DNA from: Candidatus Cloacimonadota bacterium
Lineage (GTDB): Bacteria; Cloacimonadota; Cloacimonadia; Cloacimonadales; TCS61
Direction: 5' to 3'
Assembly (NCBI GenBank): GCA_021735645.1
Contig: JAIPGP010000143.1
Span: forward strand, 1 to 36,376
DNA: 36,376 nucleotides
The notes below the pieces were generated by a model. That model was not told the origin of the DNA. It worked only from the letters and a program-made list of their open reading frames with translations, and made no database searches. Shown here piece after piece: positions 1 to 36,376 of the stretch. The translations under genes and the position numbers were made by a program. Within the stretch, counting starts at the first letter, position 1; every line of letters begins with the position of its first letter.

Positions 1-4
1 TCAA

Positions 5-161
5 CCGCAGCAAATAATGTACCATTAAAAAATCCAGATGTTTCGTCGAACGCCTGGAAGAAGCCCATCCTCAACATGACGGATTTTTTGAAAACGTCAT
101 TCTGTTTTAGCAGGTGTCATTCTGAGGAATAACCCGCAGGGACATTCGACGAAGAATCTAC
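5..161 (+). repeat. 157-bp intergenic repeat, copy 1
   Basis: First of two head-to-tail copies with a period of exactly 157 bp. The unit has nested imperfect inverted repeats: an outer pair at 36-50 and 145-159 (13 of 15 positions complementary, both containing TTCGnCGAA) and an inner pair at 69-80 and 116-127 (10 of 12). It can therefore fold into one long interrupted hairpin. No open reading frame is credible inside it. The sequence style (GTCATTCTGAGG ... GACGAAGAATCT) resembles dispersed intergenic repeats seen in many bacterial genomes; that comparison is from memory and not a search result. Confidence 0.85.
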
Positions 162-318
162 CCGCAGCAAATAATGTACCATTAAAAAATCCAGATGTTT
201 GGTCGAACGCCTGGAAGAAGCCCGTCCTCAACATGACGGATTTTTTGAAAACGTCATTCTGTTTTAGCAGGTGTCATTCTGAGGAATAACCCGCAGAGAC
301 ATTCGACGAAGAATCTGT
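162..318 (+). repeat. 157-bp intergenic repeat, copy 2
   Basis: Direct tandem copy of the preceding unit, nearly identical; one visible change is GGTCGAA instead of CGTCGAA at 201-207, which weakens the left-arm palindrome. The arms lie at 193-207 and 302-316. It ends about 30 bp upstream of the GIY-YIG gene start, so the unit or its edge probably supplies part of that gene's upstream region. Confidence 0.85.
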
Positions 319-348
319 TCGCGATAATTAACACGATTTGGAAAAAAA

Positions 349-699
349 ATGAATTACTCATACGTTTATATATTATCAGATACACAAAATCAAACATTAT
401 ATATTGGTGTTACATCTAACCTCATCAAAAGGATAACAGAACACAAAAATCACTTACACGATGGTTTTACAAAGAAATACAATGTAACAAAATTAGTTTA
501 TTATGAAGAATTTTTAGATATCAGAGATGCCATCAATAGAGAAAAAACCTTAAAAGGCAAATTAAGAAAAAAGAAATTAAATCTAATCCTTACAATGAAT
601 CCATATTGGTTGGATCTATATGATATGATTATCAATGAAGAAGACATGACCGAGTTTAGTGCTAGAAGAGATAAATACATGAATCTTTTAGGTGAGTAA
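349..699 (+). CDS. Small GIY-YIG nuclease-domain protein
   Basis: 116-residue single-domain protein of the UvrC/URI-like GIY-YIG family (YhbQ/UPF0213 type). The GIY-like strand is YVYIL at residues 5-9 and the YIG strand is LYIG at 17-20. R28 in IKRITEHK and E65 in REKTLKG fit the catalytic Arg and metal-binding Glu of the fold. A short basic stretch (KLRKKK, 71-76) follows, and there is no additional DNA-binding domain. The start has only a weak ribosome site in an A-rich leader. The gene sits between tandem 157-bp repeats on both sides, which suggests a link between nuclease and repeat. The family fold is clear; the substrate is unknown. It could be a domesticated repair protein or a homing-type enzyme. 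Confidence 0.88.
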   Translation: MNYSYVYILSDTQNQTLYIGVTSNLIKRITEHKNHLHDGFTKKYNVTKLVYYEEFLDIRDAINREKTLKGKLRKKKLNLILTMNPYWLDLYDMIINEEDMTEFSARRDKYMNLLGE

Positions 700-748
700 T
701 CTTGTACACTTATTATATTATTCATTACTAACGTTCCGCATCCACACC

Positions 749-804
749 GCGAACGTCATTCTGAGGAATAACCTACAGTGACATTCGACGAAGAATCTGT
801 TCGC
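749..804 (+). repeat. Partial repeat unit with GCGAAC/GTTCGC ends
   Basis: Positions 755-798 match the last 44 bp of the 157-bp unit. The piece is bracketed by the 6-bp inverted repeat GCGAAC (749-754) and GTTCGC (799-804). It runs directly, in phase, into the next full unit, so it looks like the tail of a unit whose front 113 bp has been replaced by the segment that carries the GIY-YIG gene. Confidence 0.75.
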
Positions 805-957
805 TGCAAATAAGGTACCATTAAAAAATCCAGATGTTTCGTCGAACGCCTGGAAGAAGCCCGTCCTCAACATGACGGATTTTTTGAAAACGTCATTCTG
901 TTTTAGCAGGTGTCATTCTGAGGAATAACCTACAGTGACATTCGACGAAGAATCTGT
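801..957 (+). repeat. 157-bp intergenic repeat, copy 3
   Basis: Third full-length unit in the same orientation as copies 1 and 2, downstream of the GIY-YIG gene. The distance between its end motif (GAAGAATCT, 947-955) and that of the partial copy (790-798) is again 157 bp. It differs from copies 1 and 2 at a few positions, for example CCTACAGTG where they have CCCGCAGGG or CCCGCAGAG. It ends about 50 bp before the epimerase start. Confidence 0.85.
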
Positions 958-1010
958 TCGCTGCCCATAACTGATTTCTTAAAAATATAAAATAAAAAAG
1001 AGGAAAAATA

Positions 1011-1961
1011 ATGAATATTCTTGTAACAGGAGCAGCCGGTTTTATCGGCTCTCATCTATGTGAAACTCTCAGCAAAGATCATAATGTTATCGGTCTAGAT
1101 AATTTCTGTGATTTCTATGACATCAGGATCAAACGGAAAAATCTGCATGATCTGGCAAAAAGTGATAATTTCCAGATCATCATGGCAGATATCAGAAATA
1201 TTAGCGAATTGGAAGATGTTTTCAGTCACAACAAGTTTGATCTTGTGATCCATTTGGCAGCTATGGCAGGTGTGCGGCCATCTATTTTAGATCCGGGTTT
1301 ATACACAAATGTTAATGTGGTAGGCACTCTTAATCTTTTGGAACAGTGCAGAAAACTTAATATCAAAAAATTTATTTTTGCCTCTTCATCTTCGGTTTAT
1401 GGGAACAACAAGAAGGTTCCATTTGCCGAAACTGATCCGGTTGATCATCCTATCTCACCTTATGCTGCTACTAAAAAAGCCGGAGAATTGATCTGTCATT
1501 CTTATCACCATCTTCATCAAATTTCCATAGCTTGTCTGCGTTTATTTACCGTCTACGGACCACGACAAAGACCTGATCTGGCTATTCACAAATTTTCTCG
1601 CCGCATCCTGGCTGGAGAAACTATTCCCGTTTTTGGTGACGGCACTACCAGACGTGATTATACTTATATCGATGACATTGTTGAAGGCGTCATGAAAACG
1701 ATAGCTTTTGTGGATGAAGGCTTATATTACGAAATTTTCAATCTTGGCGAATCGCAGACTATATCTCTCTCCACAATGATTGAAACACTGGAAAAGACTT
1801 TGGCTGTGAAAGCTAAAAAAGAGTATTTGCCGATGCAGTCCGGTGATGTAATCCAAACTTTTGCCGATATCAGTAAAGCTAAGAAAATACTTGGGTACGA
1901 TCCTCAAACAAATTTTAAGGTAGGAATAGAAAATTTCGTTGAGTGGCTGCGCAAAGAATAA
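1011..1961 (+). CDS. NAD-dependent nucleotide-sugar epimerase
   Basis: 316-residue extended short-chain dehydrogenase/reductase that interconverts UDP-sugar epimers in the cytoplasm. The NAD-binding GxxGxxG is at 7-13 (GAAGFIG), the catalytic Ser lies in FASSSSVYG (123-131), and Tyr151 and Lys155 form YxxxK. The RPDLAIHKF segment near 188-196 and RDYTYIDDIVEGV near 215-227 are typical of UDP-glucuronate 4-epimerase/GalE-like members. AGAGGAA before the ATG serves as ribosome site. A strong terminator follows, so it is a one-gene unit. Family confidence is high, but the exact sugar cannot be told from sequence: UDP-glucuronate, UDP-glucose or UDP-N-acetylglucosamine are all possible. Confidence 0.9.
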   Translation: MNILVTGAAGFIGSHLCETLSKDHNVIGLDNFCDFYDIRIKRKNLHDLAKSDNFQIIMADIRNISELEDVFSHNKFDLVIHLAAMAGVRPSILDPGLYTNVNVVGTLNLLEQCRKLNIKKFIFASSSSVYGNNKKVPFAETDPVDHPISPYAATKKAGELICHSYHHLHQISIACLRLFTVYGPRQRPDLAIHKFSRRILAGETIPVFGDGTTRRDYTYIDDIVEGVMKTIAFVDEGLYYEIFNLGESQTISLSTMIETLEKTLAVKAKKEYLPMQSGDVIQTFADISKAKKILGYDPQTNFKVGIENFVEWLRKE

Positions 1962-1987
1962 AATTTTCTGTTGATTTTTGAATCTTG

Positions 1988-2014
1988 CCGGTGAATTAAT
2001 TCACCGGTTTTTTT
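1988..2014 (+). terminator. Rho-independent terminator after the epimerase
   Basis: Perfect 20-bp palindrome (two 10-nt arms, CCGGTGAATT/AATTCACCGG, 1988-2007) followed at once by seven T residues. It lies 27 bp after the epimerase stop codon. Confidence 0.93.
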
Positions 2015-2087
2015 ATGAGTAGTTCTTCTTAAGAACGGAAAATTAATTGGTCTTTCAAGGAAATCTATAATAAAAATAAAAAAATAA

Positions 2088-2149
2088 TTGACTAAAATCA
2101 AATTGAATAACAACTTATCGATGTAACTTATCAAAGTTGCTAACGTTAG
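2088..2149 (+). promoter_or_regulatory. Possible ssb promoter region with a 10-bp palindrome
   Basis: A -35-like TTGACT lies at 2088-2093, but no convincing -10 box stands at the normal distance. A perfect palindrome CTAACGTTAG is at 2140-2149, between this and the ssb ribosome site, and could be an operator. Weak evidence. Confidence 0.3.
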
Positions 2150-2211
2150 AAAGATCAATTCAGCCTTACGAACTAAAACAGCTAACTGTAAAACTAAAAG
2201 GAGGAGAAATT

Positions 2212-2580
2212 ATGAGTTTCAGAAACCCAAGTATCAATTCAGTTTCCATTTCCGGGAACATTGTCCGCGATGCCGAGATCAATCATGTGGGAGATGCAAA
2301 CACTCCTGTCACGACCATTACTGTAGCGCATAACCAGCGTTATAAAGCCAAAGACGGCAAATGGCAGGAGACAGTCTCCTTTATTGATGTGGAAGTATGG
2401 GGACCATTGGCAGAACGTGAAGATTATTACAAAAAAGGTGTTCCCGTAATTGTAGAAGGAATTCTCAAAGGCAACCAGTGGAAGGATAAAGAAGGTAAGA
2501 GTCATTCCAAAGTGATTGTTCGTGCTTCCAAAGTTCATGTACTGGTTTATCCGGATAAGGAAAGTAAAGAAGATAAGTAA
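2212..2580 (+). CDS. ssb: Single-stranded DNA-binding protein
   Basis: 122-residue SSB with one OB fold. NSVSISGNIVRDAEI near the N-terminus and a mid-protein aromatic/charged pattern (SFIDVEVWGPLAE, VIVEGILKGNQW) match the family. It would coat single-stranded DNA in replication, repair and recombination. The ATG at 2212 is chosen because AAGGAGGAG stands just before it; the reading frame stays open to a TTG at 2137, but that extension has no family match. The protein stops soon after the OB fold, with a charged end (ESKEDK). It lacks the disordered linker and the acidic DDxxPF-type tip through which typical bacterial SSB recruits partner proteins. It may be a secondary SSB or a lineage-specific short form. 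Confidence 0.9.
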   Translation: MSFRNPSINSVSISGNIVRDAEINHVGDANTPVTTITVAHNQRYKAKDGKWQETVSFIDVEVWGPLAEREDYYKKGVPVIVEGILKGNQWKDKEGKSHSKVIVRASKVHVLVYPDKESKEDK

Positions 2581-2637
2581 TTACAAAAAAAACACTTTGT
2601 TCAATACTTCAAACTGATTTTCATCATTAAAAAAAAT

Positions 2638-2676
2638 AAAGCCATTCTCAATATAGCAGAATGGCTTTGTTTTAAT
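2638..2676. terminator. Bidirectional terminator between ssb and the PorV-like gene
   Basis: Perfect 11-bp inverted repeat AAAGCCATTCT / AGAATGGCTTT (2638-2648 and 2658-2668) with a 9-nt loop. It is flanked by T-rich sequence on the right and A-rich sequence on the left, so it can end both the ssb transcript and the convergent minus-strand operon. Confidence 0.88.
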
Positions 2677-2685
2677 TATTTTTAT

Positions 2686-3525
2686 TTAAAATTTATAACC
2701 CAGGCTGAAATGATGTGTCAAATCAATAGCGTGCGTATTAAATCCATAGTCAACGATGATATTATAAGCTGTGAATTGTGCTCCCATGGAATAACTTGTT
2801 GGTTCGTTGCGGATACCGCTTCTCAAGGTAAACATCTCATATATTTTAACCTCAGCACCGGCATGTAATTCCGTTTTGCCGTTGATTGTTTTCTTCACTT
2901 CTATCGCGGTTGTTACATCTGTGTAAGGTTGATAGGAAATCCCCATAGCAAATTTTTGCGGCAGATCGTGTTCGTTATCTACACCGACTGCAGGATTATT
3001 CAAATTTGTTACAGTAAATCCGATCTTTGTCCTTTGATGTAATGTGACTAAAGCTCCCAGATCAAAGCCAAAGCTTGGTTGTTCTCCGTTACCATCCATT
3101 GAGAGATGATACATATTGAATCTGTAACCAAAGTCTAAACTGGAATGAATATCATGTAGTATATTGATAGCGTGACCTATAGCATACACTTTTTCACTGA
3201 GAAGGTTCACATCCTGAAAATCCACATCCATAGATTCCAGTCCTATTCCAATAGAGCCGAAATTATGCGGTAGTTTAATTGCCAGCGCTATCGTATTCAG
3301 CACTTGAAAATCATTATTGAAAATTTTTGAATAACCAGCGATTATATTATTTTCAGTGCTGTTCAATCCGGCCGGATTATAGAAAATAGCATTAGCGTCA
3401 TCACTTATGGAATAATAAGCTCCGCCCAAAGCTCTGGCTCGCGGGGATGGTTCGTAATCATCGAAGATAGCTGCCAAATTGATCGAAATTAATATTATGC
3501 AAATAACTGTTATCAGCTTTTTCAT
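2686..3525 (-). CDS. PorV/PorQ-family outer-membrane beta-barrel protein
   Basis: 279 residues with a Sec signal peptide (MKKLITVICIILISINLAA). The N-terminal signature ARALGGAYYSISDDANAIFYNPAGL is the hallmark of the PorV/PorQ (UPF0164, FadL-like) barrel family; alternating beta-strand pattern continues to an aromatic C-terminus (HHFSLGYKF) typical of outer-membrane barrels. In Bacteroidota PorV is the shuttle protein of type IX secretion. Here the gene lies 11 bp downstream of a secreted protein with a FlgD-like C-terminal domain, which suggests a carrier-cargo pair, but family members with other roles are common. AGGGGGAAAT before the ATG is the ribosome site. It is the last gene before a terminator. 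Confidence 0.82.
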   Translation of the reverse strand: MKKLITVICIILISINLAAIFDDYEPSPRARALGGAYYSISDDANAIFYNPAGLNSTENNIIAGYSKIFNNDFQVLNTIALAIKLPHNFGSIGIGLESMDVDFQDVNLLSEKVYAIGHAINILHDIHSSLDFGYRFNMYHLSMDGNGEQPSFGFDLGALVTLHQRTKIGFTVTNLNNPAVGVDNEHDLPQKFAMGISYQPYTDVTTAIEVKKTINGKTELHAGAEVKIYEMFTLRSGIRNEPTSYSMGAQFTAYNIIVDYGFNTHAIDLTHHFSLGYKF

Positions 3526-3536
3526 TATTTCCCCCT

Positions 3537-4820
3537 TTATTTCAATGGTGCACCGATAACTATCGGAGCCTTAGCTGTTTTTTTATTGCCGTTAGCCGTA
3601 TCAATTACTTCTAAAAAACAGATATATAAGCCAAGCGGAAGTAATTTATTTTCTACATCTTTGCCATTCCAGTCATAGTGGATGATCCCGGTAGAATTAG
3701 AAATTATTGTATTCACTAAAGTGCGCATCAGTTTTCCCTCTGCATTATATACTCTCAGAATAGCTTTATCACCATTTTTAGAAGCAAATTCTATGGGGAA
3801 AGTCTCTCCGTCGTAAGGATTAAAAGTTTTAGCCGGGATATTTAGAACTGCACTGTGAGTAGTGGCGCTGTAAGTGTAAAAATAAGCTGAAACTTGCGGA
3901 TATCCTTCCGGAAATACATATTGCTCGGTATTGGCCGTATCAGTTGCTGTGATATAAAATTCTACAATTGTGCCCTGTCCTTGAGCCGGGACAGTTGCTT
4001 CGAATATATTTTCGTTGATCTCATTAGGGAGCATTTCCAGCATATTAAATTCAAAACTGCTGCTGGTTTTCCAGTTCAAGATCACATTTGCCATTTGCAG
4101 AGGATATGAAAAAGTAATATTAACAGGTTGTCCCGGGATTACTTCGCTTATTTCTCCATAAGGATAATTAACGAATTCTCCTTCCCGTAAATGGTCATCA
4201 TAACCTGCTAAAATTTGAAAATTACTCGCGTAGATACTTCCTGCTCCAACTGCTTCCAGAATAAATCCAACATAATAATCATCCAGAATTATACCGGTTG
4301 AATCCCAAACGCGAATAGTCAGCTGATTCCCATTTTCGTCTTCAATATTTATATTTGTACCGCCGCCTGCAAAGTAGATCTCATAAATAGTACCTGTTAC
4401 CTGAACCAAAGTACCTTCATACAGATTGTTATTTTCTCCCATATCGAGTATTGTCGGAGACGGTTCAGGGTTGCCTGTGCTGATCACGCTGTAGCTAAAA
4501 TCTTTTAACTCTGTTACACCATTATACTCATCCACTATTCCGCTCACTTGAAGTGAGTTACCGCGGATCAGATCATTCTGGTAGGCAGGTGTGATATCAT
4601 AAGCAAACAACATTATTCCTTTACCTGAATTATCCTGAATAAAAGCATTCAGCAAATTGTCGTTTGTTACTCCTGCACCAATTGTAATAACTCCTTGAAC
4701 CGTTACTGATTCACCGTTATAAACACTAACACTATCTTGAATATTAGCAATGGGAGTTATCACCTGAGCTAATAATAAAGTAGAAGTTAAAAACAAAATT
4801 ATACTTAGAAATTTCTTCAT
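3537..4820 (-). CDS. Secreted OB-fold protein with FlgD-like C-terminal domain
   Basis: 427 residues. Signal peptide (about 1-18, ending LLLAQ) is followed by an OB-like domain (residues ~25-120, pattern VTVQGVITIG ... SLQVSGIVDEYNGVTEL), a second related beta domain (~130-205, LVQVTGTIYEIY), an Ig-like middle part (~220-315) and a FlgD-type Ig domain at the end (~325-427, FNPYDGETFPIEF ... ILRVYNAEGKLMRTLV ... LGLYICFLEV). Such ends serve as sorting or anchoring domains on surface proteins of Bacteroidota-like and Cloacimonadota-like bacteria. The OB part resembles DUF5689/YhcR-type domains from memory. It overlaps lspA by four bases (ATGA), so the two are translationally coupled. No catalytic motif is seen; function is unknown. 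Confidence 0.78.
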   Translation of the reverse strand: MKKFLSIILFLTSTLLLAQVITPIANIQDSVSVYNGESVTVQGVITIGAGVTNDNLLNAFIQDNSGKGIMLFAYDITPAYQNDLIRGNSLQVSGIVDEYNGVTELKDFSYSVISTGNPEPSPTILDMGENNNLYEGTLVQVTGTIYEIYFAGGGTNINIEDENGNQLTIRVWDSTGIILDDYYVGFILEAVGAGSIYASNFQILAGYDDHLREGEFVNYPYGEISEVIPGQPVNITFSYPLQMANVILNWKTSSSFEFNMLEMLPNEINENIFEATVPAQGQGTIVEFYITATDTANTEQYVFPEGYPQVSAYFYTYSATTHSAVLNIPAKTFNPYDGETFPIEFASKNGDKAILRVYNAEGKLMRTLVNTIISNSTGIIHYDWNGKDVENKLLPLGLYICFLEVIDTANGNKKTAKAPIVIGAPLK

Positions 4821-5317
4821 ACTTGCTCCTTTTGAGTTTCTTTATGAAATAAACTATAGCCGATAATGAGGATTATGGCAATTACAATAGAACTGTCGGC
4901 AAGATTGAAAACCGGCCACCTTTGCATAATTAGATCAGGGAAATCACACCAGATAAAATCGGTAACACTTCCTAGCAATATTCTATCAATTAAATTTCCT
5001 AATGCACCGCCTAAGATCAGAGCAAAAGAAAACATCTCTAATTTATTCTTACTGTTGATACTAAGGTAAATAATAATGCTTATTGCAATTAATGAAATAA
5101 TAATGAAAAGAAGTCTGTTCAGGTCAGCATTTCCAAAAGAAAAACTAAATGCGGCCCCGGTATTTTGCACATAAGTAAGCCAAACAAATTTTGGTGTGAG
5201 TTTGATTATCTGTCCGGGCTCTATTGAACTTTTAATCATGTGCTTAGATACTTGATCCAGTACGATCACCAGAAATGAAACCCAGAAATATGGTAATAGT
5301 TTTACAATTTTTTTCAC
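4817..5317 (-). CDS. lspA: Lipoprotein signal peptidase II
   Basis: 166-residue aspartyl protease of the inner membrane that removes signal peptides from prolipoproteins after lipidation. Four membrane segments are visible (about 8-24, 66-87, 94-110, 139-157). The conserved blocks are DQVSKHMI (21-28), VQNTGAAFS (50-58), GGALGNLIDR (103-112) and FNLADSSI (137-144). The catalytic aspartates are D111 and D141. Translation starts at GTG, sharing one base with the stop of the zinc-finger gene (TAGTG). Its substrate class is present in this window as the clostripain-like lipoprotein. Confidence 0.97.
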   Translation of the reverse strand: MKKIVKLLPYFWVSFLVIVLDQVSKHMIKSSIEPGQIIKLTPKFVWLTYVQNTGAAFSFSFGNADLNRLLFIIISLIAISIIIYLSINSKNKLEMFSFALILGGALGNLIDRILLGSVTDFIWCDFPDLIMQRWPVFNLADSSIVIAIILIIGYSLFHKETQKEQV

Positions 5318-5715
5318 TATTTTCTTCTTCTCTTTCTTTCTTCTTCTGCCTCTTTACATTTTATGCAGTATTTTGCATAAGGCACTATTTTCAAACGATT
5401 AGCAGGAATATAATCTCCGCAGATCTCGCAGATGCCGTATGTTTTATCATAGATTCTTTTCAGAGCAGAATTGATCATTTTTACATTCTCCAATTCTTTT
5501 TCCAGAATGTAAACTCTACGTTCTGATTCGTCTGTATCGGAACCAAGATCTGCCTGATGCTGCGAATAAGCTGAAAGATTTCCATTACCGTCTTTTGCAC
5601 CACGCTTTTGAATATCGTTGATAGCATTGATCACATTTTGTGTTTCTGCCTTTTCTTCCAGTAGAATTTCTTTATACTTTTCAAGTCGCTTTTCTGCCAT
5701 TTTTTTTGCTGCCAT
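5317..5715 (-). CDS. DksA/TraR-family zinc-finger protein
   Basis: 132 residues. A basic N-terminal helix and coiled coil (~5-90) lead into a C4 zinc finger (C96, C99, C117, C120; CEICG ... CIKCKE), and the tail is very basic (EERKRRRK). This is the plan of DksA/TraR proteins, which enter the secondary channel of RNA polymerase and tune initiation, often with ppGpp. The coiled-coil tip region (HQADLGSDTDE, 53-63) is acidic but does not match the DxxDxA of E. coli DksA exactly, so it is closer to the short TraR/YteA-like members. It is followed directly by lspA. The same pairing is familiar from many genomes. Confidence 0.88.
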   Translation of the reverse strand: MAAKKMAEKRLEKYKEILLEEKAETQNVINAINDIQKRGAKDGNGNLSAYSQHQADLGSDTDESERRVYILEKELENVKMINSALKRIYDKTYGICEICGDYIPANRLKIVPYAKYCIKCKEAEEERKRRRK

Positions 5716-5729
5716 AATTAAGTCCTCTT

Positions 5730-6542
5730 TTATATTTTCTTAACTAATTCTACGATTAATAATGCCAAGTTCTTTTTGGCTTTTGCTGCATTTTTCCTAA
5801 TTTCTTCCTGTGTATGAGCTTTTGCATGGAATATATTGCTTAAGTTGGTTACAACAGATAGCCCAATAACTTCTATCCCGGAATGAATAGCAACAATAAC
5901 CTCCGGTACAGTTGACATTCCAACCAGATCTGTCCCCAGCTTTGCCAGCATTTTACACTCAGCTTTAGTTTCCATACTCGGTCCTAAGACAGCAGTATAG
6001 ACTCCTTCTTGTAAAGGGAAATCATTAGTTTTTGCAATATTATGAGCTAAGTTTATATATTCGTTATTATAAGGCTGATGTAAACTCGGGAATCTATCAC
6101 CAAGCTCCGGATAATTTTCCCCGATCAAAGGATTATTACCCATAAAATTAATATGATCCTTGAGGATCACTATATCACCGGGAAGCATTTTTTCATTTAG
6201 ACTGCCGGCTGCATTTGTTACAATGAGTTTTTTGGTTCCTAAAGCCTTTAAAACCCTGATGGGGAAAGTTATCTCCTGCATAGAATACCCTTCGTAATAA
6301 TGAATTCTTCCCTGCAGAATTACTACTGTTTTACTGCCGATCTTTCCGGCTAAAAGCCTGCCTTGATGAGAAGGAGCAGTTGAAACTTGCAGATTGGGTA
6401 TTTCCGCATATGGAATAATGATCGGATCTTCCAAAAGTTCTGCTATAGAGTTCAATCCTGTTCCCAGAATTATGCCTATACCGGGTGTAATCCCAATTTT
6501 TCCCTTTAAAAACTCAGCAGTTTCTCTTATCATGTTCAACAT
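5730..6542 (-). CDS. punA: Purine nucleoside phosphorylase
   Basis: 270-residue trimeric-type purine nucleoside phosphorylase (family 2, inosine/guanosine class). It splits purine nucleosides with phosphate to base and ribose 1-phosphate. Family blocks are ILGTGLNSIAE (25-35), the phosphate-site APSHQGRLLAG, GRIHYYEGY, VTNAAGSLN, GPSMETKAE and GMSTVPE, plus VVTNLS whose Asn binds the purine ring. The start is the ATG three bases after the yggT stop; a second ATG lies three codons later and cannot be excluded. With tdk two genes upstream, it forms a nucleoside salvage group. Confidence 0.95.
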   Translation of the reverse strand: MLNMIRETAEFLKGKIGITPGIGIILGTGLNSIAELLEDPIIIPYAEIPNLQVSTAPSHQGRLLAGKIGSKTVVILQGRIHYYEGYSMQEITFPIRVLKALGTKKLIVTNAAGSLNEKMLPGDIVILKDHINFMGNNPLIGENYPELGDRFPSLHQPYNNEYINLAHNIAKTNDFPLQEGVYTAVLGPSMETKAECKMLAKLGTDLVGMSTVPEVIVAIHSGIEVIGLSVVTNLSNIFHAKAHTQEEIRKNAAKAKKNLALLIVELVKKI

Positions 6543-6545
6543 TTC

Positions 6546-6812
6546 TTACAATCCCAACAGAATGTTTCTAAGCAAATTTAACAAAATAATTACCAGAATC
6601 GGAGAAAAATCAAGCGGAGAGCCGGGAATAAGCTTATTCTGCAGTTCGCGGATCGGGCGCATTACCGGTTCTGTAAGTTGAATTATAAACAGGTAGATCT
6701 TAAAAAATTCTCCGGCAGGGTTAACTCGAAACCAGGATAAAACTGCTCTGATTATGATCACTATCATGTAGATCTGCACGATATTTGCCAGTAACATTCT
6801 TAATTGTATCAT
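6546..6812 (-). CDS. YggT-family small membrane protein
   Basis: 88 residues with two hydrophobic segments (~5-26 and ~62-85) and the YggT hallmarks RAVLSWFRVNP and LTEPVMRPIRE. Members are inner-membrane proteins, implicated in envelope or cation homeostasis and, in Gram-positives, in cell division (YlmG); the exact role here is unknown. I place the start at ATG 6812, two bases after the tdk stop, with GAGG about ten bases upstream. An open extension to 6842 would overlap tdk by 28 bases. Confidence 0.88.
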   Translation of the reverse strand: MIQLRMLLANIVQIYMIVIIIRAVLSWFRVNPAGEFFKIYLFIIQLTEPVMRPIRELQNKLIPGSPLDFSPILVIILLNLLRNILLGL

Positions 6813-6814
6813 GA

Positions 6815-7393
6815 TCACAAGACCTCGTGACAGTTTCGACAACGGGCTTCGTAAATATCAGTTGTTCCCACAACTACAGTTTCTTTGCTTTTTGTAAGTC
6901 GTTGAGTTCGACTGGCCGGATTACCGCATTTCACACAGATAGCATTTAACTTTAATACGTATTCAGCAATTGCTAAAAGCTGAGGCATCGGCCCGAAAGG
7001 TTTTCCGCTGTAATCCTGATCAAGTCCGGCTGCAATTACCCGTTTCCCGGTATCAGCTAATTTATCACAAATAGCTACAATATTATCATCAAAGAATTGT
7101 ACTTCATCAATAGCAATTATTTCTGTATCATATTTAACAAGATCATGGATCTCACTGGCATTTTTAATGATCTGAGAAGGAGTTTTCATTTTGTTATGTG
7201 AAACAATGTGATCTTTTTCATATCGGTTGTCTATTTCCGGCTTGAATACTTGTATTTTTCGTCTGGCATATTCCGCTCTGTGAACTCGGCGGATCAGCTC
7301 CTCGGTTTTACCGCTGAACATGCTGCCGCAGATCACTTCTACCCAGCCTGTTTTATTATTAATAATATTCATTTTAGAAACTCCATTTGTCAT
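6815..7393 (-). CDS. tdk: Thymidine kinase (type II)
   Basis: 192-residue cytoplasmic enzyme that phosphorylates thymidine to dTMP with ATP. The P-loop is GSMFSGKT (23-30), the Walker B/catalytic block is [10 protein letters not shown] near 93-102 (Glu as base), and two CxxC pairs near the C-terminus (CVKC, CRNC) form the zinc-binding lasso. The first ATG has GAGG about nine bases upstream. A second ATG seven codons later also has GGAG at a good distance, so either could be used. First gene of the minus-strand run, read away from the divergent butyrate kinase gene. Confidence 0.96.
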
Positions 7394-7647
7394 TAATTTT
7401 TCCTCAACTTAATGTGTCAAATCATTTGTGGGATGCAGGGTCTTGAATAAACATTCATGTTTTTGTATCTGTTTTTTTTAAGATTTATTATTATTCCTGG
7501 AAAAGTGTAAAATGAACTCTAAGGGTGGATCATAATTTGAAGAGGAAATAAAATTATTAGTTAATATTCCGCATTTTTATGGTTTAGAAAATATTTGACG
7601 GGTTGGATGTTGTGCTCAAATTGGCAAAAAAGTTTTGGAGAGTTGCC

Positions 7648-8730
7648 ATGAAATATCGTGTATTAGCAGTAAATCCGGGTTCTACATCGACTAAGATAGC
7701 CATTTTTGATGATACTAAATCTCTATTTATTGAAACTTTACGACATGATGCAAAACAAATAGCTGAATATGATAGTATTATTGAGCAATACGAATTTAGA
7801 AAAGAATTAGTGATCAAAGCGATAGAAAAAAATAATATTGAACTTTCTTCTTTAGATGCAGTTGTGGGAAGAGGCGGCTTGGTTAGAGCTATTGCCAGCG
7901 GTACCTACAAGATTAATGAAGCAATGCTCAACGATCTTAGCGATCCCGAATTATGGGGACGTATCCATGCTTCCAATCTGGGTGCTTTTATAGCTAAATC
8001 CATTGCTGACGATATCAAAGTTGACAGCTTTATCGTTGATCCGGTCACAGTTGATGAATTTGAAGAAATAGCACGAATTTCCGGTTGTCCGCAGATTGAA
8101 CGGAAATCGCTTTTACATGCTTTGAATCTACGCTATTGCGGAATTAGTATTGCGGCTGAACTCACAAAAAAATTTACTGATGTGAATTTGATAGGTGTGC
8201 ATATGGGCGGTGGAATTAGCGTTGCCGCCATTAAAAAAGGTAAAATGGTGGATGTAAATAATGCTGTTTTAGGCATGGGTCCTTTTTCACCTCAAAGAGC
8301 TGGTGCTTTGCCAATCGGAGATTTGCTGGAAATGGCTTTTTCCGGTGATTATACTCATAAAGAGATGATCAAGATGTTTACTAAAAAAGGCGGACTTATA
8401 GCTTATCTCGGCACTGATCATGGTGGTGATATAATTAAAAAGATAGCAGAGGGCGATCAGAAAGCTGAACTTATCTTTGATGCCATGCTTTATCAAATAT
8501 CCAAAGAGATCGGTGCTTGCGCTGCTGTGCTCAAAGGGAAGATTGACGGGATTTTTCTCACAGGCGGCTTAGCTTACAATGATTATGTTGTAGAAAAGTT
8601 AAAAGAACGAGTTGATTTTATTGCCAAAGTATATGTGATAGCCGGAGAAAAAGAGATGGAAGCTCTAACTCAGGGAGCTGTTCGGGTTTTGAAAAACATT
8701 GAAAAAGCAAGAGAATATAAATCCGAGTAA
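7648..8730 (+). CDS. buk: Butyrate kinase
   Basis: 360-residue ASKHA-fold acyl kinase. It interconverts butyryl phosphate plus ADP with butyrate plus ATP in fermentative metabolism, or works on branched-chain acids. Signatures: VLAVNPGSTSTKIAIF at the N-terminus (phosphate loop), GVHMGGGISVAA in the middle, and GPFSPQRAGALPIGDL, which separates butyrate kinases from acetate kinases. The ATG at 7648 has GGAGAG just upstream; the 15-codon extension to 7603 lacks family similarity. No phosphotransbutyrylase gene is adjacent, which is unusual for this enzyme. The 250 bp upstream of it, shared with divergent tdk, show no clear promoter. Confidence 0.95.
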   Translation: MKYRVLAVNPGSTSTKIAIFDDTKSLFIETLRHDAKQIAEYDSIIEQYEFRKELVIKAIEKNNIELSSLDAVVGRGGLVRAIASGTYKINEAMLNDLSDPELWGRIHASNLGAFIAKSIADDIKVDSFIVDPVTVDEFEEIARISGCPQIERKSLLHALNLRYCGISIAAELTKKFTDVNLIGVHMGGGISVAAIKKGKMVDVNNAVLGMGPFSPQRAGALPIGDLLEMAFSGDYTHKEMIKMFTKKGGLIAYLGTDHGGDIIKKIAEGDQKAELIFDAMLYQISKEIGACAAVLKGKIDGIFLTGGLAYNDYVVEKLKERVDFIAKVYVIAGEKEMEALTQGAVRVLKNIEKAREYKSE

Positions 8731-8739
8731 AATTTTTAG

Positions 8740-9921
8740 ATGAAGCTGATAAAATATTTGAGCCTGGTTGTACTTGCTTTCATCGCAGGTAGTTGCAGCA
8801 AAAATAATGAGAGCGCCTGGACGGTTCTTGTCTACATGGCTGCAGATAATAGTTTGAATTTTGAAGCAGCAGCCGATATGGCAGATATGATGCAGGCAGA
8901 ATTTTCAGATGAGCTTAATCTAATTGTTCAAATTGATTATAGTGCTGCCGATCCACAATCCGGTGCTTATCGTTACCATATTTTTCCATCCATTTCCCAG
9001 CAGATCTCCTATCTTGGGGAGATCGATAGTGGAGATGGAGATCAGTTAACCGCATTTGCTAATTGGGGTTTTGAGAAATATCCTTCTAGTAATCAGGCTT
9101 TGATTATCTGGTCGCACGGTAATGGTTGGTATCCCAAAGCAAGAGATATTCCACCTTCTCTCTGCCCAGATGTTGAAGCGGATGATTATATTAATATTAG
9201 CGGTGGCGAACTTCGGCAAGCTATAACCAACATCAATGAACATCTTGAAATATTACTGTTTGATGCCTGCAATATGCAAACTGTTGAAGTTGCTGCAGAA
9301 ATTTCAGATCAGACAGATTTTATTATCGCCTCTGAAGGCGGTGTGAACTCTGATGGTTTCCCTTATGCCGAGATATTTTCTAAATGGGAAGAGCAAACTT
9401 CAGTTCAGAATATTACACGCGAAATTGGCTATCAATACTATCAATATTATTTTATGCAGGAGATTTATCCAATTGCTTGTTCTGTATTAAAAACTTCGAT
9501 GTTTGATCTGCTTTTGGCAGCTTTGACTGATTTCACTGCGGATTGGAGTAGCTTCGCCGGTGATGATGTCTTTACACAAGGTAGACAGTCCTGCCTGGAA
9601 TTTAACGCTGCCGGGTTTACAAATCCCGCCCTGGATGTCGATATCAAGGAGTTTTTTACTTATATTAATGCTAATGCTGAATCTGACTCATTATTCAATA
9701 TCTCGTCAGAAATTCTTACTACAATCGAAGATTGCTATATTTTCCAAAAAACAGATGACTTTCCCACCGGCTATACATCCGATGACGTAGGATCTGCTCT
9801 TATCTGGTTTCCGGATGATGAGACTCAGTGGTTTTTTGAAGATCGCAAGGTTGAATATCAGTTATTAAAGTTCTCACAAACAAATTGGTTGGATTTTTTA
9901 GAAAACAGTTTTACAAATTAA
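8740..9921 (+). CDS. Clostripain-family (C11) peptidase lipoprotein
   Basis: 393 residues. The N-terminus is a lipoprotein signal ending AGSC with C19 as the likely lipidated residue (the -3 Ala is slightly atypical). The peptidase C11 domain begins at WTVLVYMAADNSLN (27-40). The catalytic pair is H126 in IIWSHGNGW and C177 in LLFDACNM, followed by the conserved ASEGGVNSDGFPY block. Family members cleave after Arg/Lys and are exported. The gene starts nine bases after buk with almost no ribosome site (TTTTTAG), so it may depend on buk translation. Expected location is the periplasm or outer membrane face. Substrate is unknown. Confidence 0.88.
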   Translation: MKLIKYLSLVVLAFIAGSCSKNNESAWTVLVYMAADNSLNFEAAADMADMMQAEFSDELNLIVQIDYSAADPQSGAYRYHIFPSISQQISYLGEIDSGDGDQLTAFANWGFEKYPSSNQALIIWSHGNGWYPKARDIPPSLCPDVEADDYINISGGELRQAITNINEHLEILLFDACNMQTVEVAAEISDQTDFIIASEGGVNSDGFPYAEIFSKWEEQTSVQNITREIGYQYYQYYFMQEIYPIACSVLKTSMFDLLLAALTDFTADWSSFAGDDVFTQGRQSCLEFNAAGFTNPALDVDIKEFFTYINANAESDSLFNISSEILTTIEDCYIFQKTDDFPTGYTSDDVGSALIWFPDDETQWFFEDRKVEYQLLKFSQTNWLDFLENSFTN

Positions 9922-9926
9922 TCCCC

Positions 9927-10058
9927 TTATCCACATCTATGAACATTAAAATATCATAATTTCCTTTTAATTTTCAAAAGTATTTATTTAAATTCACTCC
10001 TAATAAGGTATTTAAGTAAAATAAAATTGTGGATAAGTTGTGGATAAGATGTGATTAA
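9927..10058. other. DnaA-box cluster, candidate oriC or DnaA-controlled region
   Basis: The 301-bp gap between two plus-strand genes holds three perfect DnaA boxes: TTATCCACA at 9927-9935 and the reverse form TGTGGATAA at 10028-10036 and 10039-10047. A weaker box (TGTGATTAA) follows at 10050-10058. The last three are 11 bp apart, one helical turn. Between the outer boxes lies about 90 bp of very AT-rich DNA that could serve as an unwinding element. The gap continues to nadC and also contains the palindrome AAGCGCTT (10091-10098). No dnaA or dnaN gene is in the window, so origin function is only a proposal. Confidence 0.6.
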
Positions 10059-10222
10059 TTTTCAGGAGATGACATAACTTTTTAATTAACAAGCGCTTAT
10101 GTTAGATCAAGAAAATTGAGGTTTATGTGGGTAGATTGGAATTTATAGAATTTCATTGATTGGAAATAAAGATTGAGAATAGTTTATTTTGACACAATTT
10201 CTCTTGTAAGAATGTTTGAAAT

Positions 10223-11053
10223 ATGGATATTGATAAATTAATTGAAGAAGCTTTATTGGAAGATCTACAAATGGAAGGTGATATTACTTCCCAGGCAATA
10301 TTTTCTGATGAACAGGATAATTTCTATTTACAAGCCAAGGAAAATGGAGTGCTTTGCGGATTAGCATATTTCGTCAAAGTTTTTCATTCTGTTGATCCTG
10401 ATATTCAGATAGAACTCAAATTTTCAGACGGTGATAAAGTTAAGCCAAATGAATTGATAGCAACGCTTCAGGGCAAAGTAAGATCCATATTAATTGCCGA
10501 ACGAACCGCCCTTAATTTGCTTTCTCATCTCAGCGGAATAACCAGTAAAACTGCAAAGTTCGTTCAGGAAGCAGGAGGCAGAAGCGTCATTTTGGATACC
10601 AGAAAAACCTTACCGGGCTATAGAAATTTCCACAAATATGCTGTTCTCTGCGGAGGAGCTTCTAATCACCGCATGGGTCTTTATGATATGGTGATGATCA
10701 AAGATAACCATATTGATGCTGCAGGAGGAATTGCTGAAGCTATCAGAAAAGTACGGGATAAATGGGGACATAAATATAAAATAGAAGTTGAAGTACGAGA
10801 CTTGTCGGAAGTAAAAACAGCCGTTAAAAATAAGGCAGATAGGATCATGCTTGATAACATGAACTTGAAAGAAATGAAAAAAGCAGTTGAGATCATCAAG
10901 GCGCAAGCTGAAACAGAGGCCTCCGGCAATATGACATTGAACAGGATATCGCAAGTAGCAGAAACAGGAGTAGATTTTATTTCTGTGGGTGAATTGACGC
11001 ATTCAGTAAAAGCACTTGATCTATCAATAAAACGAGGAAAAAATGATAAATAA
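10223..11053 (+). CDS. nadC: Nicotinate-nucleotide pyrophosphorylase (quinolinate phosphoribosyltransferase)
   Basis: 276-residue enzyme that converts quinolinate plus PRPP to nicotinate mononucleotide and CO2, the third step of de novo NAD synthesis. The N-terminal DxxLIEEALLEDL...GDITS block is followed by RTALNLLSHLSGI, LDTRKTLPGYR, KYAVLCGGASNHRMGLYD and IKDNHI, all conserved substrate-site motifs, and by EVEVRDL and MLDNM of the barrel. Length and motifs are normal. No clear Shine-Dalgarno precedes the ATG, while TTGACA at 10189-10194 is close to the start, so the mRNA leader may be very short. First gene of nadC-nadA-nadB. Confidence 0.96.
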   Translation: MDIDKLIEEALLEDLQMEGDITSQAIFSDEQDNFYLQAKENGVLCGLAYFVKVFHSVDPDIQIELKFSDGDKVKPNELIATLQGKVRSILIAERTALNLLSHLSGITSKTAKFVQEAGGRSVILDTRKTLPGYRNFHKYAVLCGGASNHRMGLYDMVMIKDNHIDAAGGIAEAIRKVRDKWGHKYKIEVEVRDLSEVKTAVKNKADRIMLDNMNLKEMKKAVEIIKAQAETEASGNMTLNRISQVAETGVDFISVGELTHSVKALDLSIKRGKNDK

Positions 11054-12083
11054 AATAAAAGAATTGAAATCTAAACTCGGGAATAAAGTAGCGATACCGG
11101 CACATCATTATCAAATCCAGGAAATTGTAAAAATTGCGGATTTTGTAGGAGATTCATACAAATTAGCAGTGCTGTGCAGCAAGATCGAAGCTGAATTCAT
11201 AGTATTCTGCGGAGTTAGATTTATGGCGGAAGGTGCTGTAGTATTGGCTTCAGCTGATCAGAAAATATTTCTGCCTGAACTTTCGGCCGGTTGTCCTCTG
11301 GCAGATTTTATCACTGCACAAAATATGGAAAATGCCTTAACAGAGATTTCTGATGTCATTTCAGAGCAAATTGTACCAGTCGTTTATATGAATTCTTCAA
11401 ATGATGTGAAAGAAGTTTGCGGCAGAAATGAAGGAGCTGTTTGTACCAGTTCGAATGCCAAAAAAATAGTGGAATACTATTTTCAAAAAGGTAAATCGGT
11501 ATTTTTTGCACCGGATTATAATCTTGGAATTAACACTGCTCGTGAAATGAATATTCCGGAATCTAACATTATTAAGGTTCATAGAGATTTAACATTCAGA
11601 CAAACAGAACTGCCTGCCACACCAAAACTGTTCATTTGGGATGGTAATTGCCGAGTTCATAAACGTTTTCAAATTAATGATGTTACTGATTTCCGGCAGA
11701 AATATCCGCAGGGTAAGTTAATTGTACATCCCGAGTGCACGGAAGAAATAATTAAAACCTCTGATCTCTCCGGTTCTACTGCAAAGATCTATAATGAGAT
11801 AAAAAATAGTCCCGGCGGTTCTATTTGGGGAGTCGGTACAGAATATCATTTTGTCCAAAGACTTGCACTGGAATTTCCTGATAAAATTATAGTTCCATTA
11901 CGAAAATCGGTCTGTTCCAACATGGCAAAAATTAGCCTGAAAAATCTCTATGAAACCTTGAAATCTATTAATGATCATCTTGAGAATGGCACTCAATTAA
12001 GAAATCTGGTGACGGTTACTGAAACGCATAAAGTCAATTCACGTAAAGCTTTGCAAAAAATGATCAAAATAGTTGAGGGCTAA
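11043..12083 (+). CDS. nadA: Quinolinate synthase
   Basis: 346-residue [4Fe-4S] enzyme that condenses iminoaspartate with dihydroxyacetone phosphate to quinolinate. Three cysteines sit at the places of the cluster ligands: C84 (AGCPLADF), C203 (WDGNCRVH) and C291 (VCSNM). Other conserved elements are AHHYQ (20-24), VVYMNSS with Y115, CTSSNA (134-139), and HPEC (229-232). It overlaps the end of nadC by 11 bases and stops one base before nadB, so the three genes are surely one operon. The cluster is oxygen-sensitive, which fits an anaerobe but does not prove it. Confidence 0.97.
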   Translation: MINKIKELKSKLGNKVAIPAHHYQIQEIVKIADFVGDSYKLAVLCSKIEAEFIVFCGVRFMAEGAVVLASADQKIFLPELSAGCPLADFITAQNMENALTEISDVISEQIVPVVYMNSSNDVKEVCGRNEGAVCTSSNAKKIVEYYFQKGKSVFFAPDYNLGINTAREMNIPESNIIKVHRDLTFRQTELPATPKLFIWDGNCRVHKRFQINDVTDFRQKYPQGKLIVHPECTEEIIKTSDLSGSTAKIYNEIKNSPGGSIWGVGTEYHFVQRLALEFPDKIIVPLRKSVCSNMAKISLKNLYETLKSINDHLENGTQLRNLVTVTETHKVNSRKALQKMIKIVEG

Positions 12084-12084
12084 T

Positions 12085-13650
12085 ATGCGAGAAAAATATG
12101 ATGTGATCATTCTGGGCAGCGGAATTGCCGGACTTACAGCAGCAATTTATTTAAAAGAAGCAGGATTTAATATCTTAGTAGTGACGAAAGAAGAAGAAAT
12201 TGCTGAAACTAACACCAACTATGCACAGGGTGGGATAATTGCGCGGGGAAAAGATGATAGCAGCAATAAATTATATGATGATATTCTTAAAGCCGGCTGT
12301 GGTTACAATAATCTAAAAGCTGTGAAACTTATGACCGAACAAGGTCCCGGCTTGGTATTTGATTTTTTTATTGATAAACTTGGTATAGAATTTTCCAAAA
12401 CGTCCGAAGGGGATCTGGACTATACAGAAGAAGCTGCTCACTCTCATCGTCGTGTGCTGCACTATAATGATCAAACCGGGGAGAAGATAGAATCAAGATT
12501 GATCGGTTATTGCAGGGAATTAGGCATGAATATACTGAGTTCTCATACCGCGATTGATCTAATTACAAATAATCACCATTCAGACAATATACAAGAGTAT
12601 TATCAGCCTCGTGAAGTTATGGGTGTGTACGTATTGAACAATAATTCCGGTGTGGTAAATACATTATTTTCGCATAATGTGATCTTAGCAACAGGCGGAC
12701 TGGGAGAACTCTATCAACATACTACAAATCCTCCAGCAGCAACCGGTGATGGAATGAGCATGGCATATCGTGCCGGAGCGGATATAATCAATGCTGAATT
12801 CATCCAATTTCATCCAACTTCCTTTTATCATCGGGATATCAAGCGCTTTCTGATCTCAGAATCCTTACGGGGAGAGGGAGGACGCCTGTTTAATCCGCAG
12901 GGTGAAAGATTTATGGAACGTTATGAACCCAAAAAAATGGAATTAGCACCACGCGATGTTGTTGCCAGAGCGATCTTCGAGGAGATGGGCAGAACAGGCT
13001 CTGAATACATGTTATTGGATATTGCTTCTTTTTATCATGGCAAAATTCCTCTGGACGTACGTTTTCCCAAGATCTATGAAACCTGTTTGCAGGGAAGTAT
13101 CGATATTACTAAAGAACCGATCCCGATCGTTCCGGCTGCTCACTATTTTTGCGGAGGGGTGAGAGTAGATACAGCCGGCAGATCTTCTATTAAAAACCTC
13201 TATGCAATTGGAGAAGTGAGCTGTACAGGAGTGCATGGTGCAAACCGTTTAGCCTCTTCTTCGTTGCTGGAAGGCTTGTTGTGGGCAAAACTTTCCGCCG
13301 AAGATATCATTGATAATTTTGCAGAAATTGACCGGAAGAGATTTGATTTTGTACCGGATTGGAAGCAGCCGCCAATCGAAGATTTTGATCCTCTGCTTAT
13401 AATTCAAGATCTGAAAGCAATTCAAATGACTATGTGGAATTATGCCGGAATTATGCGTACAGAAAAGGGTCTTGTCAGGGCAAAAGCTGATATGAATTAC
13501 TATTATCACCGCATTATGAAATTTTATCAAAAAGCACGCATGAACAGAGCTATACTTGAACTGAGGAATGCTGCAATTAACGGATTTATCATCGTTAAAG
13601 CTGCTTCTCGTAACCAAAATTCTATCGGTTGTCATCATATCCGTATGTAA
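12085..13650 (+). CDS. nadB: L-aspartate oxidase
   Basis: 521-residue flavoprotein that oxidises L-aspartate to iminoaspartate for NadA; in anaerobes fumarate is the usual electron acceptor. FAD-binding GSGIAGL (11-17), TNTNYAQGGI, the active-site EEAAHSHRRVLHYNDQTG, ATGGLGELYQHTTNPPAATGDG, QFHPTSFY, RGEGG, PAAHYFCGGV and GEVSCTGVHGANRLASSSLLEGL are all present. The ATG at 12085 has GAGGG upstream; the open frame reaches TTG 12073 inside nadA but that is not needed. Length is normal. Last gene of the NAD operon. Confidence 0.96.
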   Translation: MREKYDVIILGSGIAGLTAAIYLKEAGFNILVVTKEEEIAETNTNYAQGGIIARGKDDSSNKLYDDILKAGCGYNNLKAVKLMTEQGPGLVFDFFIDKLGIEFSKTSEGDLDYTEEAAHSHRRVLHYNDQTGEKIESRLIGYCRELGMNILSSHTAIDLITNNHHSDNIQEYYQPREVMGVYVLNNNSGVVNTLFSHNVILATGGLGELYQHTTNPPAATGDGMSMAYRAGADIINAEFIQFHPTSFYHRDIKRFLISESLRGEGGRLFNPQGERFMERYEPKKMELAPRDVVARAIFEEMGRTGSEYMLLDIASFYHGKIPLDVRFPKIYETCLQGSIDITKEPIPIVPAAHYFCGGVRVDTAGRSSIKNLYAIGEVSCTGVHGANRLASSSLLEGLLWAKLSAEDIIDNFAEIDRKRFDFVPDWKQPPIEDFDPLLIIQDLKAIQMTMWNYAGIMRTEKGLVRAKADMNYYYHRIMKFYQKARMNRAILELRNAAINGFIIVKAASRNQNSIGCHHIRM

Positions 13651-13826
13651 TTGACCGCTGCTGCAAGTTCTTACACAAATTCTGACACTCTTATCATAAT
13701 ATTCTCATATTCGCCACAACTGCTTTCTGAATGTAAAAAAAATTTTTTTATGAATTCCATAACCTCCCACTAAAAAACAAACTAAAATATTTCAGATTAG
13801 AAATAGGTTTGGTATTCAAATTGCAT

Positions 13827-13832
13827 TATAAT
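13827..13832 (+). promoter_or_regulatory. -10 box of the small RNA candidate
   Basis: Perfect TATAAT. A G at 13839, seven bases after its end, is a natural start site and begins the first hairpin. The -35 region is poor (TAGGTT at 13804-13809 at 17 bp), so an activator or strong -10 dependence would be expected. Confidence 0.55.
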
Positions 13833-13838
13833 ATTATT

Positions 13839-14003
13839 GGAAACGGAAACAGATTTACCGGTTCCCTTGCATAGAGCAGATAAGATAGATTGCTCATGTT
13901 GATTTTAGAATTTTTTATAGTATGTTGATCGGGCTTAGAATTTTGTCTGAAAAACAACAGGAGAGTTTGACGGGCCCCTCCCTGTCTTTCTCTCCTTATT
14001 TTT
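13839..14003 (+). ncRNA. Candidate small RNA (about 165 nt), no known family recognised
   Basis: This stretch has no credible reading frame but looks like an independent transcript. It starts after a perfect TATAAT, opens with a hairpin (13839-13865; GGAAACGG against CCGGTTCC, one mismatch), has a second hairpin (13874-13895; GAGCA/TGCTC) and ends in a strong terminator. Between them lies a direct repeat: ATGTTGAT at 13896 and 13922, each followed by TTAGAATTTT (13905 and 13935). That could be two copies of one pairing or protein-binding site. The ends do not pair, which argues against 6S RNA. It is over 180 bp from nadB, so a nadB 3' UTR is less likely but possible. Confidence 0.55.
13960..14003 (+). 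terminator. Rho-independent terminator of the small RNA candidate
   Basis: GGAGAG at 13960-13965 pairs with CTCTCC at 13990-13995, with further pairs inside (GAC/GTC, GG/CC) around a C-rich loop. TTATTTTTT follows immediately. It would also catch any read-through from nadB before the SRP RNA promoter. Confidence 0.88.
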
Positions 14004-14029
14004 TATCCTTTCTCAGCAATCAGCAAAAC

Positions 14030-14058
14030 TTGACATAATATCCTACCTGACAAAAAAT
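14030..14058 (+). promoter_or_regulatory. SRP RNA promoter
   Basis: Perfect -35 TTGACA at 14030-14035, 17-bp spacer, and a weak -10 AAAAAT at 14053-14058. The predicted start, near 14065, coincides with the first base of the SRP RNA closing helix. Confidence 0.6.
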
Positions 14059-14064
14059 ACTTTT

Positions 14065-14329
14065 GTGTGCTAGGCGGGGAGGTAGCGGTGTCCTGTAACC
14101 CACAATCCGCTATAGTGGGGCTGAATTCCTGCATGAGAATATTGATTTCTCAAGTTGGATTGATAAGTAGTGTTGAGGATCAAGCCCAACGCAATTGTGA
14201 ACTGTGAACTGTGTCAGGTCCGGAAGGAAGCAGCACTAAAGAGTCCTCGCGATGTGCCGTTGGCTCACTTGATCTGAGCTGGCTGTTAATTCCTACTTTA
14301 GAATAGATACCGATTGCAGGTGCACACCT
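14065..14329 (+). ncRNA. ffs: Signal recognition particle RNA, long (Alu-containing) form
   Basis: About 265 nt. The invariant helix 8 with GGAA tetraloop is at 14211-14236 (GTCAGGTCCGGAAGGAAGCA), where SRP protein Ffh binds. The 5' Alu-like domain follows the long bacterial form: TAGCGG (14083-14088) pairs with CCGCTA (14107-14112). GATCAAG (14178-14184) pairs with CTTGATC (14268-14274) to make the long helix 5. The ends close as helix 1: GTGTGC (14065-14070) with GCACAC (14322-14327). CCTGCA (14128-14133) can also pair with TGCAGG (14315-14320). A perfect hairpin at 14134-14152 (TGAGAA/TTCTCA) lies on the 5' strand. The RNA directs translating ribosomes to the membrane. End points are inferred from pairing. 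Confidence 0.95.
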
Positions 14330-14360
14330 ATATTAAATTTATACTTTTGAAGGAAATATT

Positions 14361-15623
14361 ATGGCAGGAAAATATAAGGTTCCCAGAGGCACTTTTGACA
14401 TACTCCCGACTGAGAGTTACAAATGGCAGTTTATTACAGAGAAATTCAGACAAGTAACTAAATTATTTAATTATAGGGAGATCGTTACACCCATCTTTGA
14501 AAGTAGTGAGATTTTCGAACGTAGTGTGGGAGAAGACTCAGATATTGTTGAAAAGGAAATGTATAAATTCGAGGATAAAAAAGGAAGATCTTTAGCATTA
14601 AGACCGGAAGGTACGGCACCAGTAGTACGATCTTTTATCGAAAATGGCTTAAATCTGCAGCCGAATGCTTCTAAACTTTATTATCTGGGTCCGATGTTCA
14701 GATATGACCGACCGCAGAAAGGACGGTATCGTCAATTTTACCAGTATGGAGTAGAAAATATTAGCAGCAACGATCCTTTTGTGGATTCTGAGGTGATATC
14801 ACTGGCCTATTTATTCTTGAAAAATCTTGGAATTGCTGATTTTGAACTGCAAATTAACAGTATTGGATGCAGTAATTGTACAAAAGACTATGATGCAGTA
14901 CTAAATAGATATTTCACCCCTTTCCTGAGTGATCTCTGCTCAGATTGCCGTAAAAGACTTGTAAAGAATCCCAAAAGAGTATTGGACTGCAAAGTAAAAA
15001 CATGTAAGAAAATTGCCGCAAAGGCTCCTTCTATGTTGGATTATCTTGATAAAAATTGTAATGAGCATTTTTCGCAAGTTCAGGATAATTTAAAATTGAT
15101 GGATATCCCATTTGTTATTAATCCAAAGATTGTGAGAGGTTTAGATTATTACTCGCAGACAGCTTTTGAATTTGTAGTTACTAGTCTGGGTGCTCAAAAC
15201 ACACTGATCGGCGGCGGGAGATATGACGGCCTCTCTGAACAGTTAGGTGGTAAACAGATGCCGGGTGTTGGTTTCGCTGGCGGTTTTGAAAGATTAATTC
15301 AATCTATGGAGAATGAAAAATTGAGCTTCGGCGGTGAGCAAATACCAAGTATTTACTTGGTTGCACTTGGGAATAAAGCAAGAGTTTATAGTCTAAAATT
15401 GCTGATGGAACTCAGAAGAAACGGCATCTCTGTTGATATTGATTTTGATAAGATCTCAATGAATTCTCAAATGAAGGCAGCCAACAGATCAAAGGCAGAT
15501 TTTGCTCTTATTCTGGGTGCTGAAGAGCTTACAACACAATCGATAATTTGTAAAGATCTTAAGAATGGTGAACAGGAAAAGATCAATCTGAAAGAAGTAG
15601 TAAACTATCTCAGAATTAGATAA
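14361..15623 (+). CDS. hisS: Histidyl-tRNA synthetase
   Basis: 420-residue class II synthetase that charges tRNA-His. Motif 1 is in the region ending YREIVTPIFE (38-47), RPEGT is at 81-85, motif 2 is MFRYDRPQKGRYRQFYQYG (112-130), and the histidine-binding RGLDYYSQTAFEF and motif 3 region GGGRYDGL follow. The middle carries the family's CxxC pairs (GCSNC, LCSDC). The C-terminal ~95 residues are the anticodon-binding domain. The ATG has GAAGGAA upstream. It begins only 31 bp after the SRP RNA with no terminator between, so it may be read from the SRP promoter. Confidence 0.97.
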   Translation: MAGKYKVPRGTFDILPTESYKWQFITEKFRQVTKLFNYREIVTPIFESSEIFERSVGEDSDIVEKEMYKFEDKKGRSLALRPEGTAPVVRSFIENGLNLQPNASKLYYLGPMFRYDRPQKGRYRQFYQYGVENISSNDPFVDSEVISLAYLFLKNLGIADFELQINSIGCSNCTKDYDAVLNRYFTPFLSDLCSDCRKRLVKNPKRVLDCKVKTCKKIAAKAPSMLDYLDKNCNEHFSQVQDNLKLMDIPFVINPKIVRGLDYYSQTAFEFVVTSLGAQNTLIGGGRYDGLSEQLGGKQMPGVGFAGGFERLIQSMENEKLSFGGEQIPSIYLVALGNKARVYSLKLLMELRRNGISVDIDFDKISMNSQMKAANRSKADFALILGAEELTTQSIICKDLKNGEQEKINLKEVVNYLRIR

Positions 15624-15630
15624 ATTTTTC

Positions 15631-15670
15631 TTGACTCAAAAAGCTGGCACTCTAAAAAAGGGTTTGCTAA
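15631..15670 (+). promoter_or_regulatory. Degenerate CIRCE operator (15644-15670) and groES promoter
   Basis: Left half CTGGCACTC (15644-15652), 9-bp spacer, right half GTTTGCTAA (15662-15670). Against the HrcA consensus TTAGCACTC-N9-GAGTGCTAA, 14 of 18 positions agree and the spacer length is exact. A -35-like TTGACT at 15631-15636 precedes it. The site lies about 50 bp before groES, the classical place for HrcA heat-shock repression. No hrcA gene is in the window. Confidence 0.7.
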
Positions 15671-15717
15671 TATTAATAAAAAGATTAGCTTAATATAAAA
15701 ATTGATTGGAGGATATT

Positions 15718-15987
15718 ATGAAATTAAAGCCACTAGATGATCGTGTTGTGATTGAATCAACCGAACTTGCAGAGAAAAATGTAGGAGGAATTATTATTCC
15801 CGATACTGCCAAAGAGAAACCACAAATTGGTAAAATAATTGCAGTTGGAACCGACGAAGAATTACAGAAACTGGTAAAGAAAGGTGATAAAATATTATTT
15901 GCCAAGTATGGCGGAACTGAAGTGGATATAGCAGATAAAAAATTATTGATAATTTCCAGATCTGATATTTTAGCAATAATAGAATAG
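15718..15987 (+). CDS. groES: Co-chaperonin GroES
   Basis: 89-residue Hsp10 that caps the GroEL folding chamber. The family N-terminus LKPLDDRVVIE, the mobile loop around residues 18-32 (AEKNVGGIIIPDTAK) and the C-terminal VLxxxDILAIIE-like end are present. ATG 15718 follows GGAGG at a good distance; the frame is open four codons further to TTG 15706 (MEDI), which is really the ribosome site. The usual partner groEL is not downstream: thioredoxin follows after ten bases. A CIRCE-like operator suggests heat-shock control. Confidence 0.95.
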   Translation: MKLKPLDDRVVIESTELAEKNVGGIIIPDTAKEKPQIGKIIAVGTDEELQKLVKKGDKILFAKYGGTEVDIADKKLLIISRSDILAIIE

Positions 15988-15997
15988 GGGAGCGATT

Positions 15998-16312
15998 ATG
16001 TTAGAAGTTAATGCTGATACATTTGAACAAGAAGTTCTGAAATCTGATATTCCAGTTGTTATTGATCTTTGGGCGCCTTGGTGCGGACCTTGTAAGGCAT
16101 TAACACCTACTTTAGAATCTGTAGCTGCAAATTATCAGGGTAAAGTGAAGTTTGTAAAAATTAATATTGATGATAATCCTTCACTTGCTTCTCAATATCA
16201 CATTATGTCAATTCCTACCTTGCTGTTCTTTAAAAATGGTAATGTTGAATCTCAGATCGTAGGACTTGTAGATAGCTCCAAGATCGAAAGTAAAATTAAA
16301 CCTTTATTGTAA
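15998..16312 (+). CDS. trxA: Thioredoxin
   Basis: 104-residue cytoplasmic disulfide reductase. The active site is WAPWCGPCK with C29 and C32, the cis-proline loop is SIPTLLFF, and the length is that of a classical thioredoxin with no signal peptide. GGGGAG stands before the ATG. It lies ten bases after groES and ends at a strong terminator, so a groES-trxA operon under heat-shock control is likely. No thioredoxin reductase is nearby. Confidence 0.96.
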   Translation: MLEVNADTFEQEVLKSDIPVVIDLWAPWCGPCKALTPTLESVAANYQGKVKFVKINIDDNPSLASQYHIMSIPTLLFFKNGNVESQIVGLVDSSKIESKIKPLL

Positions 16313-16330
16313 ATAATACCTGATAAACAA

Positions 16331-16363
16331 AAAAACCTCTCAATTTACTGAGAGGTTTTTTTT
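16331..16363. terminator. Bidirectional terminator between trxA and the fucose-isomerase-like gene
   Basis: AAAAACCTCTCA (16331-16342) and TGAGAGGTTTTT (16349-16360) form a stem with a 6-nt loop, followed by more T on the plus strand and preceded by A residues that give a U-tract on the minus strand. Confidence 0.92.
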
Positions 16364-16409
16364 ACTCAAAATAAGTCCGTTGTTAGTTTGAAATTAATTT
16401 AACAAGTTG

Positions 16410-17624
16410 TTAAGTTGCAGTCAGATCACCCTGATATCCTGGTAGAACTATTAAGTGATTTCCAAGTGGATTAGTAAGAAGTTCGCCTACTTTTCTATCC
16501 GGATCTAGAGTTATTTTTACTTGAGTTCGGCAAAGATCTTCTTGTAACGGATCGCTTGATAACTTCCCTTTTGCCTGCCATATTTTATCAAGTTTATTAC
16601 CACCGATCCGGAAAATTGTAACTTCATTACTCGGGATTTTCCCTTGAATCCCAATTCCAATTCCTGATTCAAAATGTGATCTGAGAGTATAATTTTTTAC
16701 CATTGAGATAGGTACGGTGCAATGAGCCAAAATTAGTGAATTGTGTTTTATATCCAAACTTGATGGATTGGCCATCCATGGTAATATCCCTGTTTTCTGA
16801 TAACTGAACAGCATACCTAAAGTACTTACAATATCGCCTTCACAACCAGCAATAACACCTTCATCATTAAGACGTGAAAGAGCAAAACAACCTGTCGTTC
16901 CCAAATCGAGGACAAGATCAAAACAGCGTAAAGTTACTGCATCCAGACTGTAACGCTGTATTAATTTTTTCATGGCAAGATACACTTTAACATTATTTGT
17001 AATATCCTGTTCAGATGGTTCAATTATCTTTTGGGAAGAGCTTGTAAGAGCAGCAGATGCGTTCGCACATTCTGTCTGTGAAATTTGAGAATAGAGCTGT
17101 TTAAGATCAGCTAATTCAATATCGATCAAATCAGCTCCCCAATAGTCTTTAACTGTTTTTGCAGAGGGACTGCTGGCTACAAGCCAATCTGAAGGTTTAC
17201 CGATCTGTCCGATCCGGTACCCTGAGAGAACATCTTTAATTGCTAAGTTCCGGATCTTGTCATTCTCTTCAATTATGGCATCAGATTCCGGGAGATAGAT
17301 GATCCGCCCAGAATTTCCTAATTGCTGGAAACGGGCTAGAAGTTCCAGGCTGGCAGCCAGAGAGTTATTACTTTCATAAGCAAGCAGGGTTACTTCTTCG
17401 TGGGTAAATATCCTGTCTCTCTGTTTTTGCAAAGCAATTACCTGAGCTTCCGTACCTCCGGTTGCGATAAAGTAACAAACTTTGGCAGCATTTAAAATAT
17501 CAGCTTCATCAATCTGATCTTGACAGAATTTCTTAAGTTTAGTTTGATTTGCCAGTAATATTTTTTGTAATTCACGCTCATTGAGGAAATCTGAACTAAT
17601 CGCTATAAAATCAGATTTTATCAT
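16410..17624 (-). CDS. L-fucose/L-arabinose isomerase-like protein, substrate unknown
   Basis: 404 residues. The two-domain plan resembles the fucose/arabinose isomerase fold: an N-terminal Rossmann-like half (ATGGTEAQVIAL, LLAYESNNSLAASLELLARF, RIGQIGKPSDWLVAS) and a C-terminal half with GTTGCFALSRLNDEGVIAGCEGDIVSTLGMLF. The block RLNDEG...CEGD is where these enzymes place metal-binding acidic residues. It is shorter than true FucI (about 590), so it belongs to the generic short group. It overlaps wecB by four bases (ATGA) and is therefore coupled to it. A role with sugars is likely, but the reaction is not known. Confidence 0.65.
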   Translation of the reverse strand: MIKSDFIAISSDFLNERELQKILLANQTKLKKFCQDQIDEADILNAAKVCYFIATGGTEAQVIALQKQRDRIFTHEEVTLLAYESNNSLAASLELLARFQQLGNSGRIIYLPESDAIIEENDKIRNLAIKDVLSGYRIGQIGKPSDWLVASSPSAKTVKDYWGADLIDIELADLKQLYSQISQTECANASAALTSSSQKIIEPSEQDITNNVKVYLAMKKLIQRYSLDAVTLRCFDLVLDLGTTGCFALSRLNDEGVIAGCEGDIVSTLGMLFSYQKTGILPWMANPSSLDIKHNSLILAHCTVPISMVKNYTLRSHFESGIGIGIQGKIPSNEVTIFRIGGNKLDKIWQAKGKLSSDPLQEDLCRTQVKITLDPDRKVGELLTNPLGNHLIVLPGYQGDLTAT

Positions 17625-18739
17625 GCTTTCTTACTGAAGATCTTAACAATTCGCTCAGCAGTTTTACCATCCCAATATTTTGGGATAGTTCCTGCTTTGA
17701 TATTACCGGAGAGAATATTTTGCGCTTCTTTGATAATATCCTGAGTATTGAGTTTTACCAGTTTATTTGTGCCCTGACTAATGGTGATCGGTCTTTCAGT
17801 ATTTGGTCTGAGTGTTAGACAAGGGATACCAAAAAAGGTTGATTCTTCCTGGATTCCACCTGAATCCGTCATTATGAATTTAGCTTCCATTTGCAGTTTC
17901 AAAAAATCATAATAACCCACAGATTCGCTGAGGATCAAATTCTGCATACTTTTCACCTTCTCATCTAATCCAAACTTTCTGATCTGCTTGCGGGTACGGG
18001 GATGAATAGGAAAGATCAATTTGATTGATCCGGATATATTTTCAAAAGCATTGAGAATTATTAGTAAACCTTTTTTATTATCGACGTTTGACGGTCGGTG
18101 TAAAGTGATCAAGGCGTATTCTTCTTTTATCTTTAATCTTTGGAGAATATCAGACTTTGCTGCTCTGCTTCTATACTGCAGCAGTGAATCGATCATAATA
18201 TTACCCACAAAAAAGATCTTAGCTTCTGGAACACCTTCTTCAATTAAGTTTTTGTTGCCATCCAGTGAGGGAGTAAGTAAATAATCCGAAATTGCATCAG
18301 TAAGAATCCGATTGATCTCCTCCGGCATCGTTCTAGCAAAGCTGCGTAATCCAGCTTCCAAATGAGCAACAGGGATATGCATTTTCACAGCATCTATAGC
18401 ACAAGCTGAAGTGCTGTTTACATCGCCGGCGACAATTACAAGATCCGGTTTGTCTTTTTGGAGTACTACTTCATAGCGCTCCATGATCTTTGCTGTTTGT
18501 CTGCCATGGGTTCCGCTGCCAACTTCCAGGTATTCATCCGGTTTTGGCATTTGAAGATCATCAAAAAAGAATTTACTCATTCTTTCATCATAATGCTGAC
18601 CAGTGTGAATTAATTTAGCTGAGAATTTCTCGGGATATTTGCAGAACTCTTTATAAAGAGGAGCCATTTTCATGAAATTCGGTCTTGCTCCAACGATCAG
18701 ATGTATCTTCATTTGCATATTTTGTGCTTTGCTATTCAT
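17621..18739 (-). CDS. wecB: UDP-N-acetylglucosamine 2-epimerase (non-hydrolysing)
   Basis: 372 residues, GT-B fold. It interconverts UDP-GlcNAc and UDP-ManNAc for surface polysaccharide synthesis. Motifs: VGARPNFMKMAPL near the start, HTGQHYD, VAGDVNSTSACAIDA, HLEAGLRSF with MPEEINR, ITLHRPSNVD, and TDSGGIQEES in the nucleotide site. ATG 18739 has AAGGA ten bases upstream; in-frame ATGs 7 and 9 codons later would remove a non-conserved lead. Gene order is mnmA, wecB, fucose-isomerase-like. A ManNAc dehydrogenase (wecC) is not adjacent. Confidence 0.94.
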   Translation of the reverse strand: MNSKAQNMQMKIHLIVGARPNFMKMAPLYKEFCKYPEKFSAKLIHTGQHYDERMSKFFFDDLQMPKPDEYLEVGSGTHGRQTAKIMERYEVVLQKDKPDLVIVAGDVNSTSACAIDAVKMHIPVAHLEAGLRSFARTMPEEINRILTDAISDYLLTPSLDGNKNLIEEGVPEAKIFFVGNIMIDSLLQYRSRAAKSDILQRLKIKEEYALITLHRPSNVDNKKGLLIILNAFENISGSIKLIFPIHPRTRKQIRKFGLDEKVKSMQNLILSESVGYYDFLKLQMEAKFIMTDSGGIQEESTFFGIPCLTLRPNTERPITISQGTNKLVKLNTQDIIKEAQNILSGNIKAGTIPKYWDGKTAERIVKIFSKKA

Positions 18740-18759
18740 TCAATAAATTTCCTTCTTCT

Positions 18760-19809
18760 TTATTTAATAATTCCACCACCCAGAAGTAAATTATTTTGAT
18801 AAAACACTCCGGATTGTCCTGGGGTCATTGCACGAGTTTCACTTTCGAAAATAATTTTCAGCTGTTTACCTTGCTGCTTGATCTCTTTCACAGGAACAGG
18901 CTTGCTATTGTATCTTATCTGGATTGAAATATTCTTGTTACTTTCGGGTTTTGTGCCGGCTATCCAGTTAATATCTTCTAAAATTACCTCATCATTTAGA
19001 AGATCATCAGGATTATCCGTTACGATAAGTTGATTAGTTTTAATATCAATTTTTAAGACATAAAGAGGACGTTGCCATGGAGTATTTAATCCTTTCCGCT
19101 GGCCTATTGTATACAGTGGAAGACCGCGGTGTCTACCGATTACAGTACCGTTCGGTAAAACAATATCGCCCGGTTTGAGAATTAGGTGATCTTTGAGATA
19201 ATTCTCATAATGACCTTTTATAAAACAAATTTCCTGACTGTCGGATTTCTCATGAACAGGAAGCTTGAATTTAAAAGCAATTTCACGTACTTGTGATTTT
19301 TGTAATTGTGCTAAGGGAAAGAGAGTAGTTGCCAGTTGCTTTTGATCCAGACCCCATAGATAATAAGATTGATCTTTCTTAAGATCAGAAGCAATATGAA
19401 TTTGATAAAGTCCCGCCTTTTCGAGAAGTTTTACATAATGTCCAGTTGCAACTTTTTCTACTCCGAGTTCCAAAACCTGCTTGTGAAAAACGCCCCACTT
19501 TATGGTGGGATTACAATGAGTACAGGGATTTGGTGTTCGGCCATTTTTGTATTCTGCAATAAATTTTTTTTCTACAATTTGATAAAAATCTTTTCGTATA
19601 TCAAGAACATAATGTAGTATGCCTAACGTTTTACAAACTTGTTCAGCATCTTTAACGGCTAATTCTATACCTTCGTTCTCTGAAAAACCATATTTTTCAT
19701 TATCAAAATGCCGCATAGTGGTTCCAATTACTTCATGACCTTGATCAATAAGTAATGCTGCTGTAGCCGAACTATCCACTCCACCACTCATAGCGACAGC
19801 TATTTTCAT
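18760..19809 (-). CDS. mnmA: tRNA-specific 2-thiouridylase
   Basis: 349 residues. It adds sulfur to uridine 34 of tRNA-Lys, -Glu and -Gln, using ATP. The PP-loop is SGGVDSS (8-14). The catalytic cysteines are in NPCTHCN and SQEICF. KKDQSYYLWGL, TIGQRKGL and the C-terminal TPGQSGVFY complete the family pattern. ATG 19809 has AAGGAG directly upstream; the frame extends six codons further to a GTG but that is the ribosome site. The cysteine desulfurase partner is not in the window. Confidence 0.96.
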   Translation of the reverse strand: MKIAVAMSGGVDSSATAALLIDQGHEVIGTTMRHFDNEKYGFSENEGIELAVKDAEQVCKTLGILHYVLDIRKDFYQIVEKKFIAEYKNGRTPNPCTHCNPTIKWGVFHKQVLELGVEKVATGHYVKLLEKAGLYQIHIASDLKKDQSYYLWGLDQKQLATTLFPLAQLQKSQVREIAFKFKLPVHEKSDSQEICFIKGHYENYLKDHLILKPGDIVLPNGTVIGRHRGLPLYTIGQRKGLNTPWQRPLYVLKIDIKTNQLIVTDNPDDLLNDEVILEDINWIAGTKPESNKNISIQIRYNSKPVPVKEIKQQGKQLKIIFESETRAMTPGQSGVFYQNNLLLGGGIIK

Positions 19810-19892
19810 CCTTACTCCTTTTATCACATTGAAATTAAGATTAATTTATTTTAGATCTCTGATCTTGTAGCTGATCAAGCAAATTCTTCTAA

Positions 19893-21146
19893 TTATCCTT
19901 TTACCCTTTTAATATCCGCACCTAATTTTTGAAGTTTCGCTTCAATTCTATCATATCCACGATCAATATGATAAATTCGGGAAATTGTTGTAATACCTTC
20001 AGCAGCCAGTCCGGCCAAAACAAGAGCAGCACTTGCTCTCAGATCGGTAGCCATAACTTTTGCCCCGCTTAAAGATCTCACACCCTGTACGATTGCAATA
20101 TGTTTTTCCAACGATATATCGGCATCCAGCCTCTTTAGTTCTGATACATGCATAAGTCTATCGGGGAAAATCGTGTCCTCAATGCGGGATTCTCCATTTG
20201 CAAGAGTCATCAAAGTCATGAATTGAGCTTGTAGATCTGTTGGAAAATCCGGATATGGATAGGTAACGATATCAACTGGAAGGATCCTGGCTGGAGGTTC
20301 AATATTTATAGTTTTCTCTGTTAAATTTAATGTACACCCGGCTTGTATAAGTCTATCGAGAAGTGCTTGAATATGTTCCGGAATACAGTTTGTGATTGTT
20401 ATATTACTGCCTGTTAAAGCACCGGCAATAAGAAAAGTGCCTGCTTCAATTCTATCCGGCATCATTTCAACTTCGATCGGATGTAATTTGCTGACTCCGG
20501 TGACAACTAAATGACTTGTATTTTTCCCTTTGATATTTGCACCCATTTGGTTTAGACAATCAATCAGATTTCCAATTTCCGGTTCTTTAGCTACATTGTA
20601 TAAATTCGTTGTTTTTTCAGCAAGAACTGCAGCCATGAGAGTATTCGCTGTTGCTCCCACACTAACTTTTTCAAATCTAATTTTAGCTCCTTTGAGCTGT
20701 GAGCAGGCAGCATTGATATATCCGTGCTCTACATTGATCTCTGCACCAAGTGCTTCCATAGCATTTATATGAAGATCCACCGGTCGGGTTCCAATTGCAC
20801 ATCCTCCAGGAAAAGAAACTCTAGCTTTACCTTTTTTAGCAAGAAGAGGACCCAATACATAGATAGAAGCCCTCATCTTGCTGACAAGTTCATAGGGAGC
20901 TTCATAATAATCAGCGTGAGTTGTGTCTATGGTCAATGTTTCATCTGCATATTCCACTTGAGCGCCTAAAACCCTTAAAACATGCGCCATCATTTTGATG
21001 TCATTCAAATTTGGTACATTATAAAAAATTGATTTTCCACTTGTCAGCAAGGTTGCTGTCATAACTGGAAGAATTGCATTTTTAGCACCGCTGATCTTAA
21101 CCTCACCGGATAATTTCTTTCCACCGTTTATAATAAATTTATCCAT
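19893..21146 (-). CDS. murA: UDP-N-acetylglucosamine 1-carboxyvinyltransferase
   Basis: 417-residue first committed enzyme of peptidoglycan synthesis; it transfers enolpyruvate to UDP-GlcNAc. K22/N23 in SGAKNAILP and the catalytic C116 in PGGCAIGTRPVDLH (the cysteine attacked by fosfomycin, so not naturally resistant by a Cys-to-Asp change) are visible. EVEMMPDRIEAGTFLIAG, YPDFPTDLQAQFM and RASAALVLAGLAAEG complete the pattern. The gap to prmC is 24 bp, so they are probably co-transcribed. WecB downstream uses the same UDP-GlcNAc pool. Confidence 0.97.
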   Translation of the reverse strand: MDKFIINGGKKLSGEVKISGAKNAILPVMTATLLTSGKSIFYNVPNLNDIKMMAHVLRVLGAQVEYADETLTIDTTHADYYEAPYELVSKMRASIYVLGPLLAKKGKARVSFPGGCAIGTRPVDLHINAMEALGAEINVEHGYINAACSQLKGAKIRFEKVSVGATANTLMAAVLAEKTTNLYNVAKEPEIGNLIDCLNQMGANIKGKNTSHLVVTGVSKLHPIEVEMMPDRIEAGTFLIAGALTGSNITITNCIPEHIQALLDRLIQAGCTLNLTEKTINIEPPARILPVDIVTYPYPDFPTDLQAQFMTLMTLANGESRIEDTIFPDRLMHVSELKRLDADISLEKHIAIVQGVRSLSGAKVMATDLRASAALVLAGLAAEGITTISRIYHIDRGYDRIEAKLQKLGADIKRVKG

Positions 21147-21170
21147 CGTTCTTCATCTATCCTTCTCAAA

Positions 21171-22007
21171 TTATTCTTGAATTTTGATAATTCTATCAAA
21201 GTTATTCAAGTCTTTGTACACCTGAATCTTCTTAAACCCGAATTTAAAAGCAATTTTCATGATCTCTGTTCTTTGATCATAACCTATTTCAAAATATAAA
21301 CTACCAGAATTAGTCAAATATTCTTTTGCATTTTGCAGGATTTTTTCATAAAAGAAAAGACCATCACCGGCAGCTAAAAGAGCATTTTTTGGTTCATAAT
21401 CTTTAATTTCATCCGGGAGCAGGTTATAATCATCTTTTGATATATAAGGCGGATTGGAAACTATTATATCAAATTCACCAGTTATGTTTTCAAATAAATC
21501 AGATTGTTGAAACCGGATATTTACGTTATTCAAGGCAGCGTTTTGCCGAGCTATTTTCAGAGTTCTCGTTTCAATGTCGGTTGCAATAATAGCAGTTTTA
21601 GGAAAATATTTTGCTAAGGAGATCGCAATCGCTCCTGACCCTGTTCCAATTTCCAGAATTTTGTGAATATTTTTTTCAGAGTGAATGATCCTCTCAACCA
21701 GTAATTCAGTTTCCGGTCTTGGGATGAGTACATCATCGGATACCTTTAATTTATTTCCGTAAAACTCAGTTTCCTTGAGGATATACTGTAGTGGTGTATG
21801 TTTTTTTCTGAGAGCAGCCTTTTGTAGGATTGATGATCTTTGGGCTTTGGGAATTGAGTCTTTGAGCTTCAGGTATAGTTCAAGTCGTTTGGTTTGTAGC
21901 ACATGAGAAATGATTGCTTCAGCATTAAATCTGGGGCTTTCGATCTTGCACTCTTCAAATTCTTCTATGAGGTAAGAAAGCAATTGCTGCACTGTTTTGT
22001 TAGTCAA
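21171..22007 (-). CDS. prmC: Release factor glutamine methyltransferase
   Basis: 278-residue S-adenosylmethionine-dependent enzyme that methylates the Gln of the GGQ motif in release factors RF1/RF2. An N-terminal helical domain (1-~80) is followed by IPRPETELLVE, the SAM loop EIGTGSGAIAIS, and the catalytic NPPYIS. The start is TTG at 22007 with GGAG five bases upstream; an ATG overlapping that site is out of frame and stops after two codons. prfA, the usual partner, is not adjacent. The gene lies just after the fusA terminator. Confidence 0.94.
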   Translation of the reverse strand: MTNKTVQQLLSYLIEEFEECKIESPRFNAEAIISHVLQTKRLELYLKLKDSIPKAQRSSILQKAALRKKHTPLQYILKETEFYGNKLKVSDDVLIPRPETELLVERIIHSEKNIHKILEIGTGSGAIAISLAKYFPKTAIIATDIETRTLKIARQNAALNNVNIRFQQSDLFENITGEFDIIVSNPPYISKDDYNLLPDEIKDYEPKNALLAAGDGLFFYEKILQNAKEYLTNSGSLYFEIGYDQRTEIMKIAFKFGFKKIQVYKDLNNFDRIIKIQE

Positions 22008-22011
22008 GTCA

Positions 22012-22050
22012 TCTCCAAAAAAATAATAGGTTCATTCAGCGAATGAACCT
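22012..22050 (-). terminator. Terminator of the tuf-to-fusA cluster
   Basis: Read on the minus strand, AGGTTCATTC and GAATGAACCT (within 22029-22050) form a perfect stem of ten pairs with a three-base loop, followed by a T-rich run (TATTATTTTTTT). It lies 25 bases after the fusA stop and just before the prmC ribosome site. Confidence 0.9.
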
Positions 22051-22074
22051 GTAAAAAAACAACAACTGATCTGT

Positions 22075-24171
22075 TCAAAAGCCTCTGACTTTTTTTAATA
22101 TCTTATCCTGAACATTCGCTGGAGTTTTTTCGTGTTTATGATACTCCATTGTATAAATGGCTCTACCTTGCGAGATGGATCTTAATCTGGTAGCATAACC
22201 GAACAATTCACTCATAGGTACTTGAGCTACAATTTCCTGTTTTTTATTAGAATTCAAAATTCTCTCAACTCTGCCGCGTTTGGAATTAATATCACCGATT
22301 ATTTCACCTAAGAAATCATCCGGTGTAATTATATTGAGTAACATGATCGGTTCTAATATTATAGCAGTTGCCTTTCTTAATGCATTGTTAACTGCTATTG
22401 AAGCAGCAATACTAAAGGCAGTTTCACTGGAATCAACTTCATTAAATTTCCCATCGATAAGTTCAATTTTAACATTTTCTATTGGGCTGCTCATCAATGG
22501 ACCATCAAAACAAGCGCTTAAAGAGCTGCTGCGAATTGCATCCCAAAATTCTTTGGGAATAACATCAGGAGTAACAGAATTTACAAATCTGTTTTTCTCT
22601 CCGGGTTTAAGTTCGGCAGAATCAACTGGTGATAACTTCAACTTTACAATCGCATAATGTCCTTTACCGTTCAACTCACGGATGAATTCACCGGTAGCGG
22701 TGGTTTTATTAATGATGCTTTCGCGGTAGGCCACCTGAGGATTCCCAATATTTGCCTGCACATTAAATTCGCGTTTCAGTCTGTCGATTATTATCTCTAG
22801 ATGCAGTTCTCCCATGCCGGAGATCAAAATCTGGCCGGTATCTTTATGCTGCGAAACTCTGAAAGTTGGATCTTCTTCTTCCATCTTTCTCAAGCTTAGA
22901 TCCAACTTGTCTTTATCGGCTTTTGTTTTGGGCTCAATAGCAATTGAGATAACTGAATCAGGAAAAGTGATTGGAGCAAGTAAAAGATCAAGATCTTCAG
23001 ATGTAAGGGTATCACCTGTTTTGATATCTTTAGGACCAACCAAAGCTGCTATATCACCCGCTTTTAATTCAAAAATATCCTTCTTCTTATTGGAATGGAC
23101 CTGCAGTACACGCGATACGCGTTCTTTCTTGCCCGTGGTGTGATTTAACAGGGAAGACCCACGCTTGATCGAACCTGAATAAACTCTGATGTAAATGAGT
23201 TTCCCAACATACTTATCAACTTGAACTTTAAAAGCTAAAGCTGAAAAAGACTCTTTCGGATCTGGATGAACGTATACTTCCTGGTCGCTATTTGGTTTAA
23301 GACCGAGTGCGGGCGGTACATCCAGTGGGGAAGGCAGATAATAATTAACTGCATCTAAAAGAAGCTGTACACCTTTATTTTTAAGTGAAGAACCACATAA
23401 AACAGGGACAAATTGATGTTTGAGCACACCCTTTCTTATAGCTGAAATGATCTGTTTTTCAGATATCTCCTTTTCCTCAAGATAGCTTTCCATCAGTTCA
23501 TCATCATATTCTGTAATGTATTCCAAAAGCTGTTTACGCATATTTTCAGCATTTTCCAATAAATGGTCAGGTATCTTTTCAGTATAATATTTCACACCCA
23601 TTGTATTCTGATCGAAGTAAACGGCTTTCATTGTAATCAGGTCTATAATACCTTCAAATGTATCTTCCTGTCCAATAGGAAGTTGAATTGCAAAAGCTTG
23701 TTTAGTCAGTCTTTGGCGGATCATATCGATTGTGTGTTCAAAATCTGCTCCGGAACGATCCATTTTGTTAACAAAAGCCAGACGAGGGATCTTGTATCTA
23801 TCAGCTTGATGCCAAACAGTTTCTGATTGTGGTTCCACAGCACCTACAGCACAAAAAACACCAATCGCACCATCTAAAATTCTCAATGACCGTTCAACTT
23901 CTGCTGTAAAATCTACATGACCGGGAGTATCAATAATATTGATCTGTTTATTTTTCCAAAAACAGGTGATAACAGCAGATGTTATAGTAATACCGCGCTC
24001 TTTCTCCTGAGCCATCCAATCCATAACAGTATTACCATTATGGACTTCGCCCATTCTATGAATAATGCCGGTATAGAACAATATCCTTTCGGTTGTTGTT
24101 GTTTTACCGGCATCAATATGCGCCATAATACCAATATTGCGAATTTCGGCTAAGTCACTATTTTGAGGCAT
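22075..24171 (-). CDS. fusA: Translation elongation factor G
   Basis: 698-residue GTPase that drives ribosomal translocation. G1 is AHIDAGKT (17-24), G2 region carries RGITITSA, G3 is DTPGH, G4 is NKMD. Domains II-V follow with [14 protein letters not shown] and the C-terminal [13 protein letters not shown]. The length is normal. It is in the str-operon place (rpsL-rpsG-fusA), so it is the canonical factor and not a paralogue. No clear Shine-Dalgarno precedes the ATG, and the 14-base gap to rpsG suggests coupling. tuf does not follow it; tuf stands at the other end of the cluster. Confidence 0.97.
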
Positions 24172-24185
24172 ATAGCTATTATTTA

Positions 24186-24656
24186 TTATACTCTAAAGTG
24201 CGCGAAAGCTTTATTGGATTCAGCCATTTTATGAACATCTTCACGTCTTTTTACGCTGGCACCTTCCTTTTTGTAAGCGGCTAAAAGCTCTCCGGCAAGA
24301 CGTTCTATCATGGTCTTTTCAGTACGCTTGCGGGCAAATGTAATGATCCATCTATAAGCGAGGGCTTGAGCATTTTTCTTGTTAACTTCTGTGGGAACCT
24401 GATAATTTGAACCACCGATACGACGTGATACGACTTTAATAAGAGGCCGTACGTTATCTACAGAAGTATTGAAAACTTCCAGAGCCGGTTCACCGGTTTT
24501 TTCTTCCAGAATATCAAGTGCGCCGTAAACTATTTTTTCTGCTATGCTTTTTTTACCTTCTTTCATAACAGTATTGATGAATTTACTTAGAACAATACTC
24601 TTATATTTTGGATCAGGATATATATCTCTTTCTATTGCTTTTCTTCTTCTTGACAT
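24186..24656 (-). CDS. rpsG: 30S ribosomal protein S7
   Basis: 156 residues. Primary 16S rRNA-binding protein of the 30S head. [20 protein letters not shown] start, [32 protein letters not shown] and the C-terminal [17 protein letters not shown] are typical. ATG start with AGGAGG upstream. In E. coli S7 is the translational repressor of the str operon; whether that holds here cannot be seen. Confidence 0.98.
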
Positions 24657-24666
24657 CTAGATCCTC

Positions 24667-25041
24667 CTAATTCTTAGGTCTTTTCGTTCCATACTTAGAA
24701 CGTGATTGAATACGACCTTCAACACCTGCTGTATCAAGTGCGCCTCTTACTATATGGTATCTCACACCAGGCAAGTCTTTTACACGTCCTCCGCGGACGA
24801 GTACGATACTATGCTCCTGAAGGTTGTGTCCTTCTCCAGGAATATAAACTGTTACTTCTGCACCATTTGTTAAGCGAACTCTGGCAACTTTACGAAGTGC
24901 TGAATTCGGCTTTTTTGGTGTAGTGGTGTAAACTCTTGTACATACACCTCTTTTTTGCGGGCAGGAACCGAGAGCTCTGTTCTGCTTTTTCTTCTCGATC
25001 TTTTTTCTGCCTTTTCGTATTAATTGATTAATTGTCGGCAC
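24667..25041 (-). CDS. rpsL: 30S ribosomal protein S12
   Basis: 124 residues. Decoding-centre protein. [13 protein letters not shown] contains the lysines (K43/K44) whose change gives streptomycin resistance, here wild type. KDLPGVRYH (88-96) holds D89, the residue methylthiolated by RimO in some bacteria. The start is GTG, with GGAGG well placed. Only 20 bases separate it from rpoC. Confidence 0.98.
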
Positions 25042-25061
25042 TATTTCCTCCGTTTTATTTT

Positions 25062-28000
25062 TTAGAAATCAAGTATATCTTCAAGAGTTTCTTTCTTTTC
25101 CTGATGAGCAAATTCGCTGATGATCTCGGTAATTGATTTACCTTCGTCAATAGCTTTCTTTACCTGGTTGTTATAGAACTTTGTTCCAGTACCAATCGGG
25201 ATTCTATGTCCGATTATTATACTCTCTTTAAGACCTTCAAGATCATCCACCTTACCTTCGATAGACGATTGTGTAAGAACTTTTGTAGTCTCCTGGAACG
25301 AAGCTGCTGAAAGCCAACTATCAGTTAATAGCGAAGCTTTTGTAATTCCCAGTAAAAGTTGCTCAAAGGTAGCTCCTTCGCCACCCTCTTCTTCGAGTCG
25401 TTTGTTCTCTGCGTTTACTCGATTTCTATCTGCTATTTCTCCCTCCAGGAACATCGAAAGTCCCGGATTCAGGATCTTAACTTTCTTGAACATTTGACGG
25501 ATGATCACACCTATGTGTTTATCATCTATCTTCACTCCCTGCTTTCTGTAAACTTCCTGGATCTCATTTACGATCAGCATTTGCGCGGCCGTGATACCTT
25601 TTGCCTTCAGAATATCATGAGGATCTAAAGGTCCACTAGAAAGCGCATCACCACTTTCTACCTTATCACCTTCGTGAACAATTATCCTCTTACCAGGTGG
25701 AATAATATACTTTTTCTCTGTTTCCTTACCTGTATTAATATAGATCACACGTCCTGATTTCGATAGATCTCCAATCGAAACTAACCCAGCAATCTCGGAT
25801 AACACTGCCTTTTCTTTTGGAACTCTTGCTTCGAAGAGATCCTGAACTCGTGGAAGTCCACCAGTGATATCGCTTTGTTTAACTGTAATACGAGATGATT
25901 TGCCAAGAACATCGCCGGGATACACATAAACACCGTCTTCAATTTCAACCTTCAAGCCTGACTGGATAGGAACCAGTATCTCTTTGCCCTTTTTCGGTAT
26001 AATCTTGAATTGGGCTTGTAACTTGCGGTCTTTCGATTCAATGATCGTAATTTCACGCGATCCGGTTAATTCATTAAATTCTTCTTTATAAGTAATGTCT
26101 TTGACAAAGTGTTCAAATTTCAGTTCACCCTTGGCAGGCGCAATAAGGGGATTATTATAGTGATCCCAACTGAATAATTTTGTATTTGATACAACTTTTT
26201 GTCCATTAGAGACAAAAATTGTAGCAGCATATTCAACCTTATAAGTTTCCAAAACAGATTTATCAACTTCACTGATGATCTTTATCTTTCCAAAATAACC
26301 ACTGGAAATCAGATCACCGTCACGATTGGTAACAGTATTCATTTTTTCAAATTTTACTATTCCTTCGCTTGTTGCTATAACTTCTGCTAAGTCAACATCA
26401 GTACTGGTTGTACCACCAATGTGGAAAGTCCTAAGTGTCAGCTGAGTTCCTGGTTCTCCAATACTCTGTGCTGCAATCACACCTACCGGTTCACCAATAG
26501 TAACCGGTTTGTTATTGCCAAGATTTCTACCGTAACATTTTGCGCAAATTCCATTCTTTGCTTCACAAGTTAAAACCGATCTTATCCTAACTGAGTTAAT
26601 ACCATGATTTTGAATCGTCTGCGCCATATCGTTTGTGATCTCAGAATTAGCATTTACAATTATTTTATCAGTTACAGGATCCATAACATCTTCGGCAGTA
26701 GTTCTTCCTTTAATTCTTTCGATCAAAGGTTCTACAGTCTCCAATCCTTCTTTCAAAGCACTTACATTTATGCCCTCAATAGTATGGCAGTCATCCATAG
26801 TGATCACAGCATTTTGAGCAACATCCACAAGTCTTCTGGTGAGATAGCCTGCATCGGCAGTTTTTAAAGCTGTATCGGCTAATCCTTTACGAGCACCATG
26901 TGTAGAGATAAAATATTCAAGGACTGTAAGACCTTCCTTAAAGTTCGATTTAATAGGTGTTTCTATTACTTCTGCTAAACTGTCTGAGGTACCTCTGGAA
27001 GGTTTATCCATTAATCCACGTAAGGCTCCCAATTGCTTGATCTGGTCTTTACCGCCTCGCGCTCCTGATAAATACATCATGTTGATCGAGTTGAATCCAT
27101 CTTGATCAGCTTCCAATTCTTTCATTAACAGATCTGTCACTTTTTCTGTAGTTAATTTCCATTTATCAATTACCCGGTTATATCGTTCTGTTTCTGTGAT
27201 CTCTCCATTCATATAACTAGTGATGATCTTAGCGACTTCTTTTTCGGTTTTTGTAATAAATTTGTTCTTATCTTTTGGAGAGATAACATCACTTGAGCTG
27301 AAAGTAATACCGGCTTTTGTCGCATATTTAAAGCCAAGTTCTTTTATATTATCAAGGAAAACAGCAGTTCCTGCCTGACCAATAGTTTCATAGCATTCCA
27401 TTGATAAGTCATTTAATTTACCTTTTGTAAAAGTATAATTTTTGAATGGAAGTTCCGGGGGTAGGATCTGATTGAAAATAACGCGTCCGACCGTTGTTGT
27501 AATTAATTCATCATTAATAAGAACGTTGATCCAGGTAAAAAGATCTAAATTAATTTTTTTCCTGGCCTGACCTTTTTGATTTTTAACCAGGTTTTTTTGC
27601 TCAAAAGCATATACAACTTCATCAGATGAACTGAAGTATTTCAATTTTGTAATGTCTTTCGGCTGCTTGGATTTTAAAACAGTTAAATAATAATTTCCAA
27701 GCACAATATCCTGATTTGTTGCCATTGCAAGTTTGCCGCTGGCAGGAAGCAGAAGGTTTCGAGTAGATAACATGAGGATCCGGGCTTCCATTTGTGCTTC
27801 ATTGGAAAGCGGTACATGGACGGCCATCTGGTCACCATCAAAATCCGCATTATAAGGAATACAAACCAGAGGATGTAATTCAATTGCCTTTCCTTCGGTC
27901 AGAACCGGCATAAATGCTTGAATACCATGCTTATGCAGTGTAGGAGCACGGTTTAGTAAAACGGGATAATCCTTGATAACTTCTTCCAGGATCTTCCAAA

Positions 28001-29213
28001 TTTCAGGTCTTTTCTTTTCTATTAATTTTTTAGCGGTTTTAGCTTTCTCCGCCTCACCTATTTTTTCCAATCTTTCTATAATAAAAGGTTTAAAGAGCTC
28101 AATCGCCATCTCTTTAGGTAAACCGCATTGATGAAGTTTGAGATTAGGACCTACAGTGATTACTGAACGTCCGGAATAATCTACACGTTTCCCAAGTAAA
28201 TTTTGACGGAAGCGACCGCTTTTTCCTTTTAATTGATCTGCTAAGGCTTTTAAAGGTCTGTTACCTCTTCCTTTTACCGGTCTTGATTTTCTTGAGTTGT
28301 CAATAAGTGCATCAACAGCTTCCTGCAGCATGCGCTTTTCATTACGTAAGATTACTTCCGGTGCATTAATATCAATTAAACCTCTAAGACGGTTATTACG
28401 TGTGATCACTCTTCTATAAAGTTCATTGAAATCTGCAGTCGCAAATCTTCCACCATCCAGCTGTACTAATGGTCGGAGTGTGGGTGGCAAAACAGGAAGT
28501 ACTTCCAGTACCATCCAGGCGGGGTTATTCCCTGATTTACGGAAGGCATCGATCACCTTAAGCCGTTTAATAGCTTTCTGTTTTTTCTGAATCGAAGTTT
28601 CCATATTGATAATAGTCCGAAGATTCATTGCTTCATCTTCTAGATTGATCTCTTCGAGCAGAACTTTTATAGCTTCAGCACCCATCAAAGCAACAAAATT
28701 TTCACCTAAACGGTCTCTGATCTCATAGTACTCATCTACATTGACCAGATCTTTCTCATCATAATCACTGTCACCTGGGTTAAGTACGATATAAGATTCA
28801 TAATATAATACTCTTTCCAATTTACTGACCGGCATATTAAGCAGCGTTCCAACAACACTGGGCATACTTTTTACAAACCAGATATGTGAGATCGGTACAG
28901 CAAGTTCAATATGACCCATGCGTGAGCGTCTTACACGTGAGGTTGTTATTTCAACTCCGCAGCGATCACAAACAGTGTTTTGGAAACGTTTCTTCTTATA
29001 TTTTCCGCAACTACATTCATAATCTTTTTCAGGACCAAAGATCCTTTCGCAGAAAAGACCACCTTTTTCAGGTTTTAAAGTACGATAATTAAGTGTATCC
29101 GGTTTTACAACTTCACCATAACTCCATTCACGGATTGAGTCCGGAGAAGCTATTTTAATTCTAACTTTATCGTAATTTTCTATTCTTTTATCTCTTTTAA
29201 TATCTCTAATCAC
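25062..29213 (-). CDS. rpoC: RNA polymerase beta' subunit
   Basis: 1383 residues. The N-terminal zinc ribbon uses C67, C69, C82 and C85. The catalytic NADFDGDQ has Mg-binding D457, D459 and D461. The second zinc site has DDC near 815-820 region of the secondary lobe and C883, C890, C893 ([11 protein letters not shown]). The trigger-loop segment [18 protein letters not shown] and bridge-helix/trigger block [16 protein letters not shown] are conserved. Start is GTG with GGAGG overlapping the rpoB stop. Length is near that of E. coli. The start codon, spacing and order rpoB-rpoC-rpsL indicate one transcription unit. Confidence 0.98.
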
Positions 29214-29227
29214 TTAACAAACCTCCA

Positions 29228-32200
29228 TTAAGATTTCTTATCTGCAAGAAATTCAACATCAAAGCAGAGAGACTTTAACTCACTCACCAATACATTGAAA
29301 GATTCAGGGATTCCTGGTTTCGGTGGATTCAAACCGCTAGTAATTGCTTTAAAAGCGTTTGTCCTGCCTTCGACATCATCACTTTTGATAGTCAACATTT
29401 CTTCCAGGAGACGGGATGCTCCGTAGGCTTCCAGAGCCCATACTTCCATTTCTCCCAATCTTTGACCTCCGTGTTGCGCCTTACCACCTAAAGGTTGTTG
29501 AGTTATAAGTGAGTAAGGTCCGGTAGAACGCGCATGCATTTTATCGGCAACAAGGTGGTTGAGTTTTAACATATACATAACACCGACAGTAACCCTTTCT
29601 TCAAAAGGTTCACCTGTTTTACCATCATAAAGTACCTGCTTCCCATCCAGATCAAGATTCGCTTTTTTCATCATTTTTTCTATATCAGAAAGAGTAGCTC
29701 CGTCAAACACAGGTGTTTCAAATTGGAGTCCAAGAGCTCTGGCTGCAATCCCGAGGTGAGTTTCCATGATCTGCCCAATATTCATACGGGAAGGAACACC
29801 CAGCGGATTCAAAATTATATCAATTGCCTGTCCATCTTCTGTAAATGGCATATCAGCAATTGGACTAACTCTGGAGATCACACCCTTATTCCCATGGCGG
29901 CCTGCCATTTTATCACCTACAGCTATTTTACGCTTTTTGGCGATATAGACTTTTACCATTTTACGAACGCCATAAGGCAGTTCATCTCCATGTTTAAGAC
30001 GCTCTTTAGCTTTCTTAAATATATTATCACTTTCTTCATAAGCCGCTTTGGCCTTGAGAATTATCTCATTATAGATAGTTTGATTCATCTCAGCGTCTTC
30101 AACTAGATCATAATCAAGATTAAGTCGTTTAAAGTTTATCTTTTTAAGATCACTCTTTGTGATTTTCTTGCCTGAAGGAACAAAAAACATGTTGGTCTTT
30201 GAATCAACTATGTTCTTTGCTTTATTAGAGAGTAGTATATTCTCCAGTTTAGATTCTAAATACTCCTGGATTTTGTTTTGTCTCTCTTTGTGTTCCTGCT
30301 TTATACGCTGCAGTGAATTAAGTTTTACTTCCTGATCTTCGAATTCTTCACTCGTTTCCAAACGGGAGAAAACTTTCACATCTATCACTACACCTTCCAT
30401 CCCCGGTTTTGCCTTGAGTGAACTATTTGTAAAATCACCAGCACGATCACCGAAAAGTGCCCGCATAAGGTTTTCCTCAGGCGAAGGATCAATATCTACA
30501 TTCTTAGGAGTTATCTTACCTACAATGATATCGCCGGCTTTAACTACAGAGCCAACGCGTATAACACCTGATTTATCCAGATTTCGTAATGCTCGGATAG
30601 GGACGTTGGGTATGTCATATGCCAGTTCTTCTTTTCCGTTTTTCATGATGCGGACTAGAACTTCATGTTCTTCAATATAAACAGATGTAAGGATATCTTC
30701 ACGTGCAACTCTTTCACTAAGAATGATCGCATCTTCATAATTATATCCATACCAAGGCATAAATGCAACCAGCATATTACTGCCAAGTGCTAACCTGTCA
30801 TTAATGATAGATGGTCCATCAGAAATAATATCTCCCATTTTAACCTTATCACCAATTTTTACCGACGGCCTTTGATGTATGGAAGTATCTTGATTGGAAC
30901 GAGCAAATTTTTTCAGATAAATACGATTATTAGATCCAATATCAAGTATACCCTCTTCAGGATTTGCTCTCTTAATATCTATATAGGAGCTGGTAACTTT
31001 AGTTATTGTGCCGTCAAATGGTGCTATTGCCGTAGTTCCACTATCACGGGCAATTATCTCTTCCATTCCGGTTCCCACAATTGGAACTTCTGGATTCATT
31101 AATGGGACTGCTTGTCGCTGCATGTTGGAACCCATAAGAGCACGATTCGCATCGTCATGTTCCAAGAAAGGTATTAAGGATGCAGAAGCAGAAACAATTT
31201 GTTGCGGTGATACATCAAGGTACTGCACACTTTCCGGTTTCACTTGTAGGAATTCACCTTGATGACGAGCAAAGACAAGTTTATCAGTAATTGTTACATT
31301 CTCATCATAATTCACATTTGCCTGAGCAATAACATAGTCTTCTTCCTGATTAGCATCCAAATAATCAACTTGGGAAGTTATTTTTCCATCTTTTACTTTG
31401 ATGTAAGGTGTTTCTAAAAATCCTAAATCATTTACTTTCGCATACATTGCCGGAGAGGATATTAAACCTATATTCGGACCTTCCGGTGTCTCTATTGGGC
31501 AAATTCGGCCATAGTGGGAATAGTGAACATCACGTACTTCGAAACCTGCACGTTCTCTAGTGAGTCCGCCAGGACCAAGCGCAGAGAGTCTTCTTTTATG
31601 AGTAATTCCAGTAAGCGGATTAGTTTGCTCCATATATTGAGAAAGCTGTCCGGTTAAAAAGAAAGATTGTACAACAGCAATAAGTGCATTACTATTGATC
31701 AGGTCATGAAGTGTTACTTCATCCGGATTAGCAATTGACATTCGCTCAACTGCGGTTCTGGCAACTCTGGAAAAACCAATATTATATTGTTCAGCAAGTA
31801 GTTCCCCAACGGTTCTTACTCTTCTGTTAGCCAAGTGGTCAATATCATCAATCTTATCTTCATCTTTATAAACAGCTATAAGTTTATCTATGATTGCAAT
31901 TAGATCTTCTTTAGTTAGGACATGTGTATCCTTATCGATGTTCAGACCCAAGCGGGTATTTAATTTGTGCCGTCCAACTTTGCCGAGGTTATATCTTCTT
32001 TCATTGAAGAACATACGATTGAAAAGCTCAAGTGCAATATCATAAGTTGGTTCTTCACCAGGTCGGATCAAAGTATATATCTTTTTTAAAGCTTCTTCTT
32101 GGGTTATTGTTTGATCTTTAGCAATAGTTTGTTCCAATATTTTCCGAGTGATCTCAGATTCGGATGTAATAACTTCTATTTTTTTAATTCCGCCTTCAAT

Positions 32201-33019
32201 CATGGTTTCGATGTTGTCACTTTCTATTTCATTACCAGCGCTAAACAATACTTCACCAGTCTCTTTATTAATTACATCAGAATAGAGGAACCGATCTTTA
32301 GCGTCTTTTACATCAATTTTTTCCTTTTTATAGAAGTGATCTCGGAGCTCCTCATTTGTTGATAAACCTACAGCTCGCAATAATACAGTAGCTGGAAGCT
32401 TTCGCCTTTTATCGATGAGAACAAAAAGAGCATCATAACTATCCATGTTAAATTCAAGCCATGAACCGTTATAAGGAATTAATTTTGCTGAATTTAGAAT
32501 TTTACCGCTGGCATGTTTAGTCTCGGAGTAAAATATACCTGGAGATCTATGAAGCTGGCTAATAATAACTCTTTCAGCTCCATTAATAATGAATGTACCC
32601 TGATTTGTTATCAGTGGGATCTCGCCAAGAAAAACATCTTGCTCGATCGTGCTTTTTACCCTCTTTTCACCTGTATCTTTAAGAATTTCTTCATCGTAGA
32701 TCACAAGTCTCATTCTTGCTTTAACAGGTGCCTGATAGGAAAGATTTCTTTCAATACACTCATCTGTTGTATATTTTTCTTTCAGAACTATGTAATCAAT
32801 AAACTCAAGATAATAAATACCTTTATGATCCTCTAAAGGAAATATTGATTTCAGTACTGCTTGAAGTCCTTCATCAAGACGTTTTTGCGGATGAACATCC
32901 TTCTGCAGAAATTGTTCATACGAATCAATTTGCATTGAGAGCAAATTTGGTACATGTACAAAGGGAAGACCAGATTGCTCAGCTTTCTTTCTAATACGAG
33001 AAAAATTTTGAATTTTCAA
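29228..33019 (-). CDS. rpoB: RNA polymerase beta subunit
   Basis: 1263 residues. The rifampicin pocket LSQYMEQTNPL...THKRRLSALGPGG is clear; its E464 stands where E. coli has Asp516. RPIETPEGPN-type IETPEGPNIGLI, GYNYEDAI, HGDELPYG, GDKMAGRHGNKG and the C-terminal GGQRLGEMEVWALEAYGA are present. Translation begins at TTG 33019: AAGGAG is eight bases upstream, while the nearer ATG (33026) is out of frame, only one base from that site, and ends after 11 codons. Shorter than the E. coli protein (1342), as in many lineages without the same insertions. Confidence 0.98.
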   Translation of the reverse strand: MKIQNFSRIRKKAEQSGLPFVHVPNLLSMQIDSYEQFLQKDVHPQKRLDEGLQAVLKSIFPLEDHKGIYYLEFIDYIVLKEKYTTDECIERNLSYQAPVKARMRLVIYDEEILKDTGEKRVKSTIEQDVFLGEIPLITNQGTFIINGAERVIISQLHRSPGIFYSETKHASGKILNSAKLIPYNGSWLEFNMDSYDALFVLIDKRRKLPATVLLRAVGLSTNEELRDHFYKKEKIDVKDAKDRFLYSDVINKETGEVLFSAGNEIESDNIETMIEGGIKKIEVITSESEITRKILEQTIAKDQTITQEEALKKIYTLIRPGEEPTYDIALELFNRMFFNERRYNLGKVGRHKLNTRLGLNIDKDTHVLTKEDLIAIIDKLIAVYKDEDKIDDIDHLANRRVRTVGELLAEQYNIGFSRVARTAVERMSIANPDEVTLHDLINSNALIAVVQSFFLTGQLSQYMEQTNPLTGITHKRRLSALGPGGLTRERAGFEVRDVHYSHYGRICPIETPEGPNIGLISSPAMYAKVNDLGFLETPYIKVKDGKITSQVDYLDANQEEDYVIAQANVNYDENVTITDKLVFARHQGEFLQVKPESVQYLDVSPQQIVSASASLIPFLEHDDANRALMGSNMQRQAVPLMNPEVPIVGTGMEEIIARDSGTTAIAPFDGTITKVTSSYIDIKRANPEEGILDIGSNNRIYLKKFARSNQDTSIHQRPSVKIGDKVKMGDIISDGPSIINDRLALGSNMLVAFMPWYGYNYEDAIILSERVAREDILTSVYIEEHEVLVRIMKNGKEELAYDIPNVPIRALRNLDKSGVIRVGSVVKAGDIIVGKITPKNVDIDPSPEENLMRALFGDRAGDFTNSSLKAKPGMEGVVIDVKVFSRLETSEEFEDQEVKLNSLQRIKQEHKERQNKIQEYLESKLENILLSNKAKNIVDSKTNMFFVPSGKKITKSDLKKINFKRLNLDYDLVEDAEMNQTIYNEIILKAKAAYEESDNIFKKAKERLKHGDELPYGVRKMVKVYIAKKRKIAVGDKMAGRHGNKGVISRVSPIADMPFTEDGQAIDIILNPLGVPSRMNIGQIMETHLGIAARALGLQFETPVFDGATLSDIEKMMKKANLDLDGKQVLYDGKTGEPFEERVTVGVMYMLKLNHLVADKMHARSTGPYSLITQQPLGGKAQHGGQRLGEMEVWALEAYGASRLLEEMLTIKSDDVEGRTNAFKAITSGLNPPKPGIPESFNVLVSELKSLCFDVEFLADKKS

Positions 33020-33042
33020 AATTCATACTCCTTATTTCATTG

Positions 33043-33063
33043 TGTACATTTAAAAAATGTACA
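33043..33063 (-). promoter_or_regulatory. Small hairpin just before the rpoB ribosome site
   Basis: TGTACATTT (33043-33051) and AAATGTACA (33055-33063) are perfect inverted arms with a 3-base loop, 10 bases upstream of the AAGGAG of rpoB. It could shield or expose the ribosome site, or bind a protein as DNA. No U-tract long enough for termination follows. Confidence 0.55.
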
Positions 33064-33088
33064 AATTTCCATCATTATAAATAAGGCA

Positions 33089-33116
33089 ACGGAAGTGAAC
33101 TCGAGTTCACTTCCGT
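33089..33116 (-). promoter_or_regulatory. 28-bp perfect palindrome in the rplL-rpoB gap
   Basis: A perfect palindrome with centre CTCGAG between rplL and rpoB. As RNA it gives a stable hairpin shortly after the rplL stop. The bases after it on the minus strand (TGCCTTATTTATAATG) are only partly T-rich, so it is more likely an attenuator or processing site than a full terminator. In E. coli the same gap contains an attenuator and an RNase III site; the parallel is an inference. Confidence 0.7.
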
Positions 33117-33132
33117 GTAATTATACAATAGT

Positions 33133-33510
33133 TTACTTAACTTCTACCGATCCACCAGCTTCTTCAAGTTGTTTTTTAACTGTCTCTGCTTCTTCTTTTG
33201 GTACGCCTTCCACTATCGGATTCGGCGCATTATCAACTAATTCTTTAGCTTCTTTCAAACCTAATTTTGTGATTGATCGTACAGCTTTGATAACCTGGAT
33301 CTTCTTCGCTCCTGAACTAGTTAAGATAACATCAAATTCAGTTTGTTCTTCAGCAGCTTCTCCGGCAACAGCAGCTCCGGGTGCAGCAACAGCTACTGGT
33401 GCAGTAGCAGTAATGTCAAAGATCTCTTCGAGTTCTTTAACAAGTTCGGAAAGCTCAAGTACACTCATTTCCTTAATTATATCAATAACTTGTTGTTTCT
33501 TTTCAGCCAT
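33133..33510 (-). CDS. rplL: 50S ribosomal protein L7/L12
   Basis: 125-residue stalk protein that recruits translation GTPases such as the EF-G and EF-Tu of this window. N-terminal dimerisation helices ([20 protein letters not shown]), an Ala/Gly/Pro-rich hinge (~36-55), and the C-terminal factor-binding domain with [24 protein letters not shown] are normal. ATG 33510 has GGAGG upstream; the four-codon extension (MEDI) is the ribosome site. Confidence 0.98.
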
Positions 33511-33534
33511 TATATCCTCCATCGTAATATATAT

Positions 33535-34068
33535 TTACTTTTTTTCTTTTTCTTTGGCTATCGTGTCGATTGCGTATATAAATTTCCTCAAGATTCCACC
33601 TAAAGCAGCAACAAAACCAGTGATAGGTGCATTGAAACCTTGTAAAACCATGGACAGAAGTACTTCTTTGGAAGGAAGTTCCGCTAATTTTTCAAGTTGA
33701 TCAATATCCATTACGGTATCATCAACTATACCAATTTTGAATTTCGGGAATTTCTTATCTGCCATGATATTCTTTTTAAATTTTGCTAATTCTCTCGCGG
33801 CGGCTACTTCATCTACTTTTGAAATTGCTACAGCTGTAGGACCGCTTAAGTATTCATCAAAATCTTTGATCCCCAATTCATTAAGTGCCAGCTTAATGAA
33901 AGTGTTCTTTGAAATGAAATAATCAACATCAGCATCTCTCATTCTGTTTCTCAATTCATTCACTTCCGCAATGTTGATCCCTTTGTAATCAATTAGAACA
34001 ATTGATTTGGCATTATTAAGTCTATCTTTGATTGATTTTACTTCGTCAATTTTGTAAGTTTGTACCAT
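33535..34068 (-). CDS. rplJ: 50S ribosomal protein L10
   Basis: 177-residue base of the L7/L12 stalk. VLIDYKGINIAEVNELRNRMR and the SKNTFIKLAL block bind 23S rRNA; YLSGPTAVAIS is conserved; the C-terminal helix (~150-170) should hold the L7/L12 dimers. In E. coli the L10-L12 complex represses its own mRNA. The gap to rplL is 24 bp. Confidence 0.97.
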   Translation of the reverse strand: MVQTYKIDEVKSIKDRLNNAKSIVLIDYKGINIAEVNELRNRMRDADVDYFISKNTFIKLALNELGIKDFDEYLSGPTAVAISKVDEVAAARELAKFKKNIMADKKFPKFKIGIVDDTVMDIDQLEKLAELPSKEVLLSMVLQGFNAPITGFVAALGGILRKFIYAIDTIAKEKEKK

Positions 34069-34077
34069 AATAAACTC

Positions 34078-34779
34078 CTATTGCCTTGCAAGCTTAGTTA
34101 CGCTTGCCACATCTAATTTTATTCCGGGACCCATTGTTGAAGTGAGGATAATGGAATTGATGTAAATGCCTTTTAATGCTGCAGGTCTCTCTCTGATTAT
34201 TGCCAATATGATAGTAAGCAAATTTTCCGAAAGTTGCTTTGCTGTAAAACTTAACTTTCCACCAATGATATGCAGATTGGAAAACTTATCAATACGATAA
34301 GTAATTTTCCCGCCTTTAGAATCATTAACTGCTTGCTTAATGTCCATTGTTACCGTTCCGTCTTTAGGATTCGGCATAAGACCGCGTGGTCCTAAAACGC
34401 GTCCTAAGCGGCCTATTTTACTCATTAAGTTAGGAGTTGTGATCGCTACGTCAAAATCCAGCCAACCTGAATTGATCTTTTCAACGAATTCTTCAACTCC
34501 AACATAATCAGCTCCGGCTTCTTTTGCTTCATCAGCTTTATCACCTTCTGCAAAAACAAGAACAGTGGATTTCTGCCCACTACCATGTGGTAATACTAGA
34601 GAATTCCTGATTTGTTGATCAGCTTTCCGAGGGTCGACACCTAAATTCATATGTAGTTCAACAGTTTCATCGAACTTTGCTTTTGGATATTTCAAAAGCA
34701 GTTCAATTGCTTCATCGAGCTCATATCTTTTTGTTTTGTCGATCATCTCATGAGCTTGTTTGTACCTTTTACTAGCCAT
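34078..34779 (-). CDS. rplA: 50S ribosomal protein L1
   Basis: 233 residues. L1 stalk protein, involved in exit of deacylated tRNA. KFDETVELHMNLGVDPRKADQ, VLGPRGLMPNPKDGTV and the C-terminal TSTMGPGIKLD are family hallmarks. I start at ATG 34779, which has AAGGAG nine bases upstream; the frame is open two codons further to GTG. It is the usual autoregulator of the rplK-rplA unit. Confidence 0.97.
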   Translation of the reverse strand: MASKRYKQAHEMIDKTKRYELDEAIELLLKYPKAKFDETVELHMNLGVDPRKADQQIRNSLVLPHGSGQKSTVLVFAEGDKADEAKEAGADYVGVEEFVEKINSGWLDFDVAITTPNLMSKIGRLGRVLGPRGLMPNPKDGTVTMDIKQAVNDSKGGKITYRIDKFSNLHIIGGKLSFTAKQLSENLLTIILAIIRERPAALKGIYINSIILTSTMGPGIKLDVASVTKLARQ

Positions 34780-34822
34780 TAACACTCCTTATCGATAATC
34801 TCCTGCAAAGAAACTGAATGGT

Positions 34823-35254
34823 TTAGTCTTCGACCAATACACCCATATTTCTTGCAGTACCTTCAATCATACGCATTGCACCTTCAAGGTTATATGCGTT
34901 AAGATCTTTCATTTTAATCTCAGCTATTTTCTTTACCTGAGCTTTCGTGATCTTGCCTACTTTCTCTATATGTGGAACTCCTGATCCTTTCGCAAGTCCT
35001 GCTTCTTTTTTTATCAGAACCGCTGCCGGAGGAGTCTTTATTTCAAATGTGTAGGATTTATTCTTCTTTACATAAATTACAACCGGGAAGATCATTCCGG
35101 GAGAGTCTTTTGTTTTATCATTGTATGCCTTACAAAATTCTCCTATATTGATCCCTGCCTGTCCAAGAGCTGGACCTACCGGTGGAGCAGGTGTTGCTTT
35201 TCCAGCCGGAAGCTGCAATTTTATCATATGCTCAATATCTTTTGGTTTTGCCAT
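34823..35254 (-). CDS. rplK: 50S ribosomal protein L11
   Basis: 143 residues. GTPase-centre protein that with 23S rRNA binds thiopeptides such as thiostrepton. [25 protein letters not shown] and [19 protein letters not shown] are conserved, and the C-terminal domain ends with [17 protein letters not shown]. The 43-base gap to rplA is the largest between ribosomal genes here but shows no strong hairpin. Confidence 0.98.
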
Positions 35255-35266
35255 TATTTCCTCTAT

Positions 35267-35788
35267 TTACAATAATTCAATCTGATCTGTTCGAACTTCT
35301 ACTGGTGTTACCCGCCCAAAAACTGTTACTTTAACAGTTAGTTTGAGCTTGTCATCTTGTAATTTTTCAATAACACCTTCAAAATCACTAAAGGGACCAG
35401 ATGTGATTTTTACCATATCCCCTGGGAGATAATCAACATTTTGAGACGTAGCTTTATCACGATCTTCAATACCCAACAGACGGTTCACTTCAAGCTCTGA
35501 TAAAGGTTGAGGTTTTTTTCCGCTTCCCAGGAAATGGGTGACACCGGGCAATCCTACTACGAACGAATACAGCTCAGGTGTTAGTTCCGCCTCTAATATA
35601 ACATAGCTATTGAATAATTTTTTTTCGCGTTCGACTTTTTTCCCGTCTCGGATATGGAATGTTTTCTGAGTTGGTATAAGAATTTGGCCTATTTTATCTT
35701 CTAAAGGGCTTTCTTTTATACCTTTTTCTATTGCTTCCTTAATTTTAAATTCATGCGAAGCATAGGTGTGAACTACATACCATTTCAT
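35267..35788 (-). CDS. nusG: Transcription termination/antitermination factor NusG
   Basis: 173 residues. The NGN domain (MKWYVVHTYASHEFKIKEAI ... GVTHFLGSG) binds the beta' clamp of RNA polymerase. The KOW domain (GDMVKITSGPFSDFEGVIEK) contacts ribosomal protein S10 or Rho. A usual-length NusG without insertions. Starts four bases after the secE stop. Confidence 0.97.
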   Translation of the reverse strand: MKWYVVHTYASHEFKIKEAIEKGIKESPLEDKIGQILIPTQKTFHIRDGKKVEREKKLFNSYVILEAELTPELYSFVVGLPGVTHFLGSGKKPQPLSELEVNRLLGIEDRDKATSQNVDYLPGDMVKITSGPFSDFEGVIEKLQDDKLKLTVKVTVFGRVTPVEVRTDQIELL

Positions 35789-35792
35789 TAAT

Positions 35793-35984
35793 TTAACCTA
35801 ATACTAATAGTTTTCTGATCAAAAAGCCGAATCCTGTATCAATCAAGGACAAAAAGATGGCTACAAAAATTGCCATCACAATAACTACAGTTGTTCCTTC
35901 TTTAATGTCGTCTTTATTTGGCCAGGATACATAAGACATCTCTGTCTTAACGCTCTTAAAAAAATTGAATATCTTTTTAAACAT
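35793..35984 (-). CDS. secE: Protein translocase subunit SecE
   Basis: 63 residues with one membrane helix (about 32-52) preceded by the amphipathic VKTEMSYVSWPNKDDI block that clamps SecY. It is the short single-helix form, different from the three-helix E. coli protein. It is located between tRNA-Trp and nusG as in most bacteria. Confidence 0.95.
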   Translation of the reverse strand: MFKKIFNFFKSVKTEMSYVSWPNKDDIKEGTTVVIVMAIFVAIFLSLIDTGFGFLIRKLLVLG

Positions 35985-35999
35985 ATTATCTCACTTTAG

Positions 36000-36075
36000 T
36001 GGCAGGCCCGGCAGGACTTGAACCCGCAACCCCTGGTTTTGGAGACCAGTGCTCTACCAATTGAGCTACAAGCCT
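36000..36075 (-). tRNA. tRNA-Trp (anticodon CCA)
   Basis: 76 nt with the 3' CCA encoded. Acceptor arms AGGCTTG and CGGGCCT pair with two G-U pairs; the D arm is GCTC...GAGC; the anticodon loop CTCCAAA gives CCA; the T arm is GCGGG-TTCAAGT-CCTGC; discriminator is G. Placed between rpmG and secE, a common location for this tRNA. Confidence 0.97.
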
Positions 36076-36081
36076 GCATTA

Positions 36082-36231
36082 TTATCTAGTTTGCTTATGT
36101 GCAGTATGTTTTCTGCACGTTGGGCAATATTTATTATACTCAACTCTCTGTGGATGTGTTCTTCGATTTTTTGTAGTTGAGTAATTTCTATTCTTGCATA
36201 CTTCACAAGCTAATGTAATGATTTCTCTCAT
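36082..36231 (-). CDS. rpmG: 50S ribosomal protein L33
   Basis: 49 residues. [19 protein letters not shown] start, with a zinc ribbon C9, C12, C36, C39, so this is the zinc-containing (C+) form. The ATG lies five bases after the tuf stop, with AGGA just before it, partly within the end of tuf. The gap to tRNA-Trp is six bases. Confidence 0.96.
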
Positions 36232-36236
36232 TTTTC

Positions 36237-36376
36237 CTACTCGATAACGTCGCCGACAACACCGGCACCGATAGTTCTTCCACCTTCACGAATCGCATAA
36301 CGAAGACCTTTCTCCATAGCGATCGGTGTGATTAGCTCTGCTGATATAGTTACTTTATCTCCCGGCATTACCATCT
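36237..36376 (-). CDS. tuf: Elongation factor Tu, C-terminal fragment at window edge
   Basis: The last ~46 codons of tuf, continuing beyond the window. [37 protein letters not shown] are the conserved end of EF-Tu domain III. The fragment is in frame to a normal TAG stop; it is cut by the window and not by a mutation. EF-Tu delivers aminoacyl-tRNA to the ribosome. Confidence 0.97.

Follow-up and report, generated by a model that had tools for sequence, protein, structure and literature searches.

Does the gap between nadB and ffs on contig C19 of a Candidatus Cloacimonadota MAG (genome G000) hold a gene for an undescribed small RNA (sRNA), and which of its elements would then matter? In the window, by which we mean the whole analyzed stretch of 36,376 nucleotides, the gene order is nadB, the candidate locus, ffs and hisS (Table 1). 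A first-pass annotation had claimed here an independent transcript of no known family, with a TATAAT box, a start G, two 5' hairpins, a duplicated module and a strong terminator. The G is indeed found 7 to 8 bases downstream of TATAAT, and the terminator is present as the GC-rich stem-loop with a following U-run that is expected of an intrinsically terminated independent transcript. Scanning the window strictly against Rfam 15 returned only the SRP RNA and a tRNA, with nothing at the sRNA locus, where even a permissive scan yielded only matches far under the gathering scores; the absence of a known family was thus borne out.

Table 1. Features of the nadB–ffs region, in positions of the window
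Feature	Position	Strand	Basis or remark
nadB	ends 13650		upstream neighbour; FAD-binding domain
Sigma-54 (RpoN) type promoter TTGGTATTCAAATTGCAT, GG (-24) N10 GC (-12)	13809..13826	+	kept in 3/3 homologues
TATAAT, -10 box of the first-pass annotation	13827..13832	+	present; G033 and G062 without it
Predicted transcription start, 12 nt past the -12 element	13836..13840	+	from the -24/-12 geometry
5' hairpin 1	13839..13865	+	MFE fold; window copy only
5' hairpin 2	13869..13899	+	MFE fold; window copy only
Direct repeat ATGTTGAT..TTAGAATTTT, two copies	13896..13944	+	above chance in shuffles; not conserved
Middle hairpin	13920..13958	+	MFE fold and alignment; compensatory changes
Intrinsic terminator hairpin and U-run	13959..14003	+	stem 13959-13996; fold, model match, covariation
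Terminator apex GGGCCCCTCCC	13972..13982	+	identical in 3/3 homologues; proposed anti-Shine-Dalgarno seed
Apex loop CCCCTC	13975..13980	+	predicted unpaired, probability 0.97-1.0
Sigma-70-like promoter TTGACA-17-AAAAAT of ffs	14030..14058	+	promoter scan; separate from the sRNA promoter
ffs, large bacterial SRP RNA	14065..14327	+	downstream neighbour; RF01854, 184.7 bits

The 165-nt fold had an energy of -45.2 kcal/mol (z -2.48), which 3 of 200 shuffled sequences equaled. The repeat units lie at 13896 and 13922 (ATGTTGAT) and at 13905 and 13935 (TTAGAATTTT), and a colinear 8+10 repeat of this kind arose in 20 of 3,000 dinucleotide shuffles; the list of an ungapped repeat finder did not contain the direct repeat of 13896-13944. 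Such elements, together with the fold and the repeat, are by themselves no proof of a gene, and we therefore examined relatives.

Homologues and conserved structure

Homologues of the sRNA were found in two further MAGs of the family, G033 (locus L042) and G062 (locus L053), the former through the shared apex GGGCCCCTCCC when 29 loci upstream of ffs were compared across the family, the latter by scanning all fetched loci for the same apex. The G033 copy stands in the same order as in the window, after a nadB tail (DLIIAALRNSKSVGCHFIK; 18 residues aligned at 50% identity, E 0.001) and before ffs and hisS; the G062 copy lies ∼2.7 kb upstream of ffs, preceded by a clostripain-family gene and followed by a 691-aa ORF. 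The two copies were 84% identical over 166 nt by BLAST, and the window matched G033 in two colinear pieces, one from the terminator and one from the promoter. When the window locus was queried against 59 relatives by BLAST, most matches were short, AT-rich and attributable to chance, and the colinear pair in G033 stood out only through the apex in its ffs upstream region. The predicted RNA measures ∼165 nt in the window (13836-14003) and ∼115 nt in G033 and G062. Since nadB and ffs are only ∼55 to 100 nt apart in G029, G034 and G004, the RNA is absent from their gap; a TTGACA upstream of ffs was seen in most relatives among those listed.

The apex GGGCCCCTCCC followed by a T-run occurred in 2 of 59 relatives, the window's own genome included, and GGCCCCTCC, searched in 10 genomes of G033's genus, had sites in 3; only a single site in G033 and one in G062 are part of the RNA. 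The site in G061 and one of the two in G033 lie in coding-looking DNA and were rejected, as were the BLAST matches of the G062 copy in G028, G024, G009 and G026 (one of two there), which we attribute to other promoters or chance.

Covariance model R1, built from all three copies, matched at least 3 of 40 family genomes and, under stricter filters, at least 3 of 106 genomes of the order; these matches are its own training copies and inform on distribution alone. The distribution within the family is narrow, and gaps in the MAGs and the candidate limits of the search may hide some copies. Model R2, built from G033 and G062 only, provided an independent test. In the window (36 kb) it scored 38.5 bits (E 5.6e-5) against the terminator half at 13881-14019; its promoter half gave a separate, weak match at 13803 (E 3.3) because the window copy carries a 64-column insert. 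Over 63 sources (373 kb) the window match retained an E value of 5.7e-4, and the next best of 7 matches reached 21.7 bits.

Alignment A1, which rests on three sequences, two of them (G033 and G062) from close relatives, keeps TTGG-A-T-AAATTGC, then the middle hairpin and then the terminator, at a mean column identity of 66%. In its consensus structure 93.3% of 90 cells are paired, and pairing fell to 48-56% in a partner-sliding control. Double-sided changes occur in 5 of 30 pairs (mean of the shuffles 1.8, with 2 of 500 reaching this count), namely in three pairs of helix 1, the middle hairpin, where 95.2% of cells are paired, and in two of helix 2, the terminator. The orthology of the three copies, their promoter geometry, the covariation of the hairpins and the invariance and predicted accessibility of the apex are computed properties of these sequences. 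The homologues, the match of the held-out model and the RNA covariation support the independent small RNA of the first-pass annotation, and we consider it very probable that an undescribed sRNA gene lies at 13836-14003. Short frames of 20 to 43 aa exist on both strands, as they would if the locus were a small protein gene instead of an RNA, yet no shared frame stands out (nothing in the ORF list of G033 corresponds to the 34-aa frame of G062) and the stem changes are compensatory, which makes a protein gene extremely improbable.

The comparison also changed the picture of which elements matter. Of the comparison with relatives that was proposed earlier as a check, the covariance model R2 recovered the terminator half, and alignment A1 has the promoter and the middle hairpin kept as well, but neither the TATAAT nor the 5' hairpins. 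Both 5' hairpins are present in the MFE fold, but they fall within ∼64 extra alignment columns that follow the promoter in the window copy and are missing from both homologues, and this 5' third has no homologue. A third hairpin at 13920-13958 had been overlooked; the relatives conserve it, as they do the terminator and the sigma-54-type promoter. Though real and above chance, the direct repeat is kept in neither G033 nor G062, and because the duplicated module is not conserved, its suggested role as a target-pairing site found no support. The element that is both conserved and predicted to be unpaired is instead CCCCUC, the loop at the apex of the terminator hairpin.

We also considered that the transcript might be an attenuator leader that either stops at the terminator or reads through into a downstream gene, with its hairpins acting as the sensor. 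Just past the terminator, G033 and G062 share a conserved hydrophobic ORF of 34-39 aa, as such a leader would require; in the window, however, this ORF is absent and ffs, which has a promoter of its own, comes next, and no competing anti-terminator fold appeared among the MFE structures examined. Attenuation is hence improbable, and we continue with a free-standing sRNA.

A probable sigma-54-type promoter

TATAAT is present at the position claimed for the -10 box, but relatives have AATAAT-like sequences at that site and the hexamer is not the conserved promoter. What is kept in all three homologues is TTGG-N10-GC, a sigma-54-type element (window, TTGGTATTCAAATTGCA; G033, TTGGCATTCAAATTGCA; G062, TTGGCACTGAAATTGCA). 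The published sigma-54 consensus is mrNrYTGGCACG-4bp-TTGCWNNw with GG at -24 and GC at -12 (PMC2725144), from which the window site deviates in the CACG part (TATT). The strict motif has a single match in the window; 300 shuffled versions of the entire window that kept its dinucleotides gave 4 in total. In 39 genomes of the family we counted 84 matches (summed over the table), against 1 for a reversed-pattern control, and a Shine-Dalgarno (SD) sequence with an ORF (80 aa or longer) that begins 35 to 100 nt downstream accompanied 15 of 30 fetched motif sites versus 28 of 600 random positions. The RpoN DNA-binding domain (PF04552) was present in 8/8 genomes tested; as for rpoN in G000, the window contig may be mis-binned and G000 may then not be its true genome. 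Given the enrichment of the motif, the positioning of the ORFs and the presence of rpoN, these bacteria appear to use the motif, one instance of which is correctly placed before the RNA. Both marks of an RpoN-dependent sRNA, the promoter spacing (3/3 homologues) and the rpoN gene (8/8 genomes), are thus found, and the sRNA promoter is likely of the sigma-54 type.

Alternatively, the sRNA might be transcribed from a sigma-70 promoter with TATAAT and a start at ∼13839, its likeness to a sigma-54 site arising by chance. The TATAAT is perfect and the start G plausible, and the promoter scan proposed TTGGTA and TATTAT at a spacing of 17 (score 9/12). The scan did so, however, in preference to TATAAT, for which it showed no good -35 element at 16 to 18 nt; G033 and G062 lack TATAAT but keep GG-N10-GC and AAATTGCAT; and the strict sigma-54 motif is expected only ∼0.013 times in a window of this size. 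We therefore regard a sigma-70 promoter as unlikely and the TATAAT, which overlaps the predicted start region of the sigma-54-type promoter, as probably coincidental.

No upstream activator site shared among the three copies was found. Upstream of the sRNA promoter of G033 we observed a perfect 10-nt inverted repeat, TCACGACAGT/ACTGTCGTGA (L042:932-941 and 1007-1016, 65 nt apart), which was not found in the other two copies and is possibly an activator site.

The terminator apex and its candidate targets

The apex GGGCCCCTCCC is invariant in all three copies although pairs of the lower stem differ, and across these three sequences its C-rich motif is predicted to lie unpaired in a loop on divergent stems. 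The CCCCUC loop is complementary to GAGGGG, which is a strong form of the SD sequence. In the mechanism that we infer, covering transcription, RpoN dependence, SD pairing and target repression, RNA polymerase with sigma-54 would initiate at the GG-N10-GC promoter; a promoter of this type would need an enhancer-binding activator, and expression would therefore depend on a signal. The intrinsic terminator would end the transcript to give a free-standing ∼165-nt RNA, and its hairpin would double as a pairing arm, the CCCCUC loop binding GAGGGG of selected mRNAs and so blocking ribosome binding. Pairing of the loop with SD sequences is our best guess, though we judge it to be evenly poised; towards the explanation as a whole, an RpoN-dependent sRNA that acts in trans by pairing its CCCCUC loop with G-rich SDs, we lean slightly.

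Counts of GGAGGGG-N2-12-ATG against a reversed control were 20 versus 3 in G033, 9 versus 6 in G062 and 24 versus 21 in G000, the latter two being near background. We examined 40 of the 53 sites (30 and a further 10 from G033, leaving out 13 of G000); many had no real ORF, and a single orthologous pair emerged, a gene with a GGAGGGG SD in both G033 and G062 that looks sensor-kinase-like by eye and whose proteins are 88.6% identical. An SD common to such close relatives is weak evidence for pairing, and the target statistics are compatible with the SD-pairing mechanism without establishing it. The apex also matched GGGGAGG at the 5' end of the SRP RNA, which we judged a coincidence.

It is also conceivable, if rather less probable, that the sRNA is real and pairs through other parts, its C-rich apex being a protein-binding site or the mere tip of a stable terminator. 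The weak SD statistics of G062 and G000 fit this, as does the single GC-rich palindrome made up of loop and upper stem. Against it, an 11-nt identity in an alignment whose columns average 66% identity exceeds what terminator stability needs, and C-rich loops that pair with SDs are established in other systems. SD pairing through the apex is thus the reading that we compare with known regulators.

The closest precedent is αr14/NfeR1 of the Rhizobiales, which carries an ultraconserved anti-SD motif, CCUCCUCCC, in unpaired hairpin regions on divergent stems and silences ntrB (PMC10746234, PMC3927594). Common to both are the C-rich anti-SD loop, the diverging stems and pairing at translation starts, which for the present RNA is a proposal. 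NfeR1 has three hairpins, each with CCUCCUCCC, whereas the Cloacimonadota RNA has one CCCCUC apex, in its terminator hairpin; the motif thus occurs in a single hairpin only, as CCCCUCCC, which sets the RNA outside the αr14 family proper. NfeR1 is moreover alphaproteobacterial and activated by LsrB, and the excerpts consulted mention no RpoN promoter for it. RoxS and FsrA of Bacillus bind mRNA targets through C-rich regions, for example at the ribosome-binding site (PMC8216469, in excerpt). They resemble the present RNA in being short and having C-rich target-binding regions (here a proposed function), but belong to a different phylum, are not stated in the excerpt to depend on sigma-54, and were compared in sequence via the Rfam scan only.

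As regards the promoter, Qrr and GlmY/GlmZ are sRNAs transcribed from RpoN promoters under an enhancer-binding activator. The same holds for CrcZ and CrcY (PMC6292655, in excerpt), which act by lifting the repression by Hfq-Crc and not by pairing through an SD-like loop, and to which we saw no homology of the Cloacimonadota RNA. The sRNA itself is thus undescribed, but its type of regulator is already known. Among the papers searched, none joined "Cloacimonadota" with "small RNA" or "Cloacimonetes" with "sigma-54". If our reading is true, a phylum that is mostly uncultured gains a concrete candidate sRNA, for which both the controller (RpoN) and the seed are predicted, as well as a promoter motif, TTGGYAY-N5-TTGCAT, usable to map the phylum's sigma-54 regulon. 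More speculatively, and we think this doubtful, an RpoN-driven set of sRNAs with anti-SD terminator loops, possibly including an unrelated candidate in G006 (L123), may serve Ca. Cloacimonadota as a signal-controlled translational switch with fast stem turnover, in which only the promoter and seed loop are kept.

Origin of the contig and further loci

By hisS, the closest relatives that carry a name are MAGs of Candidatus Cloacimonadota. G000 contains two copies each of ffs, hisS and mnmA, the second ones on contigs C67 (ffs and hisS) and C48 (mnmA). The hisS of C67 is 79.7% identical to that of G001, and the window hisS is 59.4% and 56.7% identical to the C67 and G001 copies and 70.5-74.9% to those of five loci of G033's genus. 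The window mnmA shows 60-62% identity to four genomes of that genus and 64% to G014, 40% to the best match in G033 and 50-53% to the copies of C48 and G001. By these identities the window contig is probably mis-binned and would come from a lineage nearer those other genera. This would explain why two genomes assigned to the same genus lack the RNA, and it means that the target counts of G000 may concern the wrong organism.

Several further loci were noted. The small hydrophobic ORF (MKKTNLILG..FFLQT), which the window lacks, lies directly past the sRNA terminator at L053:2048-2167 and L042:622-726 (minus strand); its further matches mostly look like N-termini of longer frames. An sRNA-like unit at L123:1501-1640 (G006:C109, near 8320), flanked by exbB/exbD/tonB-like genes on one side and an aroC-like gene on the other (named by eye), has a strict sigma-54 motif, one hairpin containing GGGGCCTCC, one long perfect hairpin and a T-run. 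At L135, L136 and L138-L141, in several genomes of G033's genus, a small secreted-looking protein of 85-86 aa is encoded ∼50 nt past a strict sigma-54 motif every time. Strict motifs also stand upstream of ORFs of 23-25 aa at L127, L133 and L142, and in two of these three loci a longer ORF of 406-424 aa comes next.
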